Shown here in pieces: positions 1-64,000 of a stretch of 64,000 nt of DNA; position 1 is the stretch's first letter; each line of letters starts with the position of its first letter. The stretch spans positions 1 through 64,000 of the forward strand of contig JAFUXT010000023.1 of assembly GCA_017470815.1 (NCBI GenBank). Direction: 5' to 3'. This stretch comes from a bacterium (GTDB lineage: Bacteria > Cyanobacteriota > Vampirovibrionia > Gastranaerophilales > Gastranaerophilaceae). The position numbers and the translations under genes were made by a program. A model generated the notes under the pieces. That model worked only from the letters and a program-made list of their open reading frames with translations, made no database searches and was not told where the DNA came from.

Positions 1-33
1 GCCTCCAAGCGGATTGCGAGCCAAAGCCGAAGC

Positions 34-70
34 CATTTTGCTTGTGGCAAAAGCCACAAAAAGCAAAATG
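34..70. repeat. Stem-loop, 10-bp outer arm
   Basis: CATTTTGCTT at 34-43 pairs with AAGCAAAATG at 61-70, and an inner TGGC/GCCA arm closes an AAAA loop. No T-run follows, so it is not an obvious terminator. It is the first of a series of hairpins in this gene-free stretch. Confidence 0.7.
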
Positions 71-283
71 CGTAGTGCTGTCGATGGCGAGCAACCAAGC
101 AAACCACGACCTGCACTCCGTTCGCTAATCATTTGTACGCCCTCGCATTGAAAGAATACGGTTTATTCCCTGCTCGGGCTATGCTCCACATACAGGCGGG
201 ATAACTCACTATCGTTCAGACAAATCCCGCCTTGTTTTCGTGTCGCAAACAATGATTGCTCACTTCGTAAAGGTCGTTATTCA

Positions 284-453
284 AGCGCGCGCCGTTGTCC
301 TTAGGCGCGCTAAGAGATTTTTGTCCGTCAGGACAAAAACACATATTACTGCGTCAGCAGTCTTATGCCGCCATCAGGCGGTATTATGCCTTTGCGTGTT
401 GTTCTTTTCGGTTCACTTTTCTTTTTGCGTCGCAATCAAAAAGAAAAGTGAAC
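284..453. repeat. Array of five consecutive hairpins
   Basis: Five inverted repeats follow one another: 284-311 (GCGC-rich arms with a small bulge), 318-339 (TTTTTGTCC/GGACAAAAA), 348-361 (ACTGC/GCAGT), 365-384 (ATGCCGCC/GGCGGTAT, one wobble) and 411-453 (a perfect 16-bp arm starting GTTCACTTTT). The three middle ones have loops GTCA, GTCA and ATCA. The regular small-loop design suggests a REP-like intergenic palindrome cluster. The function is unknown. Confidence 0.7.
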
Positions 454-520
454 ATATTAAGAATATCTTAGCAAGATATTCTCATAATATTTTTTATGTA
501 AATGATTGTTTGAATAATAA

Positions 521-556
521 AAAATGACATACTACTTTTCAGCAGTATGTCATTTT
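521..556. terminator. Terminator hairpin downstream of tpiA
   Basis: A 13-bp perfect stem (521-533 with 544-556) closes a 10-base loop. A-rich and T-rich flanks mean it could work on either strand. It lies 23 bases past the tpiA stop on the minus strand and probably ends that transcript. Confidence 0.65.
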
Positions 557-578
557 CGTAATTTTTATTATACCAGGA

Positions 579-1373
579 TTAAACAGCAACTTTCATTGTT
601 TTTTCAATGATTTCGTTAAAACTGTCTGCTTTTAATGATGCTCCGCCGATTAACGCTCCGTCAATGTCAGATTGAGCCATTTGTTCTTCAATCGTAGAAG
701 GTTTTACAGAACCGCCGTAAAGGATTCTTATTGAATCTGCGGCACTTTGACCTGCAACATCTGCCACAACACCACGGATCATTTTGATAACTCTGTTTGC
801 TTCTGTTGCATCACATGATTTACCTGTTCCAATTGCCCAAATAGGTTCGTATGCAATAACTGACTTTGCAACATCTTCTGATGAAATTCCGTCTAAAGCG
901 GCTCTGATCTGAGAAGCAATCCAACTGTCAGTGATACCTGATTCTCTTTGTTCCAAAGATTCACCGCAGCAAATAATCGGAATTAAACCGCCTGCTAATA
1001 TTGCTTTTGCTTTTTTGTTAATCATTTCATCTGTTTCAGAAAAATATTGTCTTCTTTCAGAATGTCCGATAATAATGTATGAACAACCGGCATCTTTTGC
1101 CATCTCAACAGAAATTTCACCTGTATATGCCCCTGATGATTCCCAGTGACAATTTTGAGCGGCAACGGCTAATTTTGTACCGTTACAACCACAATCACAA
1201 GGGATTTCTTTTACCTGATTCAAACAAGTAAATACAGGTGCAATTACAACTGACGGCAACTGAACTGCACTATAATTTGAAACAAAGGAACTTATACCTT
1301 CATACAAGGCTTTTGCATCACTCTGAAGCAAATTCATTTTCCAGTTTCCTGCAATAATTGGTTTTCTTGACAT
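579..1373 (-). CDS. tpiA: Triosephosphate isomerase
   Basis: This glycolytic enzyme interconverts dihydroxyacetone phosphate and glyceraldehyde 3-phosphate in the cytoplasm. The family residues are visible: N10 and K12 in GNWKMN, H104 in GHSERR, E176 in AYEPIWAIGTG and the phosphate-binding YGGSV near the C-terminus. An in-frame ATG 11 codons further upstream exists, but AAAAAAGGAG sits just before the ATG at 1373, so I start there (264 residues). The protein is slightly longer than usual, partly because of a Cys-rich insertion (CDCGC, residues 59-63). A hairpin terminator follows. It appears to be a single-gene unit. Confidence 0.96.
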   Translation of the reverse strand: MSRKPIIAGNWKMNLLQSDAKALYEGISSFVSNYSAVQLPSVVIAPVFTCLNQVKEIPCDCGCNGTKLAVAAQNCHWESSGAYTGEISVEMAKDAGCSYIIIGHSERRQYFSETDEMINKKAKAILAGGLIPIICCGESLEQRESGITDSWIASQIRAALDGISSEDVAKSVIAYEPIWAIGTGKSCDATEANRVIKMIRGVVADVAGQSAADSIRILYGGSVKPSTIEEQMAQSDIDGALIGGASLKADSFNEIIEKTMKVAV

Positions 1374-1512
1374 AATAAAATCTCCTTTTTTACCTGATAC
1401 ATTCACATTGATTTTATATTAAACAAAAATTTAATACAACAACAATCTGCCTTATTGCATAAGAATTCAAAATATTGTATAATTCTTAATATAAATTGGA
1501 GGTAAAAAAAAT

Positions 1513-2061
1513 ATGTTTGGTTATACAGGTTATAAAAAATCAGGTTTTACACTTGCGGAAGTCTTGATTACATTGGGTATTATCGGTACGGTTGCCGCAA
1601 TGACTATTCCTACATTGATGATGAACTACCAAAAACAAGTATGGGAATCAAAATTAAAGAAAATATATTCAATAGCAACAAATGCCTGCGAGCGTATGCT
1701 TATTGAAGAAAATGTATCAAGAGTAAACGAAACCGCAGTTTACGGAGAAGTTACAAACGATAACTTAAGGACATATTTTAAATTAATGAAAGACGGAGAA
1801 CAGGTAGCCGGTAAAGGATTTTCTATCCTATTACCTGATGGAGGAGTTCTCTATTTAGATGCAAAAGATAACGGTTTTACATTCTATACAGATGTAAATG
1901 GGACAGAAACACGACCAAACACTGTTGGTCGTGATGAATTTGAATTTAGACTTGACCAAAACTGTGCATACGATAGTTCTTTAGGAGAGAATGCAAGTGA
2001 AGCGTCAAAAGATTTTAAAGCAGTAGTAGAAAATGACTGGAAAATACCAAATTCATATTAA
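1513..2061 (+). CDS. Type IV prepilin / pseudopilin
   Basis: This is a pilin-like subunit. The N-terminus has the class III signal: a short positive leader, G11 before the cleavage point, then FTLAEVLITLGIIG with E16 at mature position +5 and a hydrophobic helix. After processing by a prepilin peptidase it would enter a type IV pilus or type II secretion pseudopilus. The C-terminal half has the motif DVNGTETRPNTVGRDEF, also seen in variant form in the next gene and in the gene at 26077. A strong ribosome site (GGAGG) precedes ATG. It is followed 22 bases later by a second prepilin gene, probably in one transcript. Confidence 0.9.
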   Translation: MFGYTGYKKSGFTLAEVLITLGIIGTVAAMTIPTLMMNYQKQVWESKLKKIYSIATNACERMLIEENVSRVNETAVYGEVTNDNLRTYFKLMKDGEQVAGKGFSILLPDGGVLYLDAKDNGFTFYTDVNGTETRPNTVGRDEFEFRLDQNCAYDSSLGENASEASKDFKAVVENDWKIPNSY

Positions 2062-2083
2062 CAGGAAAGATTAAGGCTCTACG

Positions 2084-2782
2084 ATGAAAAAAGCATTTAC
2101 ATTTTTAGAAGTTATGTTTGGACTCATGATTGTCGGGTTAGTCAGTGCCATGGTTATTCCTATATTTTACAATACCTACGGACACAAAGTTATGGGGACA
2201 CAACTCAAAAAAGCATGTGCCCAGATTACACTTGCAACAAAAGAAGTTATGACTGATGAAAGAGCCGATGACACAATGACGTTGGACTCTGAAGAACTTG
2301 ACAGCAACACGGAACGAGGATTTTATTACACAACGGCAGGAGTTAAAACCTCAAATTCGACTCAAGGTGCTCAATATTTTCTCGATAAATATTTTCAACA
2401 CTCAAAAGTCAATTGCGGTTCAGGCGGAACAGACGATTGTGTAGGAGCAAAATACAGAACCCCTGAAAAAAAAGACCTTGGGAAAATACCAACTGATTTT
2501 TACTGCATTAAAACAGTCAATTCTGCTACAATATGTATGAAATATGATGAGACGGATAAAGTAACAAAAGTTATTGTAGATGTAAACGGAGCAGAAAAAC
2601 CTAATATTAGCGGTTCTGATACATTTGTAATGTATATCACAAATGACGGAAATCTTAAAGATTTAGACGATGACGAAAAAAACTGCAATGCTGACAGAAC
2701 AACAGGAGATTCTGTCATTGATTATGCAGCGGGATGTTTTACAAAAGTTGTTGCTAACGGATGGGTTATGCCAAAAGACTAA
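2084..2782 (+). CDS. Type IV prepilin / pseudopilin
   Basis: This second pilin-like subunit lies in the same unit as the gene at 1513. The leader is only MKKA. The residue before the predicted cleavage point is Ala rather than Gly, followed by FTFLEVMFGL with Glu at +5. A DVNGAEKPNISGSDTF motif lies in the C-terminal half. Several Cys residues could form disulfides, fitting an exported subunit. The ribosome site is weak, so translation may be coupled to the gene before. The last four bases overlap the end of the convergent gene at 2779. Confidence 0.85.
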   Translation: MKKAFTFLEVMFGLMIVGLVSAMVIPIFYNTYGHKVMGTQLKKACAQITLATKEVMTDERADDTMTLDSEELDSNTERGFYYTTAGVKTSNSTQGAQYFLDKYFQHSKVNCGSGGTDDCVGAKYRTPEKKDLGKIPTDFYCIKTVNSATICMKYDETDKVTKVIVDVNGAEKPNISGSDTFVMYITNDGNLKDLDDDEKNCNADRTTGDSVIDYAAGCFTKVVANGWVMPKD

Positions 2783-4200
2783 ACCTCATCTCCAAGCAAA
2801 TTGCAAAGAGTTTCATATTTTATTCTTTTACCGTTTTTGTTTGTATAAATATATTTGGTTATACCACTTTCGTTGTCATGAATTATAAATTCTTTCCCGA
2901 TTAACTTGTTCAAGGGAGAAAGAAAAACATTAATATTTTTTAGCACATCACTTTTATTTTTTCTCAAATGCTCAATGTGATAGCGTTCATGGCCCAAACC
3001 GTCTTTTACAATTGTTTTTATACATTCCCCATCTTTATTTATATGCTGTTTTGAGGTCTTTATATTATTACTTGCGTCTTTTTCTACAAATTTAATTATG
3101 CACTCATTCTCATCATAAAATGTCTCTGTTTTAAAATCATCATATATTTCTGAAAATTTTATAAGATGTTTATTTTTGTCATATTCAGACAAATTTTTGT
3201 ACGAGCCAAAAGAATCATAATAAGTGATTTCACATGATTTTATTGATTTATCCGGATAATACTTATTAATTGTTTTTTCAATGAGTTTATTCTTTTGGTT
3301 ATAAACAGATTCTCTAACCCAAAGATTATTGTCATTATACTTACTTTTTGTAGTCTGAATTACCTTACCTGACTGATTTAGTCTTTTTGAAAGTATTACA
3401 TTCCCATGTCCGTCAAAAGTATTTTCTACAAACCATTTTCCGTCGCACTCGCTTGATGTTTCTCGCAATTTATGTCCAAAATCATCATAAAAAACTTTTT
3501 TATTGTATTGCCATTTATTCTCACTGTCACACGCCTGAACCAAAACAGGATGACCTTTTTTATCAGCAATATAATTCATGCTTGCACAAAAATTTCCGTT
3601 TGCACTTTTAAAAGTACCGGTATAATTATCTCCATCAGAATTTATAACAGAAATTGCACCGTTTTTTGAACTACGAATAATAGTTTTATCCACAACACCG
3701 TTATTCAAAATAAAATCACCCTGCAAATTTTTTAGTTGAATACGACCTTTACCCAAATATTCTGCCTGATTCAAAAAATATCTCGTTTCAATACTCATAT
3801 CATCTGTATATTTTATAAAGCCGAAAAGAAGTTTGGGCGATATAACATATCGTATAAGTTTTCCTGCCTTATTAAATGTTCTGCCTATAACACCATTAAT
3901 TGTTTCCTGACGGGTATAATCAAGCCCGATATTATGTTTAATTTCTTTTACAAAAACACCTTTACCATTCTTTTTAACATTTATAAGATTCTCTCCTGAA
4001 TCATACTCATATATGTACTGACTTAAGATATTATCCTTCGTCTTTGATGCAGAACGGAGCAAACCGTTTTTATAACTCAAACACAACTGACTTCCGCTTT
4101 CTGTCTTGGTAAAAAATGTACCGGAATACTTTTTTGCTCCCTTTAACAGAATTTTTCCGTCATATTTTAACGATTTTTCAAAAGAATTTATTTTAAACAT
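2779..4200 (-). CDS. Hypothetical protein with YD/MORN-like repeats
   Basis: I do not recognise a specific family. The 473 residues contain many short beta-type repeats of the pattern Y-D-x-x-x-x-L/N-I, resembling RHS/YD or YwqK-like repeat proteins. There is no signal peptide or membrane segment. It begins MFKINS, the same six residues that start the unrelated-looking protein at 19585. The ATG at 4200 has no clear Shine-Dalgarno site. It converges on the prepilin pair with a four-base overlap. The repeats are seen; any carbohydrate- or surface-related role is a guess. Confidence 0.7.
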   Translation of the reverse strand: MFKINSFEKSLKYDGKILLKGAKKYSGTFFTKTESGSQLCLSYKNGLLRSASKTKDNILSQYIYEYDSGENLINVKKNGKGVFVKEIKHNIGLDYTRQETINGVIGRTFNKAGKLIRYVISPKLLFGFIKYTDDMSIETRYFLNQAEYLGKGRIQLKNLQGDFILNNGVVDKTIIRSSKNGAISVINSDGDNYTGTFKSANGNFCASMNYIADKKGHPVLVQACDSENKWQYNKKVFYDDFGHKLRETSSECDGKWFVENTFDGHGNVILSKRLNQSGKVIQTTKSKYNDNNLWVRESVYNQKNKLIEKTINKYYPDKSIKSCEITYYDSFGSYKNLSEYDKNKHLIKFSEIYDDFKTETFYDENECIIKFVEKDASNNIKTSKQHINKDGECIKTIVKDGLGHERYHIEHLRKNKSDVLKNINVFLSPLNKLIGKEFIIHDNESGITKYIYTNKNGKRIKYETLCNLLGDEV

Positions 4201-4236
4201 GCTATAAGTAAAACGCCTAAAGATTTTTTTTGCGCC

Positions 4237-4803
4237 CTACCTCATTGCAAATTTACATCCGCAATAATTTTGGCGATATAGATTTAATTCCTTTGAAATT
4301 TTATTTGTTTTCAAAAATCCGTCATTTTTTCTGAAATTTATCGGCAGATATTTTAAATTATATTTTTGTGCAATCTGTGTACCAATTTGAGATAATTTTT
4401 CATAATTTTTATGCGGACTGATTACCATGGATGTTGTAAATTCTTCTATCCCTAATTCTTTTGCTTTTATCGCAGATTTATTTAAGCGGAGTTCAAAACA
4501 TTTATCACATCTTGTACCTTTTTCCGGTTCATTTTCAAGACCTTTTACAAAGTCATAATAAACATCCGTTTCATAATCCCCAATAATGAGATTACATCCA
4601 TAGTGAGCACACAAAGTTTTTTCCGCCTCAAGCCTTCTTTGATACTCATCATCCGGGAAAATATTAGGGTTATAAAAATATACAACAACAGAATATCCCA
4701 TATCCTGCAATAAAGATATAGGATAACCCGAACATATACCACAACATGCGTGCAGTAAAACCTTTTTAGAAGAATTTATATTTTGGTTTTGCACCATTTT
4801 CAA
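4237..4803 (-). CDS. queH: Epoxyqueuosine reductase QueH
   Basis: This is the last enzyme of queuosine tRNA modification, reducing epoxyqueuosine to queuosine (QueH, formerly DUF208, the non-cobalamin alternative to QueG). Family Cys residues that bind iron-sulfur and iron are visible: HACCGIC at residues 18-24, C99 and C102 in RCDKC, and C181/C183 in YCGC at the C-terminus. The YNPNIFPDDEY stretch is also typical. The length of 188 fits the family. The start overlaps the upstream VKOR-DsbA gene by 38 bases, and a second ATG lies two codons later. There is no strong ribosome site, so translation is probably coupled. Confidence 0.9.
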   Translation of the reverse strand: MKMVQNQNINSSKKVLLHACCGICSGYPISLLQDMGYSVVVYFYNPNIFPDDEYQRRLEAEKTLCAHYGCNLIIGDYETDVYYDFVKGLENEPEKGTRCDKCFELRLNKSAIKAKELGIEEFTTSMVISPHKNYEKLSQIGTQIAQKYNLKYLPINFRKNDGFLKTNKISKELNLYRQNYCGCKFAMR

Positions 4804-5992
4804 TTAACCATTTTTTTAATTCAGGATACGGTTTCACACCCATATCAAATTTGTCGCCGACTTTCATTGACGGTGTACCGACCATGCCTTTTGAAAAGGC
4901 ATAGTCTATATCTTTATTAATAGCATCTGCAATTTCTTTAGAATTAGCATCCTTTTTAAGTTTGTCAAAATCGAGTTTTATACCTGCTTCTTTCAAATTT
5001 TTAATAATATCTTCTTCAGTTGTCGCAGGTTTTTCAAATAATAAAGATTCAACTTCCCAAAATTTTCCCTGCTTTTCTGCTGCCAAACCGTATTTTGCAC
5101 TAACACACGAACCGATATGGAAATCTTCTCTCATATATTTATTACAAGCCTTATCCAATGGCATATTATGATGTTCAACACGAACATTTTTAAATTCAGT
5201 TACAACTTTATGCACCATCAGATTGCATGTATGACAAATCGGGCACATATAATCGGAATAAACCTCCAATACTACAGCGTCTTTATCAGGAGAGCCCAAA
5301 ACATTTCCTTTTACCGCATAAATATTTGTTTTCAAATTCAAAAATTCTCCAAACGCTCTGTAACCTTTTAATGCCGGAGAAAATTTTGCACTTGAAAAAG
5401 TCCAATAGAAAAAACCGCTTGCTGCAATCATCACACAAATAAATGCTATTCTGTAAGGTAACGGTTTCAATGCATCTGTGAAATCAATCCAACTCTGTTT
5501 TACGGCTCCTATAAAATGTCCCTGCAAACCTGCGGCAGCAACAAGACCGATTAAGAAATTGAGCAAATAAGTAACAAGACACATTACACACAATTTTTTA
5601 ATTTCAAAATAACTTATACCAAATAATGTCATTGAAATTAAAAATGAAATTAGCCCTAATGCCGCAATATAGTGGAATTTATTCTTAAACACCTCAAGAA
5701 ATTTTAAAAACGGTATTTTTTTAAGTCCGTCAACAATCAACATTATACCCATAAATACATACAGGAATAATCCCCAATATGCCAAAGGAACACCCAAAAA
5801 CTGTGATTCGACTGTTCGAGCAACACCGTCACAGTCAATAAAATCGTTGACCGAACAAAAACTCGGTAATGCATGCTCATTAAAATTAGCCTGATAATAA
5901 ATGTATGCCAAATCAATAGTAACACCTATTCCTATCAACACAAGAACAGCAATTATAAATGTTTTCCAAAAATGTTTTTTGTTATCTTCCAT
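4766..5992 (-). CDS. VKOR-DsbA fusion, disulfide-bond formation protein
   Basis: This is a membrane vitamin K epoxide reductase domain joined to a DsbA-like thioredoxin domain, a self-contained oxidative folding enzyme for exported proteins. VKOR features are the loop cysteines C46 and C54 and the active CxxC C135-C138 between hydrophobic helices. After a further membrane segment at about 182-200, the thioredoxin domain has CPIC at C250-C253 and a cis-proline in GTPS near 372-375. A GGGAG ribosome site precedes ATG. VKOR-thioredoxin fusions are known in cyanobacteria and other bacteria, which fits the proposed lineage. Electrons would pass from DsbA to VKOR to quinone. Confidence 0.92.
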   Translation of the reverse strand: MEDNKKHFWKTFIIAVLVLIGIGVTIDLAYIYYQANFNEHALPSFCSVNDFIDCDGVARTVESQFLGVPLAYWGLFLYVFMGIMLIVDGLKKIPFLKFLEVFKNKFHYIAALGLISFLISMTLFGISYFEIKKLCVMCLVTYLLNFLIGLVAAAGLQGHFIGAVKQSWIDFTDALKPLPYRIAFICVMIAASGFFYWTFSSAKFSPALKGYRAFGEFLNLKTNIYAVKGNVLGSPDKDAVVLEVYSDYMCPICHTCNLMVHKVVTEFKNVRVEHHNMPLDKACNKYMREDFHIGSCVSAKYGLAAEKQGKFWEVESLLFEKPATTEEDIIKNLKEAGIKLDFDKLKKDANSKEIADAINKDIDYAFSKGMVGTPSMKVGDKFDMGVKPYPELKKWLIENGAKPKYKFF

Positions 5993-6068
5993 TATATTTT
6001 CTCCCTCTTTAACAATTAAATATTACCCTTTAAACACAAATTAATCAACTCATTTTTATTTATCATGG

Positions 6069-6074
6069 TATAAT
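6069..6074 (+). promoter_or_regulatory. -10 box placing transcription start at the ATG
   Basis: A consensus TATAAT ends six bases before the ATG at 6081, so transcription would begin at about the start codon and give a leaderless mRNA. The -35 region is weak, and no Shine-Dalgarno site lies between box and ATG. Confidence 0.55.
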
Positions 6075-6080
6075 TGTATT

Positions 6081-7865
6081 ATGGTTAACGGAGAAAAACA
6101 AAATTCTACAACCCAGAACCGTTTAATAATTTTCGGGCTTGTATTCAGTACCATTCTTGTAATGGTTATAGCAGTGCTGACAAACGCAAATATTCAGAAA
6201 AAACTGAATATGAGTCATCACGCATTTGGGCAGATTATTTCAAAAACCATAGCAATTGAAAGTGCGGATTTAATAAAAGAAACAAAGCGCACAGGTAAAA
6301 TAAACAAATTAAAAAAACATTCCGAATTATTACTAAAATCAAATAAAGACATATTATTTTTAGAATTTAACGATAAAATCGGCAAAAGAATATACAAAAC
6401 AATAAAAAAAGAAGCCGGCAAAGAAAAATCGGATATTTCTATATCTTCTCAAATCAAAGATATAAACACAGGAGAAAATATCGGTTCTGTGACTATAGGA
6501 TTATCAGGAAATATCATAGGGAATTTATCTTCAACTACCAAAGCCTCTATATTATTTGTTTTTATTATCGTATGGTTAGTTTTTGCATTTGTTATATTAA
6601 TAAATAATTTTCTTATCACAAGAGAATTAAAAATATTTAGAGAAGGTGTAAAACGCATATCATCAAAAGAATTTGGGGTAAAAATCGAAAGCGAGGAAGT
6701 CAGTCAGGAAGTCCGAGAACTTTTTAATGCTTTTAACGATATGTCAAACAAACTACATCTATACGAAGAATCAAATGTTGAACAATTAACCCTTGAAAGA
6801 AACAAGTTGCAGGCAGTACTTATGAGTATTGCAAACGGGGTTATAGTTTGCGATAACAACGACAAAGTAACCCTGCTTAACGACCACGCAAAAGAGTTGC
6901 TGGAATTGCAGGGGGACCAATTACTGAATACAAATATAAAAAATTATGTAGATTCTGACGGGAATTTCTGCTTCAGCGAAAAAATTGACGAATACAAACA
7001 ATTATCTCTTGAAGAAAGAGCATCAAAACCTGTTATATTCAATGTTAAACTCGATGATAAAACTTTAAAATCAATCATTTCACCTATGTTTACCCAAAGT
7101 CGTGATTATGTAGGCTATATAATAGTTATGATTGATGTAACAAAAGAAGCAGAAACTGATTTGATGAAGTCACATTTTATCTCAAATGTTTCTCATGAAC
7201 TTCGTACACCTGTTACGGTTTTGAGAAGTTACATAGACACTTTATATGATATGGGAAGCGACTTCAGTTACGAAGAACAGAAAGAATTTATCACAACACT
7301 CCACACGGAAATTGTCAGACTTCAAAACATGGTCAATGATATTCTTGATTTCTCAAGACTTGATTCCAATGCAAAAATTGAGAAAAGTGAAAATGATTTG
7401 TCACAGTTAGTTGATTATTGCGTCAATGAAGTTCAGACACTTTTAAAAGAACACAATTTGAAAATAGAAGTTGAGAAAGAAGATAATCTGCCGTTGGTAA
7501 ACTGCAACTATGATTCAATCGCAAGAGCATTAACCAATTATCTTTCCAACGCAATTAAATATGCCCCAAACGATTCGTCAATTAAAGTAAGATTATACAG
7601 AGATAATAATGATGTTGTTCTGACAGTAAGAGATGAAGGAATCGGAATTGCTCCGGAATTTCAGAAAAAAGTATTCGAGAGATTTTATCGTGTTGAAAAT
7701 AAAACTCACAGTGTTAAAGGAACAGGTTTAGGTCTGCATCTTGTAAAAACCACCATTGAAAAACACCACCATGGACATGTGTTTGTAAATTCAGTCCCCG
7801 ACCATGGTGCAACATTTGGCTTTACCCTTCCTATTGAAGATGAACAGGATGATGATTTGCTATAA
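6081..7865 (+). CDS. Membrane sensor histidine kinase (HAMP-PAS-HisKA-HATPase)
   Basis: This is a two-component sensor kinase of the WalK/PhoR type. It has a membrane helix at about 15-36, an extracytoplasmic stretch, a second helix at about 155-178, a HAMP region, a PAS-like domain at about 240-355, and a HisKA domain with phospho-acceptor H372 in SNVSHELRTP. The ATPase domain shows an N box (YLSNAIKYAPN, about 486), DEGIGIAPEF and GTGLGLHLVK. No response regulator gene is adjacent, so it is an orphan in this window. The mRNA is probably leaderless: TATAAT lies six bases before the ATG and there is no ribosome site. Confidence 0.93.
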   Translation: MVNGEKQNSTTQNRLIIFGLVFSTILVMVIAVLTNANIQKKLNMSHHAFGQIISKTIAIESADLIKETKRTGKINKLKKHSELLLKSNKDILFLEFNDKIGKRIYKTIKKEAGKEKSDISISSQIKDINTGENIGSVTIGLSGNIIGNLSSTTKASILFVFIIVWLVFAFVILINNFLITRELKIFREGVKRISSKEFGVKIESEEVSQEVRELFNAFNDMSNKLHLYEESNVEQLTLERNKLQAVLMSIANGVIVCDNNDKVTLLNDHAKELLELQGDQLLNTNIKNYVDSDGNFCFSEKIDEYKQLSLEERASKPVIFNVKLDDKTLKSIISPMFTQSRDYVGYIIVMIDVTKEAETDLMKSHFISNVSHELRTPVTVLRSYIDTLYDMGSDFSYEEQKEFITTLHTEIVRLQNMVNDILDFSRLDSNAKIEKSENDLSQLVDYCVNEVQTLLKEHNLKIEVEKEDNLPLVNCNYDSIARALTNYLSNAIKYAPNDSSIKVRLYRDNNDVVLTVRDEGIGIAPEFQKKVFERFYRVENKTHSVKGTGLGLHLVKTTIEKHHHGHVFVNSVPDHGATFGFTLPIEDEQDDDLL

Positions 7866-7911
7866 GTAAATTTTCGTTTATCTATATGACGAAAAAGCCT
7901 TTTAAATCCGC

Positions 7912-7917
7912 TATAAT
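7912..7917 (+). promoter_or_regulatory. -10 box placing transcription start at the ATG
   Basis: TATAAT lies exactly six bases before the ATG at 7924, the same geometry as for the kinase gene upstream. It predicts a second leaderless transcript. A good -35 is not visible. Confidence 0.5.
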
Positions 7918-7923
7918 TCTATT

Positions 7924-8631
7924 ATGAAAATATTTAAAAGAATTATCAGAATTTGTGCATTGTTTGCAAAAAAAAGGCGCTTAAAACGGATATTAAAACA
8001 TTACCATAAAACAAGTGCGGGGAACGATATTTCAAAAACAATAATTTCTGAGGGTGCGAATGTAACTCTCAACTCAAAATCCAAAAGTATATCGCAGGAA
8101 GTATACAACAATGTAAATGACATAGTAAAACAGACAAATTGTGACGGAGAAAAACTTTTGGGGTATATAAAAGCATCCGGAACCAAAATTTATACCGTTA
8201 TTAATGCAGAAAAACTGCTTAAAAACATTTCAGTTGAAGAAGGGTTTATACCGGAACAAAAAGGCTTTGATGCTTTATATTTATCATTTATAACAATGAG
8301 CGGGCTGAAATTAAAAACAGAACCGATGTTTGTATTTGGCAAAAAAAATCCCGAAAGATACCTGGTTTTGTACAATTTTTACAAGTGGTATTCAATGAAA
8401 TCGGGATTGGGCGGATTTGAGTATGAGATACAAAAAAAATATAATAAATTAATGAAGAATATAAATAAATCAAACATCGATAATTTACCACTTGAGGATA
8501 TTGCAGGATTGCAGGAAGCAATAGCAAGAGATAGCGAAGCAACTGATTTTGTACTGAATTATGAAAAAGAGAATGAGGTATCCAAGAAAGTTAGCGAAAA
8601 AATTTCTCAAGATGGCGGAGCAAGTATTTAA
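7924..8631 (+). CDS. Hypothetical protein, basic N-terminus
   Basis: I do not recognise a family. The 235-residue protein starts with a basic, partly hydrophobic segment (residues 1-30, many Arg and Lys) that could sit on a membrane or bind nucleic acid, followed by a mixed alpha/beta region and a charged helical C-terminus. There is no signal peptide with a clear cleavage site. It follows the sensor kinase by 58 bases but has its own -10 box immediately before the ATG and no Shine-Dalgarno site. Codon use matches its neighbours. Confidence 0.65.
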   Translation: MKIFKRIIRICALFAKKRRLKRILKHYHKTSAGNDISKTIISEGANVTLNSKSKSISQEVYNNVNDIVKQTNCDGEKLLGYIKASGTKIYTVINAEKLLKNISVEEGFIPEQKGFDALYLSFITMSGLKLKTEPMFVFGKKNPERYLVLYNFYKWYSMKSGLGGFEYEIQKKYNKLMKNINKSNIDNLPLEDIAGLQEAIARDSEATDFVLNYEKENEVSKKVSEKISQDGGASI

Positions 8632-8640
8632 AAAATATTC

Positions 8641-8669
8641 TTGACATTAAAATTTGTTCTTGTTAGGAT
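8641..8669 (+). promoter_or_regulatory. Sigma-70-type promoter for tRNA-Lys
   Basis: TTGACA at 8641-8646 and TAGGAT at 8664-8669 are separated by 17 bases. The tRNA begins 41 bases downstream of the -10 box. Confidence 0.7.
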
Positions 8670-8710
8670 AATTATACACGGTTTAGCCGAGATTATTGAA
8701 TAGCACATAA

Positions 8711-8783
8711 GCGCTTGTAGCTCAGCAGGTAGAGCACTCCCCTTTTAAGGGATAGGTCGCGCGTTCGAATCGCGCCAAGCGCA
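8711..8783 (+). tRNA. tRNA-Lys(UUU)
   Basis: This is a complete cloverleaf of 73 bases. The acceptor GCGCTTG pairs with CAAGCGC, the D arm is GCTC/GAGC, the anticodon loop is CTTTTAA with anticodon UUU, and the T arm GCGCG/CGCGC has loop TTCGAAT. The first anticodon-stem pair is a C-T mismatch. The 3' CCA is not encoded. Confidence 0.95.
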
Positions 8784-8817
8784 AAATAAGAGATAGGTAA
8801 ATCCTATCTCTTATTTT
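8783..8817 (+). terminator. Terminator after tRNA-Lys
   Basis: A 15-bp perfect stem (8783-8797 with 8803-8817) with loop TAAAT begins at the tRNA discriminator base. The 3' arm itself ends in TTTT, as expected of a terminator. Confidence 0.75.
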
Positions 8818-8969
8818 GTGTTTAGTAAAGATTTGAACGCAATTCGCACTCGGTAGATTTAATATTTTTGCTTTGATTTTTGTTTACATTAATTTACAAA
8901 AAGGCAATTTTTAAATAATTATATACTTTATATATATGTTATATATATTTTTTTTAAGGAGTGCGCGCT

Positions 8970-9452
8970 ATGGATGTACAACAATTATTAGACAAAATTG
9001 CGGATTTAGAACTTGAGAGTGAATACGGAGCACCGGCAGATGCTGCAAAGGCGGCAATGGAACTTGCAAAATGCCAAAACCAATTAGCACAAATGTATGG
9101 CTTTGACAATTATTTTGATTTTAAGTCATCAGGAGAATTTGATAAAATTACAAGAGCGCATCAGGAAGGAAAACCGGTTCCTCAAGGGATGCACACTGAA
9201 GAATACAATGAAGGTTCTGTTTTTACAGCAAAAGTTCAAATGAATTATGGCAAAAGTCATTTAGATTATTGCGACGGATTAAGAACAATCGGATATTCAG
9301 AGGGTGAGATTAAAAATATGTGCAAACAGGAAGGGATAAAATACAATCCGCCAATGTTTCAGGTTGGCAGTAAACCAAAAGCAAAAAATCCTGTAAAACA
9401 CAATCAACCAAATCCTGTCAGACCAAACACAATTACAAGAATTTGGAACTGA
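8970..9452 (+). CDS. Hypothetical protein
   Basis: No family recognised. The 160-residue soluble protein has an Ala-rich N-terminal helix (residues 1-45) and a Pro/Lys/Asn-rich, probably disordered C-terminus. An upstream in-frame GTG at 8961 exists, but AAGGAG at 8957-8962 is correctly spaced for the ATG at 8970, so I start there. The TTATATATATAT tract just upstream may hold the promoter. The gene ends in a strong terminator. Confidence 0.7.
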   Translation: MDVQQLLDKIADLELESEYGAPADAAKAAMELAKCQNQLAQMYGFDNYFDFKSSGEFDKITRAHQEGKPVPQGMHTEEYNEGSVFTAKVQMNYGKSHLDYCDGLRTIGYSEGEIKNMCKQEGIKYNPPMFQVGSKPKAKNPVKHNQPNPVRPNTITRIWN

Positions 9453-9457
9453 TTTAC

Positions 9458-9490
9458 AAAAAAAGATGTGATTCTTTCACATCTTTTTTT
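9458..9490. terminator. Bidirectional terminator between convergent genes
   Basis: A 14-bp stem (A7 plus GATGTGA, pairing with TCACATC plus T7) closes a five-base loop. A-runs and T-runs on opposite sides mean it can serve both the plus-strand gene ending at 9452 and the minus-strand gene ending at 9494. Confidence 0.8.
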
Positions 9491-9493
9491 ATT

Positions 9494-10051
9494 TTACATT
9501 TCTGCATATTTTCTTGCACATTCAAGCATAGAATTGACTAATGCCGAATTAGAACTCAAATTCATTCCGTTTATTTCCAATACCTGCTTGATTCGTTCTT
9601 CCCAAAGATTATAAATATCCGTTCTGTCCAAATCAAGCGTTTCGCCTATCATTAAAAGTTCTTTAAAATCGATTGGCAAAGGATATGCCCCGCGAAGCAT
9701 ATCAACTATATGGACACGCTTTTTACGAGGGAATGATTTGAGAAAATTAACCATACTCATTTTCTTTTGCTTTAAGACACTTTTGATAAATTCAACAGAA
9801 TCATCTTTCAAAATCGGCTCTTGCGGAATTTTATATTCTTCAAACTCCTCCGGTTCAATATCCATTACGGTTGCAATACGCTCTAACGTAGTTGAACGGG
9901 TTGAAAACGGGATTGTTTCATCAATAAGATTATAAACATAAGAGAGAGTAACTCCTATCATTTCGGCAAAATCCTTTTTGTGTAAAGAATTCTTTTCCAA
10001 AAAATCGGAAACTTTTTGTGAACTTTTTTCTTTTGTAATTTTATTTTTCAT
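9494..10051 (-). CDS. XRE-family regulator with two helix-turn-helix regions
   Basis: This is a predicted DNA-binding protein of 185 residues. The first helix-turn-helix is at about residues 15-68 (KKDFAEMIGVTLSYVYNLI). A second, similar region at about 86-150 starts with KKMSMVNFLKSF. No signal or membrane segment is present. AAGGAG lies seven bases before the ATG. Its target is unknown; it is transcribed divergently from pth, so that promoter is one candidate. Confidence 0.75.
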   Translation of the reverse strand: MKNKITKEKSSQKVSDFLEKNSLHKKDFAEMIGVTLSYVYNLIDETIPFSTRSTTLERIATVMDIEPEEFEEYKIPQEPILKDDSVEFIKSVLKQKKMSMVNFLKSFPRKKRVHIVDMLRGAYPLPIDFKELLMIGETLDLDRTDIYNLWEERIKQVLEINGMNLSSNSALVNSMLECARKYAEM

Positions 10052-10174
10052 ATAAATCTCCTTAAATTTTAATTTCTTTCAATTTATTTTCAAATTATTA
10101 TTTTTTTAACCTTAAACTTTCTATATCATTGTGGTAATATTTATTTAGATTAAGATTACAAAAACGAGGATAAA

Positions 10175-10732
10175 ATGAAATTAATTGCAGGATTAGGGAA
10201 TATAGGCGAAAAATATACATGGACAAGACATAATGCAGGTTTTATGGTTGCTGATAAATGGGCTATTCAAAATAATGTTCAGTTTAAAGAAAATAAAAAA
10301 CTTCAATGTTATATGACAAAATTCCACAAAGGACTTCACGATATTATTCTTATTAAGCCGACAACTTATATGAATTTGTCAGGCAACGCAATCTCTGCAG
10401 TGATGAACTACTATAAGATTGATATAGAAGATTTGCTCGTGATTTATGATGATATTTCTATTGAACTTGATAAAATAAGATTTCGTCCAAACGGTTCTGA
10501 CGGAGGACATAACGGGATTAAATCAATAATAAAGAGTTTAGGAACACAGGATTTTGCAAGACTAAAAATAGGCATAGGACCTCAACCTCCGATACCTGCG
10601 GAGGAATTTGTTTTGCAGAACTTTTATAAATATCAACTTGACAAACTAAAACCTGTATTAAAAACAGCAGTAGAGGGAATCGAATTTTACCTCGATGAAG
10701 GAATGGAAAAAACACAAAACTTCTATAATTAG
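10175..10732 (+). CDS. pth: Peptidyl-tRNA hydrolase
   Basis: This enzyme releases tRNA from peptidyl-tRNAs that drop off the ribosome. It has N9 in GLGNIGEKY, catalytic H19 in TRHNAGF, the PTTYMNLSG motif near 67, YDDIS with the activating Asp near 93, and GGHNGI near 113. The 185-residue length is normal. GAGGA precedes ATG. It is followed 81 bases later by a TPR gene that has its own ribosome site and probable promoter (TATAAT near 10769). Confidence 0.96.
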   Translation: MKLIAGLGNIGEKYTWTRHNAGFMVADKWAIQNNVQFKENKKLQCYMTKFHKGLHDIILIKPTTYMNLSGNAISAVMNYYKIDIEDLLVIYDDISIELDKIRFRPNGSDGGHNGIKSIIKSLGTQDFARLKIGIGPQPPIPAEEFVLQNFYKYQLDKLKPVLKTAVEGIEFYLDEGMEKTQNFYN

Positions 10733-10813
10733 GAACATATTAACTATTTTACAAATTCCCTTTTGATGTTATAATTAGGTAGCGAATGTATTTTAAATAA
10801 GGAGTCGGAATAA

Positions 10814-12214
10814 ATGAGTTTGCAACTCGCTGAACAATTTGAAGCAAATGAGCAATACGAAGAAGCATATCGTGAATATAAAAAAGAATATGAAGCAAAC
10901 CCCGATAATATGGGAATATTAGAGCGTCTTGGTCATTTATCTTTAATTCTTGATAAAACAGAAGAAGCAGCAGGTTATTACCACGAAATATTAAAGCGTG
11001 ATGTTACAAATCCGCTTGCTTATGAACAGCTGATGTCCATTTATGAAGACACCGATGCTTATAAATACTATGTTTACAGGGGCAACAAAAACTCTATTGA
11101 AGGCAAATTGGATTTTGCGATAAACGATTTTAAAAAAGCACTGGGGTTATGTTCTGACGGCGCACAGGCTGCAATGACACGCTTTACTCTTGCAAATCTA
11201 TACAAACAGGCAGGGCAGGATATGAAAGCAATTGATCAATTTAATATTTTGCTTGAAGGAAGTGATGTTCACGAAGAAATGTTTTTGCAACTTGCCGATA
11301 TGTATATGAAAGATGAAGCATATTCGTCTGCAATAGATACGCTAATGAGAGCAAAACAAAGAGGGTTTGATACCCCCAAAATTAACGAAGGACTTGCCGC
11401 CGTATATTTAAAAAGCGGAGATGCACAAAAAGCAATTGAGTTTACAAATGATGAACTCCTAAAAATTCAATGTATGCTTGAAATCGGGCAGGTTGAAGAA
11501 GCATACGCTCAATTGAATGGTTTAAGCGAAGAACTTAAACAGGTTCCGAGATATTTCACATTAAAAGCGCAATATTTTTATTCTGCCAAAAAATTTGACC
11601 AGGCGCTTGAATGTATTGACGAATATAATAAATTGGCACCAAATTCACCGCTTACATATCAAATGCGTGCGCTTGTATATGACGAAAAAGGTGATGAATA
11701 CAATGCTCATGTAAATTGGGGCAGATATAATATTGTAAGAGGAAATTACGATATTGCAATCAACGAATACCTTAATGCCGTTCAACTTAATGACAACGAT
11801 ATCGAATTACTCTTTGAACTTGCGGCATTATTAGAAAGCAACAAAGAAGTTGACCACGCAAGCGAATATTATGTAAAAATCGTAAAAAAAGACCCGACAA
11901 ACAAAGAGGCACTGAAAAGACTTGCATCATACAGAGAAAGCATTGGCGACTATCAGGGGCAGGTTAATTATCTTGAAAAAATTATTGAAACAGATAAAAA
12001 TGACCTTGATGCCCTCAAAAGTTTGGGCAGAGCCTATGAAAAAACAAGAGCAAACGCAAAGGCTTTAGAACTTTATCAACACTACATTGAAATAGTAAAA
12101 AATCCTGCGGATTATAAAATTATCAAAGACAAAATTGAAAAACTCCAAAACGGCGGAGCAGAAGAAAATTCCGAAGGATTGCTTGATAAAATTATGAAAA
12201 TTTTCGGGAAATAA
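10814..12214 (+). CDS. TPR repeat protein
   Basis: This soluble 466-residue protein is built almost wholly of tetratricopeptide repeats (about ten, with A-x-x-x-Y/L and typical G/A-Y/F spacing), from NEQYEEAYREYKKEY at residue 12 to ANAKALELYQHYIE near 420. TPR proteins are scaffolds, and the partner cannot be read from sequence. There is no signal peptide, so it is probably cytoplasmic. AAGGAG precedes the ATG. Confidence 0.85.
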   Translation: MSLQLAEQFEANEQYEEAYREYKKEYEANPDNMGILERLGHLSLILDKTEEAAGYYHEILKRDVTNPLAYEQLMSIYEDTDAYKYYVYRGNKNSIEGKLDFAINDFKKALGLCSDGAQAAMTRFTLANLYKQAGQDMKAIDQFNILLEGSDVHEEMFLQLADMYMKDEAYSSAIDTLMRAKQRGFDTPKINEGLAAVYLKSGDAQKAIEFTNDELLKIQCMLEIGQVEEAYAQLNGLSEELKQVPRYFTLKAQYFYSAKKFDQALECIDEYNKLAPNSPLTYQMRALVYDEKGDEYNAHVNWGRYNIVRGNYDIAINEYLNAVQLNDNDIELLFELAALLESNKEVDHASEYYVKIVKKDPTNKEALKRLASYRESIGDYQGQVNYLEKIIETDKNDLDALKSLGRAYEKTRANAKALELYQHYIEIVKNPADYKIIKDKIEKLQNGGAEENSEGLLDKIMKIFGK

Positions 12215-12230
12215 AATTTTTACAGTATCA

Positions 12231-12410
12231 TGTGTCATTGCGAGCCCGAAAGGTTGAAGCAATCCTATTATTGAAATGTCATTGCGAGAAAATCTTTGAT
12301 TTTCGTGGCAATCCCATTAGTTCAAAGTCGTTCAGTTGTTGATTTGATGAGATTACTACGCAAACTACGTTTGCTCGTAATGACAGATACAGTATCAGGC
12401 AATTGCCTGA
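12231..12410. repeat. Dispersed TGTCATTGCGAG...GCAATC repeats and a palindrome
   Basis: Two tandem copies start TGTCATTGCGAG (near 12231 and 12277), each ending GCAATCC after a variable hairpin. A third, inverted copy reads GAGATTAC...GTAATGACA near 12349-12385. A perfect palindrome TCAGGCAATTGCCTGA follows at 12395-12410. This intergenic palindromic repeat type is seen in many bacterial genomes. No gene lies here. Confidence 0.65.
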
Positions 12411-12435
12411 CCTACACTCTCAACCTTTTTATTTA

Positions 12436-13914
12436 CTATATTTCACCTATTATATCTGTTTTGAAAGATGCGCCGATTTCTTCCTGCGCAAGAACAACGA
12501 TATTATTTATATACAAACTGAGCAATGTGAATAAAATTTGACGGTATTCAATAGGTACCATAACTTTTGGTTCGTAAATACCCAATTTCTTTGCTTTTCG
12601 CTTGATTTTTCCTGCAATTTTTTCTGCAAAATCCGCATCAATTTTTATAATAGATGCATCTGAATCATCACAGCCAAGCATCAATTCCGAATAAGTCTTG
12701 TCAGACAAATCAAACAAACTTATGGTTTCTCCGTCTTCATTTGTATATTTTGAACAAATCTGACGGGATAGTGCAATTCGTATCTTATTTATAATATCAA
12801 CTTTTGAACCGTCATCAGCAAAATCATTTATCTTTTCAAAAATATAAGTGATATTCTTGATAGAAACATGCTCTTTGATAAGACTTACCATTACATATTT
12901 TATATCGGCATAAGTCATAATATCCGGAACAATATTTTCAATAAGATACGGATTTTCTTTCTCTACGACATCAAGATATTTTTCAATATCTTCATAATCA
13001 AGCAAATCTTCGACATGTTTAATTGCAATATACTCAAGTGCTTTGGCAATATATTCTGACGAGGTCAAACCGCTCTGCCAAAAATCTTTAGCCTTTTCTT
13101 TTTCAACCCAGATAACCTTTTTACCTGAAAGTTCATCTTCAGTTGTAACGGAATTTTTAATCTTATGTTCAAGATGCAAATCATCTGCGTAAAACATTTT
13201 ATATCCCGGATAAACAACGGCCCTGAAAACTTCCATTCCTCTTATTCTAATACTGAACTCTCCGGAATTTAGATTTTCGTCATCTTTAAACACCACTTTT
13301 GGAATAATGTATCCGCTTTTTTCAGTCAATTCAAGCCTTGCTTTTACGGTTTGGGCAACAAGTTGTTCTTCCCCAAAATCAGAGCGTTCAAAATCAACAA
13401 AACCCAAAAGTTCTTCACTTAAATATATTGCGAGTTTTTCTTCGTGAAGTTTTGAATACATCAAATCAGGAGAGGTTGCCTTGTTTAACTCCCCTTTCAA
13501 ATCATCAAGCGCTTTTAAACCCGTTGAAATTTTATCATTTAATTTTTTTCTTGAAACAGGCGCTTCACCGTCAAGTTGTGACTTGACCTGATTTATTTCG
13601 TCTCTCTTTTGTTTAATTTTACTCTGAATTTCAATACATTTTTCGTATTCAGTCATTTTAGGGGAAAGCATTTTTTCCATTTGGCTTTTAAAATCAGAAA
13701 TGCTTATTATATCGCCTGAAGATTCGGCAGATTTTGCTTCACGCATAAAAATACAGTTTAATTGCGCACTTTCATCATCATCAGAACCAACTTCTGTCAT
13801 GCTGTATAATTCCCAGCCTTTCATAGACATTTCATTTAAAAGATTTTGTAATTCCTGTGCATTTTGAGCCGAACATGTCTTGATAACATATTCCATTCTG
13901 CTTTTACCAAACAT
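12436..13914 (-). CDS. Hypothetical protein with N-terminal DUF4177-like domain
   Basis: Residues 7-60 (MEYVIKTCSAQNAQELQNLL through GWELYSMTEVG) resemble the small DUF4177 fold. A coiled-coil region follows at about 85-160, then a long unrecognised mixed domain of about 300 residues. There is no export signal. AAGGG precedes the ATG, and the gene begins four bases after the uridine phosphorylase stop, so it is the last gene of the bamA-ompH-udp unit. Function unknown. Confidence 0.7.
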   Translation of the reverse strand: MFGKSRMEYVIKTCSAQNAQELQNLLNEMSMKGWELYSMTEVGSDDDESAQLNCIFMREAKSAESSGDIISISDFKSQMEKMLSPKMTEYEKCIEIQSKIKQKRDEINQVKSQLDGEAPVSRKKLNDKISTGLKALDDLKGELNKATSPDLMYSKLHEEKLAIYLSEELLGFVDFERSDFGEEQLVAQTVKARLELTEKSGYIIPKVVFKDDENLNSGEFSIRIRGMEVFRAVVYPGYKMFYADDLHLEHKIKNSVTTEDELSGKKVIWVEKEKAKDFWQSGLTSSEYIAKALEYIAIKHVEDLLDYEDIEKYLDVVEKENPYLIENIVPDIMTYADIKYVMVSLIKEHVSIKNITYIFEKINDFADDGSKVDIINKIRIALSRQICSKYTNEDGETISLFDLSDKTYSELMLGCDDSDASIIKIDADFAEKIAGKIKRKAKKLGIYEPKVMVPIEYRQILFTLLSLYINNIVVLAQEEIGASFKTDIIGEI

Positions 13915-13918
13915 ATTT

Positions 13919-14677
13919 TTACCCTTTTAAAATTTTTATAGCCTCTATCGCTGTTTTAATAGCCTTTTCAGTGTCATGAACAACAGGATTTTCCAACCCC
14001 TCTTTTTCACGCTCCTGATTAGCAACAACAAGAAAAACCGAACCGATTTTTACTCTTAAATAACTTGCGACAATAAATAATGCCGCAGATTCCATTTCTG
14101 AAGCCAAACATCCCATACGCTTCCATGCTTCCCACTTATTCAAAAGTTCATTGGAAACAGGCATTGTTTGAGGTGAATGTTGACCGTAAAAAGAATCCTT
14201 GCACTGAACAACCCCTGTATGATAATCAAAGCCTAATTTCTTTGCACTTTCAACAAGTGAATTTACAACATCCAAATTAGCAAGTGCAGGAAATTCAATC
14301 GGTGCATATTCTCTGCTTGTACCTTCGGCACGAATTGCACCTGTTGCAATGACGATATCACCGCCTTTTACATTTGTATCAATTCCCCCACAAGTACCGA
14401 CACGGATAAAGGTTTGCGCTCCGCATTTCACAAGTTCTTCAAGAGCAATCGCTGCAGACGGACCGCCAATACCTGTTGAAGTTACACTGACTTTTTCCCC
14501 GTCAACATAACCGGTATAAGTGACATATTCACGACTGTCCGCAACTTTTACAGGATTCTCAAAAAATTGCGCAATTTTCTCACATCTTTTTGGGTCGCCG
14601 GGGAGTAAAACATACTTTCCTACCTCCCCATCTTTTAATCCTATATGATACTGTCTGCCATCTTCAGAATAGTTCAT
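13919..14677 (-). CDS. udp: Uridine phosphorylase
   Basis: This enzyme of pyrimidine salvage splits uridine with phosphate into uracil and ribose 1-phosphate. It belongs to the NP-I phosphorylase family: [12 protein letters not shown] (phosphate-binding), [24 protein letters not shown] and the EMESAAL ribose-binding motif are all in order. The length of 252 matches E. coli Udp. A purine nucleoside phosphorylase of the same fold is the main alternative. The ATG directly follows the stop of the upstream ompH-like gene, so the two are translationally coupled. Confidence 0.88.
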
Positions 14678-15127
14678 TTATTGTCCTTTTAATTTTGAAA
14701 TAACCTGATCCGTTACATCAACACCGCCAACAAATACAACCTGATCCGATAAAATTGCATCAAGTCTTTGCGCAACCATAACCTGCTTTGCAACAGTCTG
14801 AATTTGTGTCATAATTTGGTTTTCTTTATCTCTTTGCAGTTTCATCAGTGCTTCTTGTTTTGATTTTAAAGTATTTGCAGCCTGATTTTCAAAATTTTGT
14901 TTTTGCAACGGAGTTGACAAATTTTTATACTGTTTTTCCTGTTCAAGCATATATTGCTGAAGTTCAAGAGTTTTTGCATCAATTTCCTTTACTGCAGCCT
15001 GTGCAGCGGGATAACTTTCTAATACTCTTTGATAGTCAATGTAGCCTACTTCTGCATTTGCCACATTTGAACAGGTCAATGCAACACCTGCAACCGCTAA
15101 TAAAGCCATTAATTTTAAATTTTTCAT
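14678..15127 (-). CDS. OmpH/Skp-family periplasmic chaperone
   Basis: A signal peptide (residues 1-25, cleaved around SNVANA) is followed by a VGYIDYQRVLESYP start and a long coiled coil rich in Gln and Lys, the Skp architecture. Skp-like chaperones carry unfolded outer-membrane proteins across the periplasm. The gene lies directly downstream of bamA, the classical arrangement. At 149 residues it is somewhat short but complete. There is no gap to the next gene. Confidence 0.88.
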   Translation of the reverse strand: MKNLKLMALLAVAGVALTCSNVANAEVGYIDYQRVLESYPAAQAAVKEIDAKTLELQQYMLEQEKQYKNLSTPLQKQNFENQAANTLKSKQEALMKLQRDKENQIMTQIQTVAKQVMVAQRLDAILSDQVVFVGGVDVTDQVISKLKGQ

Positions 15128-15185
15128 ACAACCTCCAATATTTTATAATTATCTATTATAATAATTTGTCTTAAAATTTCAAGTA

Positions 15186-17177
15186 TTAGTACATCAAATC
15201 ACCTACACCAAAGGTGAAGTAACCGCTTTTCGATCCGTTATGCCCCGGATTGGTAAGCGGAATACCATAGTCAATTGATAACGGCCCCATGCCCGGAATA
15301 AATACTTTCAAACCGACACCTGCTGATATAGCATACATAGGTCTGTCATAAATTTTATCCGAAACTGTGGAATTAAATACTTTACCTGCATCAACCCACA
15401 TTGTAAATCTCAGGTTGTTCAGGAAGGCAATTCTTGTTCTGTCCATAAACGGAATTGGTGTCGCAAATTCGGCAGAACCCATGATAAATGCATTACCCGT
15501 ACCAACACCGCTCATTTTGAAACCTCTGATTGAATACGGGCCACCTAAACGATACGCCATAACTTCAGGGATATTTCCATGAATTGCACCGCCGCCTTTA
15601 ACAGTCAAAGAGAATGAAGATTTCTTCGCTATCGGAATATATTGTTTTATCATACCGGTCAATTTGCCGTTTGTTTTATTCAAACCGTTCAGCCCAATAT
15701 TTTCATCAAATCTTAAACTTGCCATCGTACCATGACGGGTAATTGTTGCAGAATCCCTTGTATCATACAATAATGCAGGACTCAAAGACAGGAACAGACC
15801 ACCTTCAAGTTGTTTTGCACGTTCCGATAAAGGAACATTATATTTTTCATACAAACTTGTAATTTTCTTTCTGTCACCCTCTTTAACATTGATATTTTCC
15901 ACACCCAAGCCAAAAGTTGCCGTTGTATGACGATTTCTTTTGAATTTATGCGCAACTGTAAATTCACCGCCAAATCTCTGTTCAATAGCCATCGGAACCT
16001 GATAAGAACCGAAATCTCTGAAGAACAATCTGGTATTAAGCGAAGTATCAGAGTTAAAGAAATAAGGTTTGAAATAACTCAATTCTGCCTGAATATTCAT
16101 ATGATTAACGACAGAATTATCGTTCATAATAACACCGGTACCAGCCAAGCCTGTTAAAGAAATTCTTTCGGCTCTGCCGCGGAAATTATTTTCACTTATC
16201 CCCAAAGAACCGAAAAGACCGGTTGCCGTATCAAGACCACCACCGACAGACACACTTGCCGTTCTTTGTTCTTTAATTTTTATTGTTATATCATAAGCAT
16301 CTTCAACATCTGCACTGGGTTCAATTTCTCTTGTTACATCTTTAAATGCCTGAGTAGCATACAAACGAACAAGATCCTCTTTAATCATATTTTCGTTATA
16401 AACCATGCCGGGTTCAGTTAAAATATTTCTGGCAACAACATAGTCTTTTGTCTTTTCGTTGCCTTCAATCATAATTTTATCAATGACACCTTCTTTAATA
16501 ACGATATTTATTGTACCGTCAGGATCATCTGTCACTGAAGCAATTCGAGAGAGAATATAGCCTTTTTGCATGTACAAGTCTTGTATTTTTGCAATCGCTT
16601 CATTGAGTTTTGCAATATTTTGGGGTTTACCTTTCATTTCTTCAAGTTGTGCAAGAATATCCTCAGTTGAGATTACAGTATTACCGTCTATTGTAAAATC
16701 TTTAACAGGAATGTTTTCCTCTACAATAATTTTAATCGTAACCGTACCGTCATCATTATTTGTCGGAATAGCCTTCATTCTTTCAGAAAAATAGCCTGTT
16801 TCATAAATAGTTTTTAAATCATCCTGCATATCAGAACGATTATATGGTTCACCGACTTTCATTTTCATTTGGGATAAAATTTCGTCCTGACTAAGAGAGT
16901 TCAGGCCCATAAATTCAATGCTTTTGATAGTTTTTTCTTGAGAAATAACAGGGGTTGGTAAAACATCTGGGTTAACTTCGGGAGCAGAAGTTTCTGTTCT
17001 TAAACTCGGAACATCTGAAGCATCAAAGATAGTATTTGTAGTCGTATTCTGTTTTATGGCATCTTCGGTTATACCCATGCTTGAGCCCCATACGTCATCA
17101 ATTGAATATGCACAGGTCTGCGTGAGTGAAACCAGCAATATTGCTAATAAAATCTTTTTCAGCGAACTAAAATTCAA
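15186..17177 (-). CDS. bamA: BamA / Omp85 outer-membrane assembly protein
   Basis: This is the central pore protein for inserting beta-barrel proteins into the outer membrane. A signal peptide (residues 1-25) is followed by a linker and about three POTRA repeats at roughly 82-310 (each starting with an I-x-x-I-x-I/V-x-G-N pattern, such as VKDFTIDGNTVIS and IDKIMIEGNEKTK). A C-terminal barrel at about 315-663 has GYFTFGVG near the end. Fewer POTRA repeats than the proteobacterial five resembles cyanobacterial Omp85. The gene heads an operon with the OmpH/Skp gene. Confidence 0.93.
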   Translation of the reverse strand: MNFSSLKKILLAILLVSLTQTCAYSIDDVWGSSMGITEDAIKQNTTTNTIFDASDVPSLRTETSAPEVNPDVLPTPVISQEKTIKSIEFMGLNSLSQDEILSQMKMKVGEPYNRSDMQDDLKTIYETGYFSERMKAIPTNNDDGTVTIKIIVEENIPVKDFTIDGNTVISTEDILAQLEEMKGKPQNIAKLNEAIAKIQDLYMQKGYILSRIASVTDDPDGTINIVIKEGVIDKIMIEGNEKTKDYVVARNILTEPGMVYNENMIKEDLVRLYATQAFKDVTREIEPSADVEDAYDITIKIKEQRTASVSVGGGLDTATGLFGSLGISENNFRGRAERISLTGLAGTGVIMNDNSVVNHMNIQAELSYFKPYFFNSDTSLNTRLFFRDFGSYQVPMAIEQRFGGEFTVAHKFKRNRHTTATFGLGVENINVKEGDRKKITSLYEKYNVPLSERAKQLEGGLFLSLSPALLYDTRDSATITRHGTMASLRFDENIGLNGLNKTNGKLTGMIKQYIPIAKKSSFSLTVKGGGAIHGNIPEVMAYRLGGPYSIRGFKMSGVGTGNAFIMGSAEFATPIPFMDRTRIAFLNNLRFTMWVDAGKVFNSTVSDKIYDRPMYAISAGVGLKVFIPGMGPLSIDYGIPLTNPGHNGSKSGYFTFGVGDLMY

Positions 17178-17258
17178 AAATACATTCCCTTAAAACTATC
17201 ACTTCTCTCCACTAAAATTTTAGCATAAATTTATTAAAAAAGTAAAATATTTTACAAC

Positions 17259-18071
17259 TTATTTACCAATAGAAATTTTATACACACTATTTTTATTATA
17301 TCCGCATAATTCAGATAAAATTACCGAAATATCTTTTGGGCTAAAACCTTTGTCTTTCAGCATTTTTACCTGATTTTGCATTTCATTTTCATCGGATAAA
17401 TTATCTTTTCTGAACACCATCACGACAAACTCTCCTTTGGGCTGATTATTTACAAAATGTTCAATTATATTATTGATATTGTCAACCAAAACTTCTTCAA
17501 ATATTTTTGTCAGTTCTCTGCCAATGGCAATTTTGGCATCAGGACGAACAGATTTTATGATATTTAAAGTTTGCATAATTCGATTTGGAGATTCATAAAA
17601 AATAAAATCCTTGTCTTCATAATCCGTTACAAGTTTTTGGATTTTTTGTTCTGTTTTTGGTAAAAAACCGACAAAACTGAAACATTCATCTTCTCTTGAA
17701 ATTTGAGAAAGAAAAGTTGCTATTGCATTAGCACCCGGTAATGATGTTACACTAAACCCACGCTTTCTTAATTCTTTTACAATTACACTTCCCGGATCGC
17801 AAATCAATGGAGTTCCCGCATCTGATACAAGAGCCATTTTTTGCCCCGATTCAAGAGTTTTTATAATTTGTTCAACCCTCTCTTTTTCATTGTACTTGTG
17901 ATAAGAAAGGCATTTTGTTCTTATATCAAAATGATTGAGGAGTTTTTGAGTAACCCGTGAATCTTCGCATGCAATTAAATCAACCGACTTCAAAACTTCA
18001 ATCGCTCTTAAAGTAATATCGCCCAAATTTCCGATTGGAGTCGGAACAATATAAAAATCATATTCTTTCAT
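17259..18071 (-). CDS. rsmI: 16S rRNA (cytidine1402-2'-O)-methyltransferase
   Basis: This tetrapyrrole-methylase-fold enzyme methylates the ribose of C1402 in 16S rRNA. Visible motifs are VPTPIGNLGDITLRA at the N-terminus, ACEDSRVT, YHKYNE, LVSDAGTPLICDPG and LPGANA. The C-terminal third (KGFSPKDISVILSEL) is the usual helical tail. The length of 270 is standard. It is probably a separate unit from bamA, with an 81-base gap. Confidence 0.95.
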   Translation of the reverse strand: MKEYDFYIVPTPIGNLGDITLRAIEVLKSVDLIACEDSRVTQKLLNHFDIRTKCLSYHKYNEKERVEQIIKTLESGQKMALVSDAGTPLICDPGSVIVKELRKRGFSVTSLPGANAIATFLSQISREDECFSFVGFLPKTEQKIQKLVTDYEDKDFIFYESPNRIMQTLNIIKSVRPDAKIAIGRELTKIFEEVLVDNINNIIEHFVNNQPKGEFVVMVFRKDNLSDENEMQNQVKMLKDKGFSPKDISVILSELCGYNKNSVYKISIGK

Positions 18072-18208
18072 ATCGGTATATTAACATAAAATATTAACAA
18101 TATCTTAATTATTTAAACCGTAATTTTACTTGATTACAAAATATGTTGATGATAATATCAGCATGTTATAGTAGTAGAATATGTTACACATAAGAAGGAG
18201 TAAAAATT

Positions 18209-19213
18209 ATGGTAAACGTAGCAATTAACGGATTCGGCAGAATCGGTAGAAATACTTTAAGAGCCGCAATCAGAGAAGGTATTTTTGACAAAATTAATTA
18301 TGTAGCAATCAATGACCCTGGTTTGAAACCGGAAGATGCTGCAAGAATTTTCAAATATGACTCTGTTATGGGTAGATTTGACGGAACAGTTGAAGCATAC
18401 GATGAAGGTATTATCGTTAACGGTAAAAAAATCAAATTCTTCGCAGAAAAAGACCCTGCTCAACTTCCTTGGAAAGATTTGGGTGTAGAAGTTGTTGTTG
18501 AATCAACAGGTTTCTTCACAGATGCAACTAAAGCTCATGCTCACATTGATGCAGGTGCTAAGAAAGTTATCATTTCTGCTCCTGCAACTAACGAAGATAT
18601 TACAATCGTTTTAGGGGTAAACGACAAAGAATACGATACAACTAAACACAATGTAATTTCTATGGCATCTTGCACAACTAACTGCTTGGCTCCTGTTGCT
18701 AAAGTTATTGATGAAAAATTCGGTATCGTTAAAGGTTTGATGACAACAGTTCACTCTTACACAGGCGACCAGAGAATCTTAGACGCAGGTCACAAAGATC
18801 CTCGTAGAGCAAGAGCTGGCGCTCTTAACATTTGTCCTACAAAAACAGGTGCTGCAAAAGCAGTTGCTTTAGTTTTACCTCAATTGAAAGGTAAATTGGA
18901 CGGTTTCGCTATGAGAGTTCCTACTCCTGATGTTTCATTAGTTGATGTTGTATTCGAACTTTCAAAAGATGTTACAGTTGAAGAAGTTAACGCAGCATTA
19001 AAAGCAGGCGCTGACGGTCATGTTCTTTGCTATACAGAAGAACCGTTAGTATCTTCAGATTATGTTGGTACTTCACAATCTTCAACAGTTGACGGCTTAT
19101 TAACTCGTGTAATGGGTGGTAATCAGGTTAAAATCATTTCTTGGTACGATAACGAAATGGGTTATTCAACAAGACTTGCTGAAACAACTTACATGGTTGC
19201 TTCTAAATTATAA
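18209..19213 (+). CDS. gap: Glyceraldehyde-3-phosphate dehydrogenase, type I
   Basis: This enzyme oxidises glyceraldehyde 3-phosphate to 1,3-bisphosphoglycerate with NAD(P). The NAD-binding start is INGFGRIGRN, the catalytic C155 sits in SCTTNC, the assisting H182 is in TVHSYTGDQ, and RVPTPDVS and NEMGYS follow. The length of 334 is standard. AAGAAGGAG precedes ATG. Codon use is more biased and less AT-rich than in neighbours, as expected for a highly expressed gene. A terminator follows. Confidence 0.97.
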   Translation: MVNVAINGFGRIGRNTLRAAIREGIFDKINYVAINDPGLKPEDAARIFKYDSVMGRFDGTVEAYDEGIIVNGKKIKFFAEKDPAQLPWKDLGVEVVVESTGFFTDATKAHAHIDAGAKKVIISAPATNEDITIVLGVNDKEYDTTKHNVISMASCTTNCLAPVAKVIDEKFGIVKGLMTTVHSYTGDQRILDAGHKDPRRARAGALNICPTKTGAAKAVALVLPQLKGKLDGFAMRVPTPDVSLVDVVFELSKDVTVEEVNAALKAGADGHVLCYTEEPLVSSDYVGTSQSSTVDGLLTRVMGGNQVKIISWYDNEMGYSTRLAETTYMVASKL

Positions 19214-19238
19214 TGTGCAGGGGTAAAACCCCAATTTA

Positions 19239-19276
19239 CAAAAAACGGGCATATCTTATGATATGTCCGTTTTTTA
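19239..19276. terminator. Terminator after gap
   Basis: AAAAAACGGGCATATC pairs with GATATGTCCGTTTTTT around a TTAT loop, with one G-T wobble, and T-runs on both strands. It lies between gap and the convergent gene ending at 19302. A small GGGGT/ACCCC palindrome lies just before it. Confidence 0.85.
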
Positions 19277-19301
19277 TTTCTTAAACTTAAATGTTTTTAA
19301 T

Positions 19302-19571
19302 TTATGCATTCACATTCAATTTTAACATTGCAGCATCATCCATGGTTTGATCAAAATATTCATCATAATCATGATAAATAAGTTGAGACATTGATTGCAA
19401 AGTTTTACCTAACATTTCATTTTGATTTTTTATAAGTTTTTCCTGATTAGCAGTAATTCTATCTTCCATGTCATACAAATCCTGCAAAGTTGCTACTCTG
19501 TCAGTATTAGTTTTGCGGGAATTATTAGAAGTAAAATTTGATTGAGCCAATGAAACTGATTGTATATTCAT
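19302..19571 (-). CDS. Small hypothetical protein
   Basis: An 89-residue protein with no family I recognise. The N-terminus is polar, then a helical, probably coiled-coil segment follows at about 27-65 and an acidic C-terminus. AAAGGTG precedes the ATG. It starts 13 bases after the stop of the gene at 19585 and is probably co-transcribed with it. Confidence 0.65.
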   Translation of the reverse strand: MNIQSVSLAQSNFTSNNSRKTNTDRVATLQDLYDMEDRITANQEKLIKNQNEMLGKTLQSMSQLIYHDYDEYFDQTMDDAAMLKLNVNA

Positions 19572-19584
19572 ATTTCACCTTTCT

Positions 19585-20388
19585 TTATGATTTATCCGAT
19601 TTTGTCAAATATTTTACCAAATCAAAATCTTTAAATTTATCTCCGATACCTTCAAGAACCTTTGGAAGCATTTTCAATCTTGCTCTGACATCTTCCACAT
19701 CGGCTTTGGAAGTCAGATAACCCAAAACATCTATTTCAAAAGTCTCAGGTCTTTTTTCAGTAAAAGGTACAACATCTCTGAATAAAGATGTAATTTTGTC
19801 TGATTTGGTATCTTTATTTACCATTGATTTTATGAAACTCATAAAAGATTCCTGCTTTGACAAGTCCATTGTATATCCGCCGCTTAGAGTTTCTTTTGCA
19901 ATATCAGGTACAACTTTTGTAGTTGCAGCCATTTGATGAGCAAGAGATTTATCATTCAAAACTCCGCCGGACATTACATGTAATGCGTATTTTGAAGTCG
20001 TTGAATCCGTATTATTTATAATTGCATTTATTAAATCCATACCTTCAGGATTTTCTTTTGATGCCTTTACCATTTGTGGGATAAGTTTTTCTCTGAGAGT
20101 TTTGGAATATGCTTTATCTACATTTGCTTCAACTTTAGTTAATAATGCGTGATAACTGTTCAATTCCAAAGTATCACAAATTGTGCCCAAATCTTTTGGA
20201 TTCAGAGTTTTTAATTCTTTTGCAAACTGTTTTACTTCAGGAATTTTATCCGCATAATAATCTATATTATCTTGTAATACATTATATGTTCGACGGTCAA
20301 TATCTCTTTTTACCGCACCCATTTGAGAAAAGCCACCGGTAAACAGTCGTCTTACAGGTTCTTTTGGAACTGAATTAATTTTAAACAT
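19585..20388 (-). CDS. Hypothetical protein
   Basis: A 267-residue, mostly helical soluble protein without recognised domains. It begins MFKINSVPKEP; the first six residues are identical to those of the protein at 2779-4200, although the rest does not look related. AAAGGAG lies just before ATG. It forms a two-gene unit with the small gene at 19302. Function unknown. Confidence 0.65.
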   Translation of the reverse strand: MFKINSVPKEPVRRLFTGGFSQMGAVKRDIDRRTYNVLQDNIDYYADKIPEVKQFAKELKTLNPKDLGTICDTLELNSYHALLTKVEANVDKAYSKTLREKLIPQMVKASKENPEGMDLINAIINNTDSTTSKYALHVMSGGVLNDKSLAHQMAATTKVVPDIAKETLSGGYTMDLSKQESFMSFIKSMVNKDTKSDKITSLFRDVVPFTEKRPETFEIDVLGYLTSKADVEDVRARLKMLPKVLEGIGDKFKDFDLVKYLTKSDKS

Positions 20389-20458
20389 GGTTACTCCTTT
20401 TCGCTACTAATAATATCAGTAAAACCTGTAAAAAAAATTTTTGCGCAGGTTAAAATCG

Positions 20459-21517
20459 TTATTTTACAACTTTATTTAATCCATGGGGTTTATCGACATC
20501 ACGATGAAGTTTTAGGGCAATTTCAAGCGCAAGAAGTTGAATTATAACCAAAATTCCGAATGTTTTTATAATCGGTTTTGAACAATCTACATTAAGATTA
20601 TAAGTAGATTTAATCTGATTTGTCCGGTTTCCGATTATACAAATCGGAGGTTTATAATTTTCTTTTATGTTATTGAGATTTTTTACCGCAGTATAATTCA
20701 AATCATCATTTGCAATATAAATCATTGCGCTTTTTGCATTATTCAACACTGCAACATGCCCATGCATAAATTCGCCTAAAATATAAGAACAAGTGTTGAT
20801 ATAAGATGTTTCTTTAATCTTTAAAGATGCTTCTTTTGCAAAAGCATACATCTCACCATCAGCGCTCATAACAATACTTTTGTAACGAGCCAAAAATCTT
20901 GCTGCCTGCTTAATTTTAGAATGAACCTTGTATGCGCTATTAATTACATCCGGAATATCGTTCAAATCTCGAACCAAATCGGTAACATCAATTCCTTTGT
21001 TTTGAGCAAGTTTAAATACAAGCATTGCACCGCAAAGAAGTTGTGAAGTAAAAGATTTTGTTGCCGCTATGCTTTTTTCTTCCCCAGCATGACATGCTAT
21101 ATGATATTGCGTAGAATTCCAAATTGAAGAATTTTCTTTGTTTGTTATACAAAGAGTCATTACACCATGTTCTTTTGCCCTTAAAAGTGCCGAATTTGTA
21201 TCAGTTGTTTCACCTGACTGAGTAATGAAAATATACAAAATATCTTCACCTTCGGCAATTTTTGGCTGAAGCAAAAATTCGCTTGAATAAATTGCTCTTG
21301 CTTCAATATTAGCAACCGAACCTAAAAGACTTGCGCAATACCTTGCACAATGATAAGAAGAACCGCTTGCAACAAGAAATACACGGTTTACATTTTGCGG
21401 AACATCAATATTTATCTGCCCGTCTTTTATGTAATCACTTATAATTTGCTCACAAATTTTACTTTGCGCAAATATTTCAGTTTCCATTGAAGATTTTTTT
21501 CGTTTGATTAATGGCAT
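20459..21517 (-). CDS. SIS-domain sugar-phosphate isomerase (GlmS-like, no glutaminase domain)
   Basis: Two SIS sugar-isomerase domains can be seen, at about 40-180 (VFLVASGSSYHCARYCASLL, FITQSGETTDTNSAL) and 195-345 (GEFMHGHVAVL). These correspond to the isomerase half of GlmS, but the N-terminal glutaminase domain with its catalytic Cys is absent. Related enzymes (AgaS, FrlB, NagB-II) deaminate or deglycate amino-sugar phosphates, and that class of reaction is likely here. The exact substrate is unknown. The start at 21517 follows AAAGAG, and a second ATG lies 11 codons later. Confidence 0.8.
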   Translation of the reverse strand: MPLIKRKKSSMETEIFAQSKICEQIISDYIKDGQINIDVPQNVNRVFLVASGSSYHCARYCASLLGSVANIEARAIYSSEFLLQPKIAEGEDILYIFITQSGETTDTNSALLRAKEHGVMTLCITNKENSSIWNSTQYHIACHAGEEKSIAATKSFTSQLLCGAMLVFKLAQNKGIDVTDLVRDLNDIPDVINSAYKVHSKIKQAARFLARYKSIVMSADGEMYAFAKEASLKIKETSYINTCSYILGEFMHGHVAVLNNAKSAMIYIANDDLNYTAVKNLNNIKENYKPPICIIGNRTNQIKSTYNLNVDCSKPIIKTFGILVIIQLLALEIALKLHRDVDKPHGLNKVVK

Positions 21518-21538
21518 ACTATAACTCTTTGCTTAAAT

Positions 21539-21585
21539 GAGATTCTTCGGCTTATTTGTCAATTCTGAGCAATGCGAAGAATCTC
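21539..21585. repeat. Inverted repeat between gatB and the SIS gene
   Basis: GAGATTCTTCG (21539-21549) pairs with CGAAGAATCTC (21575-21585). The sequence between and after it (ATTCTGAGCAATGCGAAGAATCTC, then CAGAATGA) resembles the dispersed intergenic repeats of the type TCATTCTGAGCGAAG. No T-run follows. Confidence 0.6.
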
Positions 21586-21613
21586 ACACCTAACACCTCA
21601 GAATGACTGTAAA

Positions 21614-23068
21614 CTAACCTTCCAAAAACTCTCTTACAAACTTATTAACCGTTTGCGGATTTGCTCTGCCTTTGGTTTCTTTCATAACCTGACCGACAAA
21701 GAATCCCAAAAGATTAGTTCTTCCGTTTTTGTATGCTTCAACTTCTTTCGGGTGAGATTCAACAATATTTTTAACCATATCCTTGATTGCACCCTCATCA
21801 TTAATTTGGCTCAAACCTTTCTTTTCAACAATATCAGCTGCTTTTTCACCTTTAGTAATCATATCTTCAACAAGTATTTGCTTACCGATATTATTTGATA
21901 TTGTTCCCTTTTCAATTAAGGCGATAAGTTCTGCCAAATTTTCAGGAGTCAATTTTGTTTCATTGATTTCAACATGATTTTCTTTTAAATATGCTGCAAT
22001 TTCACCTGTTAAGAAATTAACGGCTGTTTTTGGATTTGCACCGAGTTCAATGACTTTATCAAAGAATTTTGCAAGTTCCATCTGCGATACAACAACATTT
22101 GCATCATATTCGCTCAAGCCTAAACTTTGATATCTTTCACGCTTTTGCTTAGGAAGTTCAGGCATTTTTGCTCTGATTTCTTCAACCCATTCACGGGAAA
22201 TTTCTAACGGCATCAAATCAGGTTCAGGGAAATAACGGTAATCGTTTGCATCTTCCTTACTTCTCATTGATTTTGTTTCTCTGGTATCGTCATTCCATAG
22301 TCTTGTTTCCTGAACGACTTCACCGCCGTCTTCGACAAGTTCTATCTGACGGTCAATTTCATATTCTAACGCTCTTTCCAAGGCAGAAAAAGAGTTAATA
22401 TTTTTTATTTCGGCTCTTGTTCCAAATTCTTTTGAACCTTTTGGCATAATAGAAATGTTTGCATCGCATCTCATTGAACCTTCTTCTAAGTTACCGTCAC
22501 AAACCCCTGCATAGCGGACAATGTCACGGAGTTCTTCCATATATGCTCTTGCTTCCTGCGGACTGCGCATATCAGGTTCTGATACAATTTCTAAAAGCGG
22601 AGTGCCTGCTCTGTTCAAATCTACTAATGAATAAATTGAACCTGCAAGACCGTTTGCACCTGCGTGAACAAGTTTACCTGCATCTTCTTCCAGATGCGCC
22701 CTTGTGATACCGATTCTTTTGCCGTTGATATCAATATGACCGTTTACACAAATCGGCTCGTCATATTGAGAAATCTGATAACCTTTTGGCAAATCCGGAT
22801 AAAAATACTGTTTTCTGTCAAATTTGCATCTTGCAGGGATTTCGCAATTCAACGCCAAACCTGCCAAAATTCCCATATTAACAACTTCTTTATTCAAAAC
22901 AGGTAATACCCCCGGCATACCCAAAGTAATCGGACTTGTCAAACTGTTAGGTTCCTGACCGAATTCGTTTTTGTCCGGTGCAAAAATCTTTGTTTTAGTC
23001 TTTAATTGCGCATGAACTTCAAGACCTATAACAACTTCATATTTATCTCTTAACTCTTGTTCAACCAT
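21614..23068 (-). CDS. gatB: Aspartyl/glutamyl-tRNA amidotransferase subunit B
   Basis: GatB is the kinase/transferase subunit of GatCAB, which converts Glu-tRNA-Gln and Asp-tRNA-Asn to the amide forms. The start EVVIGLEVHAQLKT, the DLPKGYQISQYDEP motif, and the C-terminal GatB/YqeY domain (about 335-484, ending GRANPQTVNKFVREFLEG) are all present. The length of 484 is standard. GGAGAG precedes the ATG. gatA and gatC are not in this window. Confidence 0.96.
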   Translation of the reverse strand: MVEQELRDKYEVVIGLEVHAQLKTKTKIFAPDKNEFGQEPNSLTSPITLGMPGVLPVLNKEVVNMGILAGLALNCEIPARCKFDRKQYFYPDLPKGYQISQYDEPICVNGHIDINGKRIGITRAHLEEDAGKLVHAGANGLAGSIYSLVDLNRAGTPLLEIVSEPDMRSPQEARAYMEELRDIVRYAGVCDGNLEEGSMRCDANISIMPKGSKEFGTRAEIKNINSFSALERALEYEIDRQIELVEDGGEVVQETRLWNDDTRETKSMRSKEDANDYRYFPEPDLMPLEISREWVEEIRAKMPELPKQKRERYQSLGLSEYDANVVVSQMELAKFFDKVIELGANPKTAVNFLTGEIAAYLKENHVEINETKLTPENLAELIALIEKGTISNNIGKQILVEDMITKGEKAADIVEKKGLSQINDEGAIKDMVKNIVESHPKEVEAYKNGRTNLLGFFVGQVMKETKGRANPQTVNKFVREFLEG

Positions 23069-23252
23069 TTTAATCTCTCCTTGTCTATTGATTTAATTTT
23101 AGCATAAAGGAAAGAATGATAAAACAAACACAACAAGTTCTTTACAGTTTTTAAGAAAGTAAAGTGAAAAATATAGGCACGCTCAATGTTTTGTCCATTC
23201 TGCTATCTTTTAAAATATTTGAGATTTTGACTATGTTTTTCGGATTCAGATA

Positions 23253-23462
23253 TTAATCATTACGCAAAAATTCTATTCGATATCCTATGGCAGAGGCAAT
23301 TAATTGACATTCTTTTAAGGTTAATGTATCTCTTGATAATTTTCCATATAACGAACCAATAGTATAAATTTTTCCAGACTTTTCAGTCATTATTGAGGCA
23401 AGTTTCGATATAGGCATATTGTTTAATACTAACAAAGACTTGATATAACTTTTATTGTCCAT
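23253..23462 (-). CDS. Small helix-turn-helix protein (XRE-like)
   Basis: A 69-residue protein whose central part (MPISKLASIMTEKSG through SLYGKLSRDTLTLKE) reads as an XRE-type helix-turn-helix. The open frame extends 27 codons upstream, but the ATG at 23462 is preceded, six bases away, by TACAAT with TAGACA 17 bases further up. I therefore take a leaderless start there. It is transcribed away from the glycosyltransferase and may regulate it. Confidence 0.6.
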   Translation of the reverse strand: MDNKSYIKSLLVLNNMPISKLASIMTEKSGKIYTIGSLYGKLSRDTLTLKECQLIASAIGYRIEFLRND

Positions 23463-23468
23463 TTTTGA

Positions 23469-23497
23469 ATTGTATTTTATTTGACAATGTTTGTCTA
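23469..23497 (-). promoter_or_regulatory. Promoter for a leaderless helix-turn-helix gene
   Basis: On the minus strand TAGACA (23492-23497), a 17-base spacer and TACAAT (23469-23474) are followed after six bases by ATG. The spacing matches the two other putative leaderless starts at 6081 and 7924. Confidence 0.55.
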
Positions 23498-23572
23498 TTG
23501 ATATAGGATTATTCTCATGGATGAGAATAATTCTCATATACAAGAATTATTTAAAGAAAGGTTACAACAAAA

Positions 23573-24580
23573 ATGACAAAAGTTAGTATAATTATCCCCA
23601 TATATAATGCCGAAGAATATTTAGATAATTGCCTTAATAGTGTTTTAACGCAAACACTGAAAGATATTGAAATAATATGTATAAATGATGGTTCAACCGA
23701 CAAATCGCTTGAAATTTTAAAAAATTTTGCCAAACAGGACAATAGAATAAAAATAATAAATCAACAAAATTCAGGACAAGGAGCAGCAAGAAATACTGCA
23801 ATAAAATATGCGTTAGGAGAATACATAGGATTTGTAGATCCTGATGATTGGATTAACAAAAATATGTTCAAAACACTTTATAACACAGCCAAAAAATTTA
23901 ATTGTGACTTGGTAGAAGAATCCTATGTTATACATAACGAACCAAGAAAATATATTAAAACACAAAAAAATAAGTTAAATCTGACTGAAAAACAAATTTT
24001 TAATGGTCTGAGTATTAAAAATTATATTTTTAGTGCGAAACTTGCTGTTTGGAATAAATTATATAAAACGGAATTTATAAAACAAAATAATATAGAATTT
24101 ATGCACTTCCCACGAGGAGAAGACATTATATTTACAGTATTAAGCAGAGCATTAGCAAACAATATTGTATATGTAAATAATGCGGATTATCATTATAGAA
24201 TAAAAGATAAATATGCCATTAGCCCAAATGACAGATCTGTGCCACAAAATTATACTGAATTTTACGAAATATTTAAAGATATTCTTATACAACACGATAT
24301 ATTTACACAAATTGAGTCAGATTTTTATTCGTGGGCTATTGATTGTTATTATGATACATTTGAAAAACTTGACAAAAACGAAAGAAAAATATTTTTAAAA
24401 GAAACAAAATCATTTTTGCCGAAAACACAATTTTACAAATTTAAAAGAAAGATTTTTATGAAAACATTTTTTAATAATTTATTTTCAGTATATAACACAG
24501 TGTTAGAAGGAAGAAAATATAAGATTTTTAAGGTTTTGGGCATAAAATTAAAATTCAAATATACAACTTACCTTGAATAA
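23573..24580 (+). CDS. Family 2 glycosyltransferase
   Basis: A GT-A fold transferase that adds a sugar from a nucleotide donor, probably to a surface polysaccharide. VSIIIPIYNAEEYL, CINDGSTDKS, GQGAARNTA and the metal-binding FVDPDDW are present in the first 105 residues. The C-terminal part is variable and basic. The gene is even more AT-rich than its neighbours, suggesting transfer. Its last four codons and stop fall inside a duplicated 3' fragment of the LOG gene (see 24568-24662), so its C-terminus was probably remade at a recombination junction. Confidence 0.88.
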   Translation: MTKVSIIIPIYNAEEYLDNCLNSVLTQTLKDIEIICINDGSTDKSLEILKNFAKQDNRIKIINQQNSGQGAARNTAIKYALGEYIGFVDPDDWINKNMFKTLYNTAKKFNCDLVEESYVIHNEPRKYIKTQKNKLNLTEKQIFNGLSIKNYIFSAKLAVWNKLYKTEFIKQNNIEFMHFPRGEDIIFTVLSRALANNIVYVNNADYHYRIKDKYAISPNDRSVPQNYTEFYEIFKDILIQHDIFTQIESDFYSWAIDCYYDTFEKLDKNERKIFLKETKSFLPKTQFYKFKRKIFMKTFFNNLFSVYNTVLEGRKYKIFKVLGIKLKFKYTTYLE

Positions 24581-24662
24581 ATCTCAAACTTTGACGGGCT
24601 TTTTTCAGGTTCCTGATAATTGTTGATAATCTATCGCTTCTTTGGGAGTTGATGCAACATAA
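24568..24662 (-). pseudogene. Duplicated 3' fragment of the LOG-family gene
   Basis: This 95-base stretch is about 92 percent identical, by eye, to the 3' end of the LOG gene at 25482-25577, including its stop codon. A two-base deletion breaks the reading frame, so it is a dead fragment. Together the copies form direct repeats around the MntA/HepT pair. Confidence 0.8.
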
Positions 24663-24665
24663 TAT

Positions 24666-24720
24666 GTAAGTTGGGCTTTCAGCCCAACAAATATAGCGTT
24701 GGGGTAGAAACCCCAACTTA
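24666..24720. repeat. Compound palindrome downstream of mntA
   Basis: Two hairpins, GTTGGGCTTTCAGCCCAAC and GTTGGGGTAGAAACCCCAAC, are nested between GTAAG and CTTAC, so the whole unit is itself palindromic. It abuts the stop codon of the nucleotidyltransferase gene. It may act as a terminator or belong to a dispersed repeat family. Confidence 0.65.
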
Positions 24721-25026
24721 CTTATTAACAGGATAAATTATTTCATTACCTTTTAAAATTTCTTCCCGAAAAGATTCCGGCAATAAATTAAATTCAGATA
24801 TATCAACCAAAAAAGGAATATTACTCTGCGATATAATTTCTTTCAATTCAGCCAAACTACAATTATCATCTCCAAAATCTTTTACCGCTAAATCTAAATC
24901 GCTGCCACTATGCGCATCACCGTTTAAACGGCTTCCGTAAGCATAAATGGTCGCATTTGGGCAATAATTATCAAATATCGAAACAAGATTTTGCAAATAT
25001 TCCTGTTCAATAAATAGCCTACTCAT
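24718..25026 (-). CDS. MntA-like minimal nucleotidyltransferase (antitoxin)
   Basis: A 102-residue nucleotidyltransferase of the minimal NT fold: GSRLNGDAHSGSDLDLAV with the GS motif and metal-binding D43 and D45. In characterised HepT/MntA (type VII) systems the antitoxin adds AMP to the HEPN toxin. The ATG at 25026 overlaps the end of the HEPN gene by eight bases (ATGAGTAG), showing coupled expression. An earlier in-frame TTG at 25032 is less likely. Confidence 0.85.
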   Translation of the reverse strand: MSRLFIEQEYLQNLVSIFDNYCPNATIYAYGSRLNGDAHSGSDLDLAVKDFGDDNCSLAELKEIISQSNIPFLVDISEFNLLPESFREEILKGNEIIYPVNK

Positions 25027-25435
25027 TATCAATAACCTTTTTCAAATTTTTAGCATCAAGTAAAAAATTATCAATCAAAGCAAGTGTTTCCTGTGCAAAC
25101 GCAACACCGTAATCATGAGCCGTATTATTGCGATTATCTCTGTATTTAAACCAACGATTAACCGCATCTTCATTAAGAAGTGAATGTTTTAGCGCGTGAC
25201 GAAAAATATCCTTAAAAACAAGGGTGTCTGCAATTTTTTTTGATGCAAAATAAGGTTCTAATTTCTTTTTTAACAACTTACCGCTTTGCTCTAATGTCAT
25301 TTCAAAACCTTTGACCAAAGAATTGCGATACATTTCGTATTCAATACTGTTTTCTTTTGCAGTTTTTATCATCTCATAGGACTTTTCCAAAGTATCAATA
25401 CATCTTTGCAAATATTCGGTATTTATTGAACTCAT
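25019..25435 (-). CDS. HepT-like HEPN toxin / nucleotidyltransferase-substrate-binding protein
   Basis: A 138-residue all-helical protein of the HI0074/HEPN family. The RNase motif R-x4-H-x-Y is intact: R102, H107 and Y109 in RNNTAHDYG. In described pairs the Tyr of this motif is the residue AMPylated by MntA. The gene precedes mntA with an eight-base overlap. The pair sits between direct repeats of the LOG 3' end, suggesting it arrived as a unit. Confidence 0.85.
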   Translation of the reverse strand: MSSINTEYLQRCIDTLEKSYEMIKTAKENSIEYEMYRNSLVKGFEMTLEQSGKLLKKKLEPYFASKKIADTLVFKDIFRHALKHSLLNEDAVNRWFKYRDNRNNTAHDYGVAFAQETLALIDNFLLDAKNLKKVIDNE

Positions 25436-25481
25436 ATTTCACCTCAAATGTATAATAACAAAAATTTTACATCAAATCAAA

Positions 25482-25577
25482 TTACCTTGAATAAATTTCA
25501 AACTTTGACGGGCTTTTTTCAGGTTCCTGATAATTATTGATATAATCTATCGCTTCTTTGGGAGTTGATGCTACATA
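25482..25577. repeat. Direct repeat, intact copy (3' end of the LOG gene)
   Basis: This is the in-frame copy of the repeat whose decayed partner lies at 24568-24662. Between the copies lie only the HepT/MntA pair and a palindrome. The copies differ by a few substitutions and a two-base indel. Confidence 0.8.
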
Positions 25578-26087
25578 AATTAAATCTTTTGCAAATTTGT
25601 TTGCAAATTTTTGTTCAACAACATCATTAAAAAATTCTAACAACTTATCATAAAATCCGTTTGTATTTAATAAGACTATCGCCTTTTTATTGTACCCCAA
25701 CTGTTTTTGTACAAACATTTCGGCAAATTCTTCCAAAGTACCAAAACCGCCCGCAAGAACGATTACAGCATCCGAAATGTCGTCCATTTTTTGTTTTCTG
25801 TCACGCATACCTTGCGCTAAAAAAAATTCGTCACAATTATCTGTTCTGCAACCCATATCAACCAATCTTTGGGGCATTACACCATAAATTTTACCGCCGT
25901 TATTTTTTACTTCCGAAGCACAAGCCCACATCATACCCAATGTTGAACCGCCGTAAACGATATTATAGCCGTTTTGTCCCATCAGTCTGCCAAGTTCTTT
26001 TGCATCTTTATAATATATTTCATCCAAAAAATCGCTTGACGAGCAAAATACGCAAATATTTTCTATACATTTGCCCCTATTCAACAA
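25482..26087 (-). CDS. LOG-family nucleotide phosphoribohydrolase
   Basis: This Rossmann-fold LOG-like protein (TIGR00730 group) hydrolyses nucleoside 5'-monophosphates or cytokinin ribotides to base and ribose phosphate. It shows YGGSTLGMM and AGGFGTLEEFAEM, a variant of the usual PGGxGTxxE with Ala in place of Pro. The 201-residue length is normal. Its first codons overlap the end of the gene at 26077 by 11 bases. The last 95 bases are duplicated at 24568-24662. Confidence 0.88.
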   Translation of the reverse strand: MLNRGKCIENICVFCSSSDFLDEIYYKDAKELGRLMGQNGYNIVYGGSTLGMMWACASEVKNNGGKIYGVMPQRLVDMGCRTDNCDEFFLAQGMRDRKQKMDDISDAVIVLAGGFGTLEEFAEMFVQKQLGYNKKAIVLLNTNGFYDKLLEFFNDVVEQKFANKFAKDLIYVASTPKEAIDYINNYQEPEKSPSKFEIYSR

Positions 26088-26709
26088 ACTCGCCCCCTAT
26101 ACGATAAAACTGAGAGCAGGATAAACCTGTACCTTTTTTTGAGCAATCTTTCCTCAATTCATCAACATCCCAACCATAACCTATAGGATTGACATTCCCG
26201 TCAGCATAAATATTTAATCCGAAAATATCTCTGCCCCAAGTATTTGGTTTTTTAGAGCCGTTTGTATCTATCATCATCAAAAATACAGGTTTATCAGGAG
26301 TTTTATCGATTATATCTTTTATTCCGACAATCAAATCATCCTGATTATTGTATAGCATATCAAAATAGTAAAAATCTTTTTTAGAAACAACTTTACCATT
26401 CATATAATGCTGAACATATTTTTTAGGAGTCAACCTGTCACTCAACCTTAAATATGGTTTTACAAGTTTAATCATATATTTTTCACGCTCGTTATATGAT
26501 TTTGCATTTTTCATATTTTGAACAATTTCAGACTCCGCTTGAGCAGCCATTGCGCTAAACATATACTCTATTTTGTTATATTCAGAATTCCACTTTGAAA
26601 TATTAACCGCCGCTTTTGATGAAAAAGAAGTCGGTATAAAAAACAATATTGCCGTAAAAATTGCAAATATTGTAAGTGAGTATTCAATTCTCCATATACG
26701 CTTATTCAT
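26077..26709 (-). CDS. Pseudopilin-like protein with a non-prepilin membrane anchor
   Basis: A 210-residue protein with one N-terminal membrane helix (about 9-31) and an exported domain. The stretch MIDTNGSKKPNTWGRDIFGL near 147-166 closely matches the DVNG...PN..GRD motif of the prepilins at 1513 and 2084. However, the N-terminus lacks the FTLxE cleavage signal. It may be a pilus- or secretion-associated protein that keeps its anchor. No ribosome site is visible, and the ATG follows the PHP gene stop by three bases. Confidence 0.65.
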   Translation of the reverse strand: MNKRIWRIEYSLTIFAIFTAILFFIPTSFSSKAAVNISKWNSEYNKIEYMFSAMAAQAESEIVQNMKNAKSYNEREKYMIKLVKPYLRLSDRLTPKKYVQHYMNGKVVSKKDFYYFDMLYNNQDDLIVGIKDIIDKTPDKPVFLMMIDTNGSKKPNTWGRDIFGLNIYADGNVNPIGYGWDVDELRKDCSKKGTGLSCSQFYRIGGEFVE

Positions 26710-26712
26710 AGT

Positions 26713-27579
26713 TTAGTTTACAGCCGCCATATCAAGACGCTTCTTTTCCTCAACTAATTTGTCATACACCCATTCAGGTATAAAATTCTTACCTAATACA
26801 ATTTGACCGTTCAATATATTCGGAGCGTGAAAATCAGAACCTCCAGTCACTATCAACCCTAAATTTTCAGCCATTGTTGAAAAATATTCAACCATAGCAG
26901 GAGAATGTTTTCGGTGATACGCCTCAATTCCTCTCAACCCGTAGTTCATAAGATCTTTAATCAATCCTTCAGCCATATTTTCCAAATCATGCGGATGCGC
27001 AATAACAGGAATACCTCCCGCATCATAAATGATTTCAACCGCATCATGAGGAGAAACAGTTTTTCTTTGGACATATACAGGGGAATTTATATGAATATAT
27101 TTTGCATAAGCATCCATAACATTAGTCGTTCCCCCTGCTGATGTTATTGCCCTTGCAATATGAGGTCTGCCAATACTACCGTTTGGGGCTACAAGTTTTT
27201 TGATGTCTTCAAATTTAATTCTTATTCCTTCTTTTTTTGCAAGCAAACCTAAAATTTCTTTTGTCTGTTTAACTCTTGCTTGCTGTTGAGATTTAATCAT
27301 ACTTTGGAAATCGGAATTATTCACATCCATAAAATATCCCAAAATGTGTACTTCATAATCATTATACAAAGTATTCACTTCTATACCGCGCAAAACTTGA
27401 ATTTTGTCACTCAAGTTTTTTTCCTTGATATATTTATTTGCAACATCATAAGCCAAAATATTGTCATGGTCAGTTATGGCAATTGCACCAAGCCCGACAT
27501 CAATGGCGGTATCCACAATTTTCTCAGGCGTAAAAACACCATCGGAAAAATATGTGTGAATGTGTAAATCAGTTTTCAT
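26713..27579 (-). CDS. PHP-domain phosphoesterase (TrpH / RNase AM-like)
   Basis: A metal-dependent phosphoesterase of the PHP family. It has DLHIHTYFSDG at the N-terminus, AITDHDN near residue 38, RGIEVN near 65, a HPHD motif near 198 and GSDFHAP near 254. Relatives remove 3'-phosphates from nucleoside 3',5'-bisphosphates or trim RNA ends. I start at the ATG at 27579 (288 residues), because GAGG is well spaced for it. A GTG two codons earlier at 27585 is possible. The start overlaps the end of ymdB. Confidence 0.85.
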   Translation of the reverse strand: MKTDLHIHTYFSDGVFTPEKIVDTAIDVGLGAIAITDHDNILAYDVANKYIKEKNLSDKIQVLRGIEVNTLYNDYEVHILGYFMDVNNSDFQSMIKSQQQARVKQTKEILGLLAKKEGIRIKFEDIKKLVAPNGSIGRPHIARAITSAGGTTNVMDAYAKYIHINSPVYVQRKTVSPHDAVEIIYDAGGIPVIAHPHDLENMAEGLIKDLMNYGLRGIEAYHRKHSPAMVEYFSTMAENLGLIVTGGSDFHAPNILNGQIVLGKNFIPEWVYDKLVEEKKRLDMAAVN

Positions 27580-28387
27580 CTCCACTTTCCTCTACTTTAC
27601 TATTACTACAAAAAACTCTTTTTACCGCCAAAGCACAACCGCTGTTAACATCAATATCAACCTCAAGGGCGTTAACCTGTGTTGTCTTGCCTTGCGCAAC
27701 TTCATATCTTTCCGGAATCCCTGTCAAAAATCGTGACAGAGATGTTTGGTATTCCATTCCTATAACTCCGTCACTTGCACCACAGAATCCGGCATCTGTT
27801 ATATATGCCATACCGTTTATAATACTTTCATCCGCAGTCTGAACATGAGTATGTGTACCAAAAAACGCACTCATACCTGATTCTGAACAATATTTTGCAA
27901 AACAAATTTTTTCTGCGGTCGCTTCTGCATGAAAATCCATAACTACTATCGGAGTTGTCGCTTTAATTTTGGCTACCTCGTCTTTAACAATTTCCCACTG
28001 CGAATCTACCGTATTCATAAATACTCTGCCGATAGAATTTATGACACCTATTTTTATACCATTCTTTTCAAAAATACGACTTCCGACACCTTTAACCCCA
28101 TGCGGATAATTAATCGGACGAATAAGCCTATCAGCATTGTCAATGTATGAATAAATATCCTTTTTATCCCAAATATGATTTCCGCAGGTCATTGCATCTA
28201 TACCATACTCAATAAACTCGTTGTAATTCTTTTCGGTCAAACCGAAACCATGAGATGCATTTTCAATATTAGCAATAACAAAATCATATTTATCTTTGTT
28301 ATCTGCCAAAAAATCCCTTACGGCACTGCGCCCCGGCTTGCCGACAATATCTCCGAAAAATATGATTTTGATAGTATTATTTGCCAT
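27569..28387 (-). CDS. ymdB: YmdB-family metallophosphoesterase
   Basis: A 272-residue phosphodiesterase of the TIGR00282 family, active on cyclic nucleotides in characterised members. It has FFGDIVGKPGRSAV (metal ligand D13), NIENASHG, CGNHIWDKK and GTHTHVQTAD with the metal-binding histidines. It lies 11 bases downstream of rny, an arrangement conserved in many bacteria and consistent with a shared role in RNA turnover. It overlaps the PHP gene. Confidence 0.93.
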   Translation of the reverse strand: MANNTIKIIFFGDIVGKPGRSAVRDFLADNKDKYDFVIANIENASHGFGLTEKNYNEFIEYGIDAMTCGNHIWDKKDIYSYIDNADRLIRPINYPHGVKGVGSRIFEKNGIKIGVINSIGRVFMNTVDSQWEIVKDEVAKIKATTPIVVMDFHAEATAEKICFAKYCSESGMSAFFGTHTHVQTADESIINGMAYITDAGFCGASDGVIGMEYQTSLSRFLTGIPERYEVAQGKTTQVNALEVDIDVNSGCALAVKRVFCSNSKVEESGDEN

Positions 28388-28398
28388 TTTTGTATTAT

Positions 28399-29928
28399 TT
28401 ATTTTGCTATTTCTGTTGCTCTGAACTCTCTTACAACGGTTACACGGATTTGTCCGGGGTAATCAAGTTCGTCTTCAATTCGTTTTGCAACATCTCTTGC
28501 GAGTTTGCCTGAAGCCAAATCGTCAAATTTCTCTGCCTCTACAATAATACGAACTTCTCTGCCTGCCTGAACTGCAAAAGACTGTTTAATACCTTCGTAA
28601 CTGTTTACAATTTCTTCAATTTTTTGTAAACGCTTGATATAAATTTCCAAAGTATCACGTCTTGCTCCGGGCCTGCCTGCAGATATAGCATCTGCGACTT
28701 TTACCAAAACCGCTTCAATTGTATTTGCAACAACATCATCATGATGTGCTTCTATTGCGTGAACAACTTCAGGCTTTTCACCGTATCTGTTTGCAATTTC
28801 AACACCAAGTTGAATATGAGTACCTTCCTGAGTTTGATCAACCGCTTTGCCTATGTCATGCAATAATCCTGCACGTTTTGCGATTTTTTCATTAGCCCCG
28901 AGTTCTGCGGCTAACATTCCTGCAATATGACCGACTTCAAGAGAGTGTTTCAAAACATTTTGACCGTAACTTGTTCTGTAATACAAACGTCCGAGTGTTT
29001 TAATTAGTTCTTTATTTAAACCCATAACACCCATTTCAAGTGCGGCATTTTCACCTTCGGTCCATATCTTTTTATCAATTTCTTCCTGTGCTTTTGCAAC
29101 CATTTCTTCAATTCTGACAGGATGAATACGACCGTCAACAATCAACTTTTCTAATGCAAGTTTTGCTATTTCACGCCTTACAGGGTCAAAACTTGATAAT
29201 ACAACTGCTTCAGGAGTATCATCAATAATCAAATCAACACCTGTTAAAGTTTCTAACGCTCTTATGTTACGACCTTCACGACCGATTATACGCCCTTTCA
29301 TTTCGTCATTAGGCAAAGCAACAACAGAAACAGTGGTCTCTACAACCTGCTCTATCATGCACCTTTGCATAGTGGTAGAAAGTATTTCCTGCGCTTTTTC
29401 TAATGATATTTCTTTAATCTTTGCTTCATTTTCTCTTATAAGTTGCATTTGTTCTTGCGCTAAATCATTTTTTAATTGTTCCAGAAGCGTATTTTTAGCC
29501 TCTTCACAAGACATACCTGAAATTCTTTCAAGTTCTTCCGTTTGCTTTTGCACAAGTTCTGCTAAATAATCTTCTTTTTCTAAAAGTTCATCTTTTTTTC
29601 TTTGAACTTCAGCCTCTTTGTCTGTATATTCCTGAATTTTTTCTTCAAGAACATCTTCTCTTTTTGCTAATTTTTGCTCCTGCCTTGAAAGATCCTGACG
29701 TCTTTGTCTTTCCTCTTCGTTCAGGGCTTCTCTGTCATTTTGTAATTCTTCAAGAGCCTTAATTTTCGCTTCTTTTTGAAGAATTTTTTCTCTTTCGTTC
29801 AGTGCATTTTTATCCTTTTGAACAGATTCCAAAGCAGCACTAACTTTGTTTTTCTGAATAACAAGCATTACAACTAAGACTATTACCGCAATAGCTGCAA
29901 TAACCAATAGCAAGGTTTTTGCTTCCAT
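28399..29928 (-). CDS. rny: Ribonuclease Y
   Basis: A membrane-anchored endoribonuclease that starts mRNA decay. There is an N-terminal membrane helix (about 5-25), a long coiled coil to about 190, a KH domain near 205-265 ([19 protein letters not shown]) and an HD domain with HSLEVGHI and GLLHDIGK near 350. It ends with the usual VTVVREFRA region. The length of 509 fits the family. It is first in a unit with ymdB and the PHP gene, so three phosphoesterases are co-expressed. Confidence 0.96.
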
Positions 29929-30124
29929 AAAGTTAATACCTTTTCCTTTTCTATTTTTTTATAATACATGCAATCAGGCATACATATAGCCTATGCCCGA
30001 GTTTATTCAGTTTTTAATTAAATAAAATTATTGCATATATTTCCTAAAAAAATTTATTACTACATCTGATAAAATCATATCACATTTTTTATTTTTTGTA
30101 TAGTATTTATAATACAAAATCAAT

Positions 30125-30156
30125 AAAAAAAAGGACGATTATTTCGTCCTTTTTTT
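30125..30156 (-). terminator. Terminator after the repeat-bearing prepilin
   Basis: An A8-GGACGA arm pairs with TCGTCC-T7 around a five-base loop. On the minus strand a T-run follows, 14 bases past the stop of the gene at 30170. Confidence 0.85.
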
Positions 30157-30169
30157 GCTATACATTAAA

Positions 30170-31621
30170 TTATTTATGACCTATAAATATAAATTCATCA
30201 TCATATACATTGCCATCACTTCGCTCATAATATCCATCATCATTCATTTTATATGTCATACTATGACCTTTATAAGTTCCATCACCAACTTCACGAACAA
30301 ATAACCCGCTTCTATAATCGAACCAATTACCTTTATAAATTTCACCAACTATATTCATATCCTTGTCATAATATGTATTATTATTCACATAACGACCTTC
30401 CGAATCTTTAGTATAAATCTTACCATCACTACCAGAATAACTTCCGTCAGCATTTTCTTTTACAAAGAATCCGTTTTTATAATCATACCAATTTCCATTT
30501 TTATTTTGACCAAGAATGTTAAAATTGGAATCTAACACTGCGCCATCACTACGATTATACCCCCCATTTGAATTTGGAGTATAAGTCATACCACCTTGGC
30601 CTTTATAAACACCATTCCCAACATCACGAACCAAAACATCACCTTTATAACTGAACGAATATCCGTTATAATTTCTGCCTATTACATTCAAATTTTCATC
30701 ATATAAATATCCGTCAGGCCCAGAGTAACTACCACTTGAATTTTTTGAATAAACATTACCATTGGCATCAACATAATTACCATTTGAATCTCTTCTAATA
30801 TACGCATTTGCACCGTCATAATATTCATATTCATTACCTTTGAATGATATCTTTTTAGGAGGGGCTCCAGAATTTTCCTCCTCTTGATATTGATTTTCCT
30901 TTCCATTACCACCCAAAAACGCGGAAAGTGCAGCATTAGTAATCGGATAGACATGACCGTCATGGAATACAATCGGGAAAATATCGCCCATTGAAGCATT
31001 AGTAACCTTACATGTTGTATTTGCAGAAATCACTGTTGTACCTTCAGCACACATAACTTCATTATTAGGCGGAGTTGGACCGTTAACATCTATAAATCCT
31101 ATACAATTTTTCAACTTACCGTTTGTAACATCTCCAGTTGTCACAACATTTCCTACACCAATACCACATCCTTTTGCATTCGGATTAAAAGCAACAAATG
31201 CACCATCAGAAAATGAAAAGAATAAGAAATCATTAATAGAAAAACTTTTAACCGTTGCGACGTATGGGGTCTTACCATTTGCACCTTTTACACTTCCATA
31301 CTTCCCAACATAAGTCTGCCCGGCAAGAGTATTGTTAAACAATCCGCATATAGTATACTTATTGTTTGCTAGAGTATCACTTGCACAAGATGAATCTTCA
31401 CTAACAGAAGTTAAAAGAGAATAATCCATATCATATTGGGCATGAGCACTTATTGCAGCCTGATCCAATGTAGAAAGAGATTTCTTTAATTGAGTTACAA
31501 ATTTTCTGGAATTAGAATTTTGTATTAAGGTAGGAATAGTAATTGCCGCAACAACCCCAATTATTCCAAGAGTTATAATAATTTCTGATAAAGTAAATGC
31601 CTTCTCTTTTAATTTGTTCAT
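30170..31621 (-). CDS. Prepilin-like protein with C-terminal tandem repeats
   Basis: The N-terminus is a class III signal (leader MNKLKEKA, then FTLSEIIITLGIIG with Glu at +5 and Ala before the cut). Residues 30-230 are a typical large pilin-like region with paired Cys. Residues 255-483 hold about four degenerate repeats of about 50 residues. Each contains Y-x-x-x-D/G-G-N-x-Y and an I-G-x-x-x-x-G-N/Y-x-x-x-Y-K/R core, as in ILGQNKNGNWYDYKNGFFV. At 483 residues it is far longer than a minor pilin; the repeats could form a surface-exposed tip. GGAG precedes ATG. Confidence 0.85.
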   Translation of the reverse strand: MNKLKEKAFTLSEIIITLGIIGVVAAITIPTLIQNSNSRKFVTQLKKSLSTLDQAAISAHAQYDMDYSLLTSVSEDSSCASDTLANNKYTICGLFNNTLAGQTYVGKYGSVKGANGKTPYVATVKSFSINDFLFFSFSDGAFVAFNPNAKGCGIGVGNVVTTGDVTNGKLKNCIGFIDVNGPTPPNNEVMCAEGTTVISANTTCKVTNASMGDIFPIVFHDGHVYPITNAALSAFLGGNGKENQYQEEENSGAPPKKISFKGNEYEYYDGANAYIRRDSNGNYVDANGNVYSKNSSGSYSGPDGYLYDENLNVIGRNYNGYSFSYKGDVLVRDVGNGVYKGQGGMTYTPNSNGGYNRSDGAVLDSNFNILGQNKNGNWYDYKNGFFVKENADGSYSGSDGKIYTKDSEGRYVNNNTYYDKDMNIVGEIYKGNWFDYRSGLFVREVGDGTYKGHSMTYKMNDDGYYERSDGNVYDDEFIFIGHK

Positions 31622-31703
31622 ATATTAACACTCCGTAAATTATATATTCATTCTACTACTTTGCCAAACAATTGTATAGCCAAATAGTTTATATTATAAA
31701 CAA

Positions 31704-32801
31704 TTATAATGCGAATCTAAAATGAGCCAAATCACCGTCCTGCATTACATAATCCTTACCTTCGAGGCGTGTAACGCCTTTTTCTTTGCAGGCATTATAA
31801 GAACCTAACTCAATAAAATCTTTACACGGTGTAATTTCAGCCCTGATAAACCCTTTTTCAAAATCCGTATGAATAACACCTGCTGCCTGTGGAGCTTTTG
31901 TTCCGGCAGTAATTGTCCAGGCTCTGACTTCTTTTTCACCCGCAGTTATAAATGTTCTCAATTTCAAAAGACTATAAACAGATTTTATCATTCTGTTTAT
32001 ACCGCTATCTTCTATACCCAAATCATGTAAGTATTCTTTTGCTTCGTCAGATCCGAGTTCGGCAAGTTCTTCTTCAATTTTCGCAGAGATGATAACCATT
32101 TCGGCTCCATGATTGTTTGCGTATTCCTGAACTTTTTTTGTATAATCATTTCCGTCTTTAAGATCAAATTCTGATACATTTGCGCAATAAATAACCGGCT
32201 TTACTGACATCAAATTAAGCATTTTTACAAATGGAATTTCATCTTCATCAAAGTGTTCTTTAATATTTATAAAAGTGCAGTCCTGTAAAAGTTCCATAAG
32301 TTTATCAAGAACTTTATTTTCCAAAACCGCATCTTTATCATTGCCTTTTGCGGCTTTTGAAATTCTTTGCTGACGGCGTTCCACAGATGCCATATCTGCA
32401 AGGGCAAGTTCTGTATTTATTGTTTCGATATCACTAATAGGATCGACTTTCCCTTCAACGTGAATTGTATTTACATCATCAAAACATCTTACGACCTGAA
32501 TAATCGCATCAACTTCTCTTATATTTTGTAAAAATTGATTGCCCAAACCTTCACCTTTACTTGCACCTTTAACCAAACCTGCAATATCAACAAACTCTAT
32601 TGCAGTCGGTATAATATTTTCGGTTTTGCACAATTTAGCAAGAATCGGCAATCGTTCATCAGGAACCTCAACAACTCCTATATTTGGTTCTATAGTACAA
32701 AACGGGTAGTTTGCACTTTGTGCATTTCTTGTGCTTGTCAAAGCATTAAATAACGTTGATTTCCCTACATTCGGCAGTCCTACTATCCCTGTTCTTAACA
32801 T
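31704..32801 (-). CDS. ychF: Ribosome-binding ATPase YchF
   Basis: An Obg-like P-loop protein that prefers ATP and binds ribosomes. GLPNVGKST (P-loop) is at residues 8-16, DIAGLV and the family-specific switch follow, and a coiled-coil segment is at about 135-190. The C-terminal TGS domain (about 280-365) ends in the near-invariant [13 protein letters not shown]. The length of 365 is standard. It appears monocistronic. Confidence 0.97.
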
Positions 32802-32980
32802 TTATATATCCTTTCAGTAAATTTCTTTTATAATAATACCCCAAACAAAAATTAAATACTTTAAAATTTTTATAAATGGCAATTTTTTTGAAAAAAAATA
32901 CTTTATAAATATAAGGGGAATTAATTAAAGTTTTTCGCAAAAAATACCGTATAATAAAATATAAAGAAAAAAGGGTAAAA

Positions 32981-33181
32981 ATGGCAGCAAATCAAAATTT
33001 CATACGATATGAAGAAGAAATTCAACTTGAAGTATTCGGATCAGGTTGCATAAAAGCAGAAAACCTTTTTGAAGATATCAGAAGCGAAATGAAAAAAGAA
33101 TCTCAACTGATGGCAGGTTTTATAACTGTCAGAGAATATTCAAAAGATTTAAGAAACAAACAAAAAAAATACAGGGCTTAG
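32981..33181 (+). CDS. Small hypothetical protein
   Basis: A 66-residue charged protein, probably helical at the C-terminus, with no recognised family. It has its own signals: TATAAT at 32950-32955 and AAGGG before the ATG at 32981. A small GGCTTAG/CTGAGCC hairpin with a T-run right after the stop could end transcription. It is isolated between divergent and convergent neighbours. Confidence 0.65.
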   Translation: MAANQNFIRYEEEIQLEVFGSGCIKAENLFEDIRSEMKKESQLMAGFITVREYSKDLRNKQKKYRA

Positions 33182-33210
33182 TTTTAATACTGAGCCTTTT
33201 TAGATTGATA

Positions 33211-33594
33211 CTAACTTCTGTCAACAGAAATGGCTTTTACACCTGCATAACGGGCTTTATCCATAAGCGTAACAACCGCACCGTGTTTTGCATTCTCATC
33301 TGTTTTTATAAGCAAACCGTCAGGGTAATTTTTTATTTCGTTTGCCAAAGTAGAACCTAACATATCTGTTGCAATTTCTTCGTTATTTATAAAATACTTA
33401 CCTGCACTTGATACATAAACCGTCAGAATCTGAGGATCTTTATCAATTTGCTGTTCCTCAACATTTTCAGGTACGGTAAGACTTATACCCTGCTGGTCTA
33501 ACAACGGTGCCACAACCATCATAATAATTAAAAGTACCAAAAAGATATCTGTCAACGGAGTGATATTAATTTCATTAAAAGTCTTTCTTGCCAT
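33211..33594 (-). CDS. exbD: ExbD-type biopolymer transport protein
   Basis: A single-helix inner-membrane protein of a proton-driven energizer. NEINITPLTDIFLVLLIIMM carries the membrane Asp that conducts protons. A small periplasmic domain follows with the INNEEI strand and the C-terminal AGVKAISV pattern. The length of 127 is typical. Its ATG overlaps the stop of the preceding exbD by one base (TAATG). It is the second of two tandem exbD copies, perhaps forming a heterodimer. Confidence 0.92.
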   Translation of the reverse strand: MARKTFNEINITPLTDIFLVLLIIMMVVAPLLDQQGISLTVPENVEEQQIDKDPQILTVYVSSAGKYFINNEEIATDMLGSTLANEIKNYPDGLLIKTDENAKHGAVVTLMDKARYAGVKAISVDRS

Positions 33595-34082
33595 TATTCT
33601 TCCTCCGTTGGAATATTAACCGAATTATTTACCTGCTGTTGAGCATTATCTTTTAATATTTTTTGTTCTTTTTTATTAAGCGGTTCACCGGCAACTATAA
33701 GTTTTTTATACTCTGCATTTTGGGCAGCATCCATAATATCAAGAACTTTTGAACTTGCGACATTTTTATCCGCTTTTACAACAACTTCCTGTTTTTCGTC
33801 ATCCGAATTTTTGACCGCTAACAGGGCATCAGTCAATTTTGAAGCCTCTGTAGGCGCACCGTTCACATAAATCAAACCATCTGCGGTAACAGATACTGAA
33901 ACCTTTGATTCTTCAATATTTACACCGTTATTTATTTCAGGCACATCAACGGGGGTATCGTTTGATTGCAATACAGGCGCAACAACCATCATTATGATTA
34001 ACAATACCAAGAATATATCCGTCAACGGCGTTATATTGATTTCAGAAAATATTTTACCTTGTCTTTCACTGCCAAATGCCAT
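33594..34082 (-). CDS. exbD: ExbD-type biopolymer transport protein
   Basis: A paralogue of the next gene with the same SEINITPLTDIFLVLLIIMM membrane segment and proton-path Asp. Its periplasmic domain is longer and has an Asn/Gln-rich tail to residue 162. It lies between exbB and the second exbD in one tight operon. The two copies share the membrane segment almost exactly but diverge in the periplasm. Confidence 0.92.
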   Translation of the reverse strand: MAFGSERQGKIFSEINITPLTDIFLVLLIIMMVVAPVLQSNDTPVDVPEINNGVNIEESKVSVSVTADGLIYVNGAPTEASKLTDALLAVKNSDDEKQEVVVKADKNVASSKVLDIMDAAQNAEYKKLIVAGEPLNKKEQKILKDNAQQQVNNSVNIPTEEE

Positions 34083-34096
34083 TTTTATCCTGCCTA

Positions 34097-34756
34097 TTAT
34101 AAATTAACCTTTGGTGACGATGAGTATTTTGCTTGAGATTGACCTTCAGAATCAACATAATTCAAGAACAATAATTTAATCAAATTAAAGTCATTTTCAA
34201 AATGTTTAACAACCGATTGAAACAGGTTGAAAAATATAACCGCAACAATAGCGACACCTAAACCGAAAGCCGTAGCAATCAACGCAGAACCGATACCATA
34301 CATTACATCGGCAGCCTGCGCAGCATGTCCTGCTGCAGCCATATCTTTAAATGTTAAAAGAATACGAACAACCGTACCAAACAAACCTAAAAACGGTGCA
34401 ACACCACCAATTGTACCTAAAATAGTCAAATTTGATTCCAATTTTCTTGTTGCAAGTGTTGCTGAAATATCAAACGCTCTTGAAAAACCTTTTTTCTGTT
34501 CGTTAAAAATTCTTACCGCTTCTTCTATAACTTCACCTACAACTCCTCCGCATCGGATAGCCGTATCCTGTGCCGCTCTCAAATCGTTTGATTCAAGTTC
34601 TCGGTTAAGTTCACGCATATAAACGGCAATATCTCTTTTATTTTTCTTAAAATAAGACCATTTGTTAATTACGACACCAAGCACAAGTATTGAACAAATT
34701 AAAATCGGCAACAATACCGGCCAGTCCATTTTGATTGATTCGATTAATAATTCCAT
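34097..34756 (-). CDS. exbB: ExbB/TolQ/MotA-family proton channel protein
   Basis: The pentameric channel partner of ExbD. Membrane segments lie at about 11-31, 110-135 and 150-175. The conserved GTVRILLTF loop and YGIGSALIATAFGLGVAIVAV region are typical of this family. The length of 219 is usual. Together with the two ExbD genes and TonB it would convert the proton gradient into force on outer-membrane receptors. A TolQ role is the alternative, but no TolB or Pal is nearby. Confidence 0.92.
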   Translation of the reverse strand: MELLIESIKMDWPVLLPILICSILVLGVVINKWSYFKKNKRDIAVYMRELNRELESNDLRAAQDTAIRCGGVVGEVIEEAVRIFNEQKKGFSRAFDISATLATRKLESNLTILGTIGGVAPFLGLFGTVVRILLTFKDMAAAGHAAQAADVMYGIGSALIATAFGLGVAIVAVIFFNLFQSVVKHFENDFNLIKLLFLNYVDSEGQSQAKYSSSPKVNL

Positions 34757-34782
34757 AATTTTATCCTCATTTTTGTAATACT

Positions 34783-36027
34783 CTAATATTTCGTTGCTCC
34801 GAATACATTGTAATCAAATGTAAACTGAATATCTATGCTTGAACCCTTAAATTCAGGCGGAAGCGGTCTGAATGGTGCTGCAAGTTTTACAGCATTTAAA
34901 GCCGCAGCATCAGCATTTTGCAATCCTGAAGACTTAAATACACTGCAAGATAAAAGTCTTCCGTCTTTAGCAATCTTGAATAACAGAACTACACGCTTAC
35001 TTTCGTTACCTTTTGGCGGATCCCAATTCATTTTAATTCTGCGCTGCAATTCTCTCATATAAGGTCCGAAATCAGGTTCTTTAATGGCATCAATACCCGG
35101 GCGGCCACCACCGCCACCGGGATTACCTCCACCTGAGCCGGTACTTCCGCCTGAACCCGTACCTCGACCCGTTCCTGAACCTGTACCTGTTCCTCTCGAA
35201 GTTGAAGAACTTGAACCGTTTCCGATAGGCGCAAGTGACGGACTCGGAGAATAATTACCAGAACCTCTTGAACCGCCTTTATCAGATGAACCGCTGCCGC
35301 TTATCGGACCTGTTGCATACTGCCCTGCACTTGTTCCACCTGACGGAACAGGAACTTTAAACGGGGAATTTGTCGGTTTTTGAACAGTTTTCGGAGTCAT
35401 CGGAGGCTTCAAAGAAGGTCTTGCAGTCGGCGGCTGAGGTTTTGCAAGTTCCGGTTTTGGAACTGCCGGTGTCGGAGTCGGCGACGGGGTAACATTCTTT
35501 TGAGTTGTTGTATGTGAAGCCTGATGTTGGGGTTTAGCAATACTTTGCTTTACTCTGTCCATTAAAGATTTATTTTGCGGCTTCGGAGCCGGAGTCTTTG
35601 GCGCACCTCCGCCTGCAGGTTTTGCAGATGGTCTTGACTGAGATGCAGGCATTGAAACAGGAAGTTTTGGATTATTAATTCCGCCCGAACGGGAATTTTT
35701 ATCCGCTCTGTTTTTCGTATTCAAATCTCTTGGAGTATCTTCTTTATCAACTAACACAAATTCAATATCCGTATTTTGTTTTGGTTTTGGCTTATCAAAA
35801 ATTGACAAATTAATACCTAATAATGCACAAATAAGTAATGTCAGCCATATAGCACCAACAACCGAAGGGTGTAATATAGCAGAAATCAATAAACCTTTTT
35901 TTAGGGAAACAGAACCGTCATCTTCTTTTCTCGTAACGGCAGGCATAACAAAATTGTCATCACCCGCTCTGCGAGTTCTGTCAAACTTTCTTTCTTCATT
36001 TATTGTATATTTCCCAAGTAAAGACAT
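34783..36027 (-). CDS. TonB-family energy transducer
   Basis: Its 414 residues have the TonB plan: a cytoplasmic start, one membrane helix (about 50-76), a long Pro/Lys/Ser/Gly-rich linker that spans the periplasm (about 85-310) with a glycine run at 270-312, and a C-terminal TonB domain (about 320-410). The latter includes YMRELQRRIKMNWDPPKG and the conserved VFKSSGLQNADAAALNAV. The cytoplasmic extension of about 50 residues is longer than in E. coli TonB. It is first in an operon with exbB and two exbD genes. Confidence 0.88.
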   Translation of the reverse strand: MSLLGKYTINEERKFDRTRRAGDDNFVMPAVTRKEDDGSVSLKKGLLISAILHPSVVGAIWLTLLICALLGINLSIFDKPKPKQNTDIEFVLVDKEDTPRDLNTKNRADKNSRSGGINNPKLPVSMPASQSRPSAKPAGGGAPKTPAPKPQNKSLMDRVKQSIAKPQHQASHTTTQKNVTPSPTPTPAVPKPELAKPQPPTARPSLKPPMTPKTVQKPTNSPFKVPVPSGGTSAGQYATGPISGSGSSDKGGSRGSGNYSPSPSLAPIGNGSSSSTSRGTGTGSGTGRGTGSGGSTGSGGGNPGGGGGRPGIDAIKEPDFGPYMRELQRRIKMNWDPPKGNESKRVVLLFKIAKDGRLLSCSVFKSSGLQNADAAALNAVKLAAPFRPLPPEFKGSSIDIQFTFDYNVFGATKY

Positions 36028-36105
36028 TTTTATCCCTGATTAAATTCTTTTCAATGATAATTCTATTTTAAATATCAAATAAAATTATCACCCGACTAAC
36101 TCATT

Positions 36106-36792
36106 TTAATTATCAGTCGGAGTAACTGTTATCGGCTGAGTTAAAATCAATTCGACCGTAGTATTTGCTGAAATATCAACATCTATTCCCTTATCCCAAA
36201 TAGATTTTAACAAGCCTCCGCCGTTTGTTTCAATAGCAGTATTCATTGCTGCCGCCGTACCCGCACTTACACCTGTATATGACGGAACATAAATTGACCT
36301 TGCACTTGAAGATTCAGGTACTGTTCTTCCGCCTGCACTAATCATCAAATCACTTCCGCCTAAAATTACACCTGTTTTATCCGGAGTTCTTACGACCGCA
36401 GAAACAGGAATATCAAGTCCTGACGGAGTAATAATATGAGTAAACCTCAAAACAAGTTTTCCGTTTATTGATCCGTGTTTTGCTCTTGATACTTCGATTA
36501 CCGACCCGGTTACGGTTGAACCTGCAGGTGCAACTTTCTTTTCTTTATAATAAAAGTCATTTATCAATGCCATACTGACTTCCTGACCGGTTGTCGCAGT
36601 TTCCGAACTGACAGGGGACAAGAATACTCCTCTGAAAGTTTGACCGGCCGGTACAGTGACTATTGAATTTTTGAGCGTAGCCGCATCAAGACTGTAAGTT
36701 GCAGTCTGATTGTTTGCATTAAAATTCTCATTAGCAAAAGCGCCCTGACATATCAAAGTTATACAAACAAGTGCAAGAAGTAATCTTTTCAT
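36106..36792 (-). CDS. Exported protein with VirB10-like core, copy 2
   Basis: The signal peptide is at residues 1-20 (cut near GAFA). The body has the pattern VTVPAGQTFRGVF, then an acidic spacer, KVAPAGSTVTGSVIEV, a charged stretch, and FTHIITPSGLDIPV. This order parallels the next protein (36872) and, loosely, the C-terminal core of VirB10/TrbI. It sits just upstream of tonB. The similarity is by eye and the function is unknown; a periplasmic or outer-membrane-associated role is likely. Confidence 0.6.
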   Translation of the reverse strand: MKRLLLALVCITLICQGAFANENFNANNQTATYSLDAATLKNSIVTVPAGQTFRGVFLSPVSSETATTGQEVSMALINDFYYKEKKVAPAGSTVTGSVIEVSRAKHGSINGKLVLRFTHIITPSGLDIPVSAVVRTPDKTGVILGGSDLMISAGGRTVPESSSARSIYVPSYTGVSAGTAAAMNTAIETNGGGLLKSIWDKGIDVDISANTTVELILTQPITVTPTDN

Positions 36793-36871
36793 AATGTATC
36801 CCTTTCAAGAATATTCCTGTATAATAAATATTTTAACCCACTCAAGCATTTTGTCAATTGATTAAGCATTT

Positions 36872-37534
36872 TTATTCACCGATAGTGTGGGATAACTCAG
36901 ACGGAGCAACAAAAATTATCAAGTGTCTTTCTCCGACAGGCAATTTTGTATGCTCGCCCATTGAACGTTTCCCGCCGGGGCGCAACTGAAGTGTTGCCCC
37001 TCTGTGAATCCATGCTATTCCCTGATAAGTGTCTTGATAATGCGGCATTTTTACCCATTCTGCAGGAGGTGTAAGTTCTCCGCCGATTAAATTATTATTT
37101 GTTGTATAAATATATGCTTTAATATTTTGCTCATACCCGTCAGGAAAAACAAACTTTGTTATTTTTACTTTCATTGAAGCATTTGTTCCGACTATCGGGT
37201 CATTTATTTTTTCAATATAACCATAGAAAGCCGTATCTTCCGGAATAACTTTTATATCACCTATATACAAATCGTTTGTACCGACAAACTTAACCTTATA
37301 ACCGACAGGACAGTCTTGAGTCGAAATTTCCTGCATATTTATAACAGGAACAACAATCCCCGCAGGAATTTCGACAGATGCCTGATCTCTTAAATCAACC
37401 TTAACTTCAGGCAAATCATCTTTGTTTTGCTGTTGCGGTTGTGCATTTTTTGGAGTTTGCACATCCTCTTGGGCACAAATACCAGCACAGGCGAGTGCAA
37501 ATACCATAAAAAACAATAATAAATACTTTTTCAT
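36872..37534 (-). CDS. Exported protein with VirB10-like core, copy 1
   Basis: The signal peptide is at residues 1-21 (cut near GICAQ), followed by a Gln-rich stretch and then VEIPAGIVVPVINM, IKVIPEDTAFYGYIEK and ITKFVFPDGYEQNI, in the same order as the gene at 36106. The two are probably paralogues. The C-terminal 50 residues (HRGATLQLRPGGKR) are distinct. It may work with the TonB/ExbBD cluster, but I see no direct evidence for that. Confidence 0.6.
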   Translation of the reverse strand: MKKYLLLFFMVFALACAGICAQEDVQTPKNAQPQQQNKDDLPEVKVDLRDQASVEIPAGIVVPVINMQEISTQDCPVGYKVKFVGTNDLYIGDIKVIPEDTAFYGYIEKINDPIVGTNASMKVKITKFVFPDGYEQNIKAYIYTTNNNLIGGELTPPAEWVKMPHYQDTYQGIAWIHRGATLQLRPGGKRSMGEHTKLPVGERHLIIFVAPSELSHTIGE

Positions 37535-37575
37535 AACAACATAATTATAACAATTTTTTATAATATATCAAGTTT

Positions 37576-38556
37576 CTATACAAGTTCTCGCTCTATCTGT
37601 TCAAAATATTCCTGCAAAGTTTTATAATTATCCTCTTTAACAAGAACTCCTCTGTATTTAGAGGCATTTTGAACTCCTGAAATGTAATATGGATAGAATT
37701 TTCTGAAAAATTTTACTGCAACCCTTTCGCCTTTTATCTCGACTTCCTGAGCAAGATGATTTTTCATTATCTCTAATTTATCTTTAAGACTCGGTGCAGG
37801 TAAAATTTCACCTGTATTGAAATAGTGGTCAATTCGTGAAATTAATGTCGGATCGCCCAAAACTCCCCTGCCTATTGCTACACCGTCAGCACTGCTTTGT
37901 TCTATACATTCAATCGCATTTTCAACACTATTTATATCTCCGTTTGCAAAAACAGGCACATCTACACTATTTTTTAAATCTTTAATCTTTGTCCAATCTG
38001 CTTTGCCTGAATACATTTGTGAACGGGTACGCGCATGGATGGTTATAAATTCTGCTCCCGCTTCCTGCATCTTTTGTCCGAATTCAACATAGTTCATTTC
38101 CGAAGCCGTAAACCCCAAACGAAATTTTACGCTGACAGGTAAAGTTGTCCCCTCTTTTACAGCCTGAACTATATCATAAGCAAGTTCAGGTTCTCTCATG
38201 AGAGCCGAACCATCATGTCCGCAAACCACTTTTCTGACGGGACAACCCATATTTATATCAATTATGTCTGCTACTTCAGATAACCTGCGAGCCGCATCCT
38301 GCATCATATACGGTTTATGACCGCAAATCTGGTAGGCAATAGGATGATGAGAATTATCAAGCATCAATATATCAGTCTGATTACGGTTTTGCGCAAGAAA
38401 TTCCGAACTAATCATCTCTGTGGTAATAAGACAGTTTTTGCAATACTGACGAATCATACTTCGCAGGACATAATCAGTCACCCCTGCCATTGGGGCAAGA
38501 GAAACTTTTGATTTCAATACATTCCAAATTCTATTTTTTGGCGGTAGTACCGGCAT
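37576..38556 (-). CDS. dusB: tRNA-dihydrouridine synthase
   Basis: A flavin enzyme that reduces uridines in the tRNA D-loop to dihydrouridine. The TIM barrel starts LAPMAGVTDYVLR, the catalytic Cys lies in INMGCPVRKV, the phosphate-binding FANGDI and VAIGRGVLGDP follow, and the C-terminal helical domain has FRKFYPYYISG. The length of 326 is normal. It is assigned to the DusB type on overall layout. The start overlaps the TPR gene upstream by 26 bases. Confidence 0.92.
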   Translation of the reverse strand: MPVLPPKNRIWNVLKSKVSLAPMAGVTDYVLRSMIRQYCKNCLITTEMISSEFLAQNRNQTDILMLDNSHHPIAYQICGHKPYMMQDAARRLSEVADIIDINMGCPVRKVVCGHDGSALMREPELAYDIVQAVKEGTTLPVSVKFRLGFTASEMNYVEFGQKMQEAGAEFITIHARTRSQMYSGKADWTKIKDLKNSVDVPVFANGDINSVENAIECIEQSSADGVAIGRGVLGDPTLISRIDHYFNTGEILPAPSLKDKLEIMKNHLAQEVEIKGERVAVKFFRKFYPYYISGVQNASKYRGVLVKEDNYKTLQEYFEQIERELV

Positions 38557-40675
38557 TTTCTTTCAATTCTTCCGCTCTTGCTTTTGCATATTTTTTGTAA
38601 TCATCATCCGGGGCATCTGAATTAGCATAAATATCATAATATTCTATTGCTTCTTTGTATTTTTCCAGAGCATCATAATTTGAACCTATCATATAGTTGC
38701 ATATAATAAAATCTTTATTCAGTTCATACGCTTTTTTCAAATCTGCTATTGCCTCATTGTGCTTACCTTTTGAATCATAAATCATACCCCTGTAATAAAG
38801 AGCATAATCATTATTGGGATTTTTCGATAATAATTTATTAAAATCAGGCAGGGCTTCGTCATATTTTTCTGCTTCATATTTTTCGATTGCACTGTTCAAA
38901 AGATTTGCCATATCAACATCTTCAATTGATTTCAAATATTCAAGTGCCTGCTGATTATTTTTATTAAATGCCAATGCTTTGCCAAGATAATTTTTAGCAT
39001 TAGCATAATCTTCTTTTTCTCCGTACAAAACGGCAATATAATAAGCAATATCAGAATCAACAGGTTTCAGTTCAAGTGCTTTTTTATAATATACAATGGC
39101 ATTATCTCTATCACCAAGTTGCTGATAAGATGTTGCGGCACCAAGCATTGTATTTACAGTTGGCGGTTCAACTGAAAGATAAATTTTTATCGCATCTTCA
39201 TATTTCTTGTTATTATAAAGCGCCGCCGCATTATCCATAAGATTATCCGCACGCATAGCACTAATATTATTTATATTAGTTTTTATAGTTTTATCATTCG
39301 GGAATTTCGTCTGTGCAGTAGTTAGAGTATTTAATGCATCGTCAAACTTCCCGTTCTGCGCCTGCGCAAGTGCAATATTTACAAAGATCTCACTGCTCGG
39401 TTTCCCGTCAACCAATGCCAATGCCTCGTTATACATATAAATTGCATCATCAATTTTATTTGCTTTATGAAGTTCAATAGCATAATCATAAACAACATCT
39501 GACTGAGATTTTTTAGGAATATTAATCTTAACATACTCAAGAAATTCCAATGGTGTAGAAGATTTTTTCACATTATCAAGCATCTGCTTTTTAATAATTT
39601 CGTTTTCAGGATCTACAGCAAGAACTTTTTTGTAACCTTCCTGTGCAATTCTGTCATCCCCGAGTTTTTCGTAACATTGCGCCCTGTATATATTTGCCAT
39701 TACATTATCAGGATACAAAATCAAAACAGATTCATAAGCCTTGATAGCCGTTCTGTAATCTTCTTTTTGCTGATATAAAGTTCCGACATTGATTCTTGTA
39801 TTTATATTTGAAGGATCATAAGTTTCTGCTTTTTTGTAATAAGAAAGCGCCTCATCAAGCCTGTTTTCTTTTTGTAATACTGCACCCATATTAGCATTAA
39901 AATTGGCATTAGTCGGTTCTTCATTTAGTTTTCTGACAAAAATACGCTCTAACATATAGAGTATATCTTTATCACTTTGCTTTGCCTTTGACAAAACATA
40001 GGAATATTCCTTTAATGCTTCATCTTTGTTGTCATTATCATCAAGAGCTTTGGCATAAGTCAACCTCAAATTCAAATCTGCAGGACCAACAGCAACGGCT
40101 TTTTTGTAATATTCAGTCGCTCTTTTTTTGTTGCCAAGAATTGACATGATATCTCCGACCTGCTCAAAACTTGCCTGTTGAAGTTCTCTTGCACCTAATG
40201 AATGATTAAATTCATAAGCAGCCGCAGAAAAATTACCCTGAGCTCGAAGTTTTTTTGCAGTATCAAATCTATTTTGAGGACTTCTGTCATAATCAATTTC
40301 AGTTAAACATCTGTCTAAATTGCTGATAATTTGATCAATTGCCTGAGCGGAATTTCTTGCATCTCTGTCCTCAGGATAATATTTGAGATAAAACAGAGCA
40401 CTTCTGTAATCATCCGCTGCTTTTGCCCAATCTTTGCTTTTATTTGCATAATCGGTTCCTCTTGCAAGATACGAATTTACAAGTCCGATTCTTGCAGATT
40501 TATCAAGATAGTTTATACGCAAAGCACTTTTAAATTCGCTTATCGCTCCTGAATATTGATACTGAGACAAATAACTCTGCCCCAAATCAAAATGCTCTTT
40601 AAAATCCGCAAAAGCAACTCCGCCTGAAAGATACAATGACAATATTGCACAAAGCATCAATGATGTTTTTTTCAT
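38531..40675 (-). CDS. Exported TPR-repeat protein
   Basis: A large protein (714 residues) with a signal peptide at 1-23 (cut near GVAFA) and about fifteen tetratricopeptide repeats through to the C-terminus, for example YYKKALELKPVDSDIAYYIA and YYRGMIYDSKGKHNEAIADL. Such a periplasmic TPR superhelix would act as a scaffold for envelope assembly. It is first in the minus-strand run toward dusB, tonB and the exb genes. The partner is unknown. Confidence 0.85.
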   Translation of the reverse strand: MKKTSLMLCAILSLYLSGGVAFADFKEHFDLGQSYLSQYQYSGAISEFKSALRINYLDKSARIGLVNSYLARGTDYANKSKDWAKAADDYRSALFYLKYYPEDRDARNSAQAIDQIISNLDRCLTEIDYDRSPQNRFDTAKKLRAQGNFSAAAYEFNHSLGARELQQASFEQVGDIMSILGNKKRATEYYKKAVAVGPADLNLRLTYAKALDDNDNKDEALKEYSYVLSKAKQSDKDILYMLERIFVRKLNEEPTNANFNANMGAVLQKENRLDEALSYYKKAETYDPSNINTRINVGTLYQQKEDYRTAIKAYESVLILYPDNVMANIYRAQCYEKLGDDRIAQEGYKKVLAVDPENEIIKKQMLDNVKKSSTPLEFLEYVKINIPKKSQSDVVYDYAIELHKANKIDDAIYMYNEALALVDGKPSSEIFVNIALAQAQNGKFDDALNTLTTAQTKFPNDKTIKTNINNISAMRADNLMDNAAALYNNKKYEDAIKIYLSVEPPTVNTMLGAATSYQQLGDRDNAIVYYKKALELKPVDSDIAYYIAVLYGEKEDYANAKNYLGKALAFNKNNQQALEYLKSIEDVDMANLLNSAIEKYEAEKYDEALPDFNKLLSKNPNNDYALYYRGMIYDSKGKHNEAIADLKKAYELNKDFIICNYMIGSNYDALEKYKEAIEYYDIYANSDAPDDDYKKYAKARAEELKENAGTTAKK

Positions 40676-40751
40676 GTTTTACCTCTACTATCAAACATTT
40701 TATAACAATTTTCAAAATATGTATATATACACGCAGGCTAATTGTAACAAT

Positions 40752-40787
40752 AAAAAAAAGAAAGACTCCGTCTGAAGTCTTTCTTTT
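40752..40787 (-). terminator. Terminator after a small gene
   Basis: A perfect 12-bp stem (40756-40767 with 40776-40787) and a loop of eight are followed on the minus strand by eight T. It lies 24 bases beyond the stop of the 43-codon gene at 40812. Confidence 0.85.
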
Positions 40788-40811
40788 AAATTGTGAATAA
40801 GGTTCTTGAGT

Positions 40812-40943
40812 TTAAATTTCAAAACTTGCCACTGAAATAAAACTCAGACACTCGTTGAACAAATCTTCAATAGGCTTTTCTAATGATGCCTCTGGGGTAA
40901 AATTCATCTCCACCGTGTCCATGACCTTAGTTTGCTTGTCCAT
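40812..40943 (-). CDS. Small protein of 43 residues
   Basis: A short open frame starting MDKQTKVMDTVEM and ending FISVASFEI. AAGGAG lies nine bases before its ATG, and a strong terminator follows the stop. These signals make a real gene likely despite the size. It is acidic, with a hydrophobic C-terminal stretch but no clear membrane helix. Function unknown. Confidence 0.6.
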   Translation of the reverse strand: MDKQTKVMDTVEMNFTPEASLEKPIEDLFNECLSFISVASFEI

Positions 40944-41118
40944 GCGTTCATACTCCTTATTTAATTTTTCACAATGTAAATCTTGGCTTAAGTCTGTTTG
41001 ATTAACAATATATTTATCGGAATATTTTGAAAAAACTTTAGTAATTTATTCTAAATTTTAATTTTTTTTTACAAAATGCAAATATTAGGGTATTTGCATT
41101 GTTTACAAAAGTTAATAT

Positions 41119-41148
41119 TTCACATTTAAGCAATATTTGTGGTATTAT
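41119..41148 (+). promoter_or_regulatory. Promoter of infC
   Basis: TTCACA (41119-41124) and TATTAT (41143-41148) are 18 bases apart. Transcription would start near 41155 and leave a leader of about 28 bases carrying AGGAG. That excludes translation from the upstream in-frame TTG at 41099. Confidence 0.55.
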
Positions 41149-41182
41149 AAGTGACGTTATCAGACAAATAGGAGATGGGACA

Positions 41183-41731
41183 ATCGCTACAATAAATACC
41201 AAATCAAAGGACAGAACAATTTTAAACGAATTTATCAGAGCAAGAGAGGTGCGATTAATAGACGAAAACGGAGAAAATCACGGAGTAGTTCCAACCTCAA
41301 AAGCATTACAAATGGCACAGGATGCCGATTTGGATTTGGTATTAATTAGTCCTAATCAAGAACCGCCGGTCGCAAAGATTTTAGACTACGGTAAATATAA
41401 ATATGAACTTGCCAAGAAAGCAAAAGAAGCAAAGAAAAAACAACATGTTGTTGAAATTAAAGAAGTCAAAATGAGATATAAAATTGATACTCATGACTAT
41501 GAAGTTCGCCTGAAAGCGGCAAGAAAATTTATTTCTCAGGGCAACAAGGTTAAAGGGGTTGTAATGCTTCGCGGTCGTGAAATGCAGCACTCAAATCTTG
41601 CCTTTGATTTGGCACAAAAGTTTATAACCGACATGCTTGAACATTCTGACATGCCTGTAACTTTGGAGAAAAAACCTCAGTTAGAAGGAAGAAATGTCAC
41701 ATTCTTTCTGGTTGGTCAGACATCTTCATAG
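41183..41731 (+). CDS. infC: Translation initiation factor IF-3, probable AUC start
   Basis: IF-3 binds the 30S subunit and checks the initiator tRNA and start codon. IRAREVRLIDENGE near residue 20, the lysine-rich linker (KKAKEAKKKQ) and the C-terminal domain (VKGVVMLRGREMQH, LEKKPQLEGRN) are all present. There is no in-frame ATG or GTG in the right place. AGGAG at 41170-41174 is eight bases before ATC at 41183, giving 182 residues, close to the E. coli length. In E. coli infC starts at AUU and IF-3 represses its own non-canonical start; the same control is likely here. rpmI and rplT do not follow. Confidence 0.93.
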   Translation: MATINTKSKDRTILNEFIRAREVRLIDENGENHGVVPTSKALQMAQDADLDLVLISPNQEPPVAKILDYGKYKYELAKKAKEAKKKQHVVEIKEVKMRYKIDTHDYEVRLKAARKFISQGNKVKGVVMLRGREMQHSNLAFDLAQKFITDMLEHSDMPVTLEKKPQLEGRNVTFFLVGQTSS

Positions 41732-41737
41732 GATTTC

Positions 41738-41765
41738 TTGACAAAAGGGTTTGAGCAGATAGAAT
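41738..41765 (+). promoter_or_regulatory. Possible promoter toward tRNA-Phe
   Basis: TTGACA (41738-41743) and TAGAAT (41760-41765) are 16 bases apart, just after the infC stop. The tRNA begins 146 bases downstream, so a long leader would be removed during processing. Between them lie inverted repeats (GTGGTTCT...AGAACCAC and CCCGAA...TTCGGG). Confidence 0.5.
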
Positions 41766-41911
41766 AGAAAATGTACTCCATAGCGGAGTTGATAACCGAA
41801 TAGATTTACAAATGCCGCAATAGCCAATAGTGGTTCTTGGCGAGCGGAGCAAGACTTAGAACCACATTGTCCCGAACTTGATTCGGGATCCCGTACAAAA
41901 AATACGAATAT

Positions 41912-41984
41912 GCCGCAATAGCTCAGTTGGTAGAGCAAGGGACTGAAAATCCCTGTGTCCTTGGTTCAATTCCGAGTTGCGGCA
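41912..41984 (+). tRNA. tRNA-Phe(GAA)
   Basis: A complete cloverleaf of 73 bases: acceptor GCCGCAA/TTGCGGC, D arm GCTC/GAGC, anticodon loop CTGAAAA with anticodon GAA, and T arm CTTGG/CCGAG with loop TTCAATT. CCA is not encoded. The 3' part from 41940 is duplicated at 50714, marking it as the integration site of the adjacent mobile element, which restores the tRNA intact. Confidence 0.95.
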
Positions 41985-41992
41985 TATTTTTT
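41940..41992. repeat. Attachment site, tRNA side (att core, 53 bp)
   Basis: This runs from the anticodon stem of tRNA-Phe through its 3' end into the following T-run. It is identical over 53 bases to 50714-50766. This is the crossover region of a tyrosine integrase that targets the tRNA 3' half. Confidence 0.93.
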
Positions 41993-42038
41993 TAGCCAAT
42001 TATAACAATGTTTTTAGCCGATTATTAAAATTTTTATT

Positions 42039-42075
42039 TTTTACACAAAATGCAATTTTACACAATTTTTACACA
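42039..42075. promoter_or_regulatory. Three TTTTACACA motifs near the left end
   Basis: TTTTACACA occurs at 42039-42047, 42056-42064 and 42067-42075, about 50-80 bases inside the left attachment core. The same nonamer recurs near the right end. Likely arm-type binding sites for the integrase. Confidence 0.55.
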
Positions 42076-42108
42076 TTCAAAAATAAAGATTGCATTTTTT
42101 TAAGAAAA

Positions 42109-42168
42109 ACAACGCACACAATCGCCGTTAAGGGGCGTAAAAAAGAAATTACATATAAAGATACCCCT
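42109..42168. repeat. 60-bp direct repeat, left copy
   Basis: Identical to 47449-47508 except for one base. It contains a small GCC/GGC hairpin and AGGGG...CCCCT arms. It encodes an open stretch TTHTIAVKGRKKEITYKDTP with no ATG in this copy. The two copies bracket the 5.3-kb left and tail part of the element. Confidence 0.85.
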
Positions 42169-42205
42169 CAAAACTTAAAAAAATAGCCTTTTGGGATAAT
42201 GCTTA

Positions 42206-42721
42206 TTATTCAAAAATGTTATTTAATTCTTGTAACAGTTCATATTTTTTAATATATCTATTTTCTTTTAGTGGGGTTTTAACATACTTTTTACAACATC
42301 TTTCAAAGTATTTTAACAATAGTTCTTTTTCTTTTGGCGAAATTACTCTATATACATTAAGACATTGTAACAAGCATTCTTTTTCTTCCGGCGTAAGGCG
42401 TTTTCCTAATTGCTCGGTTTTAGTTTTTAGATTTTGTTTTGTATGATTCCGAACTCCCCCGTGCTTGTATTTAAGTTTATATAAATTTTCCATATAAACA
42501 TTAGCACGGGCAAACGCTCTTAAAACTTCTTTTTGTAAATATTCGGGATTTTTTTTGCAAAAATCGTCAATCCACTCTTCTAATATAAATTGAAGTTGTA
42601 ACGGCTTTGTTATATTTTCTATCGGAAATTTTATTTTTTTATTTAATTTGTTCGGCTTATAAGTCAAATTAATGTATAAATACTTTGTCTTATAGTAAAA
42701 TTTAGCGGTCATACTCTTCAT
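42206..42721 (-). CDS. Hypothetical protein of the element
   Basis: A 171-residue basic protein, about a fifth Lys, with no family recognised. Residues 1-60 look beta-rich and the rest helical, with KCCKKYVKTPLKENRYIKKY near the C-terminus. No strong ribosome site is visible. Its basic nature suggests nucleic-acid binding. It may be expressed from the non-coding region at 42722-43615. Confidence 0.6.
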   Translation of the reverse strand: MKSMTAKFYYKTKYLYINLTYKPNKLNKKIKFPIENITKPLQLQFILEEWIDDFCKKNPEYLQKEVLRAFARANVYMENLYKLKYKHGGVRNHTKQNLKTKTEQLGKRLTPEEKECLLQCLNVYRVISPKEKELLLKYFERCCKKYVKTPLKENRYIKKYELLQELNNIFE

Positions 42722-43020
42722 ACAATTTTAACCAATCTTGTTTAAAAATTACAAAATCATTATATATCAAAATTGCTAAACTTGATATTGTTGAAAATTA
42801 TACGGCGTAATTATTGAAAAAACAGGGATATACAAAATTTTACAAATGATTACATTATCAAGTTTAGTTAATAATAAAACCCGTGAAAAAGCAATATTGA
42901 TATAAAATAGAGGGGGAAAAGCCAAATATATTAAAGAATTAAAAGCATTTAAAAATTGTTAAACTACATTTACGCTTAAAGCCCCTATAATCAATGTTTT
43001 TAACCTCAAAAGGTACTGTG

Positions 43021-43079
43021 CGGGGAATAAAAACCGACGGGGGTTGTTGTCCCGCCCGCCGTGTCTTTTTTAGTCCCCG
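43021..43079. other. GC-rich imperfect hairpin
   Basis: CGGGGA (43021-43026) pairs with TCCCCG (43074-43079). Inside, an AAAAA/TTTTT arm and a CGGG/CCCG arm continue an interrupted stem to a loop near 43045-43050. It stands out sharply in an AT-rich setting. It could be a structured RNA or a DNA hairpin used in replication. Confidence 0.5.
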
Positions 43080-43127
43080 ATTTTTTTAGATTCCGAAAAT
43101 GTTTGTTACTTAAATAAACTCAAACAC

Positions 43128-43512
43128 ACAATATAATTGAGTTTTTAACGAGTGTCAAAACTAAAAATGTAACATTTTGACACTAATAATGTTATAAAAA
43201 ATTTCAATTTTTTGAAAAAAATTATAAGCGTGTAAACGCTGATTTTATTACTTTTCGTTCGTGTATAAAATTTCACTAATTAATAAAATTTGTTTGCAAT
43301 TTTTTAAAATTATGACACTAAAAACACTAAAAAATACAATATTATTGAGTTTTAGATAAATTGTACTTTTATATAAAATATTTTTGACACTAAATATTGT
43401 TATATATTTTTAAGCGTATAAACGCCTTTATTATTAGATTTCAACCTTGTTTAAATTCTTCATAAATTACATAATTTTGTTCGGAATACGCTAAAACATA
43501 CAATATTATTGC
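43128..43512. repeat. Degenerate iteron-like repeats
   Basis: Three motifs recur in the same order. Motif A, ACAATATTATTGAGTTTT-like, is at 43128, 43336 and 43500. Motif B, TTTTGACACTAA plus TGTTATA, is at 43175 and 43382, with an inverted AGTGTCAAAA at 43151 and a partial copy at 43312. Motif C, TAAGCGTGTAAACGCT-like and itself palindromic, is at 43225 and 43411. The spacing is about 164-208 bases. Confidence 0.7.
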
Positions 43513-43615
43513 TTCTTATGTGATTTAATAATAAAAAATGTTATTAATTTTTCAAAAATGGCACTAAAAAAATTTTTTAATTTTTTGTTAATTTTTTATT
43601 ACAAGACTTAATCAT

Positions 43616-43819
43616 TTAACATAAAGCCCTGTACTTATTGTGTCTATTGGTTTTAACGATTAAATACAACAATATTTGCCGTGTCGGGTTTTCCGCTATG
43701 GTAAACCTTGTTTTATAAATTCCATATATGGATTTGCCGTATTCGGTAAATAAAAAAACAAAAGGTCGATTTTCAACCTCTTGTTTTAATTTCTTCCCAA
43801 TTTGAGTAATTGCGGGCAT
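43616..43819 (-). CDS. Small hypothetical protein of the element
   Basis: A 67-residue basic protein that starts three bases after the stop of the gene at 43823, which supports coupled translation. No family recognised. It has a central hydrophobic patch (FVFLFTEYGKSIYGIY) but no clear membrane helix. The existence of the gene is moderately supported. Confidence 0.45.
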   Translation of the reverse strand: MPAITQIGKKLKQEVENRPFVFLFTEYGKSIYGIYKTRFTIAENPTRQILLYLIVKTNRHNKYRALC

Positions 43820-43822
43820 TGT

Positions 43823-44314
43823 TTAATCTTCAATATCAAGGTCAAATAATGTTTTTGTATAATCTACAATATGCTCGCCGATTGAAATATAACTTTTAAG
43901 CCCCAAACTATTTAGTAAAATTATAATTTCGGCTTCATAATGTTTAGCAAACTCGCCTATAATTGGAGTTATATTTGTTTTTGACGGCTTATAATCAGAT
44001 ATTACGATAAATGACGGCTTTTTCCATTCGTTCATATTTTCAATAGTTTCTACGATTTTACTTTTTTCATTTTCTACAGTTGAAGCGGAATAGCCTATAA
44101 TCTCCCCAATTTTTTCGGCGGTATATTCCGTAAATCCTTTATATTTAAGCCCCGTAAGTTGGATAATTGTCAGCCAATTATAACGCTTGTTTTTGTCATT
44201 ATAAAACAATTCTCTTAATTGCTCACAAGTTACAAGCCACTTTTTGTTGTCGTACAAGTATTCAAGTGTTTGTAAAAAACTTTTTAAACTTTTTATTTTA
44301 TCTATTTCATTCAT
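43823..44314 (-). CDS. Hypothetical protein with possible helix-turn-helix
   Basis: A 163-residue protein. KIGEIIGYSASTVENEKSKI near 87-106 reads as a helix-turn-helix, so it may be a regulator. The remainder is unrecognised. No Shine-Dalgarno site precedes the ATG. It is divergent from the tail cassette, with a 123-base gap that holds an inverted repeat, so it may control that cassette. Confidence 0.6.
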   Translation of the reverse strand: MNEIDKIKSLKSFLQTLEYLYDNKKWLVTCEQLRELFYNDKNKRYNWLTIIQLTGLKYKGFTEYTAEKIGEIIGYSASTVENEKSKIVETIENMNEWKKPSFIVISDYKPSKTNITPIIGEFAKHYEAEIIILLNSLGLKSYISIGEHIVDYTKTLFDLDIED

Positions 44315-44346
44315 TTTTAGTAAAAATCAAAAAAAATCTTGTCTTT

Positions 44347-44378
44347 TTCGCATTGATATTTTAATACAAAATGCGTAA
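44347..44378. promoter_or_regulatory. Inverted repeat in the divergent control region
   Basis: TTTCGCA (44347-44353) faces TGCGTAA (44372-44378). The TGCGTAA half-site also occurs as the pair TTACGCA/TGCGTAA at 47999-48026 and singly at 47508-47514. It could be an operator for one of the element's small repressors. Confidence 0.4.
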
Positions 44379-44437
44379 AAATCAAAATGTTGCAACACAA
44401 ATATATTAAAACAAATTCAAACTAAAAGGAGTAAAAA

Positions 44438-44716
44438 ATGACTAAAATTTTAAAAACGCCGGAAGAAGAACAAAATATGTCAGATTTAAAAGTAATAACA
44501 AATGAAAATCCGACATTAAACGCAAACGAAAAACCCGCTTTAATTCCTTTAAATGCTTGGAATAAACATTTTGAATATCCAAGTGTCGGGGCTTTAAGAC
44601 AATATAACTTCTTAAATACAAACGGGTTCAGAGATAAGGTTATTAGACTTTTAGGTAAAAGGCTTTATATAAATACACAAGCCTTTTTCGAATGGGCAAA
44701 TAGCCAAAAAGCCTAA
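44438..44716 (+). CDS. Excisionase-like DNA-binding protein
   Basis: A 92-residue protein. The C-terminal 55 residues (YPSVGALRQYNFLNTNGFRD, then LLGKRLYINTQAFFEWANSQ) resemble small winged-helix excisionase/AlpA-like proteins of phages. AAAGGAG lies before ATG, and a second ATG is at residue 14. It is the first gene of the tail cassette, so it could couple excision to expression of the tail genes. The assignment is by eye. Confidence 0.65.
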   Translation: MTKILKTPEEEQNMSDLKVITNENPTLNANEKPALIPLNAWNKHFEYPSVGALRQYNFLNTNGFRDKVIRLLGKRLYINTQAFFEWANSQKA

Positions 44717-44761
44717 TAAAACAATAAAAACATAGAATGTAACAAATAAGGAGAAAAAACA

Positions 44762-45217
44762 ATGGAAAATCAAGCACAAAAAACAATTATTCAAAAGAAA
44801 ATGGAAAAATCAAGAGCAATCGAAATTTTAAGCGAAATTAAACAAAATATTTGCGGCGTAGATATTGACGAAATTTGCGACGGCGACGAATTAAGCAAAA
44901 ATGCCGAGTTACAAAAAACATATAAGAGGGTAATACAAGCGATTCAATGCGGGTTGGTATATTGGGACGATGTTAATAATTGCCTTGTTCAAAAACTCAT
45001 AAACCCAATTAAGTGCGGCGAATTGGAAGCGACGGAGTTCAAATATAAAAATCGCCCGACAATAGACGAACTTCAAGCGATGAATGTAAACAATGAAATC
45101 GAAGCCTTTGTCGGCATTATGTCAACAATAGTTGCCCGCCCAACACAATTAATCGGACAATTATACGGGCAAGACTTACAAATAGCAACGGGTTGTATGA
45201 GTTTTTTCGTCAATTAA
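44762..45217 (+). CDS. Phage tail assembly chaperone (gpG-like)
   Basis: A 151-residue acidic protein in the position of lambda gpG, two frames before a tape measure gene. Residues 70-150 (GLVYWDDVNNCLVQKLINPI; RPTIDELQAMN; MSTIVARPTQLIGQLYGQDL) fit tail assembly chaperones. AAGGAG precedes the ATG. Close to its end, a T TTT TTC heptamer would let ribosomes slip -1 into the next frame to make a 204-residue extended form, as for gpGT. In lambda these proteins coat the tape measure protein before tail tube assembly. Confidence 0.75.
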   Translation: MENQAQKTIIQKKMEKSRAIEILSEIKQNICGVDIDEICDGDELSKNAELQKTYKRVIQAIQCGLVYWDDVNNCLVQKLINPIKCGELEATEFKYKNRPTIDELQAMNVNNEIEAFVGIMSTIVARPTQLIGQLYGQDLQIATGCMSFFVN

Positions 45218-45375
45218 CGCTTATGGTTGCTACATATTACGCTGAAATTTTAATATTAAATGGTTGGGATAACTTAACAAATATTATAAATACAAGTATA
45301 GAAAATATAATATATTGGGGGCGACGGGCGAAAGAATACGCTAAACAATACAACAAAATGTCAAAAGGAGATTAA
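45193..45375 (+). CDS. Tail chaperone extension (gpT-like), reached by -1 frameshift
   Basis: The open frame is -1 relative to the gpG-like gene and overlaps it by 25 bases. It has no ribosome site of its own before the ATG at 45193. It is therefore probably translated only as an extension after slippage at 45202-45208. It adds 55 residues, starting RQLTLMVATYYAEIL and ending KQYNKMSKGD. It stops three bases before the tape measure ATG. Confidence 0.7.
   Translation: MYEFFRQLTLMVATYYAEILILNGWDNLTNIINTSIENIIYWGRRAKEYAKQYNKMSKGD
45202..45208 (+). promoter_or_regulatory. Programmed -1 frameshift site (T TTT TTC)
   Basis: The heptamer TTTTTTC is in the correct phase (AGT TTT TTC GTC in the zero frame). 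Slippage gives TTT TTT CGT and enters the gpT-like frame, nine bases before the zero-frame stop at 45215-45217. Confidence 0.7.
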
Positions 45376-45378
45376 CAA

Positions 45379-47301
45379 ATGGGATTAAAAAATTTTAGTA
45401 TTTTTACGATTTTTAAAGCGAAAGACGGGGTTACGCCCGTCTTTAAGCATATTATCAAAAACGGGAATACCGCTGGATTAAGTATTTCAAGAAGTATGTC
45501 AAAGGCTCGATTGTCAATTTTGGCTTTAAAATCGGCATGCGTTACAGTTACGGGTGCTATTGCGGCGGTCGGTGCTTTTGCCCCATTAAAAGCCTTTAGT
45601 GATTGGGAAAAAGGAATAACAACAGTTTATACTCTTTTAAATAAAAATGAGATTAACACTTTTGGTAAAACATTAAAAGAATTGTCAAAAGAGGGTATAA
45701 GAGCGGGGCTTGGGATTGAAGATGTAAATAAGGCTTTGTTTGATTCGGTTTCTGCTATGGGTATGTCAGAAAAAACAATAAATGTTTATAAAAAATCTTT
45801 AATACTTGCAAAAGGTGGCGTTGCAGATGTTTCTACGGCTTTGGGCGGTATGATGTCAGTAATAAATGCTTGGGGTGAAAAAACAACAAATGCGACCGAA
45901 GTCGCAAATGCCTTTTTTACGGCACAAAAAAAGGGTGTTACAACAGTTGAAGAGTTGGCTTCAAATATAGGTCAAGTCGCCCCGCTTGCAAAACAAATGG
46001 GGTTGAGCGTTGAAGAAACATTGTCAACGATTGCCGCATTAACAACAGGCGGTCTATCAACGGATATGGCGGCAACGGGTTTAAAAAATACTTTACAAGC
46101 CCTCGCAAACCCGACCGAAAACGCAAGAAAAACGCTTGAAGAGTTTGGAGTTCCTTTTGGAATTGTTGATATTAAAGCGAAAGGGCTTACTTACACTCTG
46201 CAGAAATTAATCGAAATGCAACAAAAATCCCCCAACGCTATAACAAAAGCGATTCCGAACATAAGAGCATTAACAACAGTTCTTTCATTAGACGAGGATA
46301 AAATGCAAAAAGTACATAAAACGCTCGTTGAAATCCAAGAAGATGTTAAAAATGGCACGGGCTTAAATGAAGCCTTTGAAATGATGAACTCTACGGGAGC
46401 CGCAACAATGTCGAAAGTTATGGGAGAATTACAAATTGCTTTAATCGAATTGGGGAAACTTGCCGCCCCTGTTTTACTTCCCGTTGTAAAAGGTTTCGGG
46501 GATTTAGTACATTGGTTGAATGAAATGTTGCCGAAATTAAGTAAGGTCGGAGAGTTTTTAAAAAATCATTCAATATATATTATTAGTATTGTTTCGGGAA
46601 TAAGTGGAATGTTAGCATTAAAAACTTCCGTCAATGCCGTAACAACGGCTTTAAAATGGTATAATACAGTAACAATGATTGCGGGTGCTAACGGAATACA
46701 AGCCGTCACGGGATTGAAAAAATTGTGCTTTGTTTTAGGCGGTTACACATCGGCATTGTGGAAGTCAATTATTGCTATAAAAATGCAAACATTGGCGTTA
46801 TTGGGCAATCCTTGGACTTGGGTTGCGATTGGTATTGGTTTAGTCGTTGCGGGCGTAATTTTATTATACAAAAATTGGGATAAAGTAACAGAAGCCGTTA
46901 AAAATTGGTACAATACGGCAAAAACAAAAGTTCTTTCGTTTTGGGAAAAAACAAAAGAAGTGTTTAGTAATATAGGAAATTACATAAAAACACATTTTAT
47001 AGAATTGTTGTTTTCGGCATTAAACCCTATTGGGGCAATTATAATGGGGCTTAAAAATGTTTTAAAATTGTTCGGGATTATAAAATCAGACGAAAGCATA
47101 TTTAAAAACGGCTTCAAAATGGGCATTGATAATAACAATTATACCGCTCAACCCTATGTAAAATATGATAATATTACAGGCTCAAAAGCCCCAAGCGGGT
47201 TAATAGAAGTAAAAAACATTGTTGAAAACAAAAATAATTCTTCTATAAATTCGTCGGTTAGTCTTATGGGGGCAAACAATTTGCAATTAAAACCAATATA
47301 A
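45379..47301 (+). CDS. Phage tail tape measure protein
   Basis: This sets tail length and is threaded through the tail tube. A conserved core (about 75-310) has the PhageMin_Tail pattern: FSDWEKGITTVYTLL, VSTALGGMMSVINAWG, TTVEELASNIGQVAPLAKQM, LTTGGLSTDMAATGLKNTLQ. Hydrophobic stretches follow at about 410-510, then a C-terminal tail. At 640 residues it is short for a tape measure, so the tail would be short. AAAGGAG precedes the ATG. It ends in a strong terminator, and no further tail gene follows. Confidence 0.9.
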   Translation: MGLKNFSIFTIFKAKDGVTPVFKHIIKNGNTAGLSISRSMSKARLSILALKSACVTVTGAIAAVGAFAPLKAFSDWEKGITTVYTLLNKNEINTFGKTLKELSKEGIRAGLGIEDVNKALFDSVSAMGMSEKTINVYKKSLILAKGGVADVSTALGGMMSVINAWGEKTTNATEVANAFFTAQKKGVTTVEELASNIGQVAPLAKQMGLSVEETLSTIAALTTGGLSTDMAATGLKNTLQALANPTENARKTLEEFGVPFGIVDIKAKGLTYTLQKLIEMQQKSPNAITKAIPNIRALTTVLSLDEDKMQKVHKTLVEIQEDVKNGTGLNEAFEMMNSTGAATMSKVMGELQIALIELGKLAAPVLLPVVKGFGDLVHWLNEMLPKLSKVGEFLKNHSIYIISIVSGISGMLALKTSVNAVTTALKWYNTVTMIAGANGIQAVTGLKKLCFVLGGYTSALWKSIIAIKMQTLALLGNPWTWVAIGIGLVVAGVILLYKNWDKVTEAVKNWYNTAKTKVLSFWEKTKEVFSNIGNYIKTHFIELLFSALNPIGAIIMGLKNVLKLFGIIKSDESIFKNGFKMGIDNNNYTAQPYVKYDNITGSKAPSGLIEVKNIVENKNNSSINSSVSLMGANNLQLKPI

Positions 47302-47398
47302 AGAGTGTATAACACTAATTTTACAAGGTTTTTATATTGCATATTTGCTGATAATAAACTAAAATAATATTATCAATTTTAATTAAAAAATCTTGTTT

Positions 47399-47431
47399 AA
47401 TGCTATTTTTAACGAAAATAGCATTTTTTTT
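47399..47431 (+). terminator. Terminator of the tail cassette
   Basis: AATGCTATTTT (47399-47409) pairs with AAAATAGCATT (47415-47425), followed by a run of T to 47431. Confidence 0.85.
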
Positions 47432-47448
47432 ATAAATTATGAAAAATG

Positions 47449-47508
47449 ACAACGCACACAATCGCCGTTAAGGGGCGTAAAAAAGAAATTACATATTAAG
47501 ATACCCCT
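47449..47508. repeat. 60-bp direct repeat, right copy
   Basis: It matches 42109-42168 with one mismatch. Here an ATG at 47446 precedes the repeat, and the mismatch turns an AAA codon into TAA, so the frame THTIAVKGRKKEITY is closed. It may be the stub of a gene also present at the left copy. Confidence 0.85.
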
Positions 47509-47620
47509 TACGCATTTTATTTAGCAAGATTTTTATGGTGTATTGTAAAATTAAATAAAATTAATCGCATTTAATTGCTAAAAATCAAACAGTTATAAAA
47601 TTGAACTTTTGAAAGATATT

Positions 47621-47932
47621 TTATTTTGAAAATTCACAAGTTGGTGATGATTCAAAAATATAAAGTTGCCCCTTGCAATTTTTTCTTTTGATTCTTAAAT
47701 ATCCTTTTTCTTCAAGTTCTTTTATTCCGTTGTCTATACTCTCTCTGCCGTCTTTGGCATAACTCATTAATTGTTGTTTACTATTTATGTTTTTGTTTGC
47801 TAATAAAACGGACAAAATGCCCTTTGCCTTTAAACTCAATTCTTTGTCATACAAATAAAATTTTTCATCAAAAATATAACGCCCCATTTTCTTATCCTTT
47901 TTCCATGCCGGAACTTGTTTAAATTGTCGCAT
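47621..47932 (-). CDS. Winged-helix protein, replication-initiator-like
   Basis: A 103-residue basic protein. DKELSLKAKGILSVLLANKN, then SIDNGIKELEEKGYLRIKR, is the helix-turn-helix and wing pattern typical of phage replisome organisers and small plasmid Rep-like proteins. It is short for a full initiator. A GC-rich hairpin lies upstream, between it and the regulator genes. Possible target: the iteron-like region. That link is inference. Confidence 0.6.
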   Translation of the reverse strand: MRQFKQVPAWKKDKKMGRYIFDEKFYLYDKELSLKAKGILSVLLANKNINSKQQLMSYAKDGRESIDNGIKELEEKGYLRIKRKNCKGQLYIFESSPTCEFSK

Positions 47933-47951
47933 AAATTCCTTGTTTTTGAAA

Positions 47952-47989
47952 TACCCGAGGGCAATCCCCCCCCCTTTGCCCCTCGGGTA
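47952..47989. other. Hairpin with a C-run loop
   Basis: TACCCGAGG (47952-47960) pairs with CCTCGGGTA (47981-47989). The loop includes nine consecutive C. It sits between two minus-strand genes and may attenuate transcription into the gene at 47621. Confidence 0.5.
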
Positions 47990-47998
47990 ACATTTTAC

Positions 47999-48026
47999 TT
48001 ACGCAAAATGTATTGTTGTTGCGTAA
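47999..48026. promoter_or_regulatory. Inverted repeat TTACGCA/TGCGTAA
   Basis: TTACGCA (47999-48005) and TGCGTAA (48020-48026) are 14 bases apart, just past the small regulator genes. The same half-site is present at 44372 and 47508. Possible operator. Confidence 0.4.
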
Positions 48027-48045
48027 AACAGGCATGGGGGCTTAT

Positions 48046-48222
48046 TTAATCAAGGCAAAAACCGACCTTAATTTGTGTATATTCGTCTATGTCAATATCA
48101 TTACTCCCGTTTAAAAACTTTTTAAGCAAATCGGGGGAAACATCAAACATATCTTCTAACATTTTATTAATTCGAGTTCGCAACTCATTATATTGTTTTT
48201 CTTTTTCTGATGTAATAACCAT
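48046..48222 (-). CDS. Small Cro/XRE-like protein, 58 residues
   Basis: The protein starts MVITSEKEKQYNELRTRIN and has DVSPDLLKKFLNGSNDIDID, which resembles the recognition part of the neighbouring XRE-like proteins. Its ATG immediately follows the TAA of the gene at 48223, and AGGGGG lies just before it, so translation is coupled. Confidence 0.6.
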   Translation of the reverse strand: MVITSEKEKQYNELRTRINKMLEDMFDVSPDLLKKFLNGSNDIDIDEYTQIKVGFCLD

Positions 48223-48432
48223 TTAACCCCCTATTACTTCAAGCCTTTTAGTAAATTCGTTTAAATCAATGCCCAAATTTTGTGCAATCATTAAAAATTC
48301 AACGCTTGATAAATTTCGTTTTTTGCCTTTTAAAAATGCTTTCATTGTTTCGGGTTCAAGCCCCAAATTTTCCGAAAGAAAATTGTAAATTTCTTCTCTT
48401 AATGCATTAAAAATTTGCGTGTTTGTTGCCAT
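48223..48432 (-). CDS. Small XRE-family regulator
   Basis: A 69-residue protein with a helix-turn-helix at about 25-65 (LGLEPETMKAFLKGKKRNLS). AAAGGAG precedes the ATG. It is the second of three small XRE-like genes in a row, each probably a phage-type repressor. Confidence 0.7.
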   Translation of the reverse strand: MATNTQIFNALREEIYNFLSENLGLEPETMKAFLKGKKRNLSSVEFLMIAQNLGIDLNEFTKRLEVIGG

Positions 48433-48451
48433 AAATACTCCTTTTTGTTGA

Positions 48452-48649
48452 TTAGTTTATAAACAAATATTCAATACTTAACTCGGGATTTAAAAAATTG
48501 CGGATTTTTATTATTTCGTCCATATAAAGATCGATTTTTCCGTTTAATTTTTGCGATACGGATTTTTGTGTTTTTCCAAGTAAATTCGCAATATCGCTTG
48601 TTTCAATCCCGTTTTTTACCATTTCCGACGCTAAATTTTTAAATTTCAT
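48452..48649 (-). CDS. Small XRE-family regulator (Cro-like)
   Basis: A 65-residue protein with a clear helix-turn-helix: IETSDIANLLGKTQKSVSQK. It is Cro-like in size. It lies 11 bases after the ORF6N gene in the same minus-strand run. GGGGG lies just before the ATG. Confidence 0.75.
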   Translation of the reverse strand: MKFKNLASEMVKNGIETSDIANLLGKTQKSVSQKLNGKIDLYMDEIIKIRNFLNPELSIEYLFIN

Positions 48650-48660
48650 TTTACCCCCTT

Positions 48661-49209
48661 TTAATTATCGGTATTGAAGCCGATTTTTTTATGCTCTTTT
48701 GGTTGTTCTATTAAGTTATTTAAAGCCGTAACAATAGCGGCGATATGTTTTTGTTGTTCTGAAAATTTATTGTCGCAATTCTCGATATGTAACATTAACA
48801 TTTTGCGTAATTCTTCAATCTCTTTTGTTTTAGATGTTTGGGCGATTGCATATTGCCTTAATTGTATAAATGCCCTTACGACCTTTACATTAATTTCTAT
48901 CGCTTTATCGCTATTAAGTATGCTCGCAAGCATTGTTACGCCGTGTTCGGTAAACACATAGGCGTTTTGATAACTATACTTTAACTTTTCGAGGTGGTCG
49001 CAATTTGCGACCACATATTGTTGTTCTTCGTCCGTAAGTTGAAACATAAAATCCTCGGGGAAGCGTTTTAAATTACGCTTTACGGCTTCGTTTAATCGCT
49101 TTGTTTGAACTCCGTATAATTCCGCCAAATCTCGGTCAATCATTACTTTTTGGTTACGGATTGTAAAAATTCTTTTTGCGATTCCGTTTATTACTTCTAT
49201 GTCGTTCAT
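48661..49209 (-). CDS. ORF6N-domain protein (antirepressor-like)
   Basis: The N-terminal 100 residues are an ORF6N DNA-binding domain: IRNQKVMIDRDLAELYGVQT, then LNEAVKRNLKRFPEDFMFQL and VFTEHGVTMLASIL. The C-terminal half is a coiled coil. Such proteins are common in phages and mobile elements, where some act as antirepressors. The length of 182 is typical. It is placed 16 bases after the integrase gene in one transcript. Confidence 0.9.
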   Translation of the reverse strand: MNDIEVINGIAKRIFTIRNQKVMIDRDLAELYGVQTKRLNEAVKRNLKRFPEDFMFQLTDEEQQYVVANCDHLEKLKYSYQNAYVFTEHGVTMLASILNSDKAIEINVKVVRAFIQLRQYAIAQTSKTKEIEELRKMLMLHIENCDNKFSEQQKHIAAIVTALNNLIEQPKEHKKIGFNTDN

Positions 49210-49225
49210 CTTTTGCCCTCATAAC

Positions 49226-50332
49226 TTAAATTGCGATTGTAAACATATCGTCCGTTGTTGTTTGTAACAATGTTTGAGTATGTTTTTGTGTTAAATGTGA
49301 ATATCTTTTAACCATTTGCATTGTTTTATGACCTAAAATTGAAGCAATATCTATTAATGAAGCCCCATTCATAGCCAAATAACTTGCAGTTGTATGTCTA
49401 ATATCGTGAAATCTAAAATCATTAATATTGGCAAGTTCTAAAACTTTATAAAATCTTACCCGCATATCTATTAATTTTTTGCCGTTATTGGTTGCCCATA
49501 AGTTATTATTGTTTATTTTTCTTATTTTTTGAAATTCTTTTAACTCTCTGCATACTTTTTCCGTCATAGCAACGCCCCTGTGGTCGCCGTTTTTAGTATT
49601 CATAAAATAAATTTGTTTATGTTTAAAGTCGATATTTTCCCATTTTAAATTGTAAATTTCAGAATACCTTGCCCCCGTTGACAACGCTATTAAAACAAAT
49701 AAATATGTTTGTTTATTGTAGTTTTCCGTTCTTATGTCAAAATTATTACAAGCGTTTAATATTCGGTTTATTTCTTCTTTTGACAAATAGCGTTCTTTAT
49801 TAACTTTTTCGGGGTTTTTTCTGATTTTATGCATTGGGTTTTCATCTATCCAATTTAATTCATATATGGCATAACTAAATACGGAAGATAAAATCATTAA
49901 ATATCGGTTTACAGTTGCGGGCGTTCTTGTCTTTCTTCCGTGTTTAGGTTTTAGGCTTGGTTCGGTTTCCAATAATTCTTTACATTCCGCTAATTTCGAC
50001 GGGGAAACATTGGCAAGATAAAAAGCCCCGATTTTATCTTTCCACCATAATAATTGCTTTACATATTTTTCTTGCTCGGATTTCCTTTGCGGGATTTTAT
50101 AATCTATGTATTTGTCGATTAATTCATTAACTGTATGCTTACGGCTTTCGGGGGTTTCTATCCTTTTCCCCCTTTTTATATCGCTTTCAATAGCCTTTGC
50201 CCAATTTTCAGCATCGGTTTTCCTGTCAAAAGTTTTATAAATTGGCTTTGCCCCCTTTATCCTTATCATAACTTGATAACTTACTTTAACTTTGCCATTT
50301 ACTGTGCGTTCATACATTCTTATTGTTGCCAT
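49226..50332 (-). CDS. Tyrosine recombinase / integrase
   Basis: The enzyme that inserts and excises the element at tRNA-Phe. It has an N-terminal arm-binding domain (about 1-55, with TFDRKTDAENWAKAIESDIK), a core-binding domain (about 65-165) and a catalytic domain. The catalytic residues R222 (TGARYSEI), H309 and R312 (HDIRH), H335 (LGHK) and Y344 (VKRYSHL) are all present, so it should be active. It lies about 380 bases from the right attachment core. The upstream XRE-like gene ends two bases before its ATG. Confidence 0.95.
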   Translation of the reverse strand: MATIRMYERTVNGKVKVSYQVMIRIKGAKPIYKTFDRKTDAENWAKAIESDIKRGKRIETPESRKHTVNELIDKYIDYKIPQRKSEQEKYVKQLLWWKDKIGAFYLANVSPSKLAECKELLETEPSLKPKHGRKTRTPATVNRYLMILSSVFSYAIYELNWIDENPMHKIRKNPEKVNKERYLSKEEINRILNACNNFDIRTENYNKQTYLFVLIALSTGARYSEIYNLKWENIDFKHKQIYFMNTKNGDHRGVAMTEKVCRELKEFQKIRKINNNNLWATNNGKKLIDMRVRFYKVLELANINDFRFHDIRHTTASYLAMNGASLIDIASILGHKTMQMVKRYSHLTQKHTQTLLQTTTDDMFTIAI

Positions 50333-50334
50333 TG

Positions 50335-50553
50335 TCAGCCCTCATTTTTAATATTGTTTAAGATTTCTTTTAAATCAATTTGCAATAAATAACATAAACC
50401 TAATAAAACAGGCATTTTCAAGCGACTTTTACCGCTTAAAATAAGTTTCAATTTGCCTTGCTCTATATCCGTAAATTCGGAAATTTGAGCCAAAGTCAAA
50501 TTATATTCCTTAATTTTGCCGTTAATTAGTGTTAAATAATCATTTTTAATCAA
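50335..50553 (-). CDS. Small XRE-family regulator upstream of the integrase
   Basis: A 72-residue protein with a helix-turn-helix: LTLAQISEFTDIEQGKLKLI. It is the first gene of the minus-strand operon and is coupled to the integrase with a two-base gap. It could repress the integrase or act as a directionality factor. TTTTACACA motifs lie just upstream of its promoter region. Confidence 0.75.
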   Translation of the reverse strand: MIKNDYLTLINGKIKEYNLTLAQISEFTDIEQGKLKLILSGKSRLKMPVLLGLCYLLQIDLKEILNNIKNEG

Positions 50554-50713
50554 TTTTAATAAATCCTGTTTCTAAAATTTTACACATTTTTTACACATTA
50601 ATTTTAAAATATTGTGTAAATTTTTCAAAAAAATTATAATTGATAAAATGCTAAAAGTCAATATATATCGTGCTTAAATGATTTTAAAATTTTTGAAAGT
50701 TTTTGTAAAACAC
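50554..50713. other. Control region inside the right end
   Basis: No gene seen. It is AT-rich, carries TTTTACACA motifs (listed separately) and must hold the promoter of the minus-strand operon that starts with the XRE-like gene. Confidence 0.55.
50578..50621. promoter_or_regulatory. TTTTACACA motifs near the right end
   Basis: Direct copies lie at 50578-50586 and 50589-50597, 11 bases apart, and one inverted near-copy (TGTGTAAAT) at 50613-50621. The left end has the same motif with one 11-base interval as well. Likely integrase arm sites. Confidence 0.55.
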
Positions 50714-50766
50714 GGACTGAAAATCCCTGTGTCCTTGGTTCAATTCCGAGTTGCGGCATATTTTTT
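50714..50766. repeat. Attachment site, distal copy (att core, 53 bp)
   Basis: Identical to 41940-41992. It contains only the tRNA-Phe 3' half, so it is not a functional tRNA gene. It marks the far boundary of the element. Confidence 0.93.
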
Positions 50767-50781
50767 ATCAATAATAACAAG

Positions 50782-50822
50782 GGTTTTAGATTATACAAGA
50801 TGTTTTCTAAAACCTATTTTTT
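50782..50822 (+). terminator. Terminator probably belonging originally to tRNA-Phe
   Basis: GGTTTTAGA (50782-50790) pairs with TCTAAAACC (50806-50814), followed by TATTTTTTAT. It lies 15 bases after the distal att core. In the uninserted chromosome it would come directly after tRNA-Phe. Confidence 0.6.
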
Positions 50823-50944
50823 ATAATTTGTCGTAAATTTGTCGGAGTTGGAAATAAAAATAATAGATAATACCCCCATAATAATTTTATGAGATATTAC
50901 TCTAAATATTGAGCATGTAGCTTAAATGTTTTTCGGGTATATTT

Positions 50945-51364
50945 TTATTTATAACTTTTTACTTTTTGTCCGTATTTGTTATATTCAACTGTTTTACCAG
51001 ATGAATCTGTTTTAAAATATCCTGTTTTTTGACCATATTTATCGTAACTTGTTGTTACACCATTAGAATTTGTTTTATATGTGCCAACTTTTGCTCCATA
51101 TTTGTCATATTGAGTTGTTGTGTTGCCATTTGTTTTATATGAACCTGTTTTAGCACCATACTTATCGTAACTTGTTGTAGTATTGCCTCTTGTTTTGTAT
51201 GAACCTGTTTTAGCGCCATACTTGTCATAACTGGTTGTGGTAGAGCCATTTGTTCTGTAACTACCCGTTTTAGAGCCATATTTATCATAAGAATTTACAC
51301 TGCCTGCAAAGGCAATATTTGAACAAAAAACTAATACTAAAATTAACGTTAAAAATTTTTTCAT
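50945..51364 (-). CDS. Exported tandem-repeat protein
   Basis: The signal peptide is at residues 1-20 (cut near IAFA), followed by six repeats of about 20 residues with consensus TTTSYDKYGxKTGSYKTNGN, so nearly the whole mature protein is repeat. The DNA repeats are also close to identical, suggesting recent expansion. The pattern recalls YD/RHS-type or surface beta-solenoid repeats. No catalytic region is seen. It lies just outside the mobile element. Function unknown. Confidence 0.75.
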   Translation of the reverse strand: MKKFLTLILVLVFCSNIAFAGSVNSYDKYGSKTGSYRTNGSTTTSYDKYGAKTGSYKTRGNTTTSYDKYGAKTGSYKTNGNTTTQYDKYGAKVGTYKTNSNGVTTSYDKYGQKTGYFKTDSSGKTVEYNKYGQKVKSYK

Positions 51365-51405
51365 TACATACTCCTATAATATTAACGATAGTCTTTATAA
51401 AAGGT

Positions 51406-51585
51406 TCATTTAAACAGGCTTATAAATGCGATAATTAATAGAATTATAAAAATTATACCAATAATAAAACCATAAATTTCTAAGAACTGTTTTGGAATTA
51501 AAAATATTCCTATTAGCAGTGCTATTATTAGAAATTTTCCTATCGTACTTGATAAAAATATAACAAGTGCAAAAATATTTTTCAT
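51406..51585 (-). CDS. Small membrane protein, 59 residues
   Basis: Two predicted membrane helices (about 4-30 and 36-58) make up nearly the whole protein, which starts MKNIFALVIFLSSTIGKF. GAGGAA precedes the ATG, and the preceding small gene ends two bases before it, so the two are coupled. No family recognised. A longer open frame on the same strand at 51410 is a shadow of this gene. Confidence 0.65.
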   Translation of the reverse strand: MKNIFALVIFLSSTIGKFLIIALLIGIFLIPKQFLEIYGFIIGIIFIILLIIAFISLFK

Positions 51586-51587
51586 TA

Positions 51588-51755
51588 TTATTCCTCATTA
51601 TCATCTGTCATATATTCATACTCAGAGAATTTTTCTTTGAGTATTTCTTTATTTTGAAGATTTTCTAATTCATCTCCAATTTCTTCTAAATTGCCAAGTT
51701 CTTGTCTTAACTTTTTATTATCACCGTTATCAAATAAGAAATCTAATAAACCCAT
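51588..51755 (-). CDS. Small acidic protein, 55 residues
   Basis: It starts MGLLDFLFDNGDNKKLRQEL and continues as a charged helix rich in Glu and Lys. AAAGGAG precedes the ATG. It is followed two bases later by the small membrane protein gene. It may be a soluble partner of that protein. Unrecognised. Confidence 0.65.
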   Translation of the reverse strand: MGLLDFLFDNGDNKKLRQELGNLEEIGDELENLQNKEILKEKFSEYEYMTDDNEE

Positions 51756-51815
51756 AATATGCTCCTTTGGTTTGTAATTATATTATAAAATGAATATATG
51801 TCAGATTCGGACTTA

Positions 51816-53497
51816 TTAAAATAATTTATTATCTATTTTCCCATTTGTCAGTTTACAATATTCCAGTATATCACTTGTTGATGCACCCTTATCTTTCATT
51901 GCATAAAAAGTTGTATCATCAAGTATAGAATAATTCCAAATTGCTTGCATTCTATTTTCAGAAGGTAATTCATTTATTTTTTTACACCAATCAAGTGCAC
52001 TTCTTTGTTTTTGTTTTACATTCGCATTATCAACATCTTTTTGAGCTTTTGTTTCTACTAAATAGATATTACCTCCCATTTTAAGGATAAAATCAGGATA
52101 ATATGAAGATAGTAAACCATCAGTTCTAATATATCTGAGACTTGCGAAAATATGATAATTCTCATTAATTTTTAAAAGTCTTTCAACTTCACTATCTCTA
52201 TCTGCAAATAACATAAATTCTTTTTCAAATTCACCTTTATTTGAAGGATAAGCAGTTTTTTCATAAATAGATTTTCTAATATCCAGAGCAAAATTTTCTC
52301 TCATTTTTAATTTATCAACTTGTGAAAAATAATTTTTTAAAACCGTAGCTTCTGTTGTAATAACATTATTCTGCATCTCATATATTGCTTGACTTACTTC
52401 TTTCATTATATGTTCAAGAATACCCGTTCTTGCAATCATTAAAACTCGCCAATTATTATCTTCATTTGGGTTAAATGGTTCTCCAAACAATTGATTCCTA
52501 ATATATTTATCAAGAACCTCTATCAATGAAACTTGATTAACTTGCATTACTGGATATGAAGAATGTCCTCCAACACGTGCTATATTGTTAGTTATAGCAT
52601 CTAACATTCTTGATAAAAATTCATTATAACTTTTTGCATTAAATAATTGGGATGTTACTTTGTAATCTCCGAATCGTGTTTTGACTGTCATTTCTTCAGA
52701 ATAAAAACTTTCATCTCCGTAATTATTAGCCATTGATTTTAATTGAGACAAAGTCCAAGGTAATTTATTATAATTTTCGGTTGAAATATCTCCAATTTCT
52801 AATACTTCTTCACTATCATTTATTATGGTCGGGATATAAAAATCATAGTCTTGATAATTATCTTTTAACCCTACAGTTATAATATCGCCTAAAATAGCAT
52901 TTTTCTCAGGCATTTTCTTTTCTTCTACAACCATTCCTTGTTCTAAATCATCATAGAATTGTATAAAAGCGGGGTGTTCTATAATACTTAAAATATCAAG
53001 ATAATTGCTTGGACTTTGTTTTTCAACAAACATTTTATATCTATTTTCAGCTTTAATATCCTGATAATCCTTTTCACGCCACATAAGCCGCAAACCTCTG
53101 CCTATTGTTTGTTCAAGCAAAATAGGGGCTTGTGAAGACCTTAAGGGCACAATTACGCATACGTTACTAACATCAAATCCTTCTCGTAACATCAAAACTG
53201 AAACTATAACTTTTGGTGTTGAGTGTTTATCGAGGTTAAATAATCTTTGTTTTATTTCTTTCCATTCACTCTCTTTTACAGAACCTTGTTTGTCAGAATC
53301 AATTTGCATAATTTCATCATCTGATAAACCTTCAGATTTTAAAAATTCACATACAAGAGGAGAAACTTTTGTATCCTCACACATAATAAGCATCTTAGGA
53401 TGTTTATTTTCTGCCTCTTTTGTAAATTCTTCTTCTAATATTTTTAATTTTGTTAAACCTGCTCTTAGCATCATTCTTTGACCTTCTGAAAGGTCAA
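51816..53497 (-). pseudogene. Type III restriction subunit (res), N-terminally deleted
   Basis: The open part (from ATG 53474) holds the C-terminal half of a type III restriction protein: helicase motifs V and VI (REGFDVSNVCVIVPLRSS, then EQTIGRGLRLMW), and a nuclease domain with YYPDFILKMGG...YLVETKAQ, the PD-ExK signature. The P-loop and DEAH parts are missing. In-frame coding similarity (VIDLSEGQRMM) continues upstream of the ATG to about 53500 and then stops at a junction with a mod-like fragment. A large deletion therefore fused the two genes, and the remnant is unlikely to restrict DNA. Confidence 0.8.
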
Positions 53498-53680
53498 TTA
53501 CATTTTATCTAACAAATCAGGTGGTATAACAAGGACTTCAATTTTTGATTTGTCGATATCTTTTAAAATATTTGCAATATCAAAAGTAAAATTCCAACCT
53601 AATATTATAACTTTGTTCCAAAAATCAAACATATACAAAAGATAAGCAAAAAAGAGCAGTCCGTTTTAATTCAATTTCAA
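53498..53680 (-). pseudogene. Fragment of a type III DNA methyltransferase (mod)
   Basis: On the minus strand a short frame reads FDFWNKVIILGWNFTFDI, then IEVLVIPPDLLDKM and stop. This resembles, from memory, the C-terminal region of site-specific DNA methylases. Just upstream, EIELKRTALFCLSFVYV reads in another frame, so a one-base shift also interrupts it. mod normally precedes res, which is the order here. Catalytic parts are absent. Confidence 0.6.
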
Positions 53681-53768
53681 ATTATTGGTGCAAATAATTA
53701 CATAATCCCTGTTCACTATCCTCTAATTGGTTGTTTAAGTAAACATGTCTTAACTCATTGAAATACAC

Positions 53769-53800
53769 AAAAAAGGTACGAAAAATATCGCACCTTTTTT
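53769..53800 (-). terminator. Terminator before the res/mod remnant
   Basis: AAAAAAGGT and CG pair with CG and ACCTTTTTT, with one A-C mismatch, around an AT-rich loop. On the minus strand it follows the stop of the gene at 53824. Confidence 0.75.
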
Positions 53801-53823
53801 ATTTATTATTTATACAAATATCC

Positions 53824-54870
53824 TTAGAATGTTACATCATAAGTTCTGCCATCCGCAAATTTGAAATTGAAAGTGACAGGTTTTGGATTTTCTTTATATT
53901 TCAAAACCAAAACTCTCATTTGTCCCTGCGGTTTGAGTTCATAATTCTCAGGCAAAGCGTTGGTATATCTTTTTGATTCTTTTGTAATTTTTGCTAATCT
54001 TATCCAGTTCGGAACACTGCATAATGCTGATGTACCTGCCGTAAGAACAAGCACCGGCGGAAACGTTGCAACCGTATCAAGCAAATCAAGTCTGTCCAAA
54101 TCAACAAATGACTCTGTTGTAACATCTTTTAGCCCTGCAAGTCTTTCGCTTGTTGCAGTAACTTTTGCAGTTGAAGAGTTTTTATTGGTTACAAGATATT
54201 CGTGGGCATGAACATATTTGTTTTCTTTTTCTTTTAAACGATATTCATTTTGCACAACTGAAACTCTTGCATTTTCATCATAATAATTTGTTGAATCTAA
54301 AAGTGTTAAATTAATCGGCTCATTATCCGGTGTATATGGGAATACTGATGTTTTTTTATTATCTTTAGCCATGTGGTTATTTAATTTTGCCATACCTGTT
54401 TTTAAAGGTTTTACCAAATCAGGTGAAATATAAAAATTACCTAATTCCTGTTTTCTTGCCAATGTAAAGAAATCAAATTTATATTCTTTCATTGCGGCCT
54501 TGTCATCAACTTTGTCATATTTATAACCGTAATAAGTCAAAAGTTCAGTCATCTCATTATCTTGAACATCATATTTCTCGTTTGAAACAACAAATATATT
54601 TGTGTTTTCGTTCGCCGGATATAGTCTGACAAAATATGTACAATTTTCGTCAGAATAAATGTAAGCATTTTTCACTTTTTCTAACGGTTGAAATTTGTCA
54701 TTGCCTTTGTACGAATCTATGGCATTTTGAATTTCAACAGAAAGTTGTCTGATATTTACATTTTTAACCTGATATGCATAGAAATTCTTTGCCAATTCCG
54801 CAGATGCAACTCCGGTATTAATCAACAATATCAGTAATGCTAAAAACAATAAATTAAAAATCTTTTTCAT
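53824..54870 (-). CDS. Exported hypothetical protein
   Basis: A 348-residue protein with a signal peptide (about 1-24, ending GVASA). No domain recognised; the body is a mixed alpha/beta region with FADGRTYDVTF at the C-terminus and a hydrophobic patch near 265-285 (PPVLVLTAGTSAL). The open frame begins 11 codons earlier, but GGAGG is six bases before the ATG at 54870, and the signal peptide starts there. It is followed by a terminator. Probably periplasmic or surface-linked. Confidence 0.7.
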   Translation of the reverse strand: MKKIFNLLFLALLILLINTGVASAELAKNFYAYQVKNVNIRQLSVEIQNAIDSYKGNDKFQPLEKVKNAYIYSDENCTYFVRLYPANENTNIFVVSNEKYDVQDNEMTELLTYYGYKYDKVDDKAAMKEYKFDFFTLARKQELGNFYISPDLVKPLKTGMAKLNNHMAKDNKKTSVFPYTPDNEPINLTLLDSTNYYDENARVSVVQNEYRLKEKENKYVHAHEYLVTNKNSSTAKVTATSERLAGLKDVTTESFVDLDRLDLLDTVATFPPVLVLTAGTSALCSVPNWIRLAKITKESKRYTNALPENYELKPQGQMRVLVLKYKENPKPVTFNFKFADGRTYDVTF

Positions 54871-55036
54871 CATTAACCTCCATTTATAGAAACATTTTAG
54901 CATTAAATTTCTATAATTTTATTAACTCCGATAATAAAATTTACAATCAATAACTTTAAAAATATAGGTAATTATATACTATTTTACAGTAAATATTGTC
55001 CTTAAAAATTTGTTGTAACTTTAACAAGCCCTACAC

Positions 55037-55333
55037 TTATCCCTTTACCATGGGAAAGGTTTGGCTGTTATTAAAAGACTTTATCTGATTTTTTACATCT
55101 TCTTTAGGGATAATCAGTAAACCGGTCAGCATTAACAGAACATCTACCCTGCTTTTTGCGCCGGTTTTATGCAGAATTTTTGACATGTGCGCTTTTACAG
55201 TCGATACCGTGATACATAATTTTTCCGCTATTTCAGGATTAGTTAAACCATTATAAAGACAAACAAGTACCTCTAATTCTCTTTCGGTTAGGAGTTTATC
55301 TTCATCCAAACAATAAACTGTATTAGCCATCAT
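55037..55333 (-). CDS. LuxR-type helix-turn-helix regulator
   Basis: A 98-residue protein consisting almost only of a GerE/LuxR DNA-binding domain: LLTERELEVLVCLYNGLTNP, EIAEKLCITVSTVKAHMSKI, LHKTGAKSRVDVLL. No receiver or sensor domain is attached. GGAGAGAG precedes two adjacent ATGs. Such single-domain proteins can be constitutive activators or partners of separate receivers. Its targets are unknown. Confidence 0.85.
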   Translation of the reverse strand: MMANTVYCLDEDKLLTERELEVLVCLYNGLTNPEIAEKLCITVSTVKAHMSKILHKTGAKSRVDVLLMLTGLLIIPKEDVKNQIKSFNNSQTFPMVKG

Positions 55334-55405
55334 AAATCTCTCTCTCCGACTAAGTCTATATTACTCTCTCATACCTCGAATGGATATAGGTCTTTAGTCT
55401 AATTG

Positions 55406-56185
55406 TTAACCCGGCATCGCATTTTTTAAACTCCCACGCTCGGCTTTTAGCGTGTTTTTTAGCATATCACTAATCATCACAAGTTTTTCTCTCAAAAACA
55501 ATGTTTGTATCTGACTCTGGCAGTCTAATTCAGTTTGTGGAGTTTTTTTTGCACGATACTGCGCTGCAAATTTTTCCCCCGAATTATATGCACCGATTTC
55601 ATCTATCAATTTGTAGCGTAAAAACTGCAATATATCTGTACTATGCCCTTTTTCTTTTTTAAGTAATTTCTCAGTTTCAATCTTGCTGATTGACGGACGC
55701 ACAGGAGACTGAAAATTATTTACAAAAAATTGCTCAAAATTATTTTCCCCTTCTCTCAATTTTGAAACCCTGTAAATTCGATTAGGTATTTTTGGATTAG
55801 TAAAATAATGGAACAGATGACGAATTTCATGCATCAAAACTTCCATACTGACACCACCAAAATGATTTTTCTTTGCCCCGGGTTTTAAAGAAACAATATA
55901 ACCGACAACATCAGCAGGAATAGTCCTTTCAATTTCTTGAGCAAGAATCACCGCCCCATTATAAATACTTTCTTTAGGTGGAATTTTTTCAACCTGAATG
56001 AGTTTAGTAGGCAAAATTGAGTGCAAACTTTTGCCTATATAATCAAATTGCGAATGTTTATATTTTTCGATACGATTATAAAATTTTTGTTCTAATTTTT
56101 CACAAAAGCAGTCGCGACCGGCAACAGAGCCGTCTTTAATAATCTTTGTAGAAATTCGTGCCGTACCTGCGATAGTTCTTATCAT
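55406..56185 (-). CDS. Predicted zinc metalloprotein with HEIRH motif
   Basis: A 259-residue protein with MEVLMHEIRHLFHYFTNPKI near 115-134, which contains the HExxH zinc-protease signature inside a plausible helix. A downstream Glu or His third ligand cannot be fixed by eye. There is no signal peptide. The C-terminus is basic. It is placed just after the min operon terminator. The peptidase role is inferred only from the motif. Confidence 0.65.
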   Translation of the reverse strand: MIRTIAGTARISTKIIKDGSVAGRDCFCEKLEQKFYNRIEKYKHSQFDYIGKSLHSILPTKLIQVEKIPPKESIYNGAVILAQEIERTIPADVVGYIVSLKPGAKKNHFGGVSMEVLMHEIRHLFHYFTNPKIPNRIYRVSKLREGENNFEQFFVNNFQSPVRPSISKIETEKLLKKEKGHSTDILQFLRYKLIDEIGAYNSGEKFAAQYRAKKTPQTELDCQSQIQTLFLREKLVMISDMLKNTLKAERGSLKNAMPG

Positions 56186-56223
56186 GCCTGATTAAAAAAC
56201 ATGTAAAAATATTTTTTGCTATA

Positions 56224-56252
56224 AAAAAGACGGTTTTTAAAACCGCCTTTTT
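56224..56252 (-). terminator. Terminator of the min operon
   Basis: AAAAAG-ACGGTTTT pairs with AAAACCG-CCTTTTT (one A-C mismatch), with a T-rich tail on the minus strand right after minE. Confidence 0.75.
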
Positions 56253-56256
56253 AGAT

Positions 56257-56877
56257 TTATTTTTCCGAAGTTTCCTCTTTTTTATTCTTTTCAATTTTTG
56301 GAATAGGCTTTTTCTCGGACTCAATTTCCGTTTCTGCAGGTTTTGATGTCGGTTCTTCCTCAGAATTTGCGTTTTCCTGATTATCAGATATATCTTCGTC
56401 TTCCTGAGTTTGGTCTTCATATTCTGCATCTTCAGAATTTTCGGAGTCTTGATTTTCTTCTGAATTGTCCTGTGCTTCTTCTTTATCGTCATCAGAAGTT
56501 TCAGCATTAGTTTCTTCTTCTACCTCTGATTTTTCTGCCTCTGCTTTTTTGTTTTCCTCTTCCTCTTTTAAAGCCTGTTCAATTTCTGCTTCGTCTTTTG
56601 CCCTGATTACGGGTATTGAAAGCATTAAAGCCATCTGTTCGCCTTCTTGCCCGATATTTAAGTCTAACGCTTCTTTATCGAGTTCAACATATTTTGAAAG
56701 AACTGCAATTAGTTCGGTTCTCATTCTGTTCATAATTTCAGGTGTTAAGTTTGTTCTGTCCTGCATCAAAACAAGTCTTAATCTGTTTACTGCAGTATTT
56801 TTTGATTCATCTTTAACATTTTGACCAAACAAACTCAATATTCTGTTGTATATTTCCGCAAAAATATTATCACTCAT
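56257..56877 (-). CDS. minE: MinE cell-division topological factor with acidic tail
   Basis: The first 95 residues are MinE: an amphipathic membrane-targeting start (IFAEIYNRILSLFG), the MinD-contact helix (NRLRLVLMQDRTNLTPEIMN) and the dimerisation part ending LMLSIPVIRAKDE. MinE drives MinCD oscillation. Residues 100-206 are an unusual extension, largely Glu, Asp, Asn and Ser and probably disordered, with a final basic patch. E. coli MinE is 88 residues. It is last in the minC-minD-minE operon, one base after minD. Confidence 0.9.
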   Translation of the reverse strand: MSDNIFAEIYNRILSLFGQNVKDESKNTAVNRLRLVLMQDRTNLTPEIMNRMRTELIAVLSKYVELDKEALDLNIGQEGEQMALMLSIPVIRAKDEAEIEQALKEEEENKKAEAEKSEVEEETNAETSDDDKEEAQDNSEENQDSENSEDAEYEDQTQEDEDISDNQENANSEEEPTSKPAETEIESEKKPIPKIEKNKKEETSEK

Positions 56878-56878
56878 A

Positions 56879-57700
56879 TTAGTTCTCCTTTCCTTTATTC
56901 AGGAATTTTGAGAAGAACTTTTTAATCTTGTTGGAAAGTTTTGCTTCCTCTTCAAAATCAATAATCGGAACATCTTCGCCAATAATTCTTTGTGCAACAT
57001 TACGATATGCTCTGCCTGCAAGAGAATCATCATCATTTACAATCGGTTCGCCTTTGTTTGTGGAAGTAATAATACCCGTGTCTTCGGGAATAATTCCGAT
57101 AAGTTCGGCAGAAAGAATTTCAACAACATCATCTTTACTCATCATATCTTTTGAAGCAGCCATATTTGGTCTGTAGCGATTAATTAAAAGTTTATAAGAT
57201 TTAATTTCTTCTTTTGCCTCCAAAAGTCCGATAATTCTGTCAGCATCACGAACAGCAGACATTTCAGGGGTTGTAACAACAATGGCTTCCGAGGCACCTG
57301 CAACTGCATTTTGAAAACCCTGTTCAATACCGGCAGGACAGTCAACAAGAACAAAATCAAATTGTTCTTTTAACTGATCACAAATATCTTTTAACTGTTC
57401 TTCTGTTACGGCAGATTTATCTCTTGTCTGCGCTGCAGCCAAAAGACAAAGGTTAGGATTTTTCTTATCCTTAACAAGAGCCTGTTTTAATTTGCATCTT
57501 TCTTCAACAACATCAACAATTGTATAAACAATTCTGTTTTCCAAACCTAATAAAAGGTCCAAATTTCTTAAACCCAAATCGGTATCGACCATAACAACTT
57601 TTTTACCGGCTCTTGCAAGAGCAGTACCGATATTAGCGTTAGTAGTAGTCTTTCCGACTCCCCCTTTACCTGAGGTTATTACTATTACTCTTCCGGTCAT
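56879..57700 (-). CDS. minD: Septum site-determining ATPase MinD
   Basis: A membrane-cycling ATPase that recruits MinC and responds to MinE. The deviant Walker A SGKGGVGKTT is at residues 10-19, VDTDLGLRNLDLLLGL follows, and VDCPAGIEQGF is the Walker B region. The C-terminal amphipathic helix (LSNKIKKFFSKFLNKG) binds membrane. The length of 273 is standard. AAGGAG precedes ATG. Confidence 0.97.
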   Translation of the reverse strand: MTGRVIVITSGKGGVGKTTTNANIGTALARAGKKVVMVDTDLGLRNLDLLLGLENRIVYTIVDVVEERCKLKQALVKDKKNPNLCLLAAAQTRDKSAVTEEQLKDICDQLKEQFDFVLVDCPAGIEQGFQNAVAGASEAIVVTTPEMSAVRDADRIIGLLEAKEEIKSYKLLINRYRPNMAASKDMMSKDDVVEILSAELIGIIPEDTGIITSTNKGEPIVNDDDSLAGRAYRNVAQRIIGEDVPIIDFEEEAKLSNKIKKFFSKFLNKGKEN

Positions 57701-57710
57701 TTATATCTCC

Positions 57711-58556
57711 TTAGTTTTCATTATGTATTTTTTTTATTATTATACTTCCTTTGTGAGTGAATGCTTCTTCCGGCGTATATTCACTCGTCTTTTGAATAAA
57801 CGGCAAATTAACCGTATCAGGTCTGCGTGCAAAAATCTCTCCTATTCTGATTTGAACAGGGTTGAGTTTTAACGCTCTGATTCTTGCAAAACTGTTTCCA
57901 TCAGAACCTGCATGAACTATACCTGCCAAAATTCCCCAAACAGTAACATCTCCTTTTGCAATAATTTCCGCCCCCGGGTTTACATCGCCGATAATAACAA
58001 TATTACCGTCAGAAGATATGCTCTGTCCTGAACGAATTGTTCTGCGAATGTATAATGTTGGCAGTTTTTCAGGTTCTGCTCTCAATTCTTTTATATGTTC
58101 TTCTTCATCTTCGCTTGGTTCAGGTTCTTCAAATTCATCATCACGATGAATTTCTTTAATTGCATTTTCGTCTTTTGGTTTTTCTTCTCCAAAAATATTA
58201 TCTAAAGCCTCTACAACCTCTTTTTGAGGTGCTTCCTCTTTATCCTGATTAAAAGACGGCGCACTGATTTCATTTGTAAACTCTGAAACTTTAATATTAA
58301 TACTCGTTGCAGATTCAAGTGTTTTTGCAGAACTCGTACTGATACAAGCAAGTTGAGATTCCATAAGTTCTATAAGTGTTTTTATACTTGTTAATTCTTC
58401 TGCAGTTAAGTCAATTGAGCCAAGTTTTAGACAAATATGCTTTTCTTTTGCTTCCGGCATATCAAGAGTTCTTGACAGTTCATAAATAATTTCGGAAATT
58501 TTTACGGCATGGGTTAAATCCACAATAAAGCCGTTATCAATATACCCCGTTTCCAT
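57711..58556 (-). CDS. minC: Septum site-determining protein MinC
   Basis: This inhibits FtsZ polymerisation away from midcell. Residues 1-100 are a divergent N-terminal domain. An acidic linker follows (about 105-165, many Glu and Asp). The C-terminal beta-helix (about 170-270) has the family motif IRSGQSISSDGNIVIIGDVN, then GDVTVWGILAGIVHAG. AAGGA is well placed for the ATG at 58556, so I reject the longer TTG start at 58574. It is first in minC-minD-minE. Confidence 0.92.
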   Translation of the reverse strand: METGYIDNGFIVDLTHAVKISEIIYELSRTLDMPEAKEKHICLKLGSIDLTAEELTSIKTLIELMESQLACISTSSAKTLESATSINIKVSEFTNEISAPSFNQDKEEAPQKEVVEALDNIFGEEKPKDENAIKEIHRDDEFEEPEPSEDEEEHIKELRAEPEKLPTLYIRRTIRSGQSISSDGNIVIIGDVNPGAEIIAKGDVTVWGILAGIVHAGSDGNSFARIRALKLNPVQIRIGEIFARRPDTVNLPFIQKTSEYTPEEAFTHKGSIIIKKIHNEN

Positions 58557-58896
58557 ATCTTCCTTTCTAAACAAATCGGTTACAATAAAAAATTAACCTA
58601 AAAAACATTAATCTTCAAGAAAATTTGTAGTTTTGTAATGGAGGATATTAAAAAATCCAAAAATTGACAAATTTTTGAGATTTTTCAATATCCGACCGAC
58701 GGTGTGTGAGAAACAGGTTGTATGTGGGATAACATACAGCCTGTTTCGAAACCGTTCCCAAGAGTTTGTAGAAAACGAAGTTTTTCACAAACTCTTATGT
58801 GTAACAAAATGTTAAGAATATTTTATTTAAAAAGGCAATTATTTACAAAATATATACTTTATAGATATAAGAGAAGAGATTATAAGGATTTATATT
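58557..58896. other. Divergent intergenic region with three hairpins
   Basis: No gene seen between minC and the plus-strand gene at 58897. Three consecutive stem-loops, listed separately, occupy its middle. The promoters of both units must lie here. Confidence 0.6.
58643..58797. repeat. Three tandem long hairpins
   Basis: Hairpin 1, 58643-58693: GGATATT/AATATCC, AAAAATC/GATTTTT and CAAAAATT/AATTTTTG stacked around a tiny loop. Hairpin 2, 58710-58747: a 16-bp arm starting GAAACAGG with one wobble. Hairpin 3, 58760-58797: AAGAGTTTGT/ACAAACTCTT plus an inner GAAAAC/GTTTTTC arm. They may belong to a leader RNA, a small RNA or an intergenic repeat. Confidence 0.7.
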
Positions 58897-59226
58897 ATGG
58901 TACAGAGCAGAGCAGTTGAAGCAGTAAACCGAACGAGCGCAGCCGATGGCGGAGGCTATATTCAGACCAACCTTAATCCTGAACAAGGTACAGTCGGGGC
59001 AACATTTGGTGCAATAATGAAAAATATACACGAAGCCGTATTTGGCGGAGTGGGATTTGATTTGAATGTATCAGAGGGTTACGCTCAAATTATGGCAAAC
59101 CCCAATAATGCAATAAATGTAAAAGGACGAACATATTACCCTCATTCAAGCATCGGGAATTTACGACCGTATAATTCAGACGGGAACCCCGCAGGCGGAT
59201 GTTTTTCACTTTACACAATGGGATAA
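58897..59226 (+). CDS. Small hypothetical protein
   Basis: A 109-residue Gly- and Asn-rich protein, no family recognised. AAGGA precedes the ATG. The next gene starts 14 bases after its stop, so they form a pair. It has no membrane segment or signal. Its C-terminus reads NPAGGCFSLYTMG. Confidence 0.65.
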   Translation: MVQSRAVEAVNRTSAADGGGYIQTNLNPEQGTVGATFGAIMKNIHEAVFGGVGFDLNVSEGYAQIMANPNNAINVKGRTYYPHSSIGNLRPYNSDGNPAGGCFSLYTMG

Positions 59227-59240
59227 TTCGGAGTAATAAA

Positions 59241-59534
59241 ATGGCAGAATCAATAAACGGAATACAATTAGGCGCAAAAATCGGACAGAGTGCAGAACTT
59301 TTATACGGCAACTTACCGGGATATGATATCGGAGTTGACGGCGGTCAGACACTCAAAGCGGATATGTATGCCAATAACCGTATAGCATTTGAAGATACCA
59401 AAACAGATAATATCGGACATCAAACTCCAAAAGCCGCAGATATAAACACTAAAAATAATATTACCCCGCAAACTGAAAAGCAAATTATGAACTTTTTACA
59501 AGGATTAGACGGATATAACAGAACTATGATTTAA
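59241..59534 (+). CDS. Small hypothetical protein
   Basis: A 97-residue polar protein starting MAESINGIQLGAKIGQSAEL. The open frame extends further upstream, but GGAG lies just before the ATG at 59241. It is second in a two-gene unit with the gene at 58897, closed by a strong terminator. Unrecognised. Confidence 0.65.
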   Translation: MAESINGIQLGAKIGQSAELLYGNLPGYDIGVDGGQTLKADMYANNRIAFEDTKTDNIGHQTPKAADINTKNNITPQTEKQIMNFLQGLDGYNRTMI

Positions 59535-59540
59535 TAAATA

Positions 59541-59597
59541 AAAATCCGTAATTTTGTCATTCTGAATTCATTTCAGAATCTTAAAATTACGGATTTT
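59541..59597. terminator. Long terminator between convergent genes
   Basis: AAAATCCGTAATTTT pairs with AAAATTACGGATTTT, with an inner ATTCTGAA/TTTCAGAAT hairpin that carries the dispersed TCATTCTGA repeat motif. A-runs and T-runs on both sides suit the genes ending at 59534 and 59616. Confidence 0.85.
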
Positions 59598-59615
59598 TGT
59601 TTGCAAATTTTTTAT

Positions 59616-60740
59616 TTATACACCTACTGTTGATTTTGATTTTTCAATACAAGAAATCAAAGTGCTTGCGACTGTATCCTGTTCTTCTTTCGTCAATTCA
59701 GGGAACATCGGAAGTGAAATAACAAGTTCGGTATTTTTTTCTGTTACTGGTAATGAACCTTTACCCATTCCAAGCCAAGCATTAACTTTTTGGAAATGCA
59801 ACGGTATAGGATAATAAAGCATTGCACCGATTCCTGCTTCGCCGAGCATTTTGTGAACTTCATCTCTGTTAGGTATTTTAACAGTATATTGGTGATAAAC
59901 ACAATAAGTATCATCAAGTTCTTTCGGAGTCTGAATATCTGCACATTTTGAGAATAAATCATTGTAATAAGCGGCATGCTCACGTCTTTTGGAGTTCCAT
60001 TCATCAATATATTTTGCTTTTACTCTTAATATTGCAGCCTGAATTTCATCAAGTCTTGAATTGATACCAAGTTCATCATTGTGATATCGAACCATTGAAC
60101 CATGATTTCTCAATGCAATTAAGTGATCTCTCAATTCTTCCGAATTTACGGTACAAAGACCGCCGTCACCCATTGTACCAAGGTTTTTAGTCGGATAGAA
60201 ACTATAGCATCCGATATCCCCGAAAGTACCAACCATTTTGCCTTTGTATAAAGCACCGATAGCCTGACAGCAATCTTCAACAACTCTCAAATTGTGTCTG
60301 TGCGCAATATCCATAATAGCATCCATATCACAAGGCTGACCATATAAATGAACAGGAATAATAGCCTTTGTTTTTGGAGTAATTGCTTTTTCAATTTCTT
60401 TCGGGTCAATATTAAATGTATCAGGGTTAATATCAACAAATACCGGTTTGGCACCAACCATGCCGATTGCTTCTGCAGTTGCAACAAATGTGAATGCAGT
60501 TGTAATAACTTCATCTCCCGCACCGATATTTAATGCTCTTAATGCGATATGTAAAGCATCAGTACCGGAATTTAACGCAACAGTATATTTACAACCGATA
60601 TATGAAGCAAGTTCACTTTCTAATGCTTTAACATTTGGTCCCAAGATATAGCATCCGCTTCTCATAACTTCACATACGGCTTTTTCTGCTTCAGCGCCGA
60701 TTTGCGCATACTGGCGTTTTGAATCCATAATAGGTATCAT
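59616..60740 (-). CDS. DegT/DnrJ/EryC1-family sugar aminotransferase
   Basis: A PLP enzyme that transfers an amino group to a keto-sugar nucleotide for surface-glycan building. ALNSGTDALHIAL (phosphate contact), D156 in VVEDCCQAIGA and the PLP-binding K185 in SFYPTKNLGTMGDGG are present. The C-terminal part has the usual RLDEIQAAIL and YPIPLH motifs. The length of 374 is normal. Similar to WbpE/PseC-type enzymes; the exact sugar is unknown. It is apparently monocistronic. Confidence 0.92.
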   Translation of the reverse strand: MIPIMDSKRQYAQIGAEAEKAVCEVMRSGCYILGPNVKALESELASYIGCKYTVALNSGTDALHIALRALNIGAGDEVITTAFTFVATAEAIGMVGAKPVFVDINPDTFNIDPKEIEKAITPKTKAIIPVHLYGQPCDMDAIMDIAHRHNLRVVEDCCQAIGALYKGKMVGTFGDIGCYSFYPTKNLGTMGDGGLCTVNSEELRDHLIALRNHGSMVRYHNDELGINSRLDEIQAAILRVKAKYIDEWNSKRREHAAYYNDLFSKCADIQTPKELDDTYCVYHQYTVKIPNRDEVHKMLGEAGIGAMLYYPIPLHFQKVNAWLGMGKGSLPVTEKNTELVISLPMFPELTKEEQDTVASTLISCIEKSKSTVGV

Positions 60741-60823
60741 AGTTTTATCTCCTTTATAATCTACACCTTTTGATAAAACTATTATACCACGCTTTTTGGC
60801 GTCTTAATATAAATTTTATATCG

Positions 60824-62062
60824 TTATTTCACAACTTGTGCCAATGCATTAATTACATCAGCATCCCATTTTTTGCCTGCTTCGTCTTTCATTATGGAAA
60901 GTGCTTTTTCACTATCCATAGCCTTACGATACGGTCTGTCAGATGTCATAGCGCAATATGCATCTGACACCGCAATAATTCTTGAACCGAGCGGAATTGA
61001 CTGACCTTTTAGCCCTTCAGGAGAACCCGAACCGTCAACTCTTTCTGTCTGATATGTAATATACGGAACTACCTCTGACAAGAAATTAATATTCATAAGC
61101 AGATTTACACCGATATTTGTATGGTTTTTAATTTTATTTAATTCTTCTGATGATAACTTGCCGTTCGTTGCAAAAAGTTTTTCAGGCAGAGTTATTTTGC
61201 CGATATTTTGCAACAATCCCGCATAATAAATCAAATCAGTTGTCTTTTCATTTAATCCGAGTTTTGCACAAATATTTCTTGCAAGTTTAGCACTGTTTCT
61301 TGAATGTGCAACAGTATATTGTCCCTTTCTGTCAACCGCTGTTGCAAGACTTTCAACAAAATTCTGCTGATAATCACACAAATCACCAATTAATGCCGTT
61401 AAATCTCCTCTTAATTTTTTCAAATCAAATTCTGAAGATTCTTCGCTATCAATTTCTTTATGCGTTTCTTCTATTACTTTTTGCAGAGTGATTGTTGTTC
61501 CTAATAAATTAGCAATACTTAAAACAACTTCGAGAAAATCTTCTTCGAGTTTATTGCTTGTCTTTATTTCAACCGCACCGATTGGAGTAATTGAATTTCT
61601 AATCGGAATACATAAATATCCGTCTTTCTCTATTGTTTCATTATGTATAAGTTCAACAGAATCAAATCTGAAATCTGCATCATCTTTTGCACTATTGCCA
61701 ATTAAACAATATTTACCCTCTTTTTCAAAGAAAATTCTGCAACTTTCAACTTCAAGCATCTGAACAATAGATTTTGCAATAGATGTATAAACGGCAACTT
61801 CTTCTTTATTATCAAAATCAAGCACACACAAGGTATTCTTTGAAGAATACAAATCTATAAGTTCTTTTAACTGATTAACAAGTCGCTCTTTTTTGTTGGA
61901 TTTAACACTGATTTTCTTTGCCAAATCCTCTGATATTAAACTTTCCGTTAAAAAATCACCTAAATTCAGGGCAAACATTTCTTCAATAGGGTCTGAGCCC
62001 ATAAGATAATCTGATTGTCCGAATATTGAAACCCCTGACTGTTTTTTCTCTTCTTTACTCAT
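60824..62062 (-). CDS. GAF / degenerate HD-GYP domain protein
   Basis: 412 residues: an N-terminal region, a GAF-like domain (about 75-195) and a C-terminal HD-GYP-type domain (about 235-410). HD-GYP enzymes normally hydrolyse cyclic di-GMP. Here the HD pair is replaced by Gln285-Asn286 (AGLLQNIGK), the usual HHE is YQTE (337-340) and GSGYP is GSGSP. H253 and H314 remain. Loss of key metal ligands suggests a non-catalytic signal-binding role. It follows ribF on the same strand. Confidence 0.85.
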   Translation of the reverse strand: MSKEEKKQSGVSIFGQSDYLMGSDPIEEMFALNLGDFLTESLISEDLAKKISVKSNKKERLVNQLKELIDLYSSKNTLCVLDFDNKEEVAVYTSIAKSIVQMLEVESCRIFFEKEGKYCLIGNSAKDDADFRFDSVELIHNETIEKDGYLCIPIRNSITPIGAVEIKTSNKLEEDFLEVVLSIANLLGTTITLQKVIEETHKEIDSEESSEFDLKKLRGDLTALIGDLCDYQQNFVESLATAVDRKGQYTVAHSRNSAKLARNICAKLGLNEKTTDLIYYAGLLQNIGKITLPEKLFATNGKLSSEELNKIKNHTNIGVNLLMNINFLSEVVPYITYQTERVDGSGSPEGLKGQSIPLGSRIIAVSDAYCAMTSDRPYRKAMDSEKALSIMKDEAGKKWDADVINALAQVVK

Positions 62063-62162
62063 AATATTTCCTTATAAAGTCATGAACCTTCTATGAATAA
62101 TTACGGATATAATACAAAAAAACTTTAATAAAAAATCAAATATCCTCCAAACAGAGGATATT

Positions 62163-63062
62163 TTACAAATAATTTATATCTGATTTTATTTGCTCTTTTA
62201 GTTTCTCAATATTTTTGAATTTTTGCTCTCTGCGAATAAACTTCAAAAAATTAATCTTTATTTTGTGCCCGTATATATCTTCGTCAAAACCATCGAGAAT
62301 GTGCGTTTCAAGTGTTTTTTGCATAGTAGCATTAACAGTCGGTTTTGTCCCGAAATTTGCAATCCCTTTTAAAACCCTACCGTCAGATAACTCAACATTC
62401 ACTCCGTAAACACCATTTGGCACCTCAACAATATTATCGGGATAATTTATATTCGCAGTAGGATAACTTATTGTTCTGCCAATTTTATTGCCTTCAACAA
62501 CAATTCCGCTCACACAAAACTCTCTGCCAAGCATTGAATTCGCATCTTCAATTTGTCCTGATTCAAGAAATTTTCTTATTGCAGAACTGCTGATTAAATT
62601 ATCGTTCAATTTTTGAGATGGCAAAGCGTCAAAATGATAATTAAATTCGGACTGATATTTTTCCAAAAATTCGCAATTACCTTGCCTGTTACGCCCAAAG
62701 TGATGGTTAAATCCGGTAAAAATAGCCATAGGAGTAAAGTTTTTTATCAAAATATCTCTCAAGTACTCTAATGATGTCATGCCTGAAACAGCATCAAAAT
62801 CAAGTTCAATAAGATAATCCGCTCCTAAATGTTCAATAAAATTGTAACTATACTCCCTTGAAGAAATATACTTCGGCATAATATTATTCAAATAACAGTA
62901 TGGCTGCTGTTTGAGCGTAACTACGCCGGATTTTATACCATTTTTTTTGGCAAAATTAACAGCATTTTTTATAAGTTTCTGATGTGCAATATGCACTCCG
63001 TCAAAAAAACCCAATGCAAGAGATAAATTCGGTATATAAGTAATTTCTTTTATAATCTGCAT
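62163..63062 (-). CDS. ribF: Bifunctional riboflavin kinase / FAD synthetase
   Basis: This makes FMN from riboflavin, then FAD. The N-terminal nucleotidyltransferase domain has LGFFDGVHIAHQKLI and FGFNHHFG-like TGFNHHFGRNRQG. The C-terminal flavokinase domain has GRTISYPTANINYP, PNGVYGV and GIANFGTKPTV, ending in the ETHILDGFDEDIYG region. The length of 299 is normal. No FMN riboswitch is visible upstream. It follows the nucleoside transporter by 19 bases. Confidence 0.95.
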   Translation of the reverse strand: MQIIKEITYIPNLSLALGFFDGVHIAHQKLIKNAVNFAKKNGIKSGVVTLKQQPYCYLNNIMPKYISSREYSYNFIEHLGADYLIELDFDAVSGMTSLEYLRDILIKNFTPMAIFTGFNHHFGRNRQGNCEFLEKYQSEFNYHFDALPSQKLNDNLISSSAIRKFLESGQIEDANSMLGREFCVSGIVVEGNKIGRTISYPTANINYPDNIVEVPNGVYGVNVELSDGRVLKGIANFGTKPTVNATMQKTLETHILDGFDEDIYGHKIKINFLKFIRREQKFKNIEKLKEQIKSDINYL

Positions 63063-63081
63063 ATCAAAATTGTATCACGAA

Positions 63082-64000
63082 CTAATTAAATAATATTCCA
63101 ACAATAGCCGCAGACATATATCCTGTTAAAGTACCGCAAATCAATGCTCTGACACCGAGTCTTGCCAAATTTTTTCTCTGATTAGGTGCAAGTTCGCCTA
63201 TTCCGCCTAACTGAATAGCAACAGAGCCAAAGTTTGAAAAATTACATAAAGCAAAACTTGCGATTAAAAAGGCTTTATCCGACAAACCTTTTATATGAAC
63301 CAAATCAAAGAATGCAACCATTTCATTTAATACAAGTTTTGTCCCCATTACTCCGCCAACCGCAGTTGCTTCTTTTAAAGGTACACCAATTAAAAATGCA
63401 AATATTGCAAAGATTTTACCCAAAATATATTTCAATGATAAATTGCTTAACGCATAAAATCCTAAAACACCTTTATGCAGATGGAATAATTTAACGCAAA
63501 AGCCTCCGAATATTCCCAAAAACCAATCTATCATAGCAACAAGAGCAACAAGCGCAAGAATCATTGCAATTACATTAAGAGCAACCTTCATCCCTTCCGA
63601 TGCTCCGTTTGAAATTGCATCAAAAACATTGATATAAGGTTTTTTACGTTTGTTATACTGAATAGAAAAGTTCTCGCTTGTTTCCTGCGGCTTTGTTTCG
63701 GGATAAATAATTTTAGATATAACAAAGGCTCCGGGAACAGCCATAATTGATGATGCTAAAGCATAAGTTGCCGGAATACCCATTCCAATATAAATAGGCA
63801 TTGTTGCTCCTGAAATGCAAGCCATAGAACCTGCCATTGAAGCAAGAAGTTCCGAGCGTGTAAGTTTTTCAAGATACGGTCTTATCATAATTTGTGCGGA
63901 TATTTGACCGACAAAGGCACTTGCAACATTTGATAATGCTTCCGCCCCGCTTACACACATCAATTTGTTCATAGCCTTGCCCAAAACAGGAATAATTCTT
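63082..64000 (-). CDS. Concentrative nucleoside transporter (CNT/NupC family), partial
   Basis: An ion-coupled nucleoside importer of the inner membrane. The conserved C-terminal two thirds are here: SGAEALSNVASAFVGQISAQ, IRPYLEKLTRSELLASMAGS, CISGATMPIYIGMG and CNFSNFGSVAIQLGGIGELA, with several membrane helices. The frame stays open to the right edge, reading RIIPVLGKAMNK before the first ATG, so the N-terminus lies outside the window. It is upstream of ribF. Together with udp it would supply nucleoside salvage. Confidence 0.92.
   Translation of the reverse strand, partial: RIIPVLGKAMNKLMCVSGAEALSNVASAFVGQISAQIMIRPYLEKLTRSELLASMAGSMACISGATMPIYIGMGIPATYALASSIMAVPGAFVISKIIYPETKPQETSENFSIQYNKRKKPYINVFDAISNGASEGMKVALNVIAMILALVALVAMIDWFLGIFGGFCVKLFHLHKGVLGFYALSNLSLKYILGKIFAIFAFLIGVPLKEATAVGGVMGTKLVLNEMVAFFDLVHIKGLSDKAFLIASFALCNFSNFGSVAIQLGGIGELAPNQRKNLARLGVRALICGTLTGYMSAAIVGILFN

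Follow-up and report, generated by a model that had tools for sequence, protein, structure and literature searches.

A predicted lambda G/GT-type −1 ribosomal frameshift in tail chaperone genes of Candidatus Gastranaerophilales phages and of a small integrative element

A putative tail assembly chaperone open reading frame (ORF), carried on a small integrative element of a gut-type, uncultured member of Candidatus Gastranaerophilales, ends in an in-phase slippery heptamer that is kept in every homologous locus examined. Judging from sequence, we consider, with a probability of about 0.93, that the site programs a −1 ribosomal frameshift like that of lambda G/GT. Below, "the window" is the whole stretch of DNA that was analyzed (64,000 nucleotides), G is the chaperone ORF, T is its −1 extension, and TMP is the tape measure protein. 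In the mechanism that we propose, the majority of ribosomes would terminate at position 45217 and yield the short chaperone G, while a minority would slip on the heptamer, with pairing shifted from TTT-TTC to TTT-TTT, and produce GT. By analogy with lambda, many copies of G and few of GT would coat the tape measure protein, whose gene follows, and T would bring in tail-tube subunits. The frameshift would extend a well-known theme to an uncultured order, in its phages as well as in its mobile elements; the interesting part is the reduced, satellite-like setting, the function of which we infer.

The heptamer TTTTTTC is read in G as the codons TTT (45203 to 45205) and TTC (45206 to 45208), which gives the phase T_TTT_TTC. 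These codon positions agree with the exact X XXY YYZ phase claimed in the first-pass annotation of this DNA, and recomputing the predicted G-T fusion after a −1 slip returned the 204 residues claimed there. The −1 frame entered at the heptamer ends with a stop codon at 45373 to 45375, just upstream of the tape measure gene at 45379. Since this frame is already open from ~45097, 118 nt upstream of the G stop, the 25-base overlap originally described holds as the distance from the first TTG and not as the overlap of the two frames. The slip arrangement at the end of G is confirmed: an in-phase X_XXY_YYZ heptamer within the last 12 codons, with the −1 frame staying open for 40 or more codons after it, is found in this chaperone ORF alone among the window's 68 ORFs of 100 codons or more. 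Across ORFs of at least 140 aa in related loci, in-phase T_TTT_TTC occurred 20 times in 75,488 codons, and 9 of these 20 occurrences were the chaperone slip site itself, as counted in chaperone ORFs long enough to be included.

Homologues of G were gathered from whole genomes (family, order, and phylum), GTDB contigs, and IMG/VR; their hosts were Candidatus Gastranaerophilales/Melainabacteria. IMG/VR returned no relatives when searched with a single chaperone sequence and 14 when searched with a chaperone alignment, and a tblastn search of the INPHARED phage collection with the chaperone found none. The 34 loci examined were ~25 to 97% identical, came mostly from full contractile-tail phages, and included 30 that were distinct around the slip site. 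An in-phase TTTTTTC lies 9 or 12 nt upstream of the G stop in 34 of 34 loci, and a T frame of 52 to 57 codons is present in 33; the one exception, L022, keeps the heptamer and has lost the T frame. Loci with both frames and no heptamer, named at the outset as the finding that would count against a frameshift, were sought among the 34, and none was seen. That all of these relatives retain the slip site marks it as genuine and as an instance of a type already described.

Conservation of the heptamer was also apparent at the codon level in a set of 22 genes <80% identical to one another. The Phe-Phe pair is encoded by TTT TTC in all 22; elsewhere in these genes, Phe is encoded 78 times by TTT and 16 times by TTC (16/94). 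The residue preceding the pair is D, S, N, R, or G, yet the third base of its codon is T in 22/22 genes, and codons beside the slip site vary at synonymous sites. Given this signature, amino acid constraint alone does not explain the conservation seen in the comparison. We therefore consider it extremely improbable that the heptamer arose by accident in AT-rich DNA, with Phe-Phe kept for the protein and T started at TTG 45193 or internally. T6 runs are common in this AT-rich host, a start codon is mechanically available for T in the window, and the unrelated chaperone of locus L130 contains an in-phase TTTTTTC not shared by its relatives, an example of a heptamer arising by chance; an accident is nevertheless hard to reconcile with conservation in 34 of 34 loci and a codon signature that is independent of amino acids. 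Nor does T have a conserved start codon across the 34 loci. Good Shine-Dalgarno sequences precede both G (AAGGAG) and the tape measure gene (AAGGAGAT), and none was found for T at TTG 45193, which upholds the earlier statement that the downstream frame lacks a ribosome site of its own.

A −1 product could in principle also come from slippage of RNA polymerase on the six T's, and this homopolymer does lie at the same place in all homologues. Slippage of that kind needs no codon phase and would favor longer runs, whereas the observed run is always exactly T6C in the X_XXY_YYZ phase; a run of six T's is short for efficient polymerase slippage, and we regard this route as very improbable. With respect to stimulators of the preferred ribosomal slip, no conserved RNA structure was found 3′ of the site (mean folding z score of −0.7, versus −0.1 in control stretches), and no upstream Shine-Dalgarno stimulator was obvious.

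The T frame evolves as a protein under purifying selection. In pairs with computable dS, dN/dS was 0.05 to 0.22 when T was read in the −1 frame, well below 1, and distinctly higher in the other two frames; all values are pairwise Nei-Gojobori estimates over ~50 codons and are rough. The same holds within the reduced element: comparison of the window copy with L081, a third and more diverged copy on a short contig, gave dN/dS of ~0.12 (G), ~0.16 (T), and ~0.08 (TMP fragment). A −1 extension under protein-level selection is thus indicated both by the T frame in 33/34 loci and by dN/dS. The first-pass annotation had proposed that retention of the slip in so reduced an element suggests selection on the cassette. 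Purifying selection between the window element and L081 favors that proposal, but L022, with a heptamer and no T, means that the whole device is not universally retained among reduced elements.

By position, coding strategy, and modeled fold, G/T is a predicted lambda-G/GT-like pair. The gene 3′ of G/T matches phage-related minor tail protein/tape measure families. In full phages the gene order is capsid protease, major capsid protein, sheath, tube, G/T, TMP, hub, and baseplate, with the tube gene named from its position; G/T thus has tube and tape measure neighbors there and a tape measure neighbor only in the element. The AlphaFold model of G was confident (pLDDT in Table 1), and Foldseek matched it to viral models in BFVD, among them one named "Tape measure chaperone" (E value of 1.6e-3 and probability of 1.00) and others named "Tail assembly chaperone" (probability of 0.99 and E value of 0.14). 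These BFVD matches point to a tail-chaperone fold; a PDB fold search with the model gave no match at an E value of ≤0.001, and a PDB sequence search with the chaperone gave nothing significant.

Frameshifting of tail chaperones is widely conserved in long-tailed phages (PMC5009743), in agreement with the earlier remark that lambda G/GT and many other phages conserve such a slip before the tape measure gene. Like lambda, the present system has a short chaperone ORF, a −1 slip near its 3′ end, and a short T extension directly 5′ of the tape measure gene. It differs from lambda in its heptamer (T_TTT_TTC here and G_GGA_AAG in lambda), in that the sequence match of G is to an unnamed PHROG only (phrog_4648, function unassigned), and in its carriers, which are contractile-tail phages and small elements of Candidatus Gastranaerophilales. 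The tape measure protein, at 640 aa, falls inside the 595- to 688-aa range of related full phages, so tail length would not change greatly.

The element that carries the cassette is 8.8 kb long, and an exact repeat of the 3′ part of a tRNA-Phe gene marks both of its ends (Table 1). Besides the integrase and the ORF6N anti-repressor, it holds small regulators; recognizable capsid, tube, sheath, hub, and baseplate genes were sought in it, and none was found. The locus L016, in another genus, carries a copy that is 98.4% identical, with the same ends and also in tRNA-Phe, which indicates that the element is mobile and intact as a unit. The 92-aa protein used here as a family marker had no match in Pfam or PHROG; it may be an excisionase/AlpA-like regulator.

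Table 1. Predicted features of the tail cassette and of the element that carries it (window coordinates)
Feature	Coordinates	Strand	Basis
attL core	41940..41992	+	53-bp exact repeat; overlaps 3′ part of tRNA-Phe (41911-41985)
Putative small regulator, 92 aa, family marker	44438..44716	+	Homologues in 52/383 genomes of the order
G-type tail assembly chaperone ORF, 151 aa	44762..45217	+	phrog_4648 1.5e-9; synteny; predicted fold, pLDDT 84
Slippery heptamer T_TTT_TTC	45202..45208	+	In phase; 34/34 homologous loci; codon-level conservation
T domain, −1 frame after predicted slip, 55 codons + stop	45208..45375	+	dN/dS ~0.16 vs L081; open from ~45097
Tape measure protein, 640 aa	45379..47301	+	PF10145 9e-27; phrog_991 1e-47
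Replication-initiator-like winged-helix protein	47621..47932	−	phrog_428 2e-11; PF13730 weak
ORF6N anti-repressor	48661..49209	−	PF10543 5e-32
Tyrosine integrase	49226..50332	−	PF00589 1.6e-30
attR core	50714..50766	+	53-bp exact repeat

Small integrative elements form a family in Candidatus Gastranaerophilales, and the window element is one of its members. L022 is a related element at tRNA-Met that has integrase and regulators in common with the window element; its cargo comprises an intact G and tape measure, a Dda-like helicase, and the heptamer, with T lost. Beyond the window element, L016, L081, and L022, we fetched 49 marker-bearing loci. A tape measure was detected in two of these (L130, where it is split, and L135, where it stands without a recognized frameshift chaperone), and both are of types that differ from that of the window; best matches of the tape measures of the family are phrog_991, phrog_1535, and phrog_2276. 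Annotated marker loci carry replication genes, such as those for DnaB-type helicases, and searches of the marker loci for homologues of the tested sheath, capsid, and baseplate types found none. This combination is the layout of a phage satellite: an integrative element with defined borders, an integrase, and att sites, and an incomplete virion gene set in the element and its relatives, as far as the homologue types tested.

By analogy with the PLE satellites of Vibrio, the setting is likely that of a phage satellite building chimeric tails. PLEs encode a tail assembly chaperone (TAC) and a tape measure, the latter of which has been shown to become part of chimeric tails (PMC12987554). The two systems are alike in that a satellite-type element carries a tail chaperone and a tape measure and lacks the rest of the tail. 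They differ in host and in their unrelated proteins, and in that no baseplate hub gene was seen in the 8.8-kb element; a frameshift is not mentioned in PMC12987554, and one is predicted here. Since the element has no detectable tube, sheath, baseplate, or capsid genes, its chaperone and TMP probably work on tail components supplied by a contractile-tailed helper phage. Small size, location at a tRNA gene, integrase, regulators, replication genes (in relatives), and the lack of a full virion module also recall PICI-type satellites. Unlike those, the element has an unusual tail cassette, packaging-redirection genes were not identified in it, and it is known here from sequence. No satellite or prophage study of this uncultured order was found in the literature searched.

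We give an even chance to a more specific proposal, in which the family would be a new satellite lineage, convergent with Vibrio PLEs, some members of which would bring their own chaperone (G and, by frameshift, GT) and tape measure and thereby seed chimeric tails made of the tube, sheath, and baseplate proteins of a helper. Members would have acquired different tape measure types, and two lack T and would perhaps use the GT of the helper. A rather unlikely alternative is that the slip is ancestral and real, with the cassette a remnant of a decaying full prophage and not a working satellite part. The absence of other phage structural genes from the element would fit decay, as would the loss of T in L022, the split tape measure gene of L130, and the failure to find a sheath gene anywhere in genomes G000, G274, and G070, which carry small cassettes. 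Decay accords poorly, however, with the intact state of G, T, and TMP and the purifying selection on each of them seen when the window element is compared with L081, with the nearly identical copy that has the same att ends in another genus, and with the intact G and TMP of L022. A helper prophage was also sought in the genome of the window by tape measure and sheath; only a weak tape measure match (C51; E value of 4e-4) and no sheath were found. If small elements keep a complete, selected chaperone/GT/TMP cassette without the rest of the tail, satellite tail hijacking would reach beyond Vibrio. In that case, a comparison of sister elements that have kept T with those that have lost it would offer a natural test of which form of chaperone a satellite must bring.

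Several further observations were made on these loci. tRNA-Phe is a recurrent integration site of the element family across genera (window, L119, L120, L121, L128, and L135) and lies close to infC in the window, L119, L120, and L121. A functional link between the slip and integration in tRNA-Phe(GAA), which decodes the slip, was not supported, since the same heptamer occurs in full phages and in the tRNA-Met element. A 72-nt direct repeat, 92% identical (42097 to 42168 and 47437 to 47508), flanks the tail cassette and three minus-strand ORFs of the element; it is also present in L016 and may mark a site of cassette insertion or recombination. Within the element, the region from 43000 to 43600 is an AT-rich noncoding stretch of ~0.6 kb with three diverged 34-nt repeats (at 43113, 43321, and 43485), possibly iterons or an origin. 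In L130 (11703 to 13549), the tape measure lies in two frames, through decay or assembly error, and the chaperone lacks the extension of its relatives; this chaperone was rejected as a second slip case because those relatives have no TTTTTTC and its −1 frame closes after 8 codons. Finally, L165 and L167 to L169 represent a second, unrelated chaperone family of the order, seemingly with its own −1 overlap: the 0-frame ends in ..VQ, the −1 frame reads [KR]AAR[GS]Y.., and the slip site is one other than TTTTTTC.
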